Assembly: GCF_900114585.1 (NCBI RefSeq)
Contig: NZ_FOTL01000002.1
Coordinates: forward strand, 62,001-126,000
Direction: 5' to 3'
Source of the DNA: Methanobrevibacter olleyae
Lineage (GTDB): Archaea; Methanobacteriota; Methanobacteria; Methanobacteriales; Methanobacteriaceae
Length of the DNA: 64,000 bases
Every line of letters starts with the position of its first letter. Positions within the stretch are counted from its first letter, which is position 1. Under the pieces are notes generated by a model. That model did no database searches. It was given only the letters and a program-made list of their open reading frames with translations, and had not been told where the DNA came from. Position numbers and translations under genes: made by a program. This document shows positions 1 through 64,000 of the stretch, piece after piece.

Positions 1-90
1 GTAAGTGGACTTTCATCAATGAGCCTTGTTATGATTGCAGGATTTATCATTGTTGTTGCATTATTAACTGTAGTAGGAAGAAAAGCTTAA
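1..90 (+). CDS. 3' end of a membrane protein (C-terminal 29 residues only)
   Basis: The frame is open from base 1 to a TAA at 88-90, and the 5' part lies outside the window. The visible residues run VSGLSSMSLVMIAG and then a hydrophobic stretch of about 18 residues ending in VVGRKA. This is a single C-terminal transmembrane helix with a short basic cytoplasmic tail. That would fit a surface protein anchor or the last helix of a transporter, and the fragment is too short to tell which. I do not recognise the family. Confidence 0.55.
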   Translation, partial: VSGLSSMSLVMIAGFIIVVALLTVVGRKA

Positions 91-512
91 ATAGATAGTT
101 CTTATTAGATAGTTTTTAGTAGATAGTTTTTAGTATTAATTTTTAAATTAATATTAATTTTATCTATATTACTAACCACCAAAAATAACCACCAAAAGTA
201 TACTTTTTTTAAATTAATTAACCATTAAAATATATCACATTTTCATAGATCCAATCACATACCCTCTTCCAATTCACATGCAATCTAATTAAAAAATATT
301 AATGTGAAACTTTTTTTAACTAATTCTGTACTAAAATGAATAAATTATCCATATATTAATTATAGCTAGGATATTAAGATTATACTCCTCAATGTGACTA
401 TTTTTTAAAAAAAAGTTATTTGATTTTATTGATTAACAATGTTTAAATTAAAAAAAAGAAAAAGCATATTTGACTAATTTAAATTAATCAAATATATCAA
501 TTATTTTTATTT
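91..512. other. Gene-free spacer between convergent genes
   Basis: This AT-rich spacer lies between the stop of the partial plus-strand gene and the stop of the minus-strand adhesin gene. It contains short repeated words (TAGATAGTTTTTAGT twice near 100-133, and ACCACCAAAA twice near 175-197) and several T or A runs that could end transcription from both sides. I see no convincing open frame, RNA gene or clear hairpin. Confidence 0.5.
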
Positions 513-2846
513 TTATCCTTCTTCTGTATATTTTTTATAATAACCAATTATTATTAATCCTAAGATTAATAGAATTATAAATATTATTCGATTATCATTA
601 CTGTCCTTAATCTTTTTTATTTCTTTTTCGACATAATGCGCTTTTTTATTCACGCCATTTAATCCATTTCCAAGACTAGGGGATGCAGATGCACTTGCTA
701 TATTAACACCAGATTCGCCATAAGTGTATTTAGTTGAATTTAAATCGCCACTTCTTGCATTAGATGGTGAAGGATTTAAATTAATACCCCTTATGTCTTG
801 GCTAGTGTTTAATTTATTGCCCTTATCCTTTGAGATAAATGACTTTCCATTAGGATTATTGCCAAGACCATTAGCTGAATTAGAACTACTATCTGATGTA
901 GCAAAACCATTTTGATTATTTCCAAATGCATTAGATGAATTAAAACTGCTATTTGATGTAGCCAAAGCATTTTCATTATTTCCATCATACTTTTTATCTA
1001 ACCATAATAAATCAACAGTTCTAATATAACTTGAATTTAAATAACCTTTCAACCAATCAGGCAGTTCATCTTCACTCATGAATCTACCTGGGCTAGTTCC
1101 ATTAGTATTGTTTTGGATGGTATTATTTGTTCCACATCCTCCGATTCTTGCTGCATTATCCCCCCCTAGTCCACTGGTTTCAAGAATATTATAAAGTATT
1201 CTTGAATTACTTGTATTTGAGCTTAAACCTTCATTTAAGCTTATAGCTATTGAATTAGGTGTTATGACATGATTATACATAATATCATATTTGTGATTCC
1301 CATATGTATTTTGAGAATAGCTAATACCATAAAGGCGTGTACCTTCCTTAAAGCCATCAACATCAGCGACAATAATAGTGTTATTTAATATTCTATCATC
1401 TGAGTCTTGGACTTCGATTCCACTAACCAGTGACCAGGAATCAGTTCCTGCCTTTCCAGTAATATTGATGAAATTGCTTATAATGTCAAGTTTTGTAGAA
1501 CCATAATAGTTTTCTGAATAGATTCCAATATTCGGTCCAAAGCTGAAACTTGTGAGATTGTTATAAGCGACTTTAATGTTATTTGCAGGCCCGGTTACTT
1601 GTATAGGGTAGGCAGTACCCATTCTAGTACCACCACCTAAGGTAAAAATTTCAATTGTGTTGTTTACAATTGTAACATCATCCAATCGATAAATATCTAA
1701 ACCATATAAATAATTAATTTGACCGTATTCTGTATTAAAGTCATTAATTTTTATATCATTATTATCAATAATTGCATTATTACAAGCATATATTAACACA
1801 GAAGATAAGGTAGGATATCTTGTATCTGCATATACTCCATGATTAATGGTTGAATAAACTTTATTGTTTGTAAATCTTAAGTTAGTGCATTCGCCAGCAG
1901 CAAAGGATGAAACTTTATCCATCCATACGCCACCATAAATACCATAGCTCCAATCTACATCACGTAAAGGCAAGTCAGCATTGATGAGATTATTGTAAAC
2001 ATATGCATCATAACTGTAGGTTAACATTATGGCATAATTGTAACCATCAAAATCATTGTGACCTATGAAGTTTATAGTGTTATTAATTAAGTTTAATCCA
2101 ATATTATCATTGGAATATATTCCCATTGCATTTACATCTGTTGGGCTTGTATAATTCATGGTTATATTATAAACCGTGATATTGTCCCATCCAATGTATA
2201 ATCCAGCATTGTGATTGTCTGGAAAACTTTTATCTAAAACAAAATTAAGGTTTGCTAAGATTATTTCAGATGCATTTAAATTAAAGACAGTATTGTAAAA
2301 TACAGTGTTATCTCCAGTTATTTTAGTATTGTTCTTATCAATTGTCAATACTCCTTTATCCTCGAAGTCACCTTCAAAGAAAAGTATGGAACCACCGTAT
2401 TCAGTTTTTAAAATACCTTCATCATCAAAATACTTAGTTAAATTCTCTTGGCTTATTATGAAACTTTTATTTATTGAATCATCTGAAGAGTTATTTTCAT
2501 CCACTTCATATTCCCTATTAGAATCATTTGAATGATTGTTTTCCTCTTCAATTTTTAAATTACTTGAAGGGATGTTAAATTTTTCCTCTTCAATTTTTAA
2601 ATTACTTGAATGAGTATCTTCATTTAATTCCAAATAAAAATCTTCACTATTTTGAGAATCATGTGCTTTTTCTAAAACATTAGAAGAAGAATAGGAGTTT
2701 TGATTTATATTTTCAATACTAATTTCATTAAGCTCATTAGAATCATCATTATCATCTAAATTAATTGCAGATGCAGAAACTAAGTTAATGCTTAATAAAA
2801 CCATTATAATTATTGAAAATAACAATATAAATCTTTTTATTTTCAA
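513..2846 (-). CDS. Adhesin-like surface protein, beta-helix passenger with C-terminal transmembrane anchor
   Basis: A 777-residue secreted or surface protein. Residues 1-27 are a signal peptide (KIKR, a hydrophobic core, then SASA). Residues 30-130 are an acidic Ser/Asn-rich linker holding a short duplication of SSNLKIEEE. From about 140 to 620 it has many NNT/NNxI-type repeats typical of right-handed parallel beta-helices (NosD/PbH1-like). A Ser/Asn/Gly-rich stalk follows, then a final hydrophobic helix at about 750-770 with a basic tail. Adhesin-like proteins of this build are numerous in Methanobrevibacter. The ligand is unknown. Its beta-helix is clearly paralogous to that of the gene at 6770-10435 (shared motifs YLYGxDxY, GTAYPIQxTGP, LGIYSxNYYG), but the anchor is different. 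It is divergent to the adhesin at 3179. Confidence 0.85.
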   Translation of the reverse strand: MKIKRFILLFSIIIMVLLSINLVSASAINLDDNDDSNELNEISIENINQNSYSSSNVLEKAHDSQNSEDFYLELNEDTHSSNLKIEEEKFNIPSSNLKIEEENNHSNDSNREYEVDENNSSDDSINKSFIISQENLTKYFDDEGILKTEYGGSILFFEGDFEDKGVLTIDKNNTKITGDNTVFYNTVFNLNASEIILANLNFVLDKSFPDNHNAGLYIGWDNITVYNITMNYTSPTDVNAMGIYSNDNIGLNLINNTINFIGHNDFDGYNYAIMLTYSYDAYVYNNLINADLPLRDVDWSYGIYGGVWMDKVSSFAAGECTNLRFTNNKVYSTINHGVYADTRYPTLSSVLIYACNNAIIDNNDIKINDFNTEYGQINYLYGLDIYRLDDVTIVNNTIEIFTLGGGTRMGTAYPIQVTGPANNIKVAYNNLTSFSFGPNIGIYSENYYGSTKLDIISNFINITGKAGTDSWSLVSGIEVQDSDDRILNNTIIVADVDGFKEGTRLYGISYSQNTYGNHKYDIMYNHVITPNSIAISLNEGLSSNTSNSRILYNILETSGLGGDNAARIGGCGTNNTIQNNTNGTSPGRFMSEDELPDWLKGYLNSSYIRTVDLLWLDKKYDGNNENALATSNSSFNSSNAFGNNQNGFATSDSSSNSANGLGNNPNGKSFISKDKGNKLNTSQDIRGINLNPSPSNARSGDLNSTKYTYGESGVNIASASASPSLGNGLNGVNKKAHYVEKEIKKIKDSNDNRIIFIILLILGLIIIGYYKKYTEEG

Positions 2847-3178
2847 AATTCCACCTTTTAATATTTATTTTATTAAAATACCGCATTTAAAGATTGTAAA
2901 GCTTAAGCTCAAATTTTTTTAATAAAATTTTAAAATTTTTATCAATATAAATTTAAAACTTATATAATTTACTTTACTAAATATATTTTTTATATTCATT
3001 TATTAAATATATTTTGCTTTTTAATTAAATTAACTTAAATTATTTTTTCTAAAATAAGGATTTAACTTAAAATTTAATAAAATTTTCAATTTAATATTTT
3101 CAAATATAAAGGATTATATATTATAAAAAATAAAATATTCAAATAAAATTTATATCTTTTCAAGGATGTTTGAAATTT
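2847..3178. promoter_or_regulatory. Divergent promoter region between two adhesin genes
   Basis: The only sequence between two divergently transcribed adhesin genes, almost wholly A/T. On the plus side a TATA-like stretch (GGATTATATATTATAAA, about 3112-3128) lies about 50-60 bases before the chosen ATG. On the minus side a TATATAA-type word near 2958-2966 lies about 110 bases before the start. Which boxes are used is inference. No other gene is visible. Confidence 0.4.
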
Positions 3179-6100
3179 ATGATAAAAAAAGTATTTATTT
3201 CAAGTTTAATAATTTTAATCTTATCAATGGGAGTTGTTTCAGCAGAAGATTTAAATTTAAATGATGATTCTGATAATTCACTATCTGAAGATTTAAATGC
3301 TAATATGGTATCTCTTGATTATGAAGATACTTCTTTAGATACTAATTTAGCCACTATTGAAAGCTGTAATGAAGATTCAAATGATAAAGCTTCATATACA
3401 GACAATCTTAATAATGATTCAGGTTCTGATAGCTTAGAAAATGATAATTTACAATCTAGCGAATCTCCTATTTTAAGGGAAGAGAATGATGAAATAATTG
3501 TAAATGATTGGGAGGAATTGCAGCATTACTGTTCATTGGAAGATAAGAATTACACACTAAAATTAAAGGAAAATACAAATTTTTATCCAATGGATCCGGC
3601 AAATTCCTCTTATCAGATTCTAATAAAAAACAATGTAACAATCATTGGAAGTGAAGGATCATACATTGGAGATACCTCCCCAGATCCAAGATATATCAAT
3701 TATGCTCCAATGCTAACTGAAGATGATTCAAAGATAGGGGTTCATTTGGAAAACATTACATTTAAATGGATAGGCACTACCCAAGGAAACCAAGGTGTCT
3801 TCTTAACAATGGCTGGAGACACATATAATTCAATTAAAAATTGCCATTTCCATAATATAACCACAACTACAGGGCATTCTGCAATCGTTTATATTAAAAG
3901 AGGAGATGCCGCATTAGATAATTGTACATTCATTAACTGTTCTAATTCATTTGGATGTGTAAGCATTTATGACCCTTTAGACGATCCTTATGGTGTTTGT
4001 GATAGTGCTCGAATGACCATGGACAATTGTTATTTTGAAGGAAATTATGCCTCTACAGAACCAGGTTGTATAAATAACTGTGGAGTATTAGTTGTGAGAA
4101 ACACTACATTTTATAATAACTCTGCCTATTGGTGGGCTGGAGCAATTCACACTCACGGTGGTGCAAATACAACCATTTACAATTCAAATTTCACTGATAA
4201 TCTAGCAGGATGGAATGGTGGAGCATTGTACACATATAGTTGGCTGCAAATCTATAATTCCACTTTCAAAAGCAATAAATGTATAACAAACAATGGTGGT
4301 GGAGCTATCGGAGCTTGTTGGTATCTTCATGCTCCATTCATTCATATTGAAGATACAGTTTTTGAAGATAATGAAAATACCTGTTGGGAGATAGGTGGTG
4401 AGTCTACCACCGGCACAGGTCGTGGAGGAGCAATATCCATTATGGATCAAGGATTGCTTGAAGTTTTCAATTCAACATTTATAAAAAACAGTGCTTCAAT
4501 TGGAACTGCAATCTGTGTTATTGAATACGATTATAGTGGTGAACACTTGCCTCTTGAGGTTAGGATTGTTGGAAATAAGTTTATTAACCATACTCGTGTT
4601 GGAGATGTATTGGATATTAGAACAAATGAAAACACCACATGCATTATTCAAGATAACTATTACCTAAACAATTCCATTGAATTTTCTAAACTTAATCTGA
4701 CTTTCTCAGAAATTGGTGGAGTGTATTATTTCAATATAGATGTGAATTTAACCCATCCAAAATCATATGATGCTGATATTTTAGATAAATGCTTATATGA
4801 CATTTACTTGAATGGAAGCTATTTAAAAACAATAAACGATAGAAACTTTACATTAAGCGACATTGAAAAAACATATGTTTATATTCATCCATCAATAGGA
4901 AGCATGAACTCTAATGAAGTATATGCAGTTATTAGAAAGAATTCAACTGTTTCAATCAATGTTTCAGATATTGAATATGGTGAAAATCAAACAATTAGCT
5001 TTATTGTTAATCCTAGTGAAGCAAGTGGTAATCTAACAGTTTTAGCTAATAATAAAACTTATAAACTTAATCTCACAAATCCAAATCTGAATTTAGGTAT
5101 TTTGCCTGCTGGCGAATATAACGTAACTGTTAGTTATAGTGGAGATTTAGATTATTTTCCTTCTACAAATAATGCTTCATTTACAGTTAATAAGAAAGTT
5201 TTAGAAGATGATGTAATTGTTAATAGTTCAAATGTCTCTATAAAATTACCTGCTGATGCCAAAGGAAGTTTAACATTGATGATTGATGGTAAATCCATTA
5301 CAAAAATCTTAGTAAATGGCAGCACCACTATTAAGATAGCTGGCTTAAACCCTGGAACTTATAAGGGAACTGCAACCTACTCAGGTGATGAAAACTATGC
5401 TCCAATCAGTAAAAATATCACAATAAGCATAAAAGATTCAGAATATGGTATAACTGTTAATAGTTCAAATGTCTCTATAAAATTACCTGCTGATGCCAAA
5501 GGAAGTTTAACATTGATGATTGATGGTAAATCCATTACAAAAATCTTAGTAAATGGCAGCACCACTATTAAGATAGCTGGCTTAAACCCTGGAACTTATA
5601 AGGGAACTGCAACCTACTCAGGTGATGAAAACTATGTTCCAATCAGTAAAAATATCACAATAATCATAAAAGGACCTACTCCAGTTAAAGTCGCTACCAA
5701 ACTAAGTGCTCCTAAAGTAACTGCCACTTACAATGTTGCTAAAAACCTTATTATTACTCTTAAAACTAATGATGGCAAAGCTTTAGCAAACAAGAAGGTA
5801 ACAGTTAAGCTTGGATCCATTAGCAAAACATTAACAACCAACAGCAAAGGCCAAGTAAGTGTAAATGTTGCTACATTGATTCCTAATACTTATACCAGCA
5901 TTATTAAATTTGATGGTGATAATGATTATGCCTCTTCTAGTTTAAACTCTAGAGTTGTTTTAACTAAAGCTAAAGTTAAGCTTGCAACTAAAGCTAAAAC
6001 CTTTAAAGTTAAAGCAAAAACTAAAAAACTAAGAGCAACCTTGAAGGACAATAAAGGTAAAGTGATGAAAAAAACCAAGCTTAGTTTTAAGGTTGGCAAG

Positions 6101-6250
6101 AAGACTTACATCGCAAAAACCAATAAAAAAGGTGTAGCTACCTTTAAAGTTAAATTAACTAAAAAAGGCAAATACACTGGAACTGTCAAATTTGCAGGAA
6201 ACAAATACTTCAAAGCATTAAGCAAAAAAGTAAAAATAACCATTAAATAA
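3179..6250 (+). CDS. Adhesin-like protein with beta-helix and C-terminal Ig-like / Lys-rich repeats
   Basis: A surface protein of about 1023 residues. An in-frame TTG lies at 3170, but the SD-like AAGGATG (3162-3168) is only one base before it and 10 bases before the ATG at 3179, so I choose 3179. It has a signal peptide (FISSLIILILSMGVVSA), an acidic linker to about 100, a beta-helix region (about 105-510, rich in Cys, Trp and NNxA motifs, Chlamydial-type pectate-lyase-like), then Ig-like units (two nearly identical 79-residue copies and one CarboxypepD/Big_3-like unit). It ends in a very basic domain (KVKAKTKKLRATLKDNKG and onward) with no transmembrane helix. That domain is shared almost base for base with the next adhesin gene. 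The basic tail may bind the cell wall (inference). Confidence 0.85.
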   Translation: MIKKVFISSLIILILSMGVVSAEDLNLNDDSDNSLSEDLNANMVSLDYEDTSLDTNLATIESCNEDSNDKASYTDNLNNDSGSDSLENDNLQSSESPILREENDEIIVNDWEELQHYCSLEDKNYTLKLKENTNFYPMDPANSSYQILIKNNVTIIGSEGSYIGDTSPDPRYINYAPMLTEDDSKIGVHLENITFKWIGTTQGNQGVFLTMAGDTYNSIKNCHFHNITTTTGHSAIVYIKRGDAALDNCTFINCSNSFGCVSIYDPLDDPYGVCDSARMTMDNCYFEGNYASTEPGCINNCGVLVVRNTTFYNNSAYWWAGAIHTHGGANTTIYNSNFTDNLAGWNGGALYTYSWLQIYNSTFKSNKCITNNGGGAIGACWYLHAPFIHIEDTVFEDNENTCWEIGGESTTGTGRGGAISIMDQGLLEVFNSTFIKNSASIGTAICVIEYDYSGEHLPLEVRIVGNKFINHTRVGDVLDIRTNENTTCIIQDNYYLNNSIEFSKLNLTFSEIGGVYYFNIDVNLTHPKSYDADILDKCLYDIYLNGSYLKTINDRNFTLSDIEKTYVYIHPSIGSMNSNEVYAVIRKNSTVSINVSDIEYGENQTISFIVNPSEASGNLTVLANNKTYKLNLTNPNLNLGILPAGEYNVTVSYSGDLDYFPSTNNASFTVNKKVLEDDVIVNSSNVSIKLPADAKGSLTLMIDGKSITKILVNGSTTIKIAGLNPGTYKGTATYSGDENYAPISKNITISIKDSEYGITVNSSNVSIKLPADAKGSLTLMIDGKSITKILVNGSTTIKIAGLNPGTYKGTATYSGDENYVPISKNITIIIKGPTPVKVATKLSAPKVTATYNVAKNLIITLKTNDGKALANKKVTVKLGSISKTLTTNSKGQVSVNVATLIPNTYTSIIKFDGDNDYASSSLNSRVVLTKAKVKLATKAKTFKVKAKTKKLRATLKDNKGKVMKKTKLSFKVGKKTYIAKTNKKGVATFKVKLTKKGKYTGTVKFAGNKYFKALSKKVKITIK
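5219..5675 (+). repeat. 237-bp in-frame tandem duplication inside adhesin gene
   Basis: The unit starting GTTAATAGTTCAAATGTC at 5219 recurs at 5456, a period of 237 bases or exactly 79 codons. The copies differ at only a few positions (for example TATGCTCCA against TATGTTCCA, and a change near 5671). Each encodes one Ig-like domain with KLPADAKGSLTLMIDG. The near identity including silent sites indicates a very recent duplication. Confidence 0.9.
5986..6249 (+). repeat. 264-bp module copy A, nearly identical to 10171-10434
   Basis: This encodes the basic C-terminal domain of the adhesin. Compared with 10171-10434 at a constant offset of 4185 bases, I find only two adjacent-codon differences (AAACTAAGAG against AAGGTAAGAG near 6027). 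A second identical block of about 70 bases lies upstream (about 5789-5858 and 9972-10041). Identity at silent sites points to gene conversion or recent exchange. Confidence 0.9.
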
Positions 6251-6252
6251 TA

Positions 6253-6300
6253 AGTGAATAAGATTTTATTTTATTCACTACTATTTTTTTCTTTTTTTAT
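6253..6300 (+). terminator. Hairpin plus T-rich terminator after adhesin gene
   Basis: AGTGAATAA (6253-6261) pairs with TTATTCACT (6271-6279) around a 9-base loop, followed by a T-rich tract (TATTTTTTTCTTTTTTTA). It begins two bases after the stop codon. An apparent 112-codon frame from 6254 starts inside this hairpin and is not a gene. Confidence 0.7.
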
Positions 6301-6769
6301 AGTAGTTTACAAAGCTTTTTCTTATACTTTATTTATAAGGATTTGTAAAATTAGTTTCGTAAATGACTATAAAAAAAGTTTTGTTCTTCTTTTTCTTTTT
6401 AAAAGCTTTGTTCTTTTTACTCCCTTTAAAATTTTTCTTCTTTTTTATATTTTTAATTTTAGAATCTCTTTTATTACTTTTATTCAAATTATTTTTATTT
6501 TATCTAAAACTTATTTGATAAAATTTAAATATATTGATTATCATATTAAAGTATATATTAATTTAATTAAGTTTAAATTGATATTTAGGTAAAAATTTAT
6601 CTTGAAAATATTAGGGTTGTAAAATTTTATAGGCTTAAATTTATTTTTAATTATTTTATTTATAAATAAATAATAAATTTTTATTTTTAAACCTAAACTT
6701 TTAAATTTTTATTTTTAAGCTTAAACTTTTTTACAACCTCAAAATATTGAAAAAACGAAGGTGATTCTT
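6301..6769 (+). promoter_or_regulatory. Low-complexity spacer with inverted and direct repeats before adhesin gene
   Basis: No credible gene. Two notable elements: GGTTGTAAAA (6615-6624) is the exact inverse of TTTTACAACC (6729-6738), with partial pairing extending into neighbouring AATATT words. Inside, TTTTTATTTTTAA followed by CCTAAACTTTT or GCTTAAACTTTT occurs twice in direct order (about 6676-6732). The structure sits just before the SD AAGGTGA (6758-6764). The promoter cannot be placed with confidence. Confidence 0.45.
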
Positions 6770-9700
6770 ATGAAACCCAATTATTTTATTTTGGTTTTGG
6801 TTTTAATATCCATTATCTCTATTGGAGCTGTTAGTGCTGTAGATGATACAGATATTGGAACCAGTGTTTTAGAGACTACTGATGATTTATCTGTAGATGA
6901 TGTTTCTGCAGATGAAAGTATTGATGAAAGTAGTCCAGTTGAGGAAAATATTGATTTGCCTGCAGATGATGTTTCTGTAGATGATGATTTAAGTGAAAGC
7001 AATATAGTTGATGAAAGCGAAGATTTATCTATAGATAGTGTTTCTGTGGATGGTGATTTAGGTGAAAGCAATATAGTTGATGAATTATCTATTAACAAAA
7101 ACTCTAAACTCCCAGCAACTAATTGGGTAAATCCTAGTAATGTATATACCTTTTTCAATAATGATGGAACATTAAAGTTGACTAGTGATAATAAATATAT
7201 TTTCACAGGAAACTTTCAAATCGGATCTTATTCATTTTACACATTTATAATAAATAGACCTTCAAATTTAACAATGACTGGAGCTACATTTTTTGGCTTA
7301 TCCTTTAATTTTACTGCTCCTAATTCAAATTTAACTGGTGGAACATATCTAAATGTTTGGGATATGAGTGTTAATCAAAATGTCATGTCTGTTTCAGCTA
7401 ATAATGTTTCTATTTCTAATACTAATTTTGATGTTTATCCTACTCATGATAGTGATTATATTGGTATTGATGTTAAAAATGCTAATAATACTGTGATAAA
7501 AAATAATATAATAAATTATAATATGTCTGGTTTACTCTATCCAAATTATTATAATTATGTAATTAGATTAGTAAACAGTAATAATGCCACTATTCAGAAC
7601 AATACTATCAATGCAGTTTTACCATTTAAAAGTGTTAATTATAATGTGACTTTTCCAAATATTGATACTGATTTAGTTGCAGGTATTGGAATACAAAGTT
7701 CTCATGGATTTAAACTTTTGAATAATACTATTTCTATCTTTGGAAAAAGTTTTAGTAATTCATATCCAACATTAGATACTATTATCATTGTTCAATCTAA
7801 TAATGGAATTATTTCTGGCAATGTTATTAATGAAACTGATACTAATAATAATGCTACTGTAAAATATTTATATGGTATTGATCTTTATGAATTATCTAAT
7901 GTGACTATTTCAAATAATAATATTACTATGTATAGTCCAAGTGGACAAGTTAGTCCTCAAGGTGCAGGTACTGCTTATCCTATTCAAATAACTGGTCCTG
8001 TAAGTGATATTTTTATTCATGACAATAATTTAACTACTGAAAATAATGGCCCTAATCTAGGTATTTATTCCCAAAATTATTATGGAACAACTAATATTAC
8101 AATTTATAATAATTTTATTAATGTAACTGGTAGAGCTTCAGATAAACTTTATGCATTAGTTTCTGGTATAGAACTTCAAGATACATATGCTGAAGTTTAT
8201 AATAACACTATTTATGTTCAAAATCTTAATAATTATATTAGTAATTATACTATTTTTGGTATAAGTTATAATCAAACTACTCCAGGCAATCATACATTTA
8301 ATATTCATGACAATACAATTAGAACCAACGGACATTATGCAGTTTATTTAACATCATCAGTTAATAGCACTGTTAATCATAACTTCTTAGAGACTTATGA
8401 TCTATGTGGTAATAACGCAGTTTATGCTCCAGGAGCTAATATAACAAACAATTATTGTTCTTGTCATAATTATAGCGGTACTCCAACAAATTGCAATTGT
8501 AATTCAAATAGGGCGATTTCTAACAACAAAAATAAGAAAAAAGAGAATTTAGCTGGAGTTTATGAGGAAATCTTAACTGACGATCCTCAAACTATTGAAT
8601 TACATGTTGGCCCAAATACAGAAGATGGAAATGGAACTATAGAAAACCCATATGCAAATTTATTTATAGCATGGGGCGAGAACATAAATAAACTAAACAT
8701 TACTTCTCCAACAAACATTATTATTAATTTCATGGATGGAACTTATTCATTCACTAGAGAAGATTTTGAAATAATTGAAGAAAGAGGATATGAAGCTTCC
8801 GATTGGGGTTTTTTATTAAATAGCAATATGAATATAACACTCCAAGCTGTTAATAACAATTCAGTTAATTTTACATTTGAACATGGAACATGTTTACCTT
8901 TAGATTCTTATAACACTGAATGTGGCGGAATCAAATTATCCAGCATTAATATCATTTTAGATGCAGAAAGTATTTCTTTACCTGGAGCTTGGGCATTTAG
9001 TGATGGCAAGGTAATTTATGAAAAATGTATCTTCTATGTAAATGCAACATTTATGATTGGGGATCAAACTAATGAAAAGACATTAATCGACTGTATTTTT
9101 GATGGTAAAGGTGATGGGATTCTTACTTTTTGGAACGAATACAATTTAGATTTGATATCAATTAATTACGCTACTTTCTATAATTTATCTGGACTTAAAT
9201 TTGAACATTGGATGGATACCATCACTGGAATGGTTAATGCTAATTATAATTGGTGGGGTTCTAATACTCCAATTTCCGATCCTTATGTAAATGCATCCAT
9301 TTATGCAATTTATAATACTACTATAAATTATATTGGAAATAACCAATGGGAAGTTATTGGCAAATTAACTTGGAATGACGGAACTGACGAGGGCATTGAA
9401 AGATTATATAACATGCCTGTCTCACTAATTTCCTCCACCGGCACATTCAATGAGACCAATCCCATATTAAAAAATGGTATTTTTAAAGTTACTTATACTA
9501 GCAATAACCTAACTAATGAAATCAATGCCATTTGCGATAAAGAAAACCAAACATTAAGTTTTCTTAAAAATATCGATCTGGGCCTTAGCGTAAACGATAT
9601 CATTTACGGCGAATATACTAATGTCACTGTAAATGTTTCCCCACTTATTGATGCAATGCTTAATGTTACCGTAAATGGCCAAATATATTCTATTAAAGCA

Positions 9701-10435
9701 GACACAACCACAGTTGTTCCCATTACTGAACTCTTAGATATAGGCAATTATACAGTTGATGTTGTTATATTTGATGCAGAAAACATTTATAGCACCAATT
9801 CAACAAGCTTTGAGGTAAAACCTGTTCTTACCCCTAGCAATGAAACTAATGACACCCCTGTAACTCCCGCTAAAGTCAATACCCAACTCAATGCCCCTAA
9901 AGTAACCGCTACATATAATGTTGCTAAAAAACTTGTCATCACCCTTAAAGATGCAAATGGCAAAGCATTAGCAAACAAGAAGGTAACAGTTAAGCTTGGA
10001 TCCATTAGCAAAACATTAACAACCAACAGCAAAGGCCAAGTAAGCCTTAACATTGCAAGCCTTCTTCCCAAAACCTACACCGCAACAATTAAATTTGCAG
10101 GAGACAACAACTATACTGCTTCTAGTATAAAATCTAAAGTCATCGTCAAAAAAGCCAATATAAAACTTTCAACTAAAGCTAAAACCTTTAAAGTTAAAGC
10201 AAAAACTAAAAAGGTAAGAGCAACCTTGAAGGACAATAAAGGTAAAGTGATGAAAAAAACCAAGCTTAGTTTTAAGGTTGGCAAGAAGACTTACATCGCA
10301 AAAACCAATAAAAAAGGTGTAGCTACCTTTAAAGTTAAATTAACTAAAAAAGGCAAATACACTGGAACTGTCAAATTTGCAGGAAACAAATACTTCAAAG
10401 CATTAAGCAAAAAAGTAAAAATAACCATTAAATAG
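6770..10435 (+). CDS. Adhesin-like protein, double beta-helix with Ig-like / Lys-rich C-terminus
   Basis: About 1221 residues. A GTG at 6761 is in frame but is part of the Shine-Dalgarno AAGGTGA, so I choose the ATG at 6770. Order: signal peptide (LVLVLISIISIGAVSA), acidic DDVSVDxD-type repeats (about 30-110), a first beta-helix (about 120-560) homologous to the minus-strand adhesin at 513-2846, a short Cys-rich and basic junction (CSCHNYSGTPTNCNC, then KNKKKE), a second beta-helix-like region (about 600-860), Ig-like units, and the same basic tail domain as the preceding adhesin. It looks like a fusion of two passengers on one anchor. Probably a wall-associated adhesin; the ligand is unknown. 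Confidence 0.85.
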   Translation: MKPNYFILVLVLISIISIGAVSAVDDTDIGTSVLETTDDLSVDDVSADESIDESSPVEENIDLPADDVSVDDDLSESNIVDESEDLSIDSVSVDGDLGESNIVDELSINKNSKLPATNWVNPSNVYTFFNNDGTLKLTSDNKYIFTGNFQIGSYSFYTFIINRPSNLTMTGATFFGLSFNFTAPNSNLTGGTYLNVWDMSVNQNVMSVSANNVSISNTNFDVYPTHDSDYIGIDVKNANNTVIKNNIINYNMSGLLYPNYYNYVIRLVNSNNATIQNNTINAVLPFKSVNYNVTFPNIDTDLVAGIGIQSSHGFKLLNNTISIFGKSFSNSYPTLDTIIIVQSNNGIISGNVINETDTNNNATVKYLYGIDLYELSNVTISNNNITMYSPSGQVSPQGAGTAYPIQITGPVSDIFIHDNNLTTENNGPNLGIYSQNYYGTTNITIYNNFINVTGRASDKLYALVSGIELQDTYAEVYNNTIYVQNLNNYISNYTIFGISYNQTTPGNHTFNIHDNTIRTNGHYAVYLTSSVNSTVNHNFLETYDLCGNNAVYAPGANITNNYCSCHNYSGTPTNCNCNSNRAISNNKNKKKENLAGVYEEILTDDPQTIELHVGPNTEDGNGTIENPYANLFIAWGENINKLNITSPTNIIINFMDGTYSFTREDFEIIEERGYEASDWGFLLNSNMNITLQAVNNNSVNFTFEHGTCLPLDSYNTECGGIKLSSINIILDAESISLPGAWAFSDGKVIYEKCIFYVNATFMIGDQTNEKTLIDCIFDGKGDGILTFWNEYNLDLISINYATFYNLSGLKFEHWMDTITGMVNANYNWWGSNTPISDPYVNASIYAIYNTTINYIGNNQWEVIGKLTWNDGTDEGIERLYNMPVSLISSTGTFNETNPILKNGIFKVTYTSNNLTNEINAICDKENQTLSFLKNIDLGLSVNDIIYGEYTNVTVNVSPLIDAMLNVTVNGQIYSIKADTTTVVPITELLDIGNYTVDVVIFDAENIYSTNSTSFEVKPVLTPSNETNDTPVTPAKVNTQLNAPKVTATYNVAKKLVITLKDANGKALANKKVTVKLGSISKTLTTNSKGQVSLNIASLLPKTYTATIKFAGDNNYTASSIKSKVIVKKANIKLSTKAKTFKVKAKTKKVRATLKDNKGKVMKKTKLSFKVGKKTYIAKTNKKGVATFKVKLTKKGKYTGTVKFAGNKYFKALSKKVKITIK
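10171..10434 (+). repeat. 264-bp module copy B, nearly identical to 5986-6249
   Basis: Second copy of the Lys-rich C-terminal module described at 5986-6249. The downstream sequences of the two genes are unrelated, so the identity stops exactly at the coding end. Confidence 0.9.
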
Positions 10436-10475
10436 GGAAAATTAATTTTTTCTCTATTTACTTTTTTTTATTTTA
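10430..10475 (+). terminator. Hairpin plus T-run terminator overlapping the adhesin stop codon
   Basis: AAATAGGGAAAA (10430-10441, containing the TAG stop) pairs imperfectly with TTTTTTCTCTATTT (about 10446-10459) and is followed by ACTTTTTTTATTTT. The form is the same as the terminator after the previous adhesin gene. Confidence 0.65.
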
Positions 10476-11070
10476 TTCTCTTTATTCCATCTACTCTTTT
10501 TAAATATTATTTTATTTTTAATCAATTATTTTTATTTAAAAAAAGTTTTTATTTAATTTTATTGATTAATGTATATAATTTACAGTTATATAGAAAGTTA
10601 TATATTATTTTCCACTTTTTGATAATAAGCCTTAAAAACCATAAAAATAAGAAATTTTTTAAAAAATTTTTAAAAAAACATTAAAACTAAATCGCTTAAA
10701 AATATGTTTTTACTATTTTATATAATATTTAAAATTTAGATTAGTTTAATCAAGATTCCATTTGGAGCCCATACTCTAAAAAAAATTATTTCACTTAGAA
10801 AAGACAGTGCAAATTTTATATATCTTAAAGATTTTCATAATGCAAATTGTGCAAAAACATAATAGTGATTTATAAAAGAACTTAGTATAAACTCTAAAAA
10901 CTGATTTAAAGACTAATTTAAAAAATTCTAAAAAAGAGGCAACTTAGCAAAAATTAAGGAATCACCAAAATAAACATATAGGAATCACTAAAATAAAAAT
11001 ATAGTTATATAAAAAATTAAGAAATAAATAAAAAAGATTGATATAAAAATTATATTGGAAAAGAGATAAA
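10476..11070. other. Gene-free AT-rich spacer, possible decayed region
   Basis: I find no open frame of coding character. A strong TATA-like word (AAATTTTATATATC, about 10812-10825) has no gene downstream. GGAATCAC(C/T)AAAATAAA occurs twice (about 10959 and 10981). With the broken small gene next to it, the stretch reads like decayed accessory DNA between the adhesin cluster and the core operon. Confidence 0.4.
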
Positions 11071-11107
11071 AATGATTGAAAAATTATTATAGCTAATTTT
11101 CAATCAT
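11071..11107 (-). terminator. Hairpin overlapping the end of the frameshifted small gene
   Basis: A 12-base perfect inverted repeat, AATGATTGAAAA and TTTTCAATCATT, separated by 13 bases. It overlaps the last codons of the small minus-strand frame. Its presence supports the idea that this was a real transcription unit. Confidence 0.5.
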
Positions 11108-11279
11108 TATCAGCTTTCCTGCTTTATGGTCTTTATAAACTTTAATCAAATCACTGTATCCCTCACTAGAAGATGAACTGACATCAGGTCTTTCATTCAA
11201 CTGCTGAGCTTGATCTATCTCGTCATGGAATCTCCTTCATCACCTTAATCAAAAACCTTTTGCAATTAAACTTTACCAT
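11093..11279 (-). pseudogene. Small frameshifted gene (about 62 codons) of unknown function
   Basis: A strong SD (GGAGGG, complement of 11290-11295) lies 10 bases before an ATG at 11279 that reads MVKFNCKRFLIKVMKEIP and then stops (TGA). The next frame is open over the same place and continues FHDEIDQAQQLNERPDVSS to a C-terminus AGKLIMIEN and TAG at 11093. Joining the two by one frameshift gives a protein of about 62 residues with normal composition. An inverted repeat (AATGATTGAAAA, 11071-11082, with TTTTCAATCATT, 11096-11107) at its end looks like a terminator. No family recognised. It could be a pseudogene, a programmed frameshift or a sequencing error. Confidence 0.5.
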
Positions 11280-11295
11280 AAAATAATTACCCTCC

Positions 11296-11660
11296 TAAAA
11301 CTACATAACAATATAGGATTTTTAGGAATAAAAAATTATATTAATTAAATTAAATAAGCTTACAATTAAATGATACTACAATTATTAAAACTATTGTTTA
11401 ATTAATTAAATAATTAAAATAATAGAACTATAATATAAATCTAAATTTTATAAATTACTTATCCTAGATAAATTATCCATAATCAATCAATTAGTTTGAA
11501 AATAATCTATTAATTTTAAAATTAAGAAAATACTCGAACTATCTTTTAAAAAAAAAGCGGTTTAAAAATTAAAAAATAATCTAAAAAAATAGAAACTAAA
11601 TTAACAAAACAATAAAAAAAAATTAAAAAATAGAAACTAAGTTAACAAAAACAATGAAAA
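11296..11660. other. Gene-free spacer between the small frameshifted gene and tRNA-Ser
   Basis: AT-rich sequence with a direct repeat of AAAAAATAGAAACTAA(A/G)TTAACAAAA (about 11586 and 11627). No frame or RNA structure is seen beyond the tRNA terminator that follows. Confidence 0.4.
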
Positions 11661-11699
11661 TTTAAAAAACAATCAAACTTTTATCATAAAAAGTTTGAT
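11661..11699 (-). terminator. Terminator of tRNA-Ser
   Basis: On the minus strand, immediately after the tRNA, ATCAAACTTTT (complement of 11689-11699) pairs perfectly over 11 bases with AAAAGTTTGAT (complement of 11672-11682) around a 6-base loop. TGTTTTTTAAATTTT follows. It is a well-formed hairpin plus U-tract. Confidence 0.75.
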
Positions 11700-11707
11700 A
11701 GATAAAC

Positions 11708-11790
11708 GCCGAGACTGGGATTTGAACCCAGGCGGAGATTACCCCACGGGATTTCAAGTCCCGCGCCTTACCAGGCTAGACTATCTCGGC
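11708..11790 (-). tRNA. tRNA-Ser (anticodon TGA)
   Basis: The reverse strand folds as a class II tRNA of 83 bases: acceptor GCCGAGA pairing with TCTCGGC, anticodon loop CTTGAAA with anticodon TGA, a long variable arm (GTGGGGTAATCTCCGC) and T-loop GGTTCAAATCC. CCA is not encoded. It stands alone and is followed by a strong hairpin terminator. Confidence 0.95.
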
Positions 11791-11952
11791 ATATAAAATG
11801 AATGATTAAATTTGAAAATAAATCCATTAATTAATTAATAAAAATAATTAAAAAGGGTAATCTAATTTAGTGAAATATTTATAAAAATATAAAATAAAAA
11901 GTATGAAAATGTTTAATGAATAAAATAGCTTTCAATTCATAATATAACTTAA

Positions 11953-12258
11953 TTATTTAAGTTCAATTTCAATACTTACATTATCTGGAACACTTACTTT
12001 CATAATTTGTCTCATAGCTCGCTCATCAGCACCAATTCCAATTAAGCGTTTGTGAATACGAAGTTCCCATTTTTCCCAAGAAGCTTTTCCTTCTCCATCT
12101 GGAGATTTTCTAGTTGGTACAACTAATTTCTTTGTAGGTAATGGAATAGGTCCAGAAATATCTACACCAGTTCTTTCAGAAATTTTCTTTAACTGGTCAC
12201 AGACATAGTTAATTTTTTCAGGATCAGTACCTGTAAGTTTAATTCTAGCTTGATTCAT
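11953..12258 (-). CDS. rpsJ: 30S ribosomal protein S10
   Basis: 101 residues, the usual archaeal S10 (uS10) length. The pattern [22 protein letters not shown] at the start, [21 protein letters not shown] in the flexible loop and [12 protein letters not shown] is diagnostic. S10 sits in the 30S head. A good SD (GGGAGGATT) precedes the ATG. It is the last gene of the translation/transcription cluster and follows tuf after 235 AT-rich bases, as in other Methanobacteriales. Confidence 0.97.
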
Positions 12259-12493
12259 ATTTTAATCCTCCCAAAAATGGCATAATAACCTAGTTTAAAT
12301 CCAAATATGATTAAACTAGATTATAATCTAGATTAAAACATACTATAGATTTAAAATAATAATTATTTAAAACCTAAAAATAAAGATTTAAATTTATTAG
12401 AAAAAGTTCTAAAAACATTGAACTAATAAATTTTTACAATAAAAAACTAAAAAAAATAAAATGAATAATTTATTTAAAAATTAAACATCATAA

Positions 12494-13735
12494 TTATTTT
12501 TTATCAGTTACTTTAAGACATAAACCAGCTGCTACAGTTTGACCCATATCTCTGATAGCGAATCTTCCCATTGGAGGAATGTTTGCAGCTTCTTCCATAA
12601 CCATAGGTTTGGTTGGTTTAACTTGTACAATAGCTGCATCACCAGTTTTAATGAAGTCTGGTTTGTTTGGTTCAGGTTGACCAGTAGCAGGGTCAAGTTT
12701 GGAAGTTAAGTCTAAGAAAGTACATGCAGTTTGTGAGGTGTGACAGTGGAATACAGGGGTGTATCCAACAGTGATTACACCAGGGTGTTGTAATACAACA
12801 ACTTGTGCAGTAAATTCTTTAGCTACAGTAGGAGCATCTGAAGTGTGTCCAGCTACATCTCCTCTTCTGATATCGTTTTTACCTACACCTCTTACATTGA
12901 ATCCGATATTATCACCAGGTTCAGCTTCAGGGAAAATTTCGTGGTGCATTTCGATAGATTTTACTTCACCGGATGCTCCAGCAGGTTCAAAGATAACATT
13001 GTCTCCTTGTTTCATTACACCAGTTTCTACTCTTCCTACAGGTACAGTACCTACACCAGTAATGGAGTATACATCTTGAATAGGAACTCTTAATGGTAAG
13101 TCTACAGGTTTTTCAGGAGGTACTAATTTGTCTAATGCAGTCATAAGTGCATCTCCTTTGTACCAGGACATGTTACCACTGACTTCTTTAATGTTGTCCC
13201 CTTCAAATGCAGATATAGGGATGAAAGTAGTAGTTGCAGGGTCTTTACCAATAGATTTGAGTAATTCAGATACTTGGTCTTTTACTTCGTTGAATTTTTC
13301 TTCACTGTAATTTACCATATCCATTTTGTTGATTGCAATGATTAATTGTTTAATACCTAAAGTCATGGATAAGAACATGTGTTCTTTGGTTTGTGGCATT
13401 ACACCATCGTTAGCAGCTACTACTAATACAGCTGCATCAGCTTGGGATGCACCAGTAATCATATTTTTAACAAAGTCTCTGTGACCAGGACAGTCTACTA
13501 CGGTGTAGTCGTATTTATTAGTGGAGAATTTTTGGTGAGCTAAGTCAATAGTTACTCCTCTTTCTCTTTCTTCTCCTAATTTATCCATAACAAATCTAAA
13601 TTTGTCTTCACCTTCATCTAATTGTTGTTCAGCAATAGCACCTGCTTTTAACAACAAGTGTCCTACAAGGGTAGATTTACCATGATCTACGTGTCCAATA
13701 AATGCTAAATTTAAATGTTCTTTTGCTTTTGCCAT
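12494..13735 (-). CDS. tuf: Translation elongation factor EF-1alpha (aEF-Tu)
   Basis: 413 residues. A GTPase that delivers aminoacyl-tRNA to the ribosome. G1 is GHVDHGKST (residues 14-22), G3 DCPGH, G4 NKMD, and the C-terminal beta-barrels carry the conserved [11 protein letters not shown] and [16 protein letters not shown] motifs. An SD-like AGGTTTTA precedes the ATG. It lies 448 bases after fusA, in a spacer that seems to hold its own promoter. Confidence 0.97.
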
Positions 13736-14183
13736 TATAAAACCTCATTTTATAAATTGTATATTAGTTAAGTATATAATTAAGTAATATTATTTGTTAA
13801 GTTAATTTAATATTGTTGAATCTTGTTGAATAATATTTTATGAATCAATATCTTTATATCAACGATATATCAACGGATTTATTTTATAGCTACATCTAAA
13901 AATTAGATAGTAAAATTATCTAATATAAAATAAATCATATGTAATATATGAATACTCAACTATATGTATGTTATTATATTTCTTATAATATATAAACTAT
14001 ATGATTATAAGATATTATTTTTTTTATGAAATGAAATAACTAAAAAAATAATAAAAAAGTTATGAATAAAATTTAATTAATAATCCAATTAAAATTTTTA
14101 TAAAGTTTTTAAATAAAAAAATTAAAAGTTAGGAAATGGAATTCCTAAAATTTAAAATAAAAAATCAAATGCAAGTAATCAGA
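13736..14183 (-). promoter_or_regulatory. Spacer between fusA and tuf with likely tuf promoter
   Basis: No gene. On the minus strand the word CGTTGATATA is repeated at an 11-base period (complement of 13855-13875), running into ATAAAG about 120 bases before tuf. It contains the palindrome GATATATC and TATA-like sequence, so it may be a promoter with a regulator site (inference). The rest is A/T-only sequence. Confidence 0.4.
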
Positions 14184-16376
14184 CTATCCTAAATAGTGAT
14201 CAGGACCATAAGGTTCTGGAGACAATCCTTTTCTTTGTCTAATTTCTTTTACAATTTGACCTTGTAATTCCCTTGGTAATCTTTCGAAACCAACCATTTC
14301 AGTAGACCATAAACATCTACCTGCTGCTGCAGATCTGATATCACCAGCAAATCCGAACATTTCTGCTACAGGAACTTTGGATTCGATATCAACCATGTCA
14401 CCATCTTGTTCCATATTTACAATTTGACCTCTTCTGTTTTGAATCTCACGGGTACACGCACCCATATAATCAGAAGGAGTGTTAATAAATACTTTTTGTA
14501 TAGGTTCAAGTAATGCAGGTTGAGCCATCATCATACCACCATAAATAGCTTTTCTGATAGCAGGCAATACTTGTGCAGGTCCTCTGTGAACTGCATCTTC
14601 GTGAAGTTTTGCATCTACAAGTTTAAATTTCATACCCATAGCGATTTCGTTTGCAATAGGACCATCCTGTAATGCAGATTCAAAACCTTCAATTAAAAGT
14701 TCTTTTACTTCATCTAAGTATTGGATACCACGAGTTGCATTGATGAATAATGATCTGTTGTTTACATCCCATACTCTTCTTGCTTCTTCTTTATCTAAAC
14801 CGTATTCCATGAAAGTAGCAGCTTCCTCTTTACCTTTGACTTTTCCTTCTTTAATGTCACCATTTTGAAGAGCTTTAAACATTTCATCAGATAAAGGTTC
14901 AATTTCAAGATAGAATCTGTTGTGTTTGTTTGGAGATTTACCCTCTACCGGCCCAGCAGTTCCAGCAACGGTTTCTCTGTATACAACAATAGGTTCAGAA
15001 GTTTGGATATCCACACCTTTATTATTAATTCTTACACCGATAACTTCTAAGTGAAGTTCTCCCATACCAGAAACTAAGTGTTCACCAGTTTCTTCGTTAA
15101 TTTCAACATGGATGGTTGGGTCCTCTTTAGCAGTTTGTCTTAACACTTCAATAAGTTTTGGTAAGTCTTTAGTGTTTTTAGCCTCTACAGCTACAGTAAC
15201 TACCGGTTCAGAGATGTGTTCTAATCCTTCAAACTCTACAATTTTATTTTCAGGAGAACAGATAGTTTCCCCAGCAGTAGCTCCCTTTGCACCGGTAATA
15301 TATACAATGTTACCTGCAGGAACTTTTTCAGTAGCTACTCTTTCAGGACCGAAGTAAACACCTACCTGCTGCACTCTAGATTTAGCACGGCTACCTACCA
15401 AGTATACTTCAGTACCTTGTTCTACAGTACCACCATATACTCTACCAGTAGCTACTTCACCAGCATGCTTATCTACAGATACATTAGTAACCATTACAGC
15501 TAAAGGTCCATCAGGACTAGTGTGAATCATAGCTTGACCAGCTTCACTTTCTAAGTCTCCATCCCAAATGTTAGGGCATCTATATTGTTGGGAAACTTCA
15601 GGAGATGGTAAGTGTTCTACTACCATACCTAATAATACTTCAGCTAAAGGTACTTTTTGAGCTAATTCTTTTTGATTATCATTATTACAGTAATCAATAA
15701 TATCTTTAAAGTTAATTCCAGTCTCTTGCATCATAGGAACGTTAATAGCCCAATTATGGTATGCAGAACCAAATGCTACACTACCATCACTTACATCTAC
15801 ATTCCATTCATCTTTTTTATCTTCAGGAACCATAGATCTAACTAATTTATTAGCTTCAAGAATAATATCCATAAATTTTCTGGATAATTCCTCTGGCCCT
15901 AATTTTACTTCGTTGATTAATCTGTCAACTTTGTTGATGAATAATACAGGTTTAACTTTTTCTTTTAAAGCCTGTCTAAGTACAGTTTCAGTTTGAGGCA
16001 TGATACCTTCTACTGCACATACAACAACTACTGCACCATCTACAGCTCTCATTGCACGAGTTACGTCTCCACCAAAGTCAACGTGACCTGGAGTATCAAT
16101 TAAGTTAATAAGATATTCTTCATCATGGTAATTGTGTACCATAGATACATTTGCTGCATCAATGGTAATACCACGAGCTTGTTCTTGTTCGTCGAAATCT
16201 AAGAATCTTTGATCTCCAGCAAGTTCTTCAGAAATCATCCCTGCACCTGCTAAGAGGTTATCGGATAAAGTAGTTTTACCGTGATCAATATGTGCACAAA
16301 TACCTATGTTTCTAATAGAGCTAGGTTGGTACATCAATTCTTTGATTTTTGCAATCATTTTGTCTCGTCTACTCAA
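14184..16376 (-). CDS. fusA: Translation elongation factor EF-2
   Basis: 730 residues, the usual archaeal length. I choose TTG at 16376 (reading [15 protein letters not shown]) because AGGTGAT lies just before it; the ATG nine bases upstream is part of that SD region. A ribosomal translocase GTPase: G1 [10 protein letters not shown]2 region [13 protein letters not shown]3 [18 protein letters not shown]4 NKVD. Domain IV carries [12 protein letters not shown], where the His of VHRG is the expected diphthamide site. It follows rpsG after a 365-base repeat-bearing leader. Confidence 0.97.
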
Positions 16377-16741
16377 AATCATCACCTATAACATATGTTT
16401 TGTAATTTAAGTCAATATATCTAAGTTATAACACTAATAACATAATTTAAGATTAAGTTATAACACTAATGAAATCTAAATTTAAAATTAAGTTATAACA
16501 ATTTACTAACATCTAAATTTAAGATTAAGTTATAACAATTTAATAAGATCTAAATTTAAAATTAAAAAATAAAAATATTTAAAAATTTTAAAAATAAGAA
16601 AGAATGAATTTTTAAAAATTTAAATAAAAATAAAAATTAAACAGAAAAATCATGAAAAATCCTAATGAATATATAAAAAATATCCAATGGAACCTAATAA
16701 ACTATTCTGATTAATTCTATAATGATTAAAAAGATTAAAAA
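16377..16741 (-). promoter_or_regulatory. Spacer before fusA with ~35-bp degenerate tandem repeat
   Basis: TAAGTTATAAC occurs at about 16422, 16454, 16489 and 16526 (spacing 32, 35, 37), each followed by an AT-rich tail with ATCTAAATTTAA(A/G)ATT. The array lies within 150 bases of the fusA start and may contain its promoter. No gene is seen in the rest. Confidence 0.45.
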
Positions 16742-17302
16742 TTAGTGTGCTGCTTTTGCAACTCTTTCTTTTTCTTCTTTTTTCTGCAATGCAAAACTTC
16801 TTGTATCCTCTTCAGAAGCAAAGATTAACTCATTTGCTAAACATTCAGCAACAGATTTCCTGTTTTTGAATGCAGATTGTAAAGTTCCTCTAGTTAAGAA
16901 TCCTAAAGAAAGGTCCACTCTTCTCTGTGGAGAGATATCTACTGCAACCTGATATCCAATACCACCATATTTAATACGGGTAGTCTCTTCACGAGGAGAA
17001 GTTTTTTCTACAGCATCAACTAAAACTTGAACAGGGTTCTTTTTAGTTCTTTTGTGAATAATTTCTAAAGCTTCTTTTACAATATTGTAAGCCTTGTTCT
17101 TTTTACCAGAGTTTCTTTCAGTTCTCATAATTTTGTTCATTAATCTTTCTACAATAGAAACTTTGGATTTTGCAAATTGTCTTTTTACATGTCTACCTAA
17201 AGTATGAGGAACTATAGTTTCATCTAAGCATATGTATCTTTTTAAACCTAAGTCTTCTACTTCTACTTCATCAAGGTCCCATTTATCAAATAATTTAGCC
17301 AT
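16742..17302 (-). CDS. rpsG: 30S ribosomal protein S7
   Basis: 186 residues, archaeal uS7. Recognised from RTERNSGKKNKAYNIVKEALEII-type sequence, KNPVQVLVDAVEKTSPREETTRI and the C-terminal RKSVAECLANELI. S7 nucleates the 30S head on 16S rRNA. It starts 13 bases after the rpsL stop, so the two are cotranscribed. Confidence 0.96.
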   Translation of the reverse strand: MAKLFDKWDLDEVEVEDLGLKRYICLDETIVPHTLGRHVKRQFAKSKVSIVERLMNKIMRTERNSGKKNKAYNIVKEALEIIHKRTKKNPVQVLVDAVEKTSPREETTRIKYGGIGYQVAVDISPQRRVDLSLGFLTRGTLQSAFKNRKSVAECLANELIFASEEDTRSFALQKKEEKERVAKAAH

Positions 17303-17315
17303 AAAATTACCTCAA

Positions 17316-17741
17316 TTATCTTACTGGTTTATCAATTTTTCCACTTACCATTTCAGATAAAGCAACATTATTAACTTTACTTACTTTCCAACGAACTCCA
17401 GGAATATCTCCCATAGATCTTCCAGATGGTCCACCGATACCTTCAATCATAACTTCATCGTGCTCATCGATAAAACCTATTGCTCCATCACCTGGTGCAA
17501 ATGCAGTTAATTGTTTACCATTTTTAATTAATTGAACACGAACACATTTACGAATAGCAGAGTTAGGTTGTTTTGCTTCAATTCCAACTTTTTCAATAAC
17601 AATTCCTCTAGCTTGAGGTGCCCCTTCAAGAGGGTCTGCTTTTACATCTAAACGTAGTGCTCTTCTTTTGTAATCTACGTCTTTCCATTTAAAATTTTGT
17701 CTATTCTTTTTAAGCTTTTTAGCAGCAAAAAGTCCTGGCAT
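17316..17741 (-). CDS. rpsL: 30S ribosomal protein S12
   Basis: 141 residues from the ATG at 17741 ([15 protein letters not shown]), preceded by AGAGGAAG. An in-frame ATG 30 bases upstream would add a non-conserved SYKLRGRIN segment and is rejected. Archaeal uS12 of the decoding centre, with the conserved loop [19 protein letters not shown] and [16 protein letters not shown]. First gene of the rpsL-rpsG pair; separated from nusA-like by almost 1 kb. Confidence 0.96.
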
Positions 17742-18475
17742 ATTTATTCTTCCTCTCAATTTATAAGACAAATGTCTTTTTGAATAAATTATAAGATTAA
17801 AATAATCAATTCCATATTAAATAAAAGTCCACCGCTGCGATTTACTATTATACCTACTTCACCATCATCTTTAAACTACTTTTAACTATTCAAATTTACT
17901 GATTAAGCTGATTAAACTTATTTATTTAAATATTAAATTTAAATATTCTAATTTGAATACAAAGATAGAATAATCTATAATAGCAATCCAAACTTCTATA
18001 ATAAAATAGAATAAAGTTATAGAATCTAATTAAATACAATAATTAATTTAAAAAATTGATAATTAATTAATGTTAAAGTCATTGAAAATCAATATAAGGA
18101 AATATTCCATATTGAAACTGATCAATGAATATTTATATAAAATAATATAGGTTAAACTATAAACAAAAAAAACTATAGCGAAAATGCACACGATAGCTAT
18201 TAGTTCTAAAGAAATAAAAATATTATAGCAAAAATATTATAAAAATTAACATTGAATTAATTGAAAAAATGCTAATAAAATATAATATAACCTATTATAA
18301 TAATATATTATATTAACTTTATTAATAAATGTTTGGTTTTTGAATAAAATTATAATAAGTTAAAATAAAAAAAATAAAAAAAGATTTAACATAATCTAAA
18401 ATTATTATAATTTAGATTATGTAAAATTAATCATAAAGAGTAATGCAAAACAAAACTATTAGAAAATAGCTTATT
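17742..18475 (-). other. Long gene-free spacer upstream of rpsL
   Basis: Almost pure A/T except for one island at 17826-17872 containing GTCCACCGCTGCG. On the minus strand this island reads as a short open stretch ([18 protein letters not shown]) without a start codon and bounded by stops. It could be decayed coding sequence, a small RNA or an operator. The rpsL promoter must lie somewhere here, but I cannot assign one TATA box. Confidence 0.4.
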
Positions 18476-18630
18476 TTAAAATAATAGTCTTGTAGAAACC
18501 CTCTTTTAAAATATTTGAATTAATACTAAAAATAAAAATAAAGAGTCTAAAATGATTGTTTAAATAAAACAAGTGAAAAAATTCTATATTAATCTAAATT
18601 TTACATGGTTTCTACAAGGTTAAAATAATA
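18476..18630. repeat. MITE-like structure: 12-bp inverted repeats inside 11-bp direct repeats
   Basis: CTTGTAGAAACC (18489-18500) and its exact inverse GGTTTCTACAAG (18607-18618) bound about 106 bases of non-coding DNA. Just outside them the word TTAAAATAATA occurs at 18476-18486 and 18620-18630 in direct order, like a target-site duplication. The direct repeat also belongs to the local ~34-bp tandem array, so the duplication may be coincidental. Confidence 0.5.
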
Positions 18631-18735
18631 TTATACTAGAAAAATAACCTATTTTAAAATAATATTATACTAGAGAACAACCTATTTTAAAATAATACTA
18701 TACTAGAAAAATAACCTATTTTAAAATAATGTTAT
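18621..18735 (-). repeat. ~34-bp tandem repeat at the 3' end of nusA-like gene
   Basis: TTTTAAAATAAT and about 22 further bases (ATTATACTAGAAAAATAACCTA) recur with starts near 18621, 18655, 18688 and 18722. The last copy contains the final codons and stop (TAG at 18718-18716) of the nusA-like gene. Confidence 0.75.
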
Positions 18736-19147
18736 TTATTTCATGTTGTCTTTTTGCTAATAATTTTGCTCTTTCAATGTTAATACCATTTTTACCAATA
18801 GCTATTCTTTTATTAGAAGAATCTGTATTAACAAGAGCTATTTTTTCATTGTTGTTTTTCTCAACAATCTTAATGGATTTTAACTCTGCAGGAGATAAAA
18901 TATTTTTAATAAATTGAGCTGAATCTTCATTATACTCAATGATTTCTACTTCTCTACCTACTGCTTTTTTAACTTTGGTTACGGTGCTTCCACCTTTACC
19001 GATAGCTAAACCCATATCACCATTCTTAACGACAAAAGTTACTTTGGTATTTTCATCATCAAGGATACAATCTTTAACCATTGCACCAGTCATACTCTCA
19101 AAGAGAGCTATGAAACGGATTTCATTTGCATTAAATTTAATAGACAC
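18716..19147 (-). CDS. nusA: NusA-like transcription factor (archaeal short NusA)
   Basis: 143 residues. Archaeal NusA consists only of the two KH domains of the bacterial protein, and this length fits. KH1 carries GLAIGKGGSTVTKVKKAVG and KH2 IAIGKNGINIERAKLL, both with the GxxG RNA-binding loop. Expected to bind RNA in transcription termination or antitermination, or in ribosome-linked roles. It follows rpl30e by 17 bases in the polymerase operon. The stop codon is inside a tandem repeat. Confidence 0.92.
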   Translation of the reverse strand: MSIKFNANEIRFIALFESMTGAMVKDCILDDENTKVTFVVKNGDMGLAIGKGGSTVTKVKKAVGREVEIIEYNEDSAQFIKNILSPAELKSIKIVEKNNNEKIALVNTDSSNKRIAIGKNGINIERAKLLAKRQHEINNIILK

Positions 19148-19164
19148 AAAATCTACCCCATTGC

Positions 19165-19452
19165 TTATAAGATAGTAGAATCTCCTGGATCGTTTATGAT
19201 TAAAGTAGCAACAGTAAATGGTTTACCACAAACAGAACCTAAGTCTACACTTGTACCTTCATATACAATGTAAGGAATTTCAGAGAGATTTGCATAATAT
19301 TCTACATCTTCTAAAATTTCTTTAGGACTGTTAGATGCAACAACTGCAAGTCTACCTTTACCTAATTTTAAAGATTGAATAGATTTTTCTGAGCCGAGAG
19401 TGACATCACCTGTGTCTACTGCAACTCTTATTCCTCTTTCTATATCCATCAT
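19165..19452 (-). CDS. rpl30e: 50S ribosomal protein L30e
   Basis: 95 residues. The archaeal/eukaryotic eL30 fold, with GDVTLGSEKSIQSLKLGKGRLAVVASNSP and a GKPFTVATLIINDPGDSTIL tail. It binds kink-turns in 23S rRNA. Two adjacent ATGs exist after GGAGG; the second (19449) has the more usual spacing, so the first Met may be absent. Conserved position between rpoA2 and nusA. Confidence 0.94.
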   Translation of the reverse strand: MMDIERGIRVAVDTGDVTLGSEKSIQSLKLGKGRLAVVASNSPKEILEDVEYYANLSEIPYIVYEGTSVDLGSVCGKPFTVATLIINDPGDSTIL

Positions 19453-20045
19453 CTGCCTCCTAAATTTTAATTTAAAAAATCATCTTTCTCAAGATAAGAA
19501 AATTCTATCAAAGGATAATAAATAATATCATCTTAAGATAAACCATATCTTACTCAAGATAAATTTATTTCATAGAGTAATAAAATATGTGCTATTAAAT
19601 AAAATAAAATTAAATAACAAATATCAAAATTAAACTATTACATTTTAATTATAATAATATCTATTATTTATAATTTATTAATTTTTTTAATAATATTTAT
19701 TATTTATAATTTATTGATTTTTCTAATAATATCTATTATTATTTTATAATTTATTGATTTTTTAATAGAATATTCTAAATAAAATTATTCTTAAATTATT
19801 AGTTCATTAAATAAGAATAACTATGAATATGAAAATATTACTCAAAATTATAGAAATATAAAAAATTTAAATTAAGTAATTTAAATTATAAAAAATTTAA
19901 GTTATAAAAAATTAAATTAAGTAATTTAAATTATAAAAAAATTAGATTAAGTAATTTAAATTATAAAAAAATTAAATTAAGTAATTTAACAAATCAAAGA
20001 CTTATCAAATTAAATAATTCAATTAAAAAATTTAAATTTTTAATT
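19453..20045 (-). repeat. Gene-free spacer with two tandem arrays after rpoA2
   Basis: The spacer between rpoA2 and rpl30e holds no gene. Near rpl30e, TAATAATATCTATTATTTATAATTTATT-type units of about 36 bases occur three times (19652-19764). Near the rpoA2 stop, an exact 30-base unit (starting GTAATTTAAATTATAAAAAA) repeats from 19921, 19951 and 19981, with a degenerate copy from 19875. An unexpected break inside an otherwise tight operon. Confidence 0.7.
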
Positions 20046-21719
20046 TTAATATACATCTGGTTTCATTGTTACACTTACTGATCCAGTACCTAATGGTATT
20101 GGTTGACCAATGATAATGTTTTCAATAATACCAGTTAAATCATCCATTTCTCCTCTAATACTTGCATGAAGTAAATGTTTACCAGTTTCTTCAAATGCTG
20201 CACGAGCAAGAACACTTGATTTTTCACCACTAATACCATGTCTTCCAATAGATTTTACTACACCTTCAGAAGTCATCATATCAGCAACTAACATGATATG
20301 TCTAATATCAACAGTTAAACCTTGGTCTGATAAGGTACGGTTAAGCTCATGAACAATTGCATTACGAGCAGCTTCAATACCTAAGACAGTTTCAATTTCA
20401 TGAATATCATTGGTGCTTGACCTTGCTTTATCAATACCTTCTTCATTAAATATTGCTTTAAGATTAGAACCTTCGGTATGAATAATCCATTCATCATCAC
20501 CTTTACGGATAATAACTTTACCAATACCTTTAGTTCCACTAATCTGCAAATCACGAACTTTATCTGCAAGAAGCCTAATTTCCCTGATAGTAGCATTTTT
20601 AGGTTTAAAGGTTAATTTATAATCATCTTCAATTTCAACTTTCTTAAATATTTTTTCAACATGCGCAATGATATTATCATAGTCTAATCTTCTAGATTGA
20701 ATTTTATTTGGATCAAGGGTAGCAACAACTTGCATACTACCATAATCTAAGTTGAAATCTAATAATATATCATTTATAGTACTTTTACCAATTTTATTTG
20801 CTAATTTTCTAACAAATTCTTCATCATTTTTGTATTCATCTTCAAAGAAAATATCCATAGTAGGTGTTGAAATCTTTTTCCTAGCATCTACAATTTCAAT
20901 TAACCTTGGAAGCCCAAGAGTTACGTTTAACTCAGCTACCCCTGCATAGTGAAAAGTACGCATGGTCATTTGAGTACCAGGTTCACCTACAGATTGAGCT
21001 GCAACTGTACCTACTGCTTCTCCTGCCTCAATATAAGCCCTTCCATAAGCTTCATTAACTTTAAGTACTAATTCATTTAACTCATCATAACTTAAGTCCC
21101 TTTTTATATAAACTCTTACTAAATCCTTAATATAACTTGGAGGAAAATTGATTTGATTTTTCTCAATTACATCTAGAACTTTAGAAATAGTTTCAGGTAG
21201 AAGATTATATTGTTCAACACTAAGCTCTTCTTCAAGAGCTTTAATTAAATAAATATTATTATCTTTAGAATATTCAATATCATTAATTGCAAGCTCTTTT
21301 TCAAGAAGAACCAATGTATTTAACTCATTGTATAGTAATTTTTCTTTAGTGAAAGTAATTGCAGATTCAATAATATCAGTCTTTGAAATATCCATTCCAT
21401 TATTTTCAAATATTTCCTCTACAAGAAGAATTCTAGAAATCAAAGAATTTAACTCATCATCATCTAATTCCCCATCACTGTAAAGTTGTGATAAGCGGAT
21501 TAGATAAATTTCAGATGACTTGACTTTATTCTTTTTAAATGCCTTTTCAACAGTTTTAATTGAATCAATTAAATCATCTAATTCCTCATAGCTTAATTCA
21601 TTATTATCATAATCCTGTTGGAAATTCTTAACATAACTATCAGAAAAATCAATTTTATTCTTTTTAAACAATTCTTCAACATTGACAATTGCTTGAGATG
21701 TTTCATTTTTATCAGCCAT
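20046..21719 (-). CDS. rpoA2: DNA-directed RNA polymerase subunit A'' with expanded N-terminus
   Basis: 557 residues; archaeal A'' is usually about 380-430. From about residue 180 it is canonical: [31 protein letters not shown] (trigger-loop region), [19 protein letters not shown], and the C-terminal GxxGSVSVTM. Residues 14-180 instead hold about four diverged copies (starting near 14, 57, 100 and 139) of the ~42-residue helical unit that forms the normal N-terminus (the fifth copy, 181-223). Marks are VEE(L/I)F.KN..I at the start and LSY(E/D)EL(D/N).L at the end. It begins 18 bases after rpoA1. The catalytic part looks intact. Confidence 0.95.
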
Positions 21720-21737
21720 AAAATTGCCTCCTAACCA

Positions 21738-24542
21738 TTAAGCTTTCTCCATGCCCTTTTCAGCATTTTTACCTGCTTTAGACATATCATTTTTAATACG
21801 CATCTCATCAATAAGTTTATCTAAGTTCGCTACATGACCAAAGTCACTTTTAGCAGGGTCAATACCTTCTTCACCAAATACACTTTGAATAACTTGACCT
21901 TTATTATCAGTAACTAATCCATCAGATCTTACATTTAAATCTTCAAGTGCATTTACAAGTCTTCTTTGCATGTAACCAGATTGTGCTGTACGAATAGCAG
22001 TATCTACAAGACCTTCTCTTCCACCCATAGCATGGAAGAAAAATTCAACAGGGTCCAACCCTTCTTTATAACTGGAATGTACAAATCCTTTAGCTTTTGC
22101 TCCTAACTCATGTTTTCTAAAGTGAGGTAAAGGTCTAGCTAAGTATCCTCTTGTAATACGTCCACCACGAACAGATTGTTGCCCTACACAAGCAGTAATC
22201 TGAGCAAGGTTTAACATAGATGCCCTTGCACCAGTACGAGCCATTACAACAGAGTGGTTTTCAACAGCCATTCCATAATCATATGAGTCATCTGGAGATT
22301 GCTTACCCATAGTAAGGTAACCTTCAGCAATTTCACCAGCAGTGTCCCTTGCTTCCCCAAGAACTTGAACAATACGCATTTCTAAAGTTTCTTCTGCACT
22401 TCTACCTGGTAAAGGTTGAAGCAAACCTTCTTCATATGTTGAAATTAATTTATCTACCTCTTGTTCAGCTTTATCTAAGTGGGCATTGATAACCTCAATA
22501 GCCTCTTCAGGAATTTCTTCATCATTGGTACCGGTAGTAATACCAGTTTTCATAATTCCACAGATAGCTAAGTCAGTAGCGCGGTCTAAGAACTCTTTTG
22601 CACGAGAAGGACCATATTCTTTAACGATTGTATCTAAGATTTTACCTGAGAAAGAACCATATGCTGCTTCATCGATAACCCCATGAGTTAATTGACCGTC
22701 TTTAATTACTACAAATGCATCATATTGACAATTTTCTTTTTGACACTCTTCACATTTTCTACAAATCTCAGCCTTATAATTCATGTTAAGATTATCTGGA
22801 AGTAATAAACTAAATAATTCCTTACCTGTCCAGTTACGGTTTTTACGTTTTAAATGCTTTTTATCAACATGAGGATTGTTTAAAAGATGTGATTTACGAA
22901 TAGCTTGGAATGCTTGCTCTTCACTGAATTCAGAACCATCACGAGTTAAAAGGTAAGCTCCACTAATGTGGTCGTGAATCGCACCAATAATCGGTCCACC
23001 AAACCTTGGAGATAAAATATGCTCCTGTACCCTCATTAAAGATTTTGCTTCTGCACGAGACTCATCAGTTTGGAAAACGTGCATATTCATTTCGTCTCCA
23101 TCAAAGTCCGCATTGTATGGAGGGCATACACAAAGATTTAATCTGAAAGTCTTATATGGAAGTACCCTTACTTCATGAGCCATCATACTCATTCTGTGAA
23201 GAGATGGTTGACGGTTAAACAAAACAATATCCCCATCCTTTAGATGTCTCATTACAACATCCCCCAATTCAAGGTTCTCAACAACTACCTCCTTATTAGC
23301 ATCTAAAACTCTAACTTTCATCTCTTTATCATTAATGTTCTTTTTAACATAGTTAGCACCAGGATGAACATTAGGACCATTTAAAATAGCTTCTCTTAAC
23401 TCATCAATATTCCATTCATTTACATAAGTAGGTACAGTTACCTCTTTTGCAATCATTTCAGGAACACCAACTTCATTGATACTAATATTTGGGTCAGGTG
23501 AAATTACAGTACGTGCTGAGAAGTTTACACGTTTACCAGATAAATTACTTCTGAATCTTCCTTCTTTCCCTTTTAATCTTTGAGCTAAGGTTTTAAGTGG
23601 CCTGCCACTTCTATGCCTTGCAGGAGGAACACCAGATGCTTCATTATCAAAGTAAGTTGTAACATGGTATTGGAGTAATTTCCAAAGGTCCTCTACAATA
23701 AGTTGTGGAGCACCAGCATCCATATTTTCAATTAACCTTTGGTTGATTCTTAAAATATCAACTAATTTATGGGTTAAGTCATCTTCAGACCTTTCACCAG
23801 TATCAAGAGTAATTGAAGGTCTTACGGTTACAGGGGGAACCGGTAAAACTGTAAGTACCATCCATTCAGGACGTGCAACTTCAGGATTAACACCTAAAAC
23901 ATAAGCATCACCATCAGGAATACGTTGAAGTTTTTCACGTACTTCAGATGCAGTTAGATCATAATCCTCTGTTTGATAAGAACCGTCATCATTAGTTAAA
24001 GGATTTCTATCCTCATCATATTGTCTTCTAACTTCAATAATATCGATAGGTTTTACAAGTTTAATATCCTCTTGTTCTGAACCGCAATGTGGGCAAATTT
24101 CTTTAGTTTTTTTGTCTTTGCAGATTTTATAAACTTCTTTTACAAGCTCTTCTACACTTTCACCAGCTTCATTGAGTTCTTGCATTTTTTCACTGAACTC
24201 TTCAATTTCATCTTCTTCTAAAAGAACACGTCCACATTCTGAGCATGTAGAACGTAAGATTTTATGAATATCATCACCAAAACCAACGTGAATAACTGGT
24301 CTTGCAAGCTCAATCATACCAAAGTGACCTTGGCATTCTCCACCCTTTTCACCGCAAGTTCTACATTTTAAACTAGGGTCAATAACACCTAAACGAGAAT
24401 CCATAAGACCAGATTCAATTGGATAACCATCCTCATCATAAGTATCAGGCCTTTCTATTTTTACAACAGACATTTCCCTAATCTGTTCCGGTGACATCAA
24501 TCCAAAATTAATTTGGTCAATTTTTTTAATAATTCCTTTCAA
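21738..24542 (-). CDS. rpoA1: DNA-directed RNA polymerase subunit A'
   Basis: 934 residues, the N-terminal part of the split largest subunit (beta'/Rpb1 equivalent). Clamp zinc motifs are visible (CRTCGEKGGECQGHFG, CSECGRVL, CPHCGSEQ), then RFRSNLSGKRVNFSARTVISPDP, the catalytic Mg-binding NADFDGDEMN, and the funnel region RGGRITRGYLARPLPHF. A short Lys/Ala-rich tail ends the protein. It starts 47 bases after rpoB1 and is followed by rpoA2 after 18 bases. Confidence 0.97.
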   Translation of the reverse strand: MKGIIKKIDQINFGLMSPEQIREMSVVKIERPDTYDEDGYPIESGLMDSRLGVIDPSLKCRTCGEKGGECQGHFGMIELARPVIHVGFGDDIHKILRSTCSECGRVLLEEDEIEEFSEKMQELNEAGESVEELVKEVYKICKDKKTKEICPHCGSEQEDIKLVKPIDIIEVRRQYDEDRNPLTNDDGSYQTEDYDLTASEVREKLQRIPDGDAYVLGVNPEVARPEWMVLTVLPVPPVTVRPSITLDTGERSEDDLTHKLVDILRINQRLIENMDAGAPQLIVEDLWKLLQYHVTTYFDNEASGVPPARHRSGRPLKTLAQRLKGKEGRFRSNLSGKRVNFSARTVISPDPNISINEVGVPEMIAKEVTVPTYVNEWNIDELREAILNGPNVHPGANYVKKNINDKEMKVRVLDANKEVVVENLELGDVVMRHLKDGDIVLFNRQPSLHRMSMMAHEVRVLPYKTFRLNLCVCPPYNADFDGDEMNMHVFQTDESRAEAKSLMRVQEHILSPRFGGPIIGAIHDHISGAYLLTRDGSEFSEEQAFQAIRKSHLLNNPHVDKKHLKRKNRNWTGKELFSLLLPDNLNMNYKAEICRKCEECQKENCQYDAFVVIKDGQLTHGVIDEAAYGSFSGKILDTIVKEYGPSRAKEFLDRATDLAICGIMKTGITTGTNDEEIPEEAIEVINAHLDKAEQEVDKLISTYEEGLLQPLPGRSAEETLEMRIVQVLGEARDTAGEIAEGYLTMGKQSPDDSYDYGMAVENHSVVMARTGARASMLNLAQITACVGQQSVRGGRITRGYLARPLPHFRKHELGAKAKGFVHSSYKEGLDPVEFFFHAMGGREGLVDTAIRTAQSGYMQRRLVNALEDLNVRSDGLVTDNKGQVIQSVFGEEGIDPAKSDFGHVANLDKLIDEMRIKNDMSKAGKNAEKGMEKA

Positions 24543-24589
24543 AATATTGGCTCCTTAAAAAATTTATTTTTATTTCAACACCTTATTTC

Positions 24590-26401
24590 TTAAGCTTTGT
24601 CCCCAAGAATTAATTTAGGGAAAATACATAAACTTTTAAGCTCATCTAATAATAATTTAAATGCATATGAAATTTCAACAGGATAAGTTTCAGAATCTCC
24701 ACAAATTGGACAATACATTTTACGCTTGTTCTTATCATATACCGCTAACATTCCACATTCATTACAAACAACTGCTTCATATTTATCAGATTCATCTAAA
24801 AGCCTTTCTTTTAATGCAAGAGCAGCACCATGTGCAATAAGACAGTCCCTTTCCATTTCTCCAAATCTTAGTCCACCTTCACGTGCCCTACCTTCTGTTG
24901 GTTGTCTTGTAAGTACTTGTACCGGACCAGTTGAACGAGCATAAACTTTATCAGTTGTCATGTGGTGTAATTTTTGGTAATATGCAACACCTACAAATAT
25001 TTCAGCTTCAATACGTTCTCCACTTACTCCATTGTATAAAGATTCGCATCCTGCAGATTCGAAACCATTTTCTTTAAGTGCCTTTTTAATTTCAGATTCT
25101 GTATCATCATTAAATGGAGTACCATCCATACGATGTCCTTCCATACAACCTGCCTTACCTGCAACCATTTCTAATACTTGACCTACAGACATCCTTGAAG
25201 GGATAGCATGGGGGTTTACAATAATATCAGGTACAACACCATCTTCTGTAAATGGAATGTCATCTTGAGATAAGATAAGGCCTACAACACCTTTCTGACC
25301 ATGCCTTGATGCAAATTTATCACCAAATTCAGGTTGTCTTGTATCTCTTACTCTTATTTTAGTTAATTTGCTTCCTTCTACAGTTTCAGTTAAAAGAACT
25401 GCATCTACAATACCTTTTTCACCATGTCTTACAGTAACAGAAGTTTCTCTTCTTTTCTCTGCAACAGTACCGAATTCATCAATTTCTCCCAAGAATCTTG
25501 GTGGAGAAGTTTTTCCAATTAATACATCACCAGATTCTACATGAGATTCTGGGTTGACAATACCATCTTCATCTAAGTTTCTGTAAGATTCTTCTGAACG
25601 GTATCCTTTAACACCTTTTTCTGGAACTTCAAACTTATCCTCTTGTCCACCAGGATATCTTCTCTCAGAAGCTTCATAAGATCTAAAGAATGAAGATCTG
25701 CCCATACCTCTTTCAAGGGAAGATTTATTAAGAATCATTGCATCTTCCATATTATATCCTTCATAGGACATAAGTGCTACAACTAAGTTCTGACCAGATG
25801 GTCTAGAGTCATAATTAATAGCATCAATAATTCTTGTTTTTACTATAGGAGTTTGAGGATGGTGTAATAAGTGTGCACGAGTATCAGTACGTAAAGCATA
25901 ATTAGATACATATAATCCTAATGCTTGTTTTGTCATCCCTGCTTCCATTGTGTTCCTTGGAGATGAATTGTGATCTGAAAATGGAATAATTCCTGCACAA
26001 ATTCCAAGCATTGTAGAAGGATCAATTTCTAAATGAGTGTGATCTTCATCTAATGCACTTAAATTCATAGCAATATATGAATTCTCTTCTTCTTCAGCAT
26101 CTAAGTATTCTAAAATACCTAATTCAAATAATTGATCCCATTTTAATTCGCCATTTGCAATAGCTTCCATATGTTCATCATTCAATGCTGGTTTACCCTC
26201 ATTTACAAGAATTAAAGGCCTTCTAGCTCTACCCGGATCAGTGAAGATGTAAATTTCATGATTATCTTCATAATAAGTGATATTCATTTCATTGTTAATT
26301 TCACCAGCTCTTCTTTTAGCACGCATTTCATCTGTAAATTCTTCAGGATTATCACAATAACCAGTAAGTTTACCATTAATATAAATTTTAGCTCTTACCA
26401 T
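24590..26401 (-). CDS. rpoB1: DNA-directed RNA polymerase subunit B'
   Basis: 603 residues, the C-terminal half of the split second subunit (beta/Rpb2). Conserved segments: [34 protein letters not shown] (active-site Lys/His region), [23 protein letters not shown], and a zinc ribbon CNECG..CPICG close to the end. It starts 13 bases after the rpoB2 stop with a clear SD (GGAGG). Confidence 0.97.
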
Positions 26402-26414
26402 AAAATTCCTCCAA

Positions 26415-27974
26415 TCAATCTATCATATCTACATCCATGTCTCTAATAATACTTACAACTTCTTCTGGCTCGAAACCTTCAGATATTTTACACATTAGAG
26501 CTAAATTTTTTACTAATCCACAATTTGGTCCTTCTGGAGTTTCATTTGGACATATTTTACCAAATTGAGTAGGGTGCAAATCCCTAGCTTCAAAGTGAGG
26601 TTGACTTCTAGTAAGTGGAGAAACAACCCTTCTTAAATGGGAAAGTGTTGCCATGTAACTAACTCTATCTAAAAGCTGACTTACACCAGCTCTTCCACCT
26701 ACCCAATTACCAGTAGCTATTGCATGTTTAATGTTTTCAGTTAAAACATCAGAACGAACAGCTTGTTTAATTGAAAGTTCTTTACCTCTAGATAGACTTC
26801 TTTCAAGTTGATAGCTCATATCTCTTGTTAAACTTGAGAAAGCAACTCTAAACAAGTCTTCCATTAAGTCACCTGAAACTCTTAATCTCTTATTAGTGTA
26901 ATGGTCCTTATCGTGAGGTTCTCTTTGACCTTCAATTACTTGAAGTAACATTTCAGTCATTTCTGCTAAGTAAATAGCTTTATCGTAACGTTTATCAGGC
27001 TCAATACCCATATGAGGTAATAAGTATCTGTCTATAACATCTTCAGCACGTTTTATTCTGTACTCTTCAGTCATTCCTTTAGCTACCCTATTACCAATGT
27101 ATTTAATAGCAGCCATTCTTAAATATTCATCCCTTTCTTCTTTAGTCTTATTTTTCATTAAATTAGAATCTAATTTTAAGTCTTTTTCTGAAACTTGAAT
27201 ATCATCTGCAATATACATTTGGAAATTAAAGTCATCTGAAATCTTTTTAATAATCTCTTGATCAGTTGATAATCCTAATGCTCTAAGTAAGATAACCAAT
27301 GGAATTTCACCTGGAACATATGGGAAAGAAATTCTTAAGAAGACTCCGCTTTTACGTGGCTTTTTATATTCTAAACTAATCCTTGCTCTAAAACCACTTT
27401 TAATTGAAGTTACAATAGCTTTTGCATGTCTATCTTCAATTTCATCAATTCGCTCTAAGATAATCTTATTTGGAGCGATTTCTTCCATAGTAACAACAGC
27501 TCTTTCAGAACCGTTTACAATGAAGTATCCTCCAGGATCTTTAGGGTCTTCACCTTTTTCCATTAACTCTTTATCATTAAGTTTATCTAAGTGGCATATG
27601 CTAGATTTAAGCATAAGAGGCAATTCTCCAATATATACTTCTTCTAATTCTTCTTCTTCATCACTATTATTATCGTGTAATGCCATTTCTAAATACATAT
27701 GAGCAGAATAGTTTAAATTTCTAAGTCTTGCTTCAGTGGGATAGATCATACTTTTAGAACCATCAGCTTCTTTGGTAAATGGTTTTTCAATTTTAATTTT
27801 ACCAGTTCTAAGAGTATAATTTCCTTTTTCATTTTCTATATTGATCGGTTCAGTAATATCAATAATTTTTTGTATACGATTTTCAACAAAGTCATTATAA
27901 GATTTAATATGATGATCTACAATATCATATTTATCAAAAAATGAATCTACTAAACCCCATGTCTTATTTTTCAT
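26415..27974 (-). CDS. rpoB2: DNA-directed RNA polymerase subunit B''
   Basis: 519 residues, the N-terminal half of the split second subunit, as in methanogens generally. Protrusion, lobe and fork regions are recognisable: [44 protein letters not shown] and, at the C-terminus, [25 protein letters not shown]. It follows rpoH by 221 bases that are mostly a 13-bp tandem repeat. Confidence 0.97.
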
Positions 27975-28100
27975 TTAATATCTCCAAAATAATACAATTA
28001 GATTTAATTAATAACTAATTCATAAAAAAAATAATTAATTTATAACTCACTAAATTTTATAATTCATTAAGTTTTAAGCTAATTTGAAAATTTTAATTTT

Positions 28101-28180
28101 AAAAATTTAACTTAAAAATTTAACTTAAAAATTTGATTTAAAAATTTAACTTAAAAATTTAATTTTAAAAATTTTAACTT
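28101..28180 (-). repeat. 13-bp tandem repeat between rpoH and rpoB2
   Basis: The unit AAAAATTTAACTT recurs at 28101, 28114, 28127, 28140, 28153 and, with a one-base insert, 28166. It begins about 16 bases downstream of the rpoH stop and fills the spacer to rpoB2. Confidence 0.8.
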
Positions 28181-28195
28181 TAAAACTTCACTAAA

Positions 28196-28444
28196 TTATT
28201 TTTGATGATTTTCTCCACTGACAAGCCTATATGTAACAAATATACCTGCAGTTTCACTTTGACGAGTTATTTTCAAAACTTGACCTTCTTCAGCACCAAT
28301 TGCTTTAGAAACAGGATCATTTACTTTAATTTTAGGAAGTTGACTGATATCATAATCAACATTCTTAAAAATTTCTTCAATTTCATCATCAGACAAAATT
28401 TCGTGCTTAGGAACAGCACTATGGTTTAATATATTAAATGCCAA
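28196..28444 (-). CDS. rpoH: DNA-directed RNA polymerase subunit H
   Basis: 82 residues, the archaeal equivalent of the C-terminal domain of eukaryotic Rpb5. Diagnostic: LNHSAVPKHEILSDDEIEEIF, LPKIKVNDPVSKAIGA and GQVLKITRQSETAGIFVTYRLV. It heads the polymerase gene cluster, the standard archaeal order rpoH-B2-B1-A1-A2. A GGAGGAATATT-type SD lies before the ATG. Confidence 0.97.
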   Translation of the reverse strand: MAFNILNHSAVPKHEILSDDEIEEIFKNVDYDISQLPKIKVNDPVSKAIGAEEGQVLKITRQSETAGIFVTYRLVSGENHQK

Positions 28445-28865
28445 AATATTCCTCCGATAAAACTATTTAATAATCATTATAAAAAAATTAACTTTTAACT
28501 AAAACTAAATATTTAAATTATCAATAGATATTTTCAAATTCTTACTTTTCATCATCATAGAATTAGATTATTATTTAATAAATAAAATAAATCAAAAATT
28601 ATGAAAGATAATGATTTATATTAAAAAATAAAAAATAGAATAAAACTTATATCATAAATCTTTTTAAATAATCTTAATTTAACTTTAATACTTAAGCATT
28701 TATTGTTTAAATAAAACCATAATTCTAGTAGAATAAATTCTAAATTAAAATATGCTATAAATTTAAATATGATTTAAATAAGACATTGAAAATTAAAAAT
28801 CTAGGAAAAAATCTTAATTTAAAAATTTAAATTTAGCAAAGTTAATAAATAAAAAAAATCAGAGC
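28445..28865. other. Gene-free spacer before the rpoH operon
   Basis: AT-rich sequence between the tRNA cluster and rpoH. It should contain the polymerase operon promoter (several TTTATTA/TTTAAATA words), but none stands out. No frame of coding character. Confidence 0.35.
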
Positions 28866-28939
<74 letters not shown>

Positions 28940-28990
28940 GATTAAACAAATGAATACAATGTGGCTATCCTACTTAACTTATAGTTAAGC

Positions 28991-29061
28991 GCCCTGGCCG
29001 GGATTTGAACCCGAGTCGCGGGCTCGACAGGCCCACATGATAGCCCCTACACCACCAGGGC
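28991..29061 (-). tRNA. tRNA-Asp (anticodon GTC)
   Basis: About 71 bases on the reverse strand: acceptor GCCCTGG pairing with CCAGGGC, anticodon loop CTGTCGA (GTC), T-loop GGTTCAAATCC. Upstream there is a clear TATA box and a small palindrome in the leader. Confidence 0.96.
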
Positions 29062-29108
29062 AAACTATGAGAGTATAAATTATACTCATAAAATAGTATA
29101 TTTATTAT

Positions 29109-29120
29109 TATATATAAATG
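29109..29120 (-). promoter_or_regulatory. TATA box of the tRNA-Asp/tRNA-Lys unit
   Basis: On the minus strand the sequence reads CATTTATATATA about 50 bases before tRNA-Asp. The same CATTTATATAT word lies about 43 bases before tRNA-Pro, which supports both as archaeal TATA elements. Between box and tRNA lies the palindrome GAGTATAAATTATACTC. Confidence 0.65.
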
Positions 29121-29205
29121 TTTCTATGAACCTTATTTTAAAAATTTATTGAAAATTCAAAAGAAAATTCATAAGATTAAAATAGGCTATAAAATGATAA
29201 TAAAA

Positions 29206-29279
<74 letters not shown>

Positions 29280-29291
29280 ACAAACACAAAG

Positions 29292-29368
<77 letters not shown>

Positions 29369-29406
29369 GATAACTATTAAACAACATAATTATATTGTAT
29401 TAACAT

Positions 29407-29418
29407 AATATATAAATG
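29407..29418 (-). promoter_or_regulatory. TATA box of the tRNA-Pro/tRNA-Tyr unit
   Basis: Minus-strand CATTTATATATT about 43 bases before tRNA-Pro, matching the element before tRNA-Asp almost base for base. Confidence 0.65.
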
Positions 29419-29515
29419 TTTTGGTAATTAATTGCTTTATTAATAAATTAAAGAAAATATATCGTAGCGAATATATTTAATTATACCTTAAAATTGAAAT
29501 TTAATTTTTTAAAAA

Positions 29516-29588
<73 letters not shown>

Positions 29589-29859
29589 AAAATAATAAAA
29601 CAATGCGAATACTTTACAAATAATAAACTAAAAAATATGATAACTTAAAAAATATAATAGATTAAAAAATATAAATTAAAAATTATTAAAAATATTCAAC
29701 AATAGTAATTTAGTAAAGTATCATTTAAATAGTTTACTATTAAAACTAATGATTTAAAAAAGAAAAATATATGAAAAATTGATAAAAAAATAAAGATGGA
29801 AATTTTAAAAAATACCTATATCTTAGATTGAAAAAAAGAAAATTTAAATTAAAGGGTAT

Positions 29860-30489
29860 TTAAGAAAAATAAATTTCTTTTAAGGTTTTAGAAGCCTCTT
29901 TTGGACTTTTGGCATCCATAATTGCACTTACAACTGAAAATCCTGCAATGCCACTATCTTTTAAAACATGAGCATTTTCTAAAGTAATACCTCCAATAGC
30001 TACTGTTGGAATATTAACAGAATTTACAATTTCTCCCAATTCATCTTTAGATATTGAATGTGCATCATCTTTAGTAGCTGTTGGAAATACCGCACCAGAG
30101 CCAATGTAATCTGCACCATCAGCTTCTGCTTTTTTAGCTTCTTCAATTGTTGCAGCTGAAACACCTAGTACTTTATTCTCACCAATAATTTTACGAGCTA
30201 TATCTGCAGGCATATCATCTTGACCTATATGAACTCCTTCACTATCAACTGCAAGAGCTATATCAATTCTATCATTAATTATTAAAGGAACATCATATTT
30301 AATGGTAATCTCCTTAACTTTTAATGCTAAATTATAGAAGTCTTTAGTAGAAGCAGTTTTTTCACGAATTTGAACAATACTAGTTCCGCCTTTAATAGCT
30401 TCTTCAATAATATTTAAAATTTCTTCATCAGTTTTATTTTTATGATCTGTAACTAAATATAGGGAATAATCAATATCTTTTTTTATCAT
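29860..30489 (-). CDS. thiE: Thiamine-phosphate synthase
   Basis: 209 residues, TIM-barrel. Joins hydroxymethylpyrimidine diphosphate and hydroxyethylthiazole phosphate. Visible family motifs: STSIVQIREK, LIINDRIDIALAVDSEGVHIGQDDMP, GVSAATIEEAKKAEADGADYIGSGAVFPTATKDD, VAIGGI. Downstream of thiM in the same direction, separated by a tandem repeat of about 18-bp units. Confidence 0.95.
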   Translation of the reverse strand: MIKKDIDYSLYLVTDHKNKTDEEILNIIEEAIKGGTSIVQIREKTASTKDFYNLALKVKEITIKYDVPLIINDRIDIALAVDSEGVHIGQDDMPADIARKIIGENKVLGVSAATIEEAKKAEADGADYIGSGAVFPTATKDDAHSISKDELGEIVNSVNIPTVAIGGITLENAHVLKDSGIAGFSVVSAIMDAKSPKEASKTLKEIYFS

Positions 30490-30500
30490 TTAACCAACTT

Positions 30501-30605
30501 ACCTATCTTTAAAGTAAAACCTACCTTAAAAGTAAACCTACATTTAAAGTAAAACCTATCTTTAAAGTAAACCTACTTTTAAAGTAAAACCAACCTTAAA
30601 GTAAA
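30501..30605 (-). repeat. ~18-bp degenerate tandem repeat between thiM and thiE
   Basis: Six copies of a unit like ACCTATCTTTAAAGTAAA, varying at two or three positions, run from near the thiE start to the thiM stop codon. The last copy ends at the thiM stop. Confidence 0.8.
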
Positions 30606-31517
30606 TTAAACATTTATTTCAAATAAATTAGCTCTTTCTACTAATTCTTTAGCACTTAATTTATATAAATTATCAATTAAGAATGTTTTAAAGCTTCCAG
30701 TGCCTAAATCATTTTCTCTAACACATTTTGCAGCATTTTCGCCTGCAACTGCCATTAAAGTACATGCAGCAGTAGTGCCAATTAATGCATCATTAGCTCC
30801 TATATATGAACCAATAATTGTAGTTAACATACAACCACTACCAGTAATTAATGGCATCATTTCATCACCATTTTTAAGGCCAAAAGTTAAATCTCCATCT
30901 GAAATAATATCTATTGGCCCACTAGCAATAATGACAGTATTTAATTCTTTAGCTAAATCCTTAACAATTAAACCATTAATATCTAAATTATCTTTAGAAA
31001 TAATATCACTTTCTGCAACGTCTACTCCTTTACCTGCAGAATCATTATTTTCATTATTCAATATATCTAAATTAATTAATTTAGCAACAGCTTTAATTTC
31101 AGACATATTTCCCCTAATTGCAGCAATTTTATAATTTTCTACTAATTCTTTTGTAATTCTATTTCTAAGGCCACTTATTCCAGCACCTACAGGATCAACT
31201 ACAATAGGTTTATTAATTTTATTAGCATGCTCTGAACTAAGTCTGATTGCATCTACTTGAGTTTCACTTAATTTTCCAATATTGATTACAAGAACACTTG
31301 CTATATCTACAATTTCAGCTACTTCTTCACTATCATCAGCCATTATTGGTGAAGCTCCAACAGCTAATGCGGCATTAGCACAATCGTTTACCGTTACAAA
31401 GTTAGTAATACAGTGTGTTAAAGGTGTTGTATCTTTAACATTTTTCAAAGCATTTTTAAATTCATTTAAAATATTATTTATATTTTCACTTTCATACATT
31501 ATAATTTCATCTGTCAT
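30606..31517 (-). CDS. thiM: Hydroxyethylthiazole kinase
   Basis: 303 residues (family usually about 260-270). Phosphorylates the thiazole alcohol for thiamine salvage. Motifs: THCITNFVTVNDCANAALAVGASPIMAD, VVDPVGAG, GNMSEI, and the active-site LITGSGCMLTTIIG. Extra length comes from residues 1-20 and from acidic insertions around residues 150-180 (ILNNENNDS and IISKDNLDING). Operon with thiE. An SD AAAGGTAG precedes the ATG. Confidence 0.95.
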   Translation of the reverse strand: MTDEIIMYESENINNILNEFKNALKNVKDTTPLTHCITNFVTVNDCANAALAVGASPIMADDSEEVAEIVDIASVLVINIGKLSETQVDAIRLSSEHANKINKPIVVDPVGAGISGLRNRITKELVENYKIAAIRGNMSEIKAVAKLINLDILNNENNDSAGKGVDVAESDIISKDNLDINGLIVKDLAKELNTVIIASGPIDIISDGDLTFGLKNGDEMMPLITGSGCMLTTIIGSYIGANDALIGTTAACTLMAVAGENAAKCVRENDLGTGSFKTFLIDNLYKLSAKELVERANLFEINV

Positions 31518-31703
31518 TTTACTACCTTTAAATTTTTAACAATACTTTAATATTTTCTCTTTAATATTAATAAAGTTTTTCTTGATTTATCATGATTATT
31601 CATTATAAATTAATTGAAATTATTATAAATCATTTAAAAAAAAAAAAGAGAATAAGAGAATAAAAAATATTAAAAAAAATAGAGAATAAAAATATAAAAA
31701 ATA

Positions 31704-32945
31704 TTACTTATCATCGAATAATTCTTTAGAATCTTTTAATGCTTCAACTGCAGCTAAGGATTTACCTGCCAACATATTAATAGAAGCGCCTCCACCACTG
31801 CTAATATGGTCCATTTTATCACCATAACCTAAATTAACTGTAGCTGCTGCAATATGTCCCCCACCAATAATTGAAAAACCTTTAGAAGATGCTATTGCAT
31901 TTATAATATCCTCAGTACCAATTGCAAATTTAGGATCTTCAAATACACCTGCAGGACCGTTTGCAAAAATAGATTTAGCTTCAAGTATAATTTTAGAATA
32001 TTTAATTAATGATTCTCTACCAATATCAAAAATAGAAGCATCAGGGATATTTTCAATTGTTACATCAGCTCTATCACCTAAAACACTAACTGCAACATCT
32101 GTAGGATAAACTATTTTATCACCAAATTTCTCAATAAGCTCTTTAGATTTATCTACCATATCAAGATAACCTCTAGCTTCAATAAACCTTTCATTTGTAG
32201 ATTTAATATCATATCCCGCTGCCCAAATAAATATATTAGCAACAAGACCTGAAACAAGAACATAATCGGCAGTACCATTTTCTAAAACATTTTCTATTAC
32301 CATAATAGAATCATCAGCTTTCATACCACCTAATGCAAAAACACAAGGATGATTTACATTTTCTAATGCATTACCAATGATAGTTAATTCTTTTTCCATA
32401 ACTCTGCCTGCTGCAGAAGGGACAGTTCTTGTAAAGCCAACTAAGGAAGTTTGAGACCTATGAGCTGCTGCAAATGCATCATTGATAAATAAATCAATTA
32501 ATGGAGATAAAGTTTTAACAAGTACAGATGTAGCTTCCTCTTCTGGAGAACGTTTTAATGCTTCCTCTGAAAAGAATCTAACATTTTCAAGAAGCAATAT
32601 TTGACTGGGTTCTAAAGCTATAATAGACTCTCTTGCATTAGATGAAAATAAAGAATCAACATATTTAACTTCTAAACCAATAGCTTTTGATAAAACAGTA
32701 GCATGTTGTTCTAATGTGGTAAAATCATCTTTACCTGGACGACTTTGGTGAGCAAGAATAACCGTTTTAGCACCTTTCATAGATAATTCTTTAATAGTTT
32801 CAGCATGTAACTTCATACGAGTATCATCTAAAATAATTCCAGAATTAGGGTCAACAGGAGAATTAATATCAATTCTAACTAAAACTGTTTTACCATTTAC
32901 ATCAAAATCATCAATAGTATTAAAATTAACCATACTTTCACTCAA
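31704..32945 (-). CDS. pgk: Phosphoglycerate kinase
   Basis: 413 residues, archaeal-type. Interconverts 1,3-bisphosphoglycerate and 3-phosphoglycerate with ADP/ATP. Motifs: VRIDINSPVDP (substrate-binding N-domain), ILAHQSRPGK, FINDAFAAAHRSQTSLVGF, and the C-terminal nucleotide loop IIGGGHIAAATVNLG. The start codon is ATG at 32936 or the upstream in-frame codon at 32945; the N-terminus is not conserved enough to decide. Next to tpiA, as in related methanogens. Confidence 0.96.
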   Translation of the reverse strand: MSESMVNFNTIDDFDVNGKTVLVRIDINSPVDPNSGIILDDTRMKLHAETIKELSMKGAKTVILAHQSRPGKDDFTTLEQHATVLSKAIGLEVKYVDSLFSSNARESIIALEPSQILLLENVRFFSEEALKRSPEEEATSVLVKTLSPLIDLFINDAFAAAHRSQTSLVGFTRTVPSAAGRVMEKELTIIGNALENVNHPCVFALGGMKADDSIMVIENVLENGTADYVLVSGLVANIFIWAAGYDIKSTNERFIEARGYLDMVDKSKELIEKFGDKIVYPTDVAVSVLGDRADVTIENIPDASIFDIGRESLIKYSKIILEAKSIFANGPAGVFEDPKFAIGTEDIINAIASSKGFSIIGGGHIAAATVNLGYGDKMDHISSGGGASINMLAGKSLAAVEALKDSKELFDDK

Positions 32946-32969
32946 AAAATAATTTTTATCAAATTAATC

Positions 32970-33165
32970 TTCTTTGCTAAATTTAATTATGTATATTTAG
33001 AAATTTAAATCTCAGTTACTAAATTTAATTCTGCATCTTCAGAAATTTAAATCTCAGTTACTAAATTTAATTCTGCATCTTCAGAAATTTAAATCTCAGT
33101 TACTAAATTTAATTCTGCATCTTCAGAAATTTAAATCTTACTTACTAAATCTAGTAATGCATCTT
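32970..33165 (-). repeat. 42-bp tandem repeat seeded from the 3' end of tpiA
   Basis: Three near-exact 42-base units (CAGTTACTAAATTTAATTCT and onward, starting at 33013, 33055 and 33097) continue in phase into the last ten codons of tpiA (33139-33165), where the same pattern appears with a few substitutions. A more degenerate copy precedes them. Each unit carries the equivalent of the tpiA stop codon. Confidence 0.85.
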
Positions 33166-33805
33166 TAGGACTTTCTGCCTTAATAATTCCAGAAGCTAAT
33201 AGAACTCCTTCAGCACCTAATTCAATAGCAGCAGCCATATCATCACCAGTTGATATACCTGCACCACATAAAACCTTTACATCTTTATTAATAGCTTTAA
33301 CTTTAGATACACTGCCCTCTACTACTTCAGGTTCTGCTTGAGATACAGGAATTCCAGTACCAATAAGTTCTGGTGGTTCTACTGCAACGTAATCTGGAAC
33401 AAGAGTTGCAGCTGCCATACTAGTTTCAATATTATTCGTACATACACAAGAGATAAGTTCTGCTTCTTTAGTCTTTTTAACAATTTCTGCAATGTCTGCA
33501 AGAGTCATTCTACATTCAGAGTGGTTTAATAAAGTTCCATCAACACCACTTGCAAGAAAACTTTCAAATAAATTACTTCCAGTATGACCTCCAGCAGATA
33601 TAGCATCAATATGTTGAGCTAAAACAGGGATATTAGTTTTATTTTTTATTCTATAAACATCAATAGCTTGTGGTACTGCAACCATAGCAATACCAGATTC
33701 CTCACCAGCACTTTCTAAAGCTTTAGCTAAATCTAATGCTTTTTTACCGCTGGATTCTAAATAAGTTTTAAAATTCAATATAACAACAGGTGTTTTAAGA
33801 CTCAA
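33131..33805 (-). CDS. tpiA: Triosephosphate isomerase
   Basis: 224 residues, the short archaeal form. Interconverts glyceraldehyde-3-phosphate and dihydroxyacetone phosphate. Active-site Lys is in ILNFKTY, the His region in LAQHID, the Glu in VAVEPPELIGTG, and a phosphate loop in LCGAGIS. The start is TTG at 33805 with a strong SD (GGAGGA, 6-base spacing). Shares a divergent upstream region with taw1. Confidence 0.96.
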   Translation of the reverse strand: MSLKTPVVILNFKTYLESSGKKALDLAKALESAGEESGIAMVAVPQAIDVYRIKNKTNIPVLAQHIDAISAGGHTGSNLFESFLASGVDGTLLNHSECRMTLADIAEIVKKTKEAELISCVCTNNIETSMAAATLVPDYVAVEPPELIGTGIPVSQAEPEVVEGSVSKVKAINKDVKVLCGAGISTGDDMAAAIELGAEGVLLASGIIKAESPKDALLDLVSKI

Positions 33806-33996
33806 ATTAAATCCTCCTTAATAAAACTATAATTATAATTTAGTATTATAAGCAATAAATAAAATAATTAATAGTATGATAAATAATAAATAGAATAATT
33901 AAAAAAATTATTACTATATTAATGAAATATATATAATTAATTATATTTAAATTATTTTAAATTAAAAAAATTATTAAAAAATATTAAAGGATTAGC

Positions 33997-34911
33997 ATGA
34001 CATTTACAAAAGAAGAACAAGAAAAGTTAGAATATAGCGGTTATAGATTTGTTGGAGAATATGGTCATGCCGCTGCAAAAATATGTCATTGGACTAAAAA
34101 AAGCATGGTTAATGAAGGAGTATGTTATAAAGAACAATTTTATGGTGTTAAATCACACAGATGCCTTCAAATGTCTCCTGCAGTACCTTTTTGTAGTCAA
34201 AAATGCTCTTTTTGTTGGAGAGATTTAAGTCAAACTCGTGTTGAATGGGAAGGTGAATATGATAATCCTAAAACAATTATCGAAGGTGCAATAAAAGCAC
34301 AAAATAATTTACTATGTGGTTTTGGTGGAAATAAAAAGACAGATGAGAAAAAACTTGAAGAGTCTAAAAAACCAACAAATGCGGCTATTTCTCTTGCAGG
34401 AGAACCAACCCTATATCCTGAAATTGATGAGCTTTTAGCAGAGTTTAAAAGACAAAATTTTACTACTTTTCTAGTAAGTAATGGAATGTATTGGGAAAAA
34501 CTTGGAAGTTTAGAATGTGAACCAAGCCAACTATATATTTCTTTAGATGCACCTAATGAGAAAGTGTATAAAGACCTTTGTAACCCTCAAATAAATAATG
34601 CTTGGAGTAATTTAAACAAGACTCTTGAATTAATGAATAGTTTTGATACTAATACAGCTATTAGAATCACTTCAGTTAAGGGCAAAAACATGATTAATAC
34701 AAAAGAGTATGGTGAATTAATTAATAAAGCAAACCCCAAATATGTTGAAGTGAAAGCATATATGTTTGTAGGATCCTCTAGAAAAAGATTAAGTCTTGAT
34801 AACATGCCAAGTTTTAAAGAAGTTTGTGATTTTGCAGAAAAAATAGCTGATGAAACTAGTCGTGAAATAACTAAACATTCTGAAATCAGTAGAGTTGTTT
34901 TATTAGAATAA
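33997..34911 (+). CDS. taw1: tRNA 4-demethylwyosine synthase (radical SAM, Taw1)
   Basis: 304 residues. Builds the tricyclic wyosine core on m1G37 of tRNA-Phe from pyruvate. The radical-SAM cluster motif is C66-x3-C70-x2-C73 (CSQKCSFC). Three further N-terminal cysteines at 30, 43 and 56, spaced 13 apart, match the second 4Fe-4S site known for Taw1. SLAGEPTLYPE and YISLDAPNE fit the family. The SD AAAGGA lies before the ATG. Monocistronic, followed by a 60-bp tandem repeat. Confidence 0.95.
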   Translation: MTFTKEEQEKLEYSGYRFVGEYGHAAAKICHWTKKSMVNEGVCYKEQFYGVKSHRCLQMSPAVPFCSQKCSFCWRDLSQTRVEWEGEYDNPKTIIEGAIKAQNNLLCGFGGNKKTDEKKLEESKKPTNAAISLAGEPTLYPEIDELLAEFKRQNFTTFLVSNGMYWEKLGSLECEPSQLYISLDAPNEKVYKDLCNPQINNAWSNLNKTLELMNSFDTNTAIRITSVKGKNMINTKEYGELINKANPKYVEVKAYMFVGSSRKRLSLDNMPSFKEVCDFAEKIADETSREITKHSEISRVVLLE

Positions 34912-34976
34912 ATTAATTAATTAAACTAGAACTAAAAATAATAAAAAATAGTAAAAAATAGTAAAATAATAAAATG

Positions 34977-35095
34977 TAAAAATACTCCTAATCAAGACTC
35001 ATTATAAAATAAGGATAAAAAAAAGAAAATAAAAAGTAAAAATACTCCTAATCAAGACTCATTATAAAATAAGGATAAAAAAAGAAAATAAAAAA
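34977..35095 (+). repeat. 60-bp direct repeat after taw1
   Basis: The unit TAAAAATACTCCTAATCAAG and the following 40 bases occur at 34977 and again at 35037, identical apart from the length of an A run. Confidence 0.85.
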
Positions 35096-35144
35096 TGATA
35101 ATAATTATTTAGCTTTATAAAAAATGATAATAATTATTTAGCTT
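35091..35144 (-). repeat. 29-bp duplication of the sucC 3' end
   Basis: AAAAATGATAATAATTATTTAGCTT at 35120-35144 covers the last codons and stop of sucC, and the same sequence occurs again at 35091-35115 just downstream of the gene. Confidence 0.8.
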
Positions 35145-36255
35145 CTTTTGCTTTAATTTCTTCACATAATTTAACAGCTTTCTTAGCAGCTTCTTCTAAT
35201 GAAATCTCATAAGGAATTCCTGCTTCTTCAAATAGTTTTTGACCTTCTTCTTCATTAGTACCAGTAAGCCTAATGACAATATTAACTTTGCGTTTATTAT
35301 CATCTAAAGCAGCAATAACCCCTCTTGCAACATCATCAGCCCTTGTAATACCTCCTAAAACATTAAGGAAGACTACTTTTACAGGAGCATAATTTAAAAC
35401 TAAATTTAAAGCCTTTCTAATAGAGCCATCAGATGCTCCACCACCAATATCTAAAAAAGTTGCAGGTTTTCCACCAAACAAAGTAACCATATCCATACCA
35501 GTTAAGGTTAAACCTGCACCATTTCCAATAACAGCAATGTCTCCATCAAGTTTTACAAAAGCAAAATCTTTTTTCCTAAATCTGTTTTGTTTTACTTGAT
35601 CTTGGTGACGGAACAATGCATCATTTTCAATTTCTAATTTTGCATCAGCAGCGATTAAGCCATCATCAGTTAAGATAAGTGGGTTAATCTCAGCAATTTC
35701 TGCATCGTATTTATCATAAACATTATAAAGTTCCCAAATAATATTTCCAATAGGTGAAACTAATTCAGAACCTACACCCATTTTACGAGCAATTTCACGT
35801 GCCTCATATGGTAAAAATTCTTTTAAAGGATTTACATTATATCTTATAATCTTTTCAGGAGAGGTTTTTGCTAACTCTTCAATCTCCATTCCACCTTCAG
35901 CACTTGCCATAATAATTGGGGTTTTATTGGCTCTGTTATTAGAAACACTTAAAAAGAATTCTTTTTTAATATCTGCTTTTTCTTCAATAAGTAAATGTTT
36001 TACTTCTTCACCTTTAATTTTTAAGCTTAACAATTCTTTAGCTATTTCAAATGCTTCACCAGGGTTATCTGCAAACTTAATACCTCCAGCTTTACCTCTT
36101 CCACCAACAAGCACTTGAGATTTTAAAACAATAGGTCCGCTAAATTCAGTAGCTACTTCCATTGCTTCTTCAGGAGAATATACAACATGCCCTTCAAAAA
36201 TTTTAATTCCTTCACTCTCAAAAACTTTTTTTGCACTATGTTCAAAAAACTTCAT
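35134..36255 (-). CDS. sucC: Succinyl-CoA synthetase, beta subunit
   Basis: 373 residues from ATG at 36255 (MKFFEHSAKKVFESEGI). A GTG nine bases upstream is part of the SD-like GAGTGAG and is rejected. ATP-grasp domain with KSQVLVGGRGKAGGIKFA, then NPLILTDDGLIAADAKLE, and a C-terminal GGGASDGSIRKAL domain. Makes succinyl-CoA for the incomplete reductive TCA route that feeds the 2-oxoglutarate synthase encoded next door. The alpha subunit is not in the window. Confidence 0.95.
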   Translation of the reverse strand: MKFFEHSAKKVFESEGIKIFEGHVVYSPEEAMEVATEFSGPIVLKSQVLVGGRGKAGGIKFADNPGEAFEIAKELLSLKIKGEEVKHLLIEEKADIKKEFFLSVSNNRANKTPIIMASAEGGMEIEELAKTSPEKIIRYNVNPLKEFLPYEAREIARKMGVGSELVSPIGNIIWELYNVYDKYDAEIAEINPLILTDDGLIAADAKLEIENDALFRHQDQVKQNRFRKKDFAFVKLDGDIAVIGNGAGLTLTGMDMVTLFGGKPATFLDIGGGASDGSIRKALNLVLNYAPVKVVFLNVLGGITRADDVARGVIAALDDNKRKVNIVIRLTGTNEEEGQKLFEEAGIPYEISLEEAAKKAVKLCEEIKAKEAK

Positions 36256-36653
36256 TTTTCTCACTCTAACTAATAAGCATGAAAATTATCAAATTAAAAT
36301 TGAATTTTAAAAATACTTATAAATAAAATATAAATTAATAAAATAAAATTATAAATCGCTCCATATATCATTTTAGTATAATAGAACTATTTTATTTTCT
36401 TTATTATTAGTATCATTTGTATTTCCTTATTATTAAAATTAATTATAAAAATAGGAAATTAAAGTGCCAGCATACCAACATATTTAAAAAAGTACAATGA
36501 TTAAAAAATCTACATGTAAAATTTAAAATAAATAAAAATAATAAAAAAATTTATAAAAATAATAAATAATTGATTAAAAAACTAATAAAAGAATAAAACA
36601 AAAAAAATAGGATAAGAAATATTAAAAAATAAGAAAAAAGAAAATGAAAAATA
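36256..36653 (-). other. Gene-free spacer between korC and sucC
   Basis: AT-rich, no gene. One unusual GC-containing word, GTGCCAGCATACCAACA (36464-36480), stands about 210 bases before sucC and could be an operator. The sucC promoter should lie here. Confidence 0.35.
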
Positions 36654-37199
36654 TTAGATTAAAGCATAACCTGCTTCAAATGCTTGAATATTTTTATCTT
36701 CTGTACCCTTTGGTACACTATCTAAAATAGCTTGTTTTGCTGCATCAACAGAAACTAGATTAGTTACTTTAACAATAGCACCAATCATAACAATATTTGC
36801 TACAATTCTAAGCCCTAGATCTTTGGTTGCTGTTTTAGTAGCAGGTGCACGGAAAAGATTGATTCTGTGTTCTTTTACAAAATCAGCTATCTCTTCTTCA
36901 ACAATCATATCAGGATCAATGATTAAGACACCCTCATCTTTTAAATCACCCATATATTTAATCAAAGCTTCATGAGACATAGCAACAAGAATGTCTGGAC
37001 TTGAAACTTTAGGATAATCAATTTCTTCAGCACTAACAACAATTTCAGTTCTAGAAGCTCCTCCACGAGCTTCAGGACCATAAGATTGAGTTTGTACTGA
37101 ATTAATTTTATCAAAGAGAGAAGCAGCTTTACCAATAATGATTCCTGCCATAATAATCCCTTGACCACCAAAACCAGCTATACGAACTTCAGTTCTCAT
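36654..37199 (-). CDS. korC: 2-oxoglutarate:ferredoxin oxidoreductase, gamma subunit
   Basis: 181 residues. Recognised by RIAGFGGQGIIMAGIIIGKAA, QTQSYGPEARGGASRTEIVVS and PKVSSPDILVAMSHEA, typical of gamma/KorC-VorC subunits. Part of the complex that carboxylates succinyl-CoA to 2-oxoglutarate with reduced ferredoxin. It starts one base after the korB stop, last gene of the operon. Confidence 0.95.
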   Translation of the reverse strand: MRTEVRIAGFGGQGIIMAGIIIGKAASLFDKINSVQTQSYGPEARGGASRTEIVVSAEEIDYPKVSSPDILVAMSHEALIKYMGDLKDEGVLIIDPDMIVEEEIADFVKEHRINLFRAPATKTATKDLGLRIVANIVMIGAIVKVTNLVSVDAAKQAILDSVPKGTEDKNIQAFEAGYALI

Positions 37200-37200
37200 T

Positions 37201-38064
37201 TTAATCTAACTCCTCGTAAGCAGATTTAATAGCTAATGGCTTTTTAGAGTTTTCTTCAACTAAATTTTTTATATTAGCACATAATTCATCACGTGGTTTA
37301 TTGATAAATTCACCAACGATAATTTTTCCTTCTAATTCAGATTCATCCATTTTTTCCGCTCTTCTTTTATTAATGCTATTCTCTTTAATCCATTGATGCA
37401 TAGACAATGGAGTTTTAAGTTTGTTTTTACGTCCAAAATAAGTAGGGCATTGAGAAAGAACTTCAATAAATGAGAATCCCTTATTTTCTAAACCTTTTTG
37501 AATAGCTTTAGACAATTGAATAGGGTGAGTAGTTGTCCATCTTGCAACATAAGAAGCGCCAGCTGCTTTAACAAGTTCAGCTAGGTTAAATGGAATGTCT
37601 ATAGAACCATAAGGTGCAGTGGTACCAAAACTACCTTTTGGTGAAGTAGGACTAATTTGACCACCAGTCATACCATAAATATTGTTGTTTATACAGATAA
37701 CAGTTAAGTTAATATTTCTTCTTGCAGCATGAATTAAATGATTTCCACCAATAGAAGCAGCATCTCCATCACCAGTAAATACAACAACATCTAAATCAGG
37801 ATTCCCTACTTTTAAACCAGTTGCAAAGCTTAAAGCCCTTCCATGAGTAGTATGGAGAGAGTCACATTTTACATAACCTGGAACCCTTGAAGAACAACCT
37901 ATACCAGAAACCATTACAATATTATCAAAATCAATATCAGTTCCTTCTAAACCTTTAAAGAAGGTATTCATTACAATACCATTTCCACAGCCTGGACAGA
38001 ATATATGGGGTAATCTATCTTCTCTAAGATATTTTTTATATGGATTTTCTCTTGATTCTACCAT
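37201..38064 (-). CDS. korB: 2-oxoglutarate:ferredoxin oxidoreductase, beta subunit
   Basis: 287 residues, the thiamine-diphosphate subunit. IFCPGCGNG supplies the first cluster/TPP region, and the TPP motif is VFTGDGDAASIGGNHLIHAARR...NNIYGMTGGQ. SPTSPKGSFGTTAPYGS and the CPTYFGRKN segment are typical for KorB rather than pyruvate enzymes. It lies 11 bases after korA. Confidence 0.95.
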   Translation of the reverse strand: MVESRENPYKKYLREDRLPHIFCPGCGNGIVMNTFFKGLEGTDIDFDNIVMVSGIGCSSRVPGYVKCDSLHTTHGRALSFATGLKVGNPDLDVVVFTGDGDAASIGGNHLIHAARRNINLTVICINNNIYGMTGGQISPTSPKGSFGTTAPYGSIDIPFNLAELVKAAGASYVARWTTTHPIQLSKAIQKGLENKGFSFIEVLSQCPTYFGRKNKLKTPLSMHQWIKENSINKRRAEKMDESELEGKIIVGEFINKPRDELCANIKNLVEENSKKPLAIKSAYEELD

Positions 38065-38075
38065 TTTAACACCAC

Positions 38076-39209
38076 CTATTCACTAATCTCCTTGATTTTT
38101 GCCAATATTTCTTCAGGTTTATGAAGTACCCCTCCAATTTTATCTATAAGGTGTACATTAGCTTTTCCACTAGCTACTCTTTCAACTTCATGAACCATTT
38201 GACCTAAGTTCATTTCAGGAACAATAATATCATTAGCAGTTTCAGCTATTTTTAATATTTCTTCTTCAGGGAAAGGCCATGGAGTATCAATTTTAAGAGA
38301 TCCTACTTTAATACCTTCTGCTCTTGCTTGTTTCATCGCAGCTCCAACAGAACGATAAGGAGATCCATAAGAAACAATTACAATATCTGCATCATCACAT
38401 AATTCTTTTTTAACCGAGTATATATCTTCTCTATTATTTAAGATTTTATTACATAGTCTTTCAACTAATTTAGTATGAGCTTCAGGATTATTAGTATCAG
38501 GATAACCTCTTTCATCATGAGTTAAGCCAGAAACATGAATATTAAATCCATCACCAAATGATGGCATAGGAGTAGTTCCATCTAAAGGAGCATCAAATGG
38601 TAAGTACTCTTCACCTTCAAGAAGTTCTGGTCTTGTTCTTGTAAGAATATTAATTTTATCTGGAATTATTAATTTTTCTCTCATGTGTCCAACAACTTCA
38701 TCTGCAAGAACAACAACAGGAACTCTATACTTTTCAGCTAAATTAAATGCGTCAACAGTGAAATCAAAGAACTCTTGTACTGAAGATGGAGCTAAAGCTA
38801 TAGGTTCATAATCTCCATGAGAACCCCAACGTGCTTGCATCATATCTGATTGTGCAGACATCGTAGGTTGGCCAGTAGATGGGGAACCTCTTTGAACATT
38901 AATTATTACAATAGGGGTTTCAGTAATAAAGCCATAGCCAATATTTTCTTGCATTAATGAAATACCTGGACCAGAGGTAGCTGTCATTGATTTCATACCA
39001 CTCCATGAAGCTCCAACAATAGCTCCAACTGATGCAATTTCATCTTCCATTTGAACAAATGAACCACCATATTTCGGAAGCAAAATAGACATCTTCTCAG
39101 CAATTTCAGTAGATGGAGTAATTGGATAACCTGCAAAGAATCTACAATTTGCAGCAATTGCACCTAATGCACAAGCTTCATTTCCTTGAACAAAACATTC
39201 TTCCACCAT
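38076..39209 (-). CDS. korA: 2-oxoglutarate:ferredoxin oxidoreductase, alpha subunit
   Basis: 377 residues. The N-terminal pyrimidine-binding domain shows FAGYPITPSTEIAEKMS and ATSGPGISLMQENIGYG, followed by VIINVQRGSPSTGQPT and the C-terminal domain IVVSYGSPYRSVGAAM. Its ATG overlaps the korD stop (TAATG), which implies translational coupling. Confidence 0.95.
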   Translation of the reverse strand: MVEECFVQGNEACALGAIAANCRFFAGYPITPSTEIAEKMSILLPKYGGSFVQMEDEIASVGAIVGASWSGMKSMTATSGPGISLMQENIGYGFITETPIVIINVQRGSPSTGQPTMSAQSDMMQARWGSHGDYEPIALAPSSVQEFFDFTVDAFNLAEKYRVPVVVLADEVVGHMREKLIIPDKINILTRTRPELLEGEEYLPFDAPLDGTTPMPSFGDGFNIHVSGLTHDERGYPDTNNPEAHTKLVERLCNKILNNREDIYSVKKELCDDADIVIVSYGSPYRSVGAAMKQARAEGIKVGSLKIDTPWPFPEEEILKIAETANDIIVPEMNLGQMVHEVERVASGKANVHLIDKIGGVLHKPEEILAKIKEISE

Positions 39210-39415
39210 TATTCCACCTCTTTTTCTACATAAATAGCTTGATCAGGACAGGATAATTCACATAAACCACATTTAGTACAACCTTCTTCATTTTCAGGAA
39301 AAGGAAGATAAACGTTTTTAGTGTTTACTTTATCCGATTTTGAATAAACTTTTTTAGGACAAGTAGCTATACAAATATCGCATCCTTTACAAAGTTTAGA
39401 ATCTATAATAATCAT
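39209..39415 (-). CDS. korD: 2-oxoglutarate:ferredoxin oxidoreductase, ferredoxin subunit
   Basis: 68 residues with two 4Fe-4S motifs, CKGCDICIATCP (CxxCxxCxxxC) and CTKCGLCELSCP. The electron-transfer subunit of the Kor complex. First gene of korDABC; a TATA box lies about 65 bases upstream and GAGATGATT serves as a weak SD. Confidence 0.93.
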   Translation of the reverse strand: MIIIDSKLCKGCDICIATCPKKVYSKSDKVNTKNVYLPFPENEEGCTKCGLCELSCPDQAIYVEKEVE

Positions 39416-39858
39416 TAAATCATCTCACACTTATTACTCATTGCATATCAAGATAATAAATAAACTATTAAGCTTAACCATATATAAATCAAAAATTACA
39501 ACTAATTGAAGACAAATAATTCAACTATTATCTTATTATACTGAAAATAAATTACTTTAAAATATTAGAATAAATACCTCAATACAATAATTAATTCTAA
39601 GATATAAATCATAATACTAATATATATGATTTGTTTACTTAAATAATTTAGTATATTAGTAGATTTAAAAAATATAAAAACTAAAAAAGATAAGGAAATT
39701 AATATAAAAAACATCATTTTGATAAAAAGGAACATGAATAAAATAAAAAGATAGAACAAAACAAGGTAAATAAAATAAAAAGATAGAACAAAACAAGGTA
39801 AATAAAATAAAAATTGAGTAAATGAGATAAATAGAATAAAAAGAGTTAATTGAAAGAA
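39416..39858 (-). promoter_or_regulatory. kor operon promoter and gene-free spacer
   Basis: On the minus strand TGATTTATATATGG (TATA core at 39481-39488) lies about 66 bases before korD, a typical archaeal promoter. Farther on, the 32-base unit AGATAGAACAAAACAAGGTA... is duplicated at 39749 and 39781, in the 3' flank of mptD. Phe/Ile-rich frames in this spacer are low-complexity artefacts. Confidence 0.6.
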
Positions 39859-40230
39859 TCATTCTATAATTTCTTCAACAAACATTAAGGGATAATTTAA
39901 CTCTTCAATAAATTTAATTCTTATAACTGCTAAAACATCCTCTACTTTTGAATAAATTTTAACATCTATCATATCTCCACTAAGAGAAGTGTATTCAAAT
40001 TCAGTCATAGCTTTATCTAATCTGTCTAAATCAATAGAAACTTCTACTTTATCAATACAAGGTTGTAAAGTAAAGGATTCTTCCATAGCTTTTTCTAAAC
40101 TTGGAATAGTTTTTTTATTAAAAGGAGTTCCTACAAATTGATGGAAAAGAGCCCCCATACTAATAGCTCCTTCAAATATAGCTCGTTCTCTATTTGAAAT
40201 ATTTGAAAAATATTTTTCTTTACTGTCCAT
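39859..40230 (-). CDS. mptD: Dihydroneopterin aldolase, archaeal MptD type
   Basis: 123 residues. Cleaves 7,8-dihydroneopterin to 6-hydroxymethyl-7,8-dihydropterin and glycolaldehyde in methanopterin synthesis. The N-terminal NISNRERAIFEGAISMGALFHQFVGTP is the strongly conserved MptD signature, with length about 120 as expected; the family is unrelated to bacterial FolB. It sits between kor and the sortase gene with its own spacer. Confidence 0.9.
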   Translation of the reverse strand: MDSKEKYFSNISNRERAIFEGAISMGALFHQFVGTPFNKKTIPSLEKAMEESFTLQPCIDKVEVSIDLDRLDKAMTEFEYTSLSGDMIDVKIYSKVEDVLAVIRIKFIEELNYPLMFVEEIIE

Positions 40231-40306
40231 AGAAATACCTCAAAAATTAAACTAGAAGTAAATTATAAATAAACTTTAAATTAACACTAATCGATTAATA
40301 GATCGA

Positions 40307-41068
40307 TTAATTAATTCCCATTAAACTATTTAACCATCCTAACTGGTCTGCCCATATCTGTGAAGATACTGGGAAAATACAGAAATAAATAAGAACAATT
40401 GTTATTGCTATAACAACTGCTAAAATGATTTTTCTTTCCTCAACAGGTGTGAAATAAACTACGATTAAGCCTAAAACTAAAAATCCTAACATTATAAACC
40501 ATGCCCAATGAGCTTGAGGATTCTCTTCTAAAGCAGTTTCATTAATTAAACTTATTGAATCTAAATCAGCTGTTACAACTAACCTTTCAGCAGTTGAACC
40601 TATTGGATGACATGTAACTAAAAATAATTCCTGCTTATGTATATCTCCAGTTTCATGACTTTCATTTAACTTTAAATCATTAGTTGGTGAGACTATTTTA
40701 GATTCTTTAAAAGTATAATTTACCTCACCGATACCTGGCCATTCTAATGTAATTATATCTCCTTTTTTAAGAGTATCTAAGCGTAAAAATGGAGAGCCTT
40801 GCAATGTTCTATGACCAAATAAAACAACATCCCCCTTAGTTGGAATATTAGAATAATCATCTATATAAACACCTTGAGATATAGAAACATTATTAATTTT
40901 TTCAAAAACACCAATAGATGGAATAATAACTACAGATGCATTAGTATCATTAGATTCAGCAACATTTTTATATGCAAAGTAATTTACTTCTGTTAAAGCA
41001 TATAATCCTATAATTAAAAAAGCAATAATTACAATAATTGTTGAAAATTTTATATTTTTAAAATCCAT
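40307..41068 (-). CDS. Archaeal sortase-family transpeptidase
   Basis: About 253 residues (ATG at 41068; an ATG four codons upstream is possible, and the residue numbers here are counted from it). Transmembrane helix at 15-30, an extracytoplasmic sortase domain, then two helices near 193-210 and 217-236. The catalytic triad is visible: His90 (LFGHRTLQGSPFLRLDTL), Cys157 (LVTCHP, the TLxTC equivalent) and Arg166 (ERLVV). Sortases cleave a sorting signal and join proteins to a wall or to each other. In a pseudomurein archaeon the substrates are unknown; the adhesins in this window end in basic repeats or a plain helix, without LPxTG. A tandem array of TATA-like boxes precedes it. Confidence 0.85.
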   Translation of the reverse strand: MDFKNIKFSTIIVIIAFLIIGLYALTEVNYFAYKNVAESNDTNASVVIIPSIGVFEKINNVSISQGVYIDDYSNIPTKGDVVLFGHRTLQGSPFLRLDTLKKGDIITLEWPGIGEVNYTFKESKIVSPTNDLKLNESHETGDIHKQELFLVTCHPIGSTAERLVVTADLDSISLINETALEENPQAHWAWFIMLGFLVLGLIVVYFTPVEERKIILAVVIAITIVLIYFCIFPVSSQIWADQLGWLNSLMGIN

Positions 41069-41115
41069 AAAAATCATCAATAAAATTAAATACTATATTT
41101 TAAATTTTTTAATAT

Positions 41116-41236
41116 AATTTTATATAGTCAAATATATACCAATTTATATACTCAAATATACACCAATTTATATACTCAAATATACACCAATTTATATACT
41201 CAAATATACACCAATTTATATACTCAGATTTATACA
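41116..41236 (-). promoter_or_regulatory. 24-bp tandem array of TATA-like boxes upstream of the sortase gene
   Basis: Five units of 24-25 bases (AATTTATATACTCAAATATACACC on the plus strand) at 41116, 41141, 41165, 41189 and 41213. On the gene strand each carries TATATAAATT; the copy nearest the gene reads CTATATAAAATT and lies about 45 bases before the start, the correct place for a promoter. Confidence 0.65.
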
Positions 41237-41340
41237 TTTTTATCTATTTTTTATATTTAATAAATTTTTAATATTTTTATTATAAAATGAAAATGAATTA
41301 TTAAAAAATTAAAAGAAAAACACAAAAAGTTTTCTAAAAA

Positions 41341-41470
41341 AAAATTAAAAGAAAAAATGAAAAAAGCTAATGAGAAATAAAAAATTAAAAGAAAAAATGA
41401 AAAAAGCTAATGAGAAATAAAAAATTAAAAGAAAAAATGAAAAAAGCTAATGAAAAATAAAAAATTAAAA
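41341..41470 (-). repeat. 40-bp tandem repeat at the 3' end of the SAF-like gene
   Basis: Three 40-base units (41341, 41381, 41421; the third has one change) plus ten bases of a fourth, which contains the stop codon (41465-41467) of the minus-strand gene. On that strand each unit carries U-rich tracts (CATTTTTTCTTTTAATTTTTTA) that could act as repeated terminators. Confidence 0.85.
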
Positions 41471-43168
41471 AAGATCTAAAGATTGATTTTGATATAAATT
41501 TTGATAATATGTTTCACTTAATTCTGATACTGCCCAATTAGGTGCAAAATCTGTAGGAATTGTTAAGATTAAATTATCCATATTATTTATCACGAAATTA
41601 ACATCAGATTGTGGGACTTCTAAAAGAATAATGTATTCAGAATCCAAATCTCCTAAATTAGACATACGTTCAAAGTTAGATAATCTAATACCATAATTCA
41701 TTAAATAAGAGTCTAAAGTATTATTATTCCTATTTGAATTCAATAGCTCTCTTTTGAGAAGTTCTTCTACATCACTTGAAAAGGAAGTTCTGTTCTCAAA
41801 AAGATTAGTTTGATTTCCTTTAATAATAGTATTTGATATAGAGATAGTGCTATCTACTAATCCACTATCTTTAGAACGTAAAATAGCTAAAACAGTGGCA
41901 CCACTTACTTTAGGACCCTCTTCTATCTTTTCTAACTTATTTTGTGATAAATTACTAAATGAACTAGATCCATAGCTAGAATTATATTCTAAATTTTCAT
42001 TATCACCAGCACCTTTACCATTACTGGATAAAGTATTATTTAGAGAATTATCCTCTGAATGGATAGAATCCGATTCATCCTTTATATCCCCATATCCATT
42101 ATATTCTGAAGAATCATTATTTAAAGAATAAATATCAACAACAGATCCTACAGAAATTAAACCAGCAGTAGCTTGAAGTCTTGAAAGAGAAATTGGAACG
42201 ATTACTGTATTAACTTTTTCAAATTGAACATTTGATAAAATTTTAGCGTCATTATCCCTAATAAATTCATTAGCATCTTTAACAGACATTATGACATTTT
42301 TACTTTCTCCATAAGACATCATAACTCTACCAAAAGCATCCTTAGAAGATACAATTTTTGAACTGTGATAGATTCTCCAATCTTTAGTAGCATACCTTAA
42401 AACATCAATAGATCTAATTTCATCAATATCATAAGCTTGATTTATCTGATTTTCTAAAGAATAAAAATTTTCATTAAGTTCCAAAGGTCCTTTATACAAT
42501 GCATTAAGTTCGTTTAATTTTGAATTTTTTTCTAAATTTAATTCATTTTGAAATGGTTGATAAATAAAAAAATAAAATACCGAGGATATTAAGACTAAAA
42601 ATATTAATATAATTGCTATTTTACCAAATAATGACTTTGAAGAGCTATCTTTATTCAATAAACTATTTTTAAAATTTAATAAGACATCTTTAATATTTTT
42701 CTTATTAGCACTATTTTTATCAATATTTTTCTTTTTATAATAGCCATTATTTATTGAATTTTTAGAAAAATTTAAATCTGATTCCTCATAATCTAAGCTA
42801 TTAAAAGGTTTAGCTTCATTAAAAGAACCAACCTCTCGGGAATTTTCAAAGTCAGTTAAATCATCACAATCATGAGAATAAATATATTTTTCATATTTTT
42901 CATCAACACCTTCTAAATCTTCATCAATATTAAAAATATCCTTAGAACTAAATTTATCATTATAAAATCCAGAACTTGAACTAGAATTATTTTTTAAAGG
43001 AGAATTTTCTGGGATGATAGAATCAAAATTAGTAAAATTCAAATGACTTCCCTTTTTATCCTTATTATTACCATCGGATTTTAATTTATTTTTTCCCCAT
43101 AAATTTTTAAATTTAGATTTAAATGAATTATTTTTAAATAAATTAAATCGATTTTTTCGATTAGTCAT
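41465..43168 (-). CDS. Membrane-anchored protein with CpaB/SAF-like domain (DUF515-like)
   Basis: About 567 residues from ATG at 43168 (an in-frame TTG is three codons upstream). The N-terminal 180 residues are Asn/Ser/Lys/Asp-rich and probably disordered and cytoplasmic; one helix lies at about 186-206 (KIAIILIFLVLISSVFYFF); the rest is outside. VPISLSRLQATAGLISVGSVVDIYSL resembles the CpaB/RcpC pattern in which a SAF domain precedes GLLRPGDRVDV, and IILLEVPQSDVNFVINNMDN resembles its later part. A low-complexity Ser/Asn insert splits the domain. I suspect a DUF515-type methanogen family. Possibly a pilus or surface assembly part (inference). Confidence 0.55.
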   Translation of the reverse strand: MTNRKNRFNLFKNNSFKSKFKNLWGKNKLKSDGNNKDKKGSHLNFTNFDSIIPENSPLKNNSSSSSGFYNDKFSSKDIFNIDEDLEGVDEKYEKYIYSHDCDDLTDFENSREVGSFNEAKPFNSLDYEESDLNFSKNSINNGYYKKKNIDKNSANKKNIKDVLLNFKNSLLNKDSSSKSLFGKIAIILIFLVLISSVFYFFIYQPFQNELNLEKNSKLNELNALYKGPLELNENFYSLENQINQAYDIDEIRSIDVLRYATKDWRIYHSSKIVSSKDAFGRVMMSYGESKNVIMSVKDANEFIRDNDAKILSNVQFEKVNTVIVPISLSRLQATAGLISVGSVVDIYSLNNDSSEYNGYGDIKDESDSIHSEDNSLNNTLSSNGKGAGDNENLEYNSSYGSSSFSNLSQNKLEKIEEGPKVSGATVLAILRSKDSGLVDSTISISNTIIKGNQTNLFENRTSFSSDVEELLKRELLNSNRNNNTLDSYLMNYGIRLSNFERMSNLGDLDSEYIILLEVPQSDVNFVINNMDNLILTIPTDFAPNWAVSELSETYYQNLYQNQSLDLF

Positions 43169-43504
43169 AGTTATCAAACCTAAAATAAAATGAGATATAT
43201 AAAATAGAAAAACAGGTTTGAAGATAATAGAATTAAATTTAATTAATAATCACTTAATTTGATAAAAATAGTTTGATAAAATAGAATAAATCCCTTAATA
43301 GAACATAAATAAAATTAAGATTTAAAAAAAATAAAATAAATAAAATAAATTAAAAAATAAAAACAAATAAATATAATTTAAATAAATCACTAAGTTTAAA
43401 AATTACCCATATAATTTAAATAAATCACTAAGTTTAAAATTACATATATATAAATTAAATAAATCACTAAGTTTAAAAATTACATATATATAATTTAAAT
43501 AAAA
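43169..43504 (-). repeat. Spacer with ~39-bp tandem repeat at the 3' end of pssA
   Basis: AAATAAATCACTAAGTTTAA and the following bases start at 43380, 43418 and 43457, with a partial copy at 43497 that reaches the pssA stop (43505-43507). Apart from this array the spacer holds only AT-rich DNA and the presumed promoter of the SAF-like gene. Confidence 0.75.
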
Positions 43505-44455
43505 TTATTCGTTTTCTACTTCACCAGTGCTAATATTTTCTAATTTATCCTCTTCATCAATTTTATTTTTTTCTTCACTATATTCTTTATTTTCTCCAAC
43601 GATTTCTCCAGAAGAAACTTGATTAATAGTATCTTTCATAGATTTAAATGCTTCTTGAGCAGAGGTTAATGAAAGGCCAAATTTATTAGTTGTTATTTCT
43701 CTAGCTTGAACTATATTTCTATTGACATTCTCTACAGTCAATGCCTCTTCAGTATCAATGAAAAATTCTAAAAATGTCATAAACATATAGATTAATGATA
43801 ATACAAATAATATTAAAGCTGGAAGATTTACTGCTCCAATAAAGATATCAATAGGTAAAATTAATAATATTATCATTAAGGCACTGAATCCGATAAGATA
43901 ATAATTATCCACTTTAGGATATCTAATTGTACTAATCATTAAATAACCTGCAAATAGCATTAATATAGTGGCAACGATAATATTGAATAATCCACTAAGA
44001 TAATAAGACACTAATATAATCGCAGTAGCAGGTATTGGGAAACCAACAAACCCAGGATAATTAATTCTATCAGAAATTATATTATAACGAGTAAGTCTTA
44101 AAATACCACAGATAAGTGTGAAAATAGCAACAATAGCTACTAAGTAAGCTGCCCAATCAGATATACCTAATCCAATGTAGTATAAAATAACTGAAGGTGC
44201 TACACCAAAAGATACAATATCTGCTAAAGAATCTATATTTTTACCAAAACCAAGTTGGTCATTACGATTAAGTTTTCTAGAAACCCATCCATCTACAGAG
44301 TCAAAAACAACTGCAATAAGTACACATACTGATGCATATGTTAAATGATTATCCATAACCATTAAAATAGCTAAAAATCCAAATACCAAATTCAATATTG
44401 AAATGATATCAGGAATAGCTAAAAAATATCCCATTCCAACACTTTTTAATCTCAT
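43505..44455 (-). CDS. pssA: Archaetidylserine synthase (CDP-alcohol phosphatidyltransferase)
   Basis: 316 residues. Transfers serine to CDP-archaeol, a step to archaetidylserine and archaetidylethanolamine lipids of the membrane. The CDP-alcohol phosphotransferase motif is DSVDGWVSRKLNRNDQLGFGKNIDSLAD, followed by about six to seven hydrophobic helices. The last 80 residues are a cytoplasmic acidic tail (EEKNKIDEEDKLENISTGE) longer than in typical relatives. The enzyme of this family from Methanothermobacter has been characterised as archaetidylserine synthase. Confidence 0.9.
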   Translation of the reverse strand: MRLKSVGMGYFLAIPDIISILNLVFGFLAILMVMDNHLTYASVCVLIAVVFDSVDGWVSRKLNRNDQLGFGKNIDSLADIVSFGVAPSVILYYIGLGISDWAAYLVAIVAIFTLICGILRLTRYNIISDRINYPGFVGFPIPATAIILVSYYLSGLFNIIVATILMLFAGYLMISTIRYPKVDNYYLIGFSALMIILLILPIDIFIGAVNLPALILFVLSLIYMFMTFLEFFIDTEEALTVENVNRNIVQAREITTNKFGLSLTSAQEAFKSMKDTINQVSSGEIVGENKEYSEEKNKIDEEDKLENISTGEVENE

Positions 44456-45133
44456 AATTTGACTCCAATAATACTTTAAACAAACTCCTTATTAATTTTT
44501 TCTAAAAAAGAATATAAATTCTTTTAATTAAAGTAAAAATAATAATTTGATGTTAAAATTAAGATTTAATAAAAAAATTTAATTAAAATTAAAAAATGAA
44601 CTAAAATTATTATTTTTAATCAAAATAAATTTAATTAAATAAAGTAAATTTTTTAATATGAAATGAATTCCCACATGAAATAAATTTCTTAAATTCATTA
44701 ATAAACTTAATTAAAAAATAAAAAATACTCCATTAATTAATTATATCCAATAATTATTATATTAATCAATAGTATTTAATATATTCTATTATTTTATACT
44801 ATCTTATTTTATCCTATTTAAAAAAGAATTTTTCAAACTTTTGAAAATATGAATTTAGAAAATAAATTTTTAAATCATGATTTTTTTAATTAAAACTTTT
44901 TTAAAATGAAAAACTAATAAACTCTAAAAATGAACTTAAAAAAATAAACAATAACCCTAAAGACAAAATTATATATTACAATAAGATATTCCTAAAGACA
45001 AAATTATATATTACAATAAGAAAATATATTAAAATAGAATAATATTAAAATTCTTAATTTTTAGTGAATAAAGTAATACTAATTATTTAAAATAAGAATT
45101 TGAAAATGGATTTAAACTCTATTAAGTGATTAT
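44456..45133. other. Gene-free divergent region upstream of pssA and the 45134 gene
   Basis: Nearly 700 AT-rich bases without a gene. A 35-base direct repeat (CCTAAAGACAAAATTATATA...) occurs at 44956 and 44991; each copy contains TATATTA and could duplicate a promoter of the plus-strand gene, about 140 bases downstream. AATGAATT and AATTCATT near 44660-44700 form a weak inverted repeat. Confidence 0.4.
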
Positions 45134-45856
45134 ATGATTGAAGAGAGAATACAAATTCTTAGAAGAGCGGCAAAAGTTTCTTCAAGAGAGAATAGTGAAC
45201 ATGCATGGTGTATCATAACAGGTAATGAAAAATTAGTTGATGATATAGCATATAATGCAATTACTGCTAAAGATAGAGTTCAAATTTTATTTAGAGAATC
45301 TATAAAAATTTTAGATAGATATACTGCAAAAAGATTCGACTGTATTATGCTCAAAGGAGAATCATTAAAAATTAGTGAAATTAGAAATAGATGTAGAGAA
45401 AATGGTGGAGCATCAATAGAAATTACTCAAGTACATATAGAAACAGTCCCTAATTTATTAGTGATTATTGGTCCTGAAGAACCTATGAAATCATTTAATG
45501 GAGAAACAAATAGGCAAAATGCTAAAATAAATATTTTAACAGAAGATCATACCAGTAGTTTCATAAAAGCTGAGCTTAATACAAAAATCAAATTACCATC
45601 ATTTTTAAGAAATACAATAACACCAATACTTGATATGAGTGATGTTGTTTTATCTGCACTTTTAATCTCTGTAATAGATGAAGAAAATATTGAACTAGTA
45701 AAACAAATTAGTCAAGATAATAGCCTATTTAGCATTGATTTAAAGAAAACAATCCAAGATAAAGAAAAACAAAGAATTCAAGAAGAAACTAAAGAAAATA
45801 AAACACCAGCAAATGAAGAAACCCAAACAAAAAACCAAACACAAGAAGAAAAATAA
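45134..45856 (+). CDS. Conserved hypothetical protein, probable methanogen-specific
   Basis: 240 residues, cytoplasmic (no signal or membrane segment). I do not recognise the family. Residues 1-200 look like a compact alpha/beta domain (MIEERIQILRRAAKVSSRENSEHAW..., RFDCIMLKGESLKISEIRNRCRENGG, NLLVIIGPEEPMKSF, LPSFLRNTITPILDMSDVVLS). The last 35 residues are a charged Gln/Glu/Lys/Asn tail. GTGAT serves as SD. It lies upstream of mreB in the same direction but 370 bases away. Its stop codon is inside a 37-bp tandem repeat. Confidence 0.75.
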   Translation: MIEERIQILRRAAKVSSRENSEHAWCIITGNEKLVDDIAYNAITAKDRVQILFRESIKILDRYTAKRFDCIMLKGESLKISEIRNRCRENGGASIEITQVHIETVPNLLVIIGPEEPMKSFNGETNRQNAKINILTEDHTSSFIKAELNTKIKLPSFLRNTITPILDMSDVVLSALLISVIDEENIELVKQISQDNSLFSIDLKKTIQDKEKQRIQEETKENKTPANEETQTKNQTQEEK

Positions 45857-45990
45857 AACTTTTTAAATCATATTTACTATAGAATAAAAATAAAACTTTT
45901 TAAATCATATTTACTATAGAAGAAAAATAAAACTTTTTAAATCATATTTACTATAGAAGAAAATAAAACTCTTTAGTTCATATTTACTAC
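45844..45990 (+). repeat. 37-bp tandem repeat including the stop codon of the 45134 gene
   Basis: AGAAGAAAAATAAAACTTTT and the next 17 bases begin at 45844 (coding for the final Glu-Glu-Lys and stop), 45881, 45918 and 45955. The first three copies are almost identical, the fourth more diverged. Confidence 0.9.
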
Positions 45991-46228
45991 TTTTTAAAAT
46001 TTCTACTAAATACACATCATCCAACTTTAAAATATTTTTCATATTTTTATACAAAAACTTATTATTAATAAAAATTATAAATAACTATTATTATAAATAT
46101 TAATTAATTTATTTTTTTAAGAATTTTTAATTTTTAAAAAAATAGGATTTAGATAATAAATTAAATCTTAAATTAATTAAGCAATATAATAAATTATTTA
46201 ATTTTATTTTATCAATGGAGGAATAACT
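45991..46228 (+). other. Spacer and leader of mreB
   Basis: AT-rich, no gene. It ends with a strong SD GGAGG (46217-46221) seven bases before the TTG start of mreB. The promoter is not clear; TTATAAATATTAATT near 46090 is a candidate. Confidence 0.35.
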
Positions 46229-47299
46229 TTGAGTATTTTCGGAAATGAAGACGCTATTGAAATTGAACCAACTAGAGTTGTGAAAAATAGTTTAGGTATC
46301 GACTTAGGTACATTAAACACTGTAATCGCAAAACCATCAGGAGATAAATTTGATTTATACCAAATCCCTTCTGTAGTTGCTGTTAAAAAAGATGATCCTT
46401 CTGCAGTGCTTGCTGTTGGAGAAGAAGCTAAAAAAATGTTAGGTAGAACTCCAGAAGATATTGTAGCAGTGAGACCACTTAAAAAAGGTGTAATTGAAAA
46501 TGTTGCACAGGCACAAGCATTACTCATTAGAGCAATGGAAATTGGTATCAACGAAGGAGAAACTGTAGGAAGAATTGTAATTGGAATTCCTGGAGATGCA
46601 TCTGAAGTAGAAAAAAATGCTGCTGAAGAAATCGGTAGAAAAGCAGGGGCAGAATATGTTTTAGTAGTTAGTGAAGGTTTAGCTGCAGCTATTGGTGCAG
46701 GATTACCTATAGCAGAACCTAACGGAACCATGGTAATAGATATTGGTGCAGGATCCACTGATTTAGTAATCATTTCCCTTGGAGGAATAAACGACATTGA
46801 AACTGTAAGGTTCGGTGGAGATGATATTGATAATAGAATCGTTGAGTTAGTTGCAGAAAAATACAATGCTGCAATAAGTATTCACGATGCAGAAGCTGCA
46901 AAAATGGAAGTTGGTATGATTCACTGTAGTGAAGAATTTGAAAACTTAAATTATGAAGTTATTGGCAAATCATTAGAAACTAACAGACCTAAAAAAGTTG
47001 TTATTGACTCAATGTTAGTTGCAGATGCAGTTGAACCTATTATAAAAGAAGTCATTGGTGGATTAAACCTCATATTAGAAAGATTACCTGCAGAATTAAT
47101 GATGGGAATTTATAATAATACTGTTGCAGTTGGGGGAAGTTCTAGGTTAAAAGGTCTTAAAGAAAGAATATTTGATGAAACTGAAGTTCCAATCAAAATA
47201 TCTGATGATCCTATGACTGTAGTTGCAAAAGGAACTGCTATTGTAGCTGCTGAACCATTAGCTTTAGAACCAGAAGTACGTTTAAAAGCTATGAAATAA
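46229..47299 (+). CDS. mreB: Actin-like cell-shape protein MreB
   Basis: 356 residues. Actin/Hsp70-type ATPase: phosphate-1 SLGIDLGTLNTVIAK, phosphate-2 VIDIGAGSTDLVIISLGGI, adenosine loop NTVAVGGSSRLKGLKE, plus VRPLKKGVIENV and VVSEGLAAAIGAG. MreB in archaea is known mainly from pseudomurein-walled groups, where it may guide wall growth as in rods. TTG start with ideal SD. A hairpin terminator follows. Confidence 0.88.
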   Translation: MSIFGNEDAIEIEPTRVVKNSLGIDLGTLNTVIAKPSGDKFDLYQIPSVVAVKKDDPSAVLAVGEEAKKMLGRTPEDIVAVRPLKKGVIENVAQAQALLIRAMEIGINEGETVGRIVIGIPGDASEVEKNAAEEIGRKAGAEYVLVVSEGLAAAIGAGLPIAEPNGTMVIDIGAGSTDLVIISLGGINDIETVRFGGDDIDNRIVELVAEKYNAAISIHDAEAAKMEVGMIHCSEEFENLNYEVIGKSLETNRPKKVVIDSMLVADAVEPIIKEVIGGLNLILERLPAELMMGIYNNTVAVGGSSRLKGLKERIFDETEVPIKISDDPMTVVAKGTAIVAAEPLALEPEVRLKAMK

Positions 47300-47341
47300 A
47301 TATTTAACAATTTCAAGCGTTAATTAATACGTATAAATACT

Positions 47342-47378
47342 ATGGATTGTTTTTACAATCCATAATATTCCTTTTAAA
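47342..47378 (+). terminator. Hairpin terminator after mreB
   Basis: ATGGATTGT (47342-47350) pairs perfectly with ACAATCCAT (47355-47363) around TTTT, followed by AATATTCCTTTT. It lies 43 bases after the stop. Confidence 0.7.
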
Positions 47379-47501
47379 CACTGATAACTCATACACCATT
47401 AAAATATTAACTATTTTTCAAAATTTAAAAGACTTATTTTTATAAAGGAAAAAATATTTAAAAAAGGTTAAAAATATTTAATAAAAAACTGGATTAATAA
47501 C

Positions 47502-48152
47502 ATGGATACACTAGGATTAGATGAAGCAGGACGAGGTCCTGTTTTAGGACCAATGGTTGTTGCAGGAATAGTTATACCTGAGAAAAAAGAAAAAATTATC
47601 GAAAGAATGGGTGTAAAAGACTCTAAAAGATTAACTCCAAATAGAAGAACTGTTTTATATCGTAAATTAACTAAGATGTTTGATTATGAAATTGTAGTTA
47701 TTACTGCAAAGGACATAGATACTTTAAGGGAAAAAGGAATTAATCTTAACCAAATAGAAAAGTTAGCAATGCGTAAAATAGTATCTAATTTAAGGGCTGA
47801 TAGGATAATTATTGATTCTTTAGATATTAAAGAAGGTAGACTTCAAGATGAAATGCAAGAGTATGTGGGAAATGCCAGCGAGGTTATTGCTGAGCATAAA
47901 GCAGATGATAAATATTTAACCGTTGGAGCTGCTTCAATTATTGCAAAAACAAAAAGAGATCTGCTGATTGAGGAAATCAATAAAGAATATATAAAATCCA
48001 CTAAAGATAGAGATGGAATCGGTTCTGGATATCCAAGTGATCCAAAAACTAAAAACTTCTTAAAGAAATTTAAATATGATGAAATGCCTGATTTTGTAAG
48101 AAGAACTTGGGGAAATGTTCAAAAAATCAAAGAAGCTGAAAAATTAAATTAA
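47502..48152 (+). CDS. rnhB: Ribonuclease HII
   Basis: 216 residues. Cuts RNA in RNA-DNA hybrids. Catalytic acidic residues are in LDEAGRGPVLGPMVVAG and RIIIDSLD, with the family motif AEHKADDKYLTVGAASIIAKTKRD and GSGYPSDPKT near the end. The SD is weak (GGATTAATAAC). Confidence 0.95.
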   Translation: MDTLGLDEAGRGPVLGPMVVAGIVIPEKKEKIIERMGVKDSKRLTPNRRTVLYRKLTKMFDYEIVVITAKDIDTLREKGINLNQIEKLAMRKIVSNLRADRIIIDSLDIKEGRLQDEMQEYVGNASEVIAEHKADDKYLTVGAASIIAKTKRDLLIEEINKEYIKSTKDRDGIGSGYPSDPKTKNFLKKFKYDEMPDFVRRTWGNVQKIKEAEKLN

Positions 48153-48299
48153 TATAAATGCTTTGATTATTAAATCTAGTTATAAAATATAAAATAGCAC
48201 ATAAAATAAAAAAAAAGAGTTTTATAAAATAAATAACTAAAAATAAAAAAGTAAAAAAAGTTTATAAAATAAATAATTAAAAAATAAAGAAAAAAAGAA

Positions 48300-48923
48300 T
48301 TATTTAGGATTTAATCCAGAAATGTTCCATTTTTCATCAAAAATAGCTGCAACTGAACAAACTGGATGTTCAAACTCAGCAAAGTCACCTTCATCGAAAA
48401 TAAATTTACATGCATCATTAGGATTTTCTGCAGAATAAATAACATCTTCAGGTGTATTTTTCTCATAAGTAGAAATAAACTGAGCGCCATCATCATCTAT
48501 TTTTTCAACTAAAACTTTATTATCAGTTACAATTCCAATATAAGCTTCGTAACTACCTTCATCTCCTTTTACAACTGCAGCAATTCTTGGAGTATTATAA
48601 TCATCTTTTTCATAATCTAAAGTGATTAAAGAATATGCTAAGGCATCTCTAATATTCATACCAAGAGCTATTTTATCTGCAATTGGATCAGTTTGCGAAC
48701 CATTTGAAATAATTGCAATATCATCTACAAGTTTTAAACAATTATATGCAATATAAGTGTTTTTAAATATATCTTTTTCAAACCCTTCTTTTGGAATAAT
48801 TGCTGCTTCATCTTCAAGAGCTTTTACCTGCCTATTAGGAAAAGATCTACTTGAAACTCTATAAGCTACAAATGGTTTTCCATTTTCTGTTTTTCCAGCG
48901 GAAATAATTCTACCTAAATACAT
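48300..48923 (-). CDS. purO: IMP cyclohydrolase, archaeal PurO
   Basis: 207 residues. Closes the purine ring of FAICAR to IMP in archaea that lack the PurH cyclohydrolase domain. The start [31 protein letters not shown] and [13 protein letters not shown] are typical PurO sequence. GGGGT serves as SD. It follows exbD in the same direction after a 176-base spacer with a 45-bp repeat. Confidence 0.93.
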
Positions 48924-48983
48924 TGTTTTTACCCCAGTTATATATAAAATTTAAAAATTTTTAAAGTAAAGAAAATATTAAAA

Positions 48984-49080
48984 AATTAAAAAAATAAAAC
49001 AATTCTTTAAAATAAAAAACAATTAAAAAATTAAAAAAATAAAACAATTCTTTAAAATAAAAAATAATTAAAAAAATAAA
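48984..49080 (-). repeat. 45-bp tandem repeat downstream of exbD
   Basis: AATTAAAAAAATAAAACAAT and 25 further bases begin at 48984 and 49029, with a partial third copy toward the exbD stop. On the gene strand each unit contains long U tracts. Confidence 0.75.
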
Positions 49081-49098
49081 TTTAAATATCCTAAAAAA

Positions 49099-49503
49099 TC
49101 ACTCCGGACTATGAACTGCCTCTTGAGGACTCATTCCAGCTGGTGTTTGGATAATTATAGCATGCTCACTCGTCTTGATTTGAACATCCCCCTGATCAAG
49201 TACCCTTGCATGAACACCAATAGCATTTCCTTTTATCTCAGAGGACATATCTACACCATTAACAGTAACCTTTTTTAATCCTGCAACAGGAATTAAATAG
49301 TACTCTGCATCACCAGCAGTGTCAGTCATATTCGGTTTTCCAGTTCCTGTACCTGTATCATCAGAAACACTTGCAGCACCAAAAGTACTAGTTACTACTA
49401 AAAAGATAAGTAATGTAAATAAAATATCAATAAAAGGCACTAAATTAATTTCAGGTTCATTGCCACCTAATTTCTCTTTATGATGTTTAATATCAATTGC
49501 CAA
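49099..49503 (-). CDS. exbD: ExbD/TolR-family biopolymer transport protein
   Basis: 134 residues. A short cytoplasmic start, one transmembrane helix (about 20-40, INLVPFIDILFTLLIFLVVTS) with the conserved proton-pathway Asp26, then a Thr/Gly/Asp-rich linker and a periplasm-side-type domain outside the membrane. With ExbB it should form a proton-driven motor. There is no outer membrane or TonB here, so the partner is unknown. It lies 14 bases after exbB. Confidence 0.9.
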   Translation of the reverse strand: MAIDIKHHKEKLGGNEPEINLVPFIDILFTLLIFLVVTSTFGAASVSDDTGTGTGKPNMTDTAGDAEYYLIPVAGLKKVTVNGVDMSSEIKGNAIGVHARVLDQGDVQIKTSEHAIIIQTPAGMSPQEAVHSPE

Positions 49504-49517
49504 ATTATCAACCTCAC

Positions 49518-50357
49518 TTATTGTCTCAATTTACTTTCAGTAATTTCAGATTTCACATCACATTTTTCTAGAATGATATTACTAATACTCTTTTCAAGCA
49601 TACTTGGTTTAAATGAAATTTGAATATTTGAATAAGGGTCAGTGATTTCTTTTACACTGACAATACCTTCTGCTTCTTGAAGAGCTTCAATAACACAAGG
49701 TAATTTCTCATAAACTCTAATTTTAATTACTGCATAGCTCCAATTAGTCATTTTAGTAGCTAATTCAATTTTGTCCATCTCTGTATCGATTAAACTTTTA
49801 ATATAAGTATATAATGGCATAAGAACAATAGCTACTGTTAAACCTGCAATAGTAGTGATAAGCGCAATATAAATACCCTCAGCCATTGTTGCAGCACTAG
49901 GGTTGACACCTAAATTTTTAAAGGTAAGCCAAATACCTAATACAGTACCAATCAAACCTAAAAATGGAGCTAATTCAATAATAGTTTTTAAAGCATTGAT
50001 TCCATTAGTCATTTTACTCATTTCAACAATGAAAATTTGCTCCATACTTTCTTCTACTTCTGTTTTATTCTTATAACCTATTTTCAATGCCTCTGACATA
50101 ATTCTAGAAACAGGATTTTTATAGTGACTAATATTTTTTAAAGCTTCAATAGCTCCTCCTTGCTCCATAGAAGATGTGATTGTTCCCATAATTTCAGTAG
50201 CATCAATTTTGCTTATTTTTCTAAGGTAAAATACCTTTCTTACAGATATTAGCAGACCATATATACCAAGTAAAAGAATTATATAAGTAATAGCTCCTCC
50301 ACTTTGTAACATCTCCATAATCATGCCAAATCCACTAGTAAGTATTTCTAAAACCAT
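49518..50357 (-). CDS. exbB: ExbB/TolQ/MotA-family proton channel with extra C-terminal domain
   Basis: 279 residues. Transmembrane helices near 22-38, 125-145 and 160-185, with the family core IIELAPFLGLIGTVLGIWLTFKNLG and GIYIALITTIAGLTVAI. Residues about 209-268 (IKIRVYEKLPCVIEALQEAEGIVSVKEITD...) form an extra domain that resembles the beta-alpha-beta-beta ferredoxin-like fold of HMA domains, without CxxC (inference from pattern only). The start ATG is preceded by a duplicated AAGAGGATAGTATG, which gives a second upstream ATG out of frame. Operon with exbD. Confidence 0.88.
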   Translation of the reverse strand: MVLEILTSGFGMIMEMLQSGGAITYIILLLGIYGLLISVRKVFYLRKISKIDATEIMGTITSSMEQGGAIEALKNISHYKNPVSRIMSEALKIGYKNKTEVEESMEQIFIVEMSKMTNGINALKTIIELAPFLGLIGTVLGIWLTFKNLGVNPSAATMAEGIYIALITTIAGLTVAIVLMPLYTYIKSLIDTEMDKIELATKMTNWSYAVIKIRVYEKLPCVIEALQEAEGIVSVKEITDPYSNIQISFKPSMLEKSISNIILEKCDVKSEITESKLRQ

Positions 50358-50385
50358 ACTATCCTCTTCATACTATCCTCTTAAG
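50348..50385 (-). promoter_or_regulatory. Duplicated SD-ATG and 7-codon overlapping upstream ORF before exbB
   Basis: On the minus strand AAGAGGATAGTATG occurs twice in tandem (14-base period). The second ATG (50357) begins exbB. The first (50371) has an equally good SD and reads MKRIVWF then TAG at 50350-50348, overlapping the first codons of exbB in another frame. Confidence 0.6.
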
Positions 50386-50856
50386 AAATTAATTAAATGA
50401 TTAAATAGTACAATAATGATTATATTAAAAACTATTTCTAAAGACATTAATAAATTACTCAAATTATAATTAGATTTAATTAAATTCAATTAAATAATAA
50501 TTCAAATTAAAATAATATCTTATCCTTTATGAAAAAATCATATTAGAAAAAATCATATTATTAATTAGTATAATCTTTATTATTTTTAATATAAAAGCAT
50601 ATTGTAAAATTTTTAAAAAAAATAGGGAAAATAAACATTTAATTAAAAGTAATAGTTACCAATAAAAAGAAAATTAGTGTAAATAAAATATCATTATTAA
50701 ATAGAACTTTTTATTAAATAAAAACTTTTATTAAATAAAGTCTTTTATTAAATAAAGTCTTTTATTAAATAGAACCTTTTAATAAAATATTAATTATAAA
50801 ATAATTATATAAAATATCAATAGTTTTTTATATTTTCATAGATATAAAATTTAAAC
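50386..50856. other. Gene-free divergent spacer between exbB and cofE
   Basis: AT-rich. An 18-bp tandem repeat (like CTTTTTATTAAATAAAGT, four copies) fills 50703-50785, near the cofE side. A TATA-like AGATATAAAATTT lies only about 10 bases before cofE. No gene. Confidence 0.45.
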
Positions 50857-51621
50857 ATGACTTTAGAATTATTTGGGTTAAAAGAAATCCCTTTGGTAAA
50901 AAAAGGAGATAATATTGCTAAAATTATTGAAGAAGATTTAAAAAAAGAAGGCTTAGATCTTGAAGATGGTGACATTTTAATTATTGCTGAGACATTAATT
51001 TCAAAAGCAGAAGGAAATATTATAAGAATTGATGAAATCATTCCCTCAGAAGAAGCTATTGAAATTGCAGAAAAATCTAAAAAAGACCCTAAACTTGTTG
51101 AAATAATTCTTCAAGAATCTAAAGAAGTTGTTGAACTAGGACCTAATTTTATAGTTACTGAAACCAAACATGGTTTTGTTTGTGCAAATTCTGGAATTGA
51201 TGAGTCTAATGTTGATGATGGATTAGCAAAACCCATACCTATAAATCCTGATGCATCTGCAAAAGAAATAAGAGAATATTTAGAATATATAAGTGATAAA
51301 AAACTTGCAGTAATAATTACAGATACACAAGGTAGAGCATTTAGAGTTGGTGCAATAGGAACAGCTATTGGTTGCTCTGGAATTAAACCTCTTTGGGTAA
51401 GAATTGGTGAGAAAGACCTATATGGAAGAAGTCTTGAAACTACAGAAATAGCTACTGCTGATGAACTTGCAGCTGCAGCATCATTATTAATGGGACAGGC
51501 AAATGAAGGAATTCCTGTAGTTTTAATTAGAGGCTTTGAAGCATTCAATCATCTTAGAGATACTGAAATAGGAATTAAGCCACTGCTTAGACCTAAAGAA
51601 TTTGATGTTTTTAGAAAATAG
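50857..51621 (+). CDS. cofE: Coenzyme F420:L-glutamate ligase
   Basis: 254 residues. Adds L-glutamates to F420-0 using GTP. Family sequence: [75 protein letters not shown] and [15 protein letters not shown] see no SD before the ATG, so the transcript may be leaderless or start very close. Followed by a zinc protein and cofD in the same direction. Confidence 0.95.
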
Positions 51622-51654
51622 CTAATTTAAATTTTTTCATTTTAAGTGTATAAT

Positions 51655-52173
51655 ATGTTTGAAATCAATTTTAAATGTGAAAATTGTGATTTTTCACTTA
51701 AAGATAAAAATTTAATTTTTTATTTAAGTTCTGACTTAGATGATATAGAATCTATTGAATCCATTGAATCTATTTTAACTTCTGATTTTGAATTAAAGTC
51801 TAAAAATAAATTAGAGCTTATTGAAGAAAGTTTAAATAAAGAAAGCTCTGATAAAATGACTAAATCATTAATATCCGGATTTCTTTATGAAAATTATTGT
51901 CCCCACTGTAAGAGATTAATAAAAACATATGTTCCAGAAACTAATGAACTTTTTAATCTAGAGAAAATTGAAAAAATTTTAACTAAAAAAATTTCTAAAA
52001 ATTCTTCTAGCTATAAAATACTATTTTTCGACTTTAAAAAGACATCTTATAAAGATAGGCGAAATATTCTTGAAAATAATTACTGCCCTAATTGTAATAA
52101 TGAGATGTCTTTAGTAATTTCTATAAAAACACCATGCCCTAACTGTGGTGGTTCATTAAAAGAAGAATTTTAA
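51655..52173 (+). CDS. Uncharacterised zinc-ribbon protein between cofE and cofD
   Basis: 172 residues from the ATG at 51655 (an in-frame GTG at 51646 is possible). Four CxxC knuckles: CENC near the start, CPHC in the middle, and CPNC twice at the end (YCPNCNNEM and CPNCGGSL), which suggest one or two structural zinc sites. The middle part is Lys/Ser-rich with repeated SIESIES. No enzyme family recognised. Its position 33 bases after cofE and 62 before cofD suggests a role or coexpression with F420 synthesis (inference). Confidence 0.75.
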   Translation: MFEINFKCENCDFSLKDKNLIFYLSSDLDDIESIESIESILTSDFELKSKNKLELIEESLNKESSDKMTKSLISGFLYENYCPHCKRLIKTYVPETNELFNLEKIEKILTKKISKNSSSYKILFFDFKKTSYKDRRNILENNYCPNCNNEMSLVISIKTPCPNCGGSLKEEF

Positions 52174-52235
52174 ACTAAATAAATTAAATTAGAAACAATA
52201 TTTAATTTTTAAACAGAAAATACAAGAGTGTAAAT

Positions 52236-53135
52236 ATGATAACTATACTTTCTGGAGGTACTGGAACTCCAAAATTAATCCAAGGAATAAAAGAAATTTA
52301 TCCCGAAGAAAAAATTACTGTAATAGTAAATACTGTTGAAAATCATTATTTATCTGGAGGATATATTGCAGCAGATATTGATACTGTTATGTATACCTTT
52401 GCAGATATGATAGATGAAGAGTTTTGGTATGGGATTAAAGGGGATACATTTACAATTAGAGAAAAACTAATTGAAATGGGAACTTGTGAACTTCTTAAAA
52501 TAGGAGATATGGATAGAGCAATTGAACTTCAAAAAGCTATTCTATTAAAAGATTATACTTTAACTGAAGTAGTTGAATTCCAAAAAAATAAACTTGGTAT
52601 TGAAGCTACAATTATCCCTATGAGTGATGAAGATTCTGAAATAAAAATTATTACAAGAGAACATGGTGAAATAGACTTTCATGAATTCTTAATCAGATAT
52701 CAGTGTGAATGTGAAGTGCTTGAAGTAAAATATGATAATGTTAGTCCAAGTCCCAAGCTTATTGAAGCAATAAATAAATCTGATAAAGTCATTATTGGTC
52801 CATCTAATCCAATAACGTCAATTAGGCCAATTACCACAATTGAAGGTGTTGAACAGGCATTAAAAGATAAAGAAGTAATTGCAGTTTCCCCATTTGTTGG
52901 CAAATCTGCATTCAGCGGTCCAGCTAATAAATTTATGAGCTCTTTTGGTTATGAAAGTTCATCAATAGGTGTTGCCAAGCTTTATAGGTCATTTTTAAAT
53001 AAATTAGTTATTGATAACCAGGATGAATCTTCTAAAGAAGAAATTGAAAAAATTATTCCAGAAGCTATAGTAAGCAATACCTTTATGAAAACACTTGAAG
53101 ATAAAATTAATCTAGCAAAAATTGTTTTAGAATAA
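52236..53135 (+). CDS. cofD: 2-phospho-L-lactate transferase
   Basis: 299 residues. Makes F420-0 by transferring the phospholactyl group to the deazaflavin Fo. Family sequence: ITILSGGTGTPKLIQGIKE at the N-terminus, GGYIAADIDTVMYTF, GPSNPITSIRPI and VAVSPFVGKSAFSGPANKFM-type segments. GAGTG serves as SD. Third gene of the F420 group. Confidence 0.95.
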   Translation: MITILSGGTGTPKLIQGIKEIYPEEKITVIVNTVENHYLSGGYIAADIDTVMYTFADMIDEEFWYGIKGDTFTIREKLIEMGTCELLKIGDMDRAIELQKAILLKDYTLTEVVEFQKNKLGIEATIIPMSDEDSEIKIITREHGEIDFHEFLIRYQCECEVLEVKYDNVSPSPKLIEAINKSDKVIIGPSNPITSIRPITTIEGVEQALKDKEVIAVSPFVGKSAFSGPANKFMSSFGYESSSIGVAKLYRSFLNKLVIDNQDESSKEEIEKIIPEAIVSNTFMKTLEDKINLAKIVLE

Positions 53136-53278
53136 TCGAATAATCAGCTTAAAAATAAGAAAAAAATAAAATGGATAATAAAATATTTAAAATTTTTAAT
53201 AAATAGCTATAAAAAATTGTTAAAGTTTAAATATTATTTTAGTTATAACTAAATATTATTAATATTAGGTGAAAATAT

Positions 53279-54040
53279 ATGATACAAATGACTTTGATAC
53301 AAATCGATAATTATGGTCCATGGACAGTTACTCCAAAACCACGTACTGAATCAGACCTTCAAATTTTACAAGCAGAACTTTTTGCAGATGTACAAAGGCA
53401 AATAGCTGCTAAGAAAGGTTTAGTGTTCTTTACAAGATTCGATAACTTATTAGCAGTTACAAATGGCCTTAATGAAGAAGACCACATGAGAATTCAAAGA
53501 TCTATTAGAAACCGATACCCTGTTACAATCAGTATGGGTGTAGGGGCAGCAGAAACTGCACATGAGGCTCAAAGATTAGCTACAATCGCTCTTCAAGAAA
53601 AGGGAGGAGCACAATCTGGAAGAAAAGAAATTTTAGCAATTAATAATTTAATTGAAAATCCAGAAGATAGCTTTGTACAAGCTGCACATATTGATATTAA
53701 TAGTGTTACAGAAACTTTAACTGATATAGAATCTGCCTTTGATACAAGTTTCATGGTAAATAAAGCACAGCATTACTTAATGACTAAATTAAGAGAGAAA
53801 GGAGCATTATTATTCTTCATTGGTGGAGACAATTTCATGTCCCCATGTAATGGATTAAATGAAGAAGATCTTACCAAAATACTTATAGATATTAAAGAAG
53901 AAATAGGTATCGGCTTAAAAGCAGGTATTGGTAGAGCAGACAATATAGAAGATGCTGCATATATGGCAGACATAGGACTTGAAATAATTCGTGAAGGAAA
54001 TAATAAAGAATGGATACATCTAATTGAAGAGCTTCAATAA
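53279..54040 (+). CDS. gch3: GTP cyclohydrolase III
   Basis: 253 residues. Converts GTP to the 2-amino-5-formylamino pyrimidine precursor used for riboflavin and the deazaflavin of F420. Two homologous half-domains each have a GGDEF-like fold: [21 protein letters not shown] and [38 protein letters not shown] and [21 protein letters not shown] are typical. A good SD (AGGTGA) and a position next to cofD. Confidence 0.95.
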
Positions 54041-54174
54041 AACTTATTTTCACTTAATTTAAATTTTCTTTTTATTTCCATTTTTCTAATTTTTTATTTC
54101 ATAGATTATTATTAATTATTATATTTATATTTTATTATTATTATTAAAATTAAACACAGTATATGACTTTATAT

Positions 54175-54250
54175 GAAAATTTTAATGAAAAATTCTTATG
54201 GTAAATTTTTACGAGAATTTTAATGAAAAATTCTTGTGGTGACTTTTATA
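54175..54250 (+). repeat. 38-bp direct repeat of small hairpins before the Dus-like gene
   Basis: GAAAATTTTAATGAAAAATTCTTATGGT at 54175 recurs with changes at 54213 (GAGAATTTTAATGAAAAATTCTTGTGGT). Each copy can fold as AGAATTTT...AAAATTCT. They lie 40-110 bases before the gene and may be leader structures. Confidence 0.6.
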
Positions 54251-54287
54251 AATTGAAACTGTTTTTACTTTTTAAGGAAGTGTTAAT

Positions 54288-55019
54288 ATTAAAGTACTTG
54301 CACCTATGGCTGGAATAACAAATGCAGAATTTACAATGAAATTAATACCCTATGGATTTGACACAGTCACTATTGGAGGGTACAACACTGATAGAGAATC
54401 AATAGAAGCCTGTAAAAAAATTATAGCAAGAGGGAGAAAAGAGTTTAATTACCCTAAAGAAGAAATTTATGAAGTAATTGAAAATGAAGTTAACACAATT
54501 AAAAATAGTTTTGACATTACTGTTTCTGCAAATTTAAGAGGACACACACCAGATTCACTTATTGAAATTAGCAAAATACCACAATTAGATATAATTGAAA
54601 TAAATTGTCATTGCAGACAAGAAGAACTTGTTGCAGTCGGTTGTGGGCAAAGTATGCTTTTACGTCCAGACTTAGAAGATTATATTAAAGAAGTTGTTAA
54701 AAAATCAAAATCAAAAGTTTCACTTAAAATGAGAGCTAATGTTGAAGGTGTAGATAACCTTGAAATTGCTAAATTAGCTGAAAGTTGTGGAGTAGATTAT
54801 TTACATATTGATGCTATGAAAATAGGAGTAAAAGATGCTGATTTCGATTTAATAGAAAAAATATCCAAAAATACAAATATTTTTATTATTGGAAACAATT
54901 CTATTAATTCAATTTCCCAAGCAGAAAAAATGCTAAATGCCGGAGCAAATGCTATTTCAATAGCTAGAGCAGCTATTAGTGGAAAATTAAGTTTTGATTT
55001 AAATGAAATTAAGATTTAA
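54288..55019 (+). CDS. Dihydrouridine-synthase-like TIM-barrel protein (archaeal NifR3-related)
   Basis: About 243 residues if started at ATT 54288 (IKVLAPMAGITNAEF); the first ATG (54306) lies inside the conserved APMAGITN motif, and an in-frame TAA at 54273 leaves no ATG, GTG or TTG farther up. SD GGAAGTG is 5 bases before the ATT. Resembles FMN-binding Dus barrels (INCHCRQEELVAVGCGQ, VSLKMRANVEGVDN, ADYLHID-like, IIGNNSI, GANAISIARAA) but is shorter than true tRNA-dihydrouridine synthases. Substrate unknown. Confidence 0.75.
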   Translation: MKVLAPMAGITNAEFTMKLIPYGFDTVTIGGYNTDRESIEACKKIIARGRKEFNYPKEEIYEVIENEVNTIKNSFDITVSANLRGHTPDSLIEISKIPQLDIIEINCHCRQEELVAVGCGQSMLLRPDLEDYIKEVVKKSKSKVSLKMRANVEGVDNLEIAKLAESCGVDYLHIDAMKIGVKDADFDLIEKISKNTNIFIIGNNSINSISQAEKMLNAGANAISIARAAISGKLSFDLNEIKI

Positions 55020-55191
55020 TATGTATATTTTGCTTGAATACTTAAACTATTTTTAAAAAACTACTTTTTATCATTATTTTTACACCCATAATAATCTACT
55101 TAAACTATTCCTAAACTATCCTAATCTATTTAAACCATTCTAATCTATTTTTATGAATCTCTTAATCAAAAGATAAACTATATATTAAATG

Positions 55192-55253
55192 TTATGAATA
55201 TATATTCATAATAAATATATTCATAATGAAACCCCTCATTATAATATATAAAG
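55192..55253 (+). promoter_or_regulatory. Palindromic operator-like sites and TATA box before the DUF134 gene
   Basis: A perfect 20-base palindrome TTATGAATATATATTCATAA (55192-55211) is followed by a half site ATATTCATAATGA and by ATAATGA (55223-55229) paired with TCATTAT (55236-55242) around a CCCC-containing loop. A TATA box TATATAAAG (55245-55253) overlaps the end. Transcription would start near 55275, about 20 bases before the gene. Confidence 0.6.
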
Positions 55254-55294
55254 CCTATTTAAGGAAAAAATTTAAAACTTAAAGGAGCAAATAA

Positions 55295-55972
55295 ATGGTT
55301 AGACCAAAAATTGAAAGGAGAATTGTGAAAAAACCTGATTTTAAATGCTTAAAACATAGAGATGTCTCAACTGAAGAGGATTATGAAAGTATAAAAATGA
55401 ATCTTGATGAATTTGAAGCAATAAGGTTAGGAGATTATCACAATATAAAACAGAAAGAAGCCGCAGAATTAATGGGTATTTCACAGCCTACATTCCATAG
55501 AATAATCAACTCTGCAAGAAAAAAGACGGCAATATCTTTAATTGAAGCTAAGAAAATTGAGATAAATAATGAAAATTTTACCACAGAAGATAAAATATAC
55601 ATTTGTAAAGACTGTGGCTTTCAATGGAACAATCCCAAAAAAGAATACACCAACTGCCCAGACTGTAAATCTGAAAATATTGAAATAATTAAAAATGGCT
55701 TGAATGATAATTTTAATTTAAATGATAATTTTAACAGTAACAATAAATCAATTGAGCCATCAAGTCCTCAAATATGCAATATCACAGAAACTGCCGATTT
55801 TCCTTTAAGGGAAAGAAAGTCTTTTGGAGGACCTGGAAGCGGGAGAGGACCATCAAAAGCATGCGAATGTCCCAAATGTGGATATACCGCACCAAAAATT
55901 AGAGGATTTCCATGTAGAAATATAAAATGCCCTGAATGTGGAACACCACTATGTGGATTTAAAGATGAATAA
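55295..55972 (+). CDS. DUF134-family HTH regulator with C-terminal zinc modules
   Basis: 225 residues. Residues 1-95 are a DUF134 DNA-binding domain (VRPKIERRI..., LDEFEAIRLGDYHNIKQKEAAELMGISQPTFHRIINSARKK) with a clear helix-turn-helix. A zinc ribbon CKDCGFQW..CPDCKS follows (about 108-130), an Asn-rich linker, then GGPGSGRGP and CECPKCGYTAPKIRGFPC..CPECGTPLC. The latter motif is seen in proteins linked to metal-cluster handling (inference). Good SD (AAAGGAG). Located just before atwA; the promoter carries palindromes it may bind itself. Confidence 0.88.
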   Translation: MVRPKIERRIVKKPDFKCLKHRDVSTEEDYESIKMNLDEFEAIRLGDYHNIKQKEAAELMGISQPTFHRIINSARKKTAISLIEAKKIEINNENFTTEDKIYICKDCGFQWNNPKKEYTNCPDCKSENIEIIKNGLNDNFNLNDNFNSNNKSIEPSSPQICNITETADFPLRERKSFGGPGSGRGPSKACECPKCGYTAPKIRGFPCRNIKCPECGTPLCGFKDE

Positions 55973-56267
55973 TTAAAAAGATAGAAAAAATAAAGATAGA
56001 AAAAATAAAGATAGAAAAAATAAAAAGATAATTAAAATAATAAAAATTAATAAAAACTTATGAAAACCAATAAAAATATAAAAAAATATCAAAATTTATA
56101 TTAATAATATCATTTAAAAATAATAAATATATAATTTAACAACTTAATTGTTTGATATTAAATATTTGAAATTAAATATTTAAAATTAAATAAAAAATTA
56201 AGTAATAATATTTTAAAACATAAAAAATTTATAATTACAACTAATTATCAAAAGAAAAGGTGGGCTT
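55973..56267 (+). repeat. 15-bp tandem repeat and spacer before atwA
   Basis: ATAGAAAAAATAAAG occurs three times at 55981, 55996 and 56011, directly after the stop of the DUF134 gene. The remainder is AT-rich leader with GGTGG as part of the atwA SD (AAAGGTGGGC). Confidence 0.65.
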
Positions 56268-57878
56268 ATGTCTTTCATAACATTAAAAAATATTAATAAG
56301 TCATTTAATGGAGAACCTGTTCTTAAAGATATTAACTTAACTATAGAAGAAGGTTCTACTTTAGGTATTCTCGGTAGAAGTGGTAGTGGAAAATCAGTTT
56401 TAATCAACATGTTAAGAGGTACTAAAGAATATGCTCCAGATAGTGGAGAAGTACTCTTCGATTTATCAATATGTGAAAATAAAAAATGTTTACATGTTGA
56501 ACCTGCTTCAAAAGCAGGAGAAAAATGTCCAGAGTGTGGAGATGAATTAAAATCCCAGCAAATTGACTTCTGGAAAGCAGGAAGATTAGAAAAAGCTGCA
56601 ATCAGAAGAAGAATTTCTATCATGTTACAGAGAAACTTTGCATTATACGATGAACAAACTGTAATTGACAATGTATTAAATGCAATGGGTGATGAAGGTA
56701 GATATGAAGAAGAAAACATTTACCGTGCTATTGACCTATTAGAAATGGTTCAAATGAGCCATAGGGTTACCCACGTTGCACGTGACTTAAGTGGAGGAGA
56801 AAAACAGAGAGTAGTACTTGCAAGGCAATTAGCTAAAAACCCTATGTTACTTTTAGCAGATGAACCAACAGGAACATTAGACCCCCAAACTGCTGAAAAA
56901 CTCCACCAAACTTTAATTCATGGTGTTAAAGATGAAGGCATTAGTATGGTAATTACATCTCACTGGCCAGAAGTTATGAGTCACCTAGCTGATGATGTAA
57001 TTTGGCTAGATGAAGGAGAAATCATAGAACACGGCGATCCAAATGAGATTGTTGAAAAGTTCTTAGAAACCGTACCTCAAGCTGAACAAGTTGAAAGAGT
57101 TGAACACACCGAAGAAGCAATTAAAGTTGATGAAATTAAAAAACATTATTATTCAATTGAAAGGGGAGTAGTAAAAGCAGTAGATGGAGTAAGCTTAACA
57201 ATAAATAAAGGAGAAATTTATGGTATTGTTGGACTTAGTGGATCTGGTAAAACTACTTTAACTAGAATGATAATTGGTTTAACTGAACCAAGTAGTGGAG
57301 AACTTGAAATTAGACTAGGTGATGATTGGATTGATATGAAAAAGCCAGGTCCTTTAAACAGAGGACGTGTAACTTCATACTTAGGCCTATTACACCAAGA
57401 ATACTCTTTATATCCTCATAGAGATGTTTTAGGAAACTTAACTGATGCTATTAGTTTAAACTTACCTGCAGAATTTGCAAAAATTAAAGCAGCACATATC
57501 CTTGAAACTGTAGGATTTGAAAAAGACAAGTCTATTAGCATGTTAGCTAAATGGCCTGATGAGTTAAGTGGAGGAGAAAGGCATAGAGTAGCTCTTGCAC
57601 AAGTTCTTATTAAAGAACCTAATATAGTTGTATTAGATGAACCAACAGGTACTATGGATCCAGTTACAAGAATTATCGTAACTAACTCTATTTTAAAAGC
57701 AAGAGATGAATTAGATCAAACATTTGTAATTATTTCACACGACATGGACTTCGTTTTAGATGTTTGTGATAAGGCAAGCTTAATGAGAGGAGGAAAACTC
57801 CTTAAAACTGGAACTCCAGAAGAAATAGTTGTAGAATTAACTGGTGAAGAAAAAGAAGACATGTTAAAAGATCATTAA
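56268..57878 (+). CDS. atwA: Methyl-coenzyme M reductase system component A2 (ABC-type ATPase)
   Basis: 536 residues with two ABC ATPase domains and no membrane part. Walker A GRSGSGKS (about 36-43) and GLSGSGKT (about 320-327); signatures LSGGEKQR and LSGGERHR; Walker [10 protein letters not shown] and IVVLDEPTG. An insertion in the first domain has four Cys (CENKKC and, about 15 residues on, CPEC), a possible metal site. Component A2 is needed for ATP-dependent activation of methyl-CoM reductase. Followed by a T-rich terminator. Confidence 0.93.
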
Positions 57879-57879
57879 T

Positions 57880-57905
57880 CTTTTTCTTTTCTTTTTTTGT
57901 TTTAA
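57880..57905 (+). terminator. T-rich terminator after atwA
   Basis: CTTTTTCTTTTCTTTTTTTG directly after the atwA stop codon. Such U tracts are sufficient for archaeal termination; no hairpin is needed or seen. Confidence 0.55.
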
Positions 57906-58168
57906 AAAAACATTTTATTTATTTTTAAATCTTTATTTATACTATTTTTACTATTCAAAAACAATTTTTTTATCATTAACTGATCTTTTGATTATCAACA
58001 ATATTTATAAAAAAAGAAATAAATTAATAAAAATATTAAAAACCTATATTAATATAAACAAACAAAACTTATCATGTTATGATACTAACTTATAAATCTA
58101 TAAAAATTTTATAGGATTTTTAAGATTTTCATTAAATTATTGTATTAGAAGATTAAAGGAGAATGATT
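57906..58168 (+). other. Spacer upstream of the marker-9-like gene
   Basis: AT-rich, no gene. AACTTATAAATC (about 58088-58099) about 70 bases before the start is a plausible TATA box, and the SD AAGGAGA lies six bases before the chosen ATG. Confidence 0.35.
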
Positions 58169-58651
58169 ATGGCATGGGATGATGCACCGTCACATATTTG
58201 TAGAGGTGGAGATGTAAGAGGATTAGCATTCTGCTGTCCTCCTGTAAAACCTTGCCCTATTATGGGGGCTTTAAAAGAAGTAGGATTAACTCCTCAAGAA
58301 TTTTTAGATATTAAAGAAAAATTTGCAAGAGAAACTAGATTAGGTGAAGGTCCAGCAACTTGTTTTGGATCATTAGTATGGTGTTGTAAAACTTCAAAAC
58401 CTTGTCCTTTAAGAGACATGACCTTAAATCAAATAGGTATGAGTGAAGAGGAATATATGACACTTAAAAACGAGTTATCAGAGGCTGTTTTAAAAGCAGG
58501 CACTCCCCCAACTTCAAATGAAGCAGTATTTGCACTTTCACAAACATTTAATATAAATGAATCAGAAGCTGAAAAAGTACTTACAGACTGTAATAATGAT
58601 TTAAGAATGGCTGTTAAATTACTTAAACTTAAACAATTAGAAAATAAATAA
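58169..58651 (+). CDS. Methanogenesis marker 9-like Cys-rich protein
   Basis: 160 residues from the ATG at 58169; the SD AAGGAGA directly abuts the ATG at 58163, so the second ATG with 6-base spacing is preferred. The N-terminal part has two similar Cys units, [27 protein letters not shown] and [22 protein letters not shown], each ending in KPCP, which fits the small domain I remember as methanogenesis marker 9. The last 45 residues ([37 protein letters not shown]) look like a UBA/NAC-type three-helix domain. Possible metal or cluster site; function unknown. Near atwA. Confidence 0.7.
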
Positions 58652-58689
58652 AATGAAACTATTAAATTCTAAAATAAAAAATTTAAAAA

Positions 58690-58815
58690 AAGCTATCTAA
58701 ACCAATAAAACTACGAAACTCTAAGATAAAAAAAACTAAACAACAACTATCTAAACCAATAAAACTACGAAACTCTAAGATAAAAAAAATTAAAAAGCAA
58801 CTATCTAAACAGTTG
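58690..58815 (+). repeat. 54-bp tandem repeat after the marker-9-like gene
   Basis: CTATCTAAACCAATAAAACT and 34 following bases start at 58693 and 58747, and a truncated third copy at 58801 runs to about 15 bases before the next gene's SD region. The first two copies differ only slightly. Confidence 0.85.
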
Positions 58816-58842
58816 AACTAAAAATAAATAACATGTGATAAT

Positions 58843-59466
58843 ATGGGATTGACTTCTCTTTTTTTAGAAGTGGAAAATAAAAATGTTTTTATTTTAGGTA
58901 CTGGAGAAGTAGCTACAAGAAGGGCTCATCGCTTTTTAGATAAGGGTGCAAATGTTATTTTAGCAGGAAATTCAATTGATGATGAATTAACTAAAAAAGG
59001 AGCTATCTTAACACCTTTAAAAAATCTTGATGAAATAGTTAAATGGAGTGACATAGTAGTTACAGCAAGTGGCGATGCAGAATTATGTGAATACATAGCA
59101 TCTATTAGTAAAGGAAAATTAATAAATAGGGCAGATAAACCTGAAAAAGGAAATATAATAATCCCTACAAGTTTTTTTATAGATAATATAGAAATATCCA
59201 TTTATACAAATGGGCAAAGTCCTTTAATGGCTCGTGAACTTAGAAAAAAGATTCAGTCTATAATTACAGAAGAAGATTTACTTGAAATAAAACTTCAAGA
59301 TTATGCCAGAACTTTTCTAAAAGAAAAAATAGATGATCAAAAAATAAGAAAGGAATATCTTTATAATATATTAAATAATGAAAAAATCAAAGGATATTTA
59401 AAAGAAAATAAGTTTATAGAAGCAAAGGAACTTGTAGAAGAAATCATTAAATCAGATTTTAATTGA
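58843..59466 (+). CDS. Precorrin-2 dehydrogenase (siroheme synthase N-domain)
   Basis: 207 residues. Oxidises precorrin-2 to sirohydrochlorin with NAD, the precursor for siroheme and coenzyme F430. Rossmann motif VFILGTGEVATRRAHRFLDKGANV near residue 15, then VVTASGDAELCEYIA, LINRADKPEKGNIIIP and SPLMARELRKKI, the Met8p/CysG N-terminal pattern. A few bases downstream of a tandem repeat and 88 bases before hemA. Confidence 0.9.
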   Translation: MGLTSLFLEVENKNVFILGTGEVATRRAHRFLDKGANVILAGNSIDDELTKKGAILTPLKNLDEIVKWSDIVVTASGDAELCEYIASISKGKLINRADKPEKGNIIIPTSFFIDNIEISIYTNGQSPLMARELRKKIQSIITEEDLLEIKLQDYARTFLKEKIDDQKIRKEYLYNILNNEKIKGYLKENKFIEAKELVEEIIKSDFN

Positions 59467-59554
59467 ATTTATTTTAAGTGATTTAAAAAATTATAACTCT
59501 AAAATAATCTAAAATATAAAAATCATTCATAAAAAATATAAGGGAGAATCCATA

Positions 59555-60754
59555 TTGATAATCAATATACGTGTAGACCATACTCTTGCAGACATAGAAA
59601 CAATGGAAAATGTATCAAAAGATTTAAAAGAATTATTTTCTGATTTAAAAGAAAAAATGGATATTAGAGAATATATTGAAATCAATACTTGTAATAGGTA
59701 TGAATATTTCCTTTATACTAATGATTATAGCTATGAAGAGATAGATTGTGATAATAAATTTGTAATTATAGATTATAACGATGATGCAATTTTGCATTTA
59801 TTTAGAATGAGTTCTGGATTAGAATCTATGATTATCGGTGAAGATCAAATCTTAGGTCAGATAAAAGATTCTAAAAAGAAAAGTGAAAAAGAAGGGCATT
59901 GTGGAAAAAAATTAGATGCTATTTTTACAAAAGCAATCCACGTTGGTCAGGTAGTAAGGAACAAAACCAAAATTAATCAGGGCTCTATTTCTATTGGTTC
60001 TGCAGCAGTTGATCTTGCAGAAGAACATCTTGGAGACTTACAAGACAAATGTGTTCTTGTTATTGGTGCCGGTAAGATGGGAACTCTTGTTGCAAAGGCA
60101 TTAGCTGAAAAAAACTTAAGAGCTATTTTTGTTGCAAATAGAACTTATTATAAAGCAGTGAAATTAGCTGAAGAACTTGATGGTGAAGCAATTCTTTTTG
60201 ACAATTTAGAAGAAAAACTAGTTAATGCAGAACTTGTTATTAGTTCTACTGGTTCACCACATGCAATTATTAATAAAAAAAGATTAATGAAAATATTTGA
60301 TAAGCAAGTACCTAAAAAAATGATTTTTATTGATATTGCAAATCCAAGAGATATTGAAGATGATGTTAAAGAATTAGGAATTGATCTGTTCAATATTGAT
60401 GATTTAAGAGGCATTGCAGATGAAAATAAAAAACTTCGTGAAAATGAAGTTATAGAAGCAGAAAAAATAATTGGGAATGAATTTGATTTACTTAACGAAT
60501 CCTTTAATTTAATTGAAATAAATCCAATACTTGGTAATTTAAGAGAGTCTATGGAAGAAATAAGACAACGTGAAAGTCAAAAAGGCATAGTTAAACTAAG
60601 TAATGTAGATGCAAAGGATATAAAAATTATAGATGTGATGACTAAGTCAATTGTTAATAAAATATTTTATGACATTTCTGAAAATATTAAAAAATCAGCG
60701 AAAAATAATGAGGAAGATGTTATAAAAATGTGTGAGACTATATTAAAAAGATAG
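59555..60754 (+). CDS. hemA: Glutamyl-tRNA reductase
   Basis: 399 residues. Reduces Glu-tRNA to glutamate-1-semialdehyde, the first tetrapyrrole step. Start TTG at 59555 with SD GGGAG eight bases before. Catalytic Cys46 in EINTCNRYEYFLY, RMSSGLESMIIGEDQILGQIK, NADPH motif VLVIGAGKMGTLVAKALAEKNLR, and the C-terminal dimerisation helix. Same direction as the precorrin-2 dehydrogenase, which supports a tetrapyrrole pair. Confidence 0.95.
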   Translation: MIINIRVDHTLADIETMENVSKDLKELFSDLKEKMDIREYIEINTCNRYEYFLYTNDYSYEEIDCDNKFVIIDYNDDAILHLFRMSSGLESMIIGEDQILGQIKDSKKKSEKEGHCGKKLDAIFTKAIHVGQVVRNKTKINQGSISIGSAAVDLAEEHLGDLQDKCVLVIGAGKMGTLVAKALAEKNLRAIFVANRTYYKAVKLAEELDGEAILFDNLEEKLVNAELVISSTGSPHAIINKKRLMKIFDKQVPKKMIFIDIANPRDIEDDVKELGIDLFNIDDLRGIADENKKLRENEVIEAEKIIGNEFDLLNESFNLIEINPILGNLRESMEEIRQRESQKGIVKLSNVDAKDIKIIDVMTKSIVNKIFYDISENIKKSAKNNEEDVIKMCETILKR

Positions 60755-60854
60755 TTTTAAAAAATAGTATTTTAAAAAAAGTTTTAAAAATAAAATCTAG
60801 GTTTAAGATTAGCAGAGCAATCTTAAAGATAAGTAAAAAAAATAGAATGTCTAA

Positions 60855-61991
60855 CTATTCAAACATTCCCCTAATTTCTTCTTTTTTATATTTATTAATA
60901 TCTAATGCAAAATAAATATCTTCCATAGTTACTATTTCTTTATCATTGATTATTGCATTATGAAGGGCAGTTTTTAGTATTTTTTCTTTAATGTCCCTAC
61001 CAGACATTCTTTTAGAAATTTTTACTAATTTATCAATATCTAAATCATATTTCAATGGAAAAGTATTGAGGTTTAATTTAATAATTTCTCTTCTTTCATT
61101 ATCATCTGGTAATTTAAATTCTATTTCTTCTTCAAAACGACTTCTAATTGCAAAATCAATAGAAGATGGATTATTAGTAGCTGCAATAGTTACAACACCA
61201 TCATTGGAATTGATACCGTCCATTTCAGTTAAAAGAGAATTTACAATTTCAGAAACATCCCCCCTTAATGATTGAAAAGACCTATGTAATGCAATTGCAT
61301 CAATTTCATCAATGAATATTAAAGAAGGTGCAGATTTTAATGCAGCTTCATATAAATCATGAACTTTACTTGCTGCATCTCCAACATGGTCTCCGATTAA
61401 TGATGTTGCTTTAATTAAGAATAAATTAATATCTAATTCATTTGATAGTGCCTTTGCAAGCATAGTTTTGCCAGTACCTGGAAGACCATAAAATAAAACA
61501 TTTTTAGGGGCCCACATACCAAACTTTTCAGGATCTTGAAGGTATTTATAAATTAATTTAGATTTCTTCTTAGCATTTTCTTGCCCTACAACATCCTCAA
61601 AGAATACATTAGATTTAACTCTTTTTACAGAATCTTGTTTTTCTTCATTGTTAGTAACTATTACAATTGAAGTATTTTCTCCTATTACAGAGTTTTCAGG
61701 ATGTGCTGTTAGAATTTTAAAAGCAAAATCTGGAATGATCTTTTGATCAAAAAGATAAGAACCAGTTTTTACCCTTGTTCCACTCCATTGATCTATGGCA
61801 TATTGTTCAAAAAGAACTCTATCAGATATTTCTAAATTAGGTCCTTCTAATAATCCAAAGTTAAAAGGATAACCTGCAGTTTCTAATACAAGAACCTTAG
61901 TTTCATTATCAGAAAAACTTGATCTATTTTTTATAGAAACTTCTGATTTTTTAATATTTGAACTTTTATTTTCAGATTTCACATTTATCAC
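60855..61991 (-). CDS. AAA ATPase of the CDC48/proteasome-ATPase-like group
   Basis: About 378 residues. Residues 1-125 form a variable N-domain (VLVLETAGYPFNFGLLEGPNLEISDRVLFEQY), followed by one AAA module: FEDVVGQENAKKK, Walker A YGLPGTGKTMLAKAL (about 169-176), Walker B SLIFIDEIDAIALHR (about 224-231), sensor VVTIAATNNPSSID, arginine finger region RSRFEEEIEF. Single-ring type rather than the double AAA of CDC48. The start is GTG at 61991 or the in-frame GTG at 61982 (GTGAT as SD). Cellular substrate unknown. Confidence 0.85.
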   Translation of the reverse strand: MINVKSENKSSNIKKSEVSIKNRSSFSDNETKVLVLETAGYPFNFGLLEGPNLEISDRVLFEQYAIDQWSGTRVKTGSYLFDQKIIPDFAFKILTAHPENSVIGENTSIVIVTNNEEKQDSVKRVKSNVFFEDVVGQENAKKKSKLIYKYLQDPEKFGMWAPKNVLFYGLPGTGKTMLAKALSNELDINLFLIKATSLIGDHVGDAASKVHDLYEAALKSAPSLIFIDEIDAIALHRSFQSLRGDVSEIVNSLLTEMDGINSNDGVVTIAATNNPSSIDFAIRSRFEEEIEFKLPDDNERREIIKLNLNTFPLKYDLDIDKLVKISKRMSGRDIKEKILKTALHNAIINDKEIVTMEDIYFALDINKYKKEEIRGMFE

Positions 61992-62172
61992 ATCATAATT
62001 ATAATCAAAATTATAAGCTTCTTTAAAATAAATCTTAATTTAATTAAATAAATTAAAAATATTTTAAATTCAGAATAAACTTTTTATATATTTGTTAGAT
62101 TACATATATGTTTAACATTATTTAAATATTTTCATTAGATAAAAAAAATATTAATTATTATAAGTAATTGTC

Positions 62173-63009
62173 TTAAATTAAACTATCATAAAGTTGTTTC
62201 ATCTTTAAAGCATCTTGATCTATTAAAGGTGTTTCACAAATGATAGTAGCTTTCCAATCGTTTTCTATTAAATTTAATAAAAGATCTTTAATATGTGGAC
62301 CATACTCATCATCTTCAGCTAAGGTATGATGCTTTCTTTCACCTTTGTCAGTGTACTCTATTGTAGTGAAATGACAATGAAGCCTATCCATATCTAAATT
62401 ATCTTCAAGTTTTGAAAAAATACAATTGTAATCTTCTTTTTTATTTAAAAGACCTCTTCCTCTTGCATGAACATGAGCAAAGTCAATAGTCGGTTCAAAA
62501 TGGTCAAAGCTAGCGCACATTTCAATAATCTCATCAATATTTCCTAATTGAGAAAGTTTACCTGTTGTTTCAGGTGCAAAGGTGAAATTTTCTATTCCTT
62601 CTTCCTCACATCTTATAAGAAGTCTTGTGTAAGTCTTTTTAGCTAAATCCATACAGATTTCAGGTTTTCTATTTGAATAAAAACCCGGATGAAATACGAG
62701 CCTATATGCACCCATAAATTCTCCAACTTTTGCAGATTGAACTAATCTTTCAATAGACGAATCAATTTTTTCCTCCTCTTTAGAACATACATTAATATAA
62801 TATGGACAGTGCATAGAGACTAAAACTCCATATTCATCAGCATATTCTCTTAGTTTAAGCGCAGAGGATTCGCCAATTTTAACACCATAAGTTGATTGAT
62901 ATTCAAATGCATATAATCCAAGAGGTCCTAAAAATTTAGGAGATTCAAATGCCTTTCCTTTAAAATCAATTGGTTTTCCAGCTGGGCCAAAAATAACCTT
63001 ATCTTTCAT
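62173..63009 (-). CDS. nfo: Endonuclease IV family protein (AP endonuclease)
   Basis: 278 residues from ATG at 63009 (MKDKVIFGPAGKPIDFKG); the longer version would add a hydrophobic YIFIIFYFYGLIF tail not expected in this family. TIM-barrel with metal ligands in SMHCPYYINVCS, RLVFHPGFYS, FAPETTGKLSQLG, TIDFAHVHARG, LHCHFTTIEY and IICETP. Acts on abasic sites in base-excision repair. Confidence 0.88.
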   Translation of the reverse strand: MKDKVIFGPAGKPIDFKGKAFESPKFLGPLGLYAFEYQSTYGVKIGESSALKLREYADEYGVLVSMHCPYYINVCSKEEEKIDSSIERLVQSAKVGEFMGAYRLVFHPGFYSNRKPEICMDLAKKTYTRLLIRCEEEGIENFTFAPETTGKLSQLGNIDEIIEMCASFDHFEPTIDFAHVHARGRGLLNKKEDYNCIFSKLEDNLDMDRLHCHFTTIEYTDKGERKHHTLAEDDEYGPHIKDLLLNLIENDWKATIICETPLIDQDALKMKQLYDSLI

Positions 63010-63135
63010 AAAAATCAAACCATAAAAGTAAAATATGATAAAAATATACAATAAAAAATTTGTAAAAATTGTAAAATCAAATAAAGATATAAAGACTAAA
63101 AAAAGAAGAAAATTAAATAGAAAAATTCTATTTAA

Positions 63136-64000
63136 TTATAAAATACCCATGGATTTATTAGTTTTAGTAATGGATTTTTCCCTATCAGATTCTATTTCTA
63201 ACATTGCACGAATAGCATCTACATTTTCAGGTACTACATCAGATTCTTGGTGTACTGCTTGCATATAGAACAATTCATTATCTACAACATTAATAGATTC
63301 TTTCCATACCGGAATCTCATACAAGTCATTTCTACTTCTTCCTAAATCTTTAGCATATTCCATAAGTGCAGCAGTAGAGTCTAAGCCAGCACCAGCTTCA
63401 ACTACCATCACTCTGGAACGTTTTTCAAGTAAATCAATAACTTCATCATTACTTACTTCATTTCCAATTTCAACCATTAAATTGTGTTGGTGCATTAAAG
63501 TAGTAGGAACAAGTAAAGCCATTGTAGTAACATCAATACCTTTCATTACGGTTTGTACATCTGGGCCGTGGTGAGAAGGTACCTTTGGAGGGTTAGGTAC
63601 AATAGCATTTATAGGGCCTTTTTTAATTTCAGACGGGTCAGATCCTCTTCTAACCATTACTGCACGAACTTTTTTAATATCAACTAATGGATTAAGAGTG
63701 TGTAAAGTACGGGTTAAACCAGTAGTGTTACAAGATACTACTCTTGCATAATCTGCGCCATAGGAATCATCATAATTAGCAAAGGAGTTAAAAGACAAAC
63801 CTGTTAATTCATGGTCTTCCCCACCTTGGTAAATAGCTTTTACACCAGCTTTTTTATACATTTCAAGGTTTTGAGGCCCAATATTTCCAGGAGTACAATC
63901 AACTACAATATCTGCTTCTTGAATCATATCTTCAACAGTACCTGCAATTTCAATTCCTGCTTCTTTAAATAGGTTTTCCCTTTCAGGAATTCCTATGTAT
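63136..64000 (-). CDS. gap: Glyceraldehyde-3-phosphate dehydrogenase, archaeal type II (N-terminus outside the window)
   Basis: 288 codons visible; the frame is open to the window edge ([20 protein letters not shown] upstream of the first internal Met), and about 50 N-terminal residues with the nucleotide-binding motif are missing. The catalytic Cys is in [14 protein letters not shown], with [35 protein letters not shown] and [11 protein letters not shown] typical of archaeal Gap. Works with pgk and tpiA of this window in gluconeogenesis. Confidence 0.95.

Follow-up and report, generated by a model that had tools for sequence, protein, structure and literature searches.

Few molecular machines are as strongly conserved as cellular RNA polymerases, and the domains that single lineages have added to them are usually held to be ancient. 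BEAN and HABAS, two lineage-specific bacterial domains that lie inside beta and beta', have been dated by the authors of that work to early evolution, and an archaea-specific N-terminal addition of Rpo1C, the A'' subunit, is also already known (PMC11515920). In RNA polymerase II, the foot of Rpb1 is multihelical and recruits the capping enzyme (PMC6981093). Here we describe an A'' subunit encoded in a window of 64,000 nucleotides from Methanobrevibacter olleyae. It shares with other archaeal A''/Rpo1C proteins (TIGR02389) the full core, the trigger loop, the operon position and one N-terminal helical unit, but adds four further units, three of them certain, before the canonical one. Like BEAN and HABAS, the resulting arm is a lineage-restricted addition to an otherwise conserved polymerase; unlike them, it appears to be all-helical, N-terminal, self-derived and recent, with another fold and a position that is not within a domain. 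In the open-licence literature we found no account of tandem copying of an A'' unit, or of an A'' extension in Methanobrevibacter.

The gene, rpoA2, occupies 20046..21719 on the minus strand and encodes 557 aa, while most A'' subunits of Methanobacteriales have about 385-400 aa. An earlier note, written from the letters of this DNA, had assigned the same coordinates to the A'' subunit, and the profile searches agree: TIGR02389 matches with an E-value of 2.9e-155 and 516.8 bits, above its curated cut-off of 420.65, and PF04998 with an E-value of 7e-55. The conserved core (residues 233-557; 20049..21023, minus strand) contains the trigger-loop region, whose columns are invariant or nearly so in an alignment of 32 sequences. 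Thus, the protein satisfies what defines the family in its core, and departs, with five units, from the usual single N-terminal unit, which TIGR02389 does not demand. Among the best stretches of the listed chains, solved A'' structures match this protein only from residue 178 on. The genome has one full A'' copy, directly after A' in a standard archaeal polymerase operon that runs entirely on the minus strand, with B'' (26415-27974), B' (24590-26401) and rpoA1, or A' (21738..24542), all named from reading their translations. Beyond A'', an AT-rich gap is followed by L30e, a NusA-like protein, S12, S7 and elongation factor 2, also read from translations; within the gap, AT-rich tandem repeats with periods of 20-60 occupy 19518-20038.

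The five units follow one another on the minus strand as unit 1 (residues 13-55; 21555..21683), unit 2 (residues 56-98; 21426..21554), unit 3 (residues 99-141; 21297..21425), unit 4 (residues 142-180; 21180..21296) and unit 5 (residues 181-226; 21042..21179). Unit 5 is the canonical unit of all A'' subunits; both the N-terminal segment of short A'' proteins and solved A'' chains align with it. Among the added units, unit 2 is the most conserved, unit 3 evolves fastest and unit 4 is degenerate. In pairwise Smith-Waterman comparisons, the scores of units 1 and 2, 1 and 3, 1 and 5, 2 and 5, and 3 and 5 exceed those of all 2000 shuffles (p 0.0005), and units 2 and 3 follow closely (p 0.001, 2000 shuffles). 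When 30 A'' subunits without added units are used to build a canonical-unit profile, it scores 45.4, 43.4 and 38.1 on units 1, 2 and 3, respectively, while the best of 200 column-shuffled controls reaches 21.3. The extension has a GC content of 25%, compared with 33% for the core; such low GC could favour chance matches through composition, which the shuffles preserve. Unit 4 pairs significantly with no other unit in the same test of 2000 shuffles and is not found by the canonical-unit profile. A wider profile of all units places it in register at 16.7, a marginal score that 2 of 300 shuffles equal. A tandem-repeat finder reported no array inside the A'' gene, so the repeat is visible at the protein level only.

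We are therefore all but certain of the five-unit anatomy of this N-terminus, and the added units very probably derive from the canonical one. The earlier note had placed five units in residues 14-223, with borders that agree with ours within a few residues (13-226), and had conceded that its reading depended on a significant repeat in self-alignment, which units 1, 2, 3 and 5 provide. Its proposal that the normal unit was duplicated four times and then diverged holds for three of the extra units; the fourth, marginal by sequence, leans on predicted structure.

An AlphaFold2 model of the extension, computed from an alignment of only five sequences, has a mean pLDDT of 90.1 and a pTM of 0.79 and consists of five similar helix pairs with a period of about 43. 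The predicted helices span residues 27-38 and 44-63 in unit 1, 70-81 and 87-106 in unit 2, 113-125 and 130-145 in unit 3, and 194-206 and 211-231 in unit 5. In unit 4, the first helix (152-163) is followed by a second (168-187) that is broken into two pieces, 168-171 and 174-187. A full-length model gives the same helices in the extension, with a poor core (pTM 0.42), and so we did not use it to place the arm on the enzyme. As modelled, the extension is an alpha-solenoid of helix pairs. It resembles designed helical repeats and other alpha-solenoids in this organization, and many of its weak top Foldseek matches are in fact designed helical proteins. It differs from them in having no Foldseek match among solved structures at E <= 0.001 and no Pfam repeat family: over residues 1-224 nothing scored above a curated cut-off, which leaves no curated TPR, HEAT or other repeat model. 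The searches thus give no support to the idea that the extension is a known repeat family or a known fold.

Is the arm made as part of the polymerase? The only good ribosome-binding site of the gene, a Shine-Dalgarno AGGAGG (21727..21732, minus strand), lies 7 nt before the ATG of residue 1, in a context similar to that before both short and long A'' genes of the genus. Between residues 137 and 235 the reading frame contains no ATG, GTG or TTG, which rules out an internal start near residue 180, a possibility that had been raised for this gene, as far as sequence can tell. Moreover, dN/dS over residues 13-180 is 0.14-0.39 among five genomes, compared with at most 0.04 over residues 233-300 (Nei-Gojobori estimates, with some large synonymous distances). 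The arm is constrained, though far more loosely than the core. Together, the strong Shine-Dalgarno sequence, the missing internal starts and the purifying selection make it very likely that the extension is translated as part of A'', a step for which the sequence evidence is strong. That the arm is absent from the mature protein, through a downstream start or by cleavage, would fit its dispensability in relatives, but the same three observations stand against it, and we consider this highly improbable.

The distribution of the arm bears on its origin. An A'' match was obtained in 125 of the 151 genomes of the order, and most of these subunits have one N-terminal unit. This rules out an ancestral extension common to all Methanobacteriales, and it also disposes of the suggestion that the whole order shares the same unrepeated extension. 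The five-unit form was found in five genomes of the genus (G000, G026, G035, G036 and G037) and is confined to a subgroup of Methanobrevibacter, as judged from these few genomes, which include metagenome assemblies. In two further genomes (G027 and G031) the arm is longer still and gives two detectable matches to the unit, and close relatives such as G022, G033 and G038 have an A'' without the arm. Of the 19 genomes in the genus, seven gave no A'', two of them over 90% complete; the search found no match in G021 and G024, given as 95% and 99% complete. These absences are probably gaps of assembly or binning. For units 1-3, the highest scores are mostly obtained with canonical units from the genus itself, and copying therefore probably took place within it. 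The canonical unit would have been duplicated in tandem within one Methanobrevibacter subgroup and would then have diverged to give the five-unit alpha-solenoid.

Outside the genus, two added units are present in eleven genomes of genus g9 (30.5 and 24.8, shuffle maximum 20.1), some of whose A'' genes are cut by a contig end, and one added unit in eight genomes of family f3 (24.6, shuffle maximum 17.4), presumably a Methanothermobacter-like group. In G005, from another genus, A'' (L052:3704-5473) is longer by about 270 residues at its N-terminus, which for the most part do not resemble the canonical unit; one borderline unit scores 14.6 in this long extension (95% level 13.6, maximum 19.0). 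In G063 (L078:3066-4832), A'' is fused N-terminally, in one frame, to two CarboxypepD_reg (Ig-like) domains, an addition that is unrelated to the helix units. In Methanobacteriales, growth at the N-terminal end of A'' is recurrent, as added units occur also in a second genus and in f3 and as an unrelated Ig-like fusion is found at the same end. On the tree of A' and A'' combined, the unit-number states need six changes. A single clade of extended Methanobrevibacter is weakly rejected by the A'' core alone (p-AU 0.04), appears in the A' tree with low support, and is not rejected by A' and A'' together (p-AU 0.41). The gains look separate, and the change counts do not distinguish gain from loss. 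An essential polymerase subunit would then have acquired ordered units in recent times, seemingly on more than one occasion, through duplication of the helix pair at its own terminus.

On the other side of the junction, A' ends in a C-terminal tail, SKAGKNAEKGMEKA (21738-21790), which among the 57 loci read is present only in this genome, G026, G035 and G036. We could speculate that the added helices stabilize the A'/A'' split or assist co-translational assembly: the arm adjoins the split point, and the four genomes with this tail, a lengthening of the junction's other half, are all five-unit genomes. However, G027 and G031 keep a short A' tail next to their longer arms, and one unit suffices for enzyme assembly in most archaea. 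We consider a role in assembly unlikely.

The A'/A'' split is located in the foot region of RNA polymerase, and the arm should thus project there. By established polymerase anatomy, it would point from the foot side, away from the active site, where it would serve as a peripheral docking surface for a protein or nucleoprotein partner. The comparison with the Rpb1 foot is one of position, not of sequence: both would be multihelical projections from equivalent regions of the largest subunit, whereas the arm is a tandem repeat. Since the Rpb1 foot docks the capping enzyme, a docking role for the arm is reasonable. We propose it tentatively, and place its probability a little short of even. The account as a whole, in which a solenoid built from the duplicated canonical unit sits at the foot as a docking arm, is in our judgement evenly poised between right and wrong. 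It is also tempting to speculate, with rather less confidence, that several lineages separately added copies of the subunit's own helical unit, and once Ig-like domains, as docking arms that differ between lineages and bring different partners to an enzyme that is invariant elsewhere.

Compared with docking, constructive neutral growth accounts for these observations about equally well. Here, the A'' N-terminus would lie on a free surface at the A'/A'' split, where extra units are tolerated, pack on adjacent units and are retained with no specific partner; we give this reading tentative credence too. The number of units varies by lineage and even an unrelated fusion occurs at the same A'' end, as expected of such growth, and the surfaces of units 3 and 4 diverge fast. 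In unit 3, only 6 of 24 polar positions are invariant, a fast-evolving surface that weighs against docking and suits a neutral spacer; so does the absence of the arm from close relatives. Acidic inserts and terminal repeats elsewhere in the A'' of the genus suggest a permissive subunit. On the other hand, five ordered units, purifying selection and constant length (556-557 aa in total in G026 and G035) would be costly for pure drift, and half of the polar positions of unit 2 are invariant. The series of A'' subunits with 1, 2, 3 and 5 units in these rumen and gut methanogens offers material to separate functional docking from neutral accretion.

Other peculiarities of the polymerase genes were seen in related genomes. 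Acidic insertions in A'' follow about residue 364 of our numbering (L043:11902-14847, L033:1843-3477, L041:2486-3841 and L046:5328-6638); the insertion has roughly 400 aa in G036 and is shorter in G022, G033 and G038. In G022, a Gly/Ser/Lys-rich repeat also occurs three times at the end of A''. G028 has bacterial-type beta' (rpoC-like) genes on contigs of its assembly (L037 and L038), probably contamination, and loci in two assemblies from the family (L088 in G107 and L083 in G136) encode divergent A' and A'', with about 43-50% identity to the A'' described here, that may represent a second polymerase or contamination. Finally, in G036 (L043:292-14847) a cassette is inserted between A'' and L30e, where the window has only the AT-rich gap. 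It encodes a ClpB-like AAA+ protein, two proteins without a Pfam match, Hsp70, two zinc-ribbon proteins and a second A'', in which the trigger-loop region is altered, AGQSIGEAFTQMLYDNKHRGYS.
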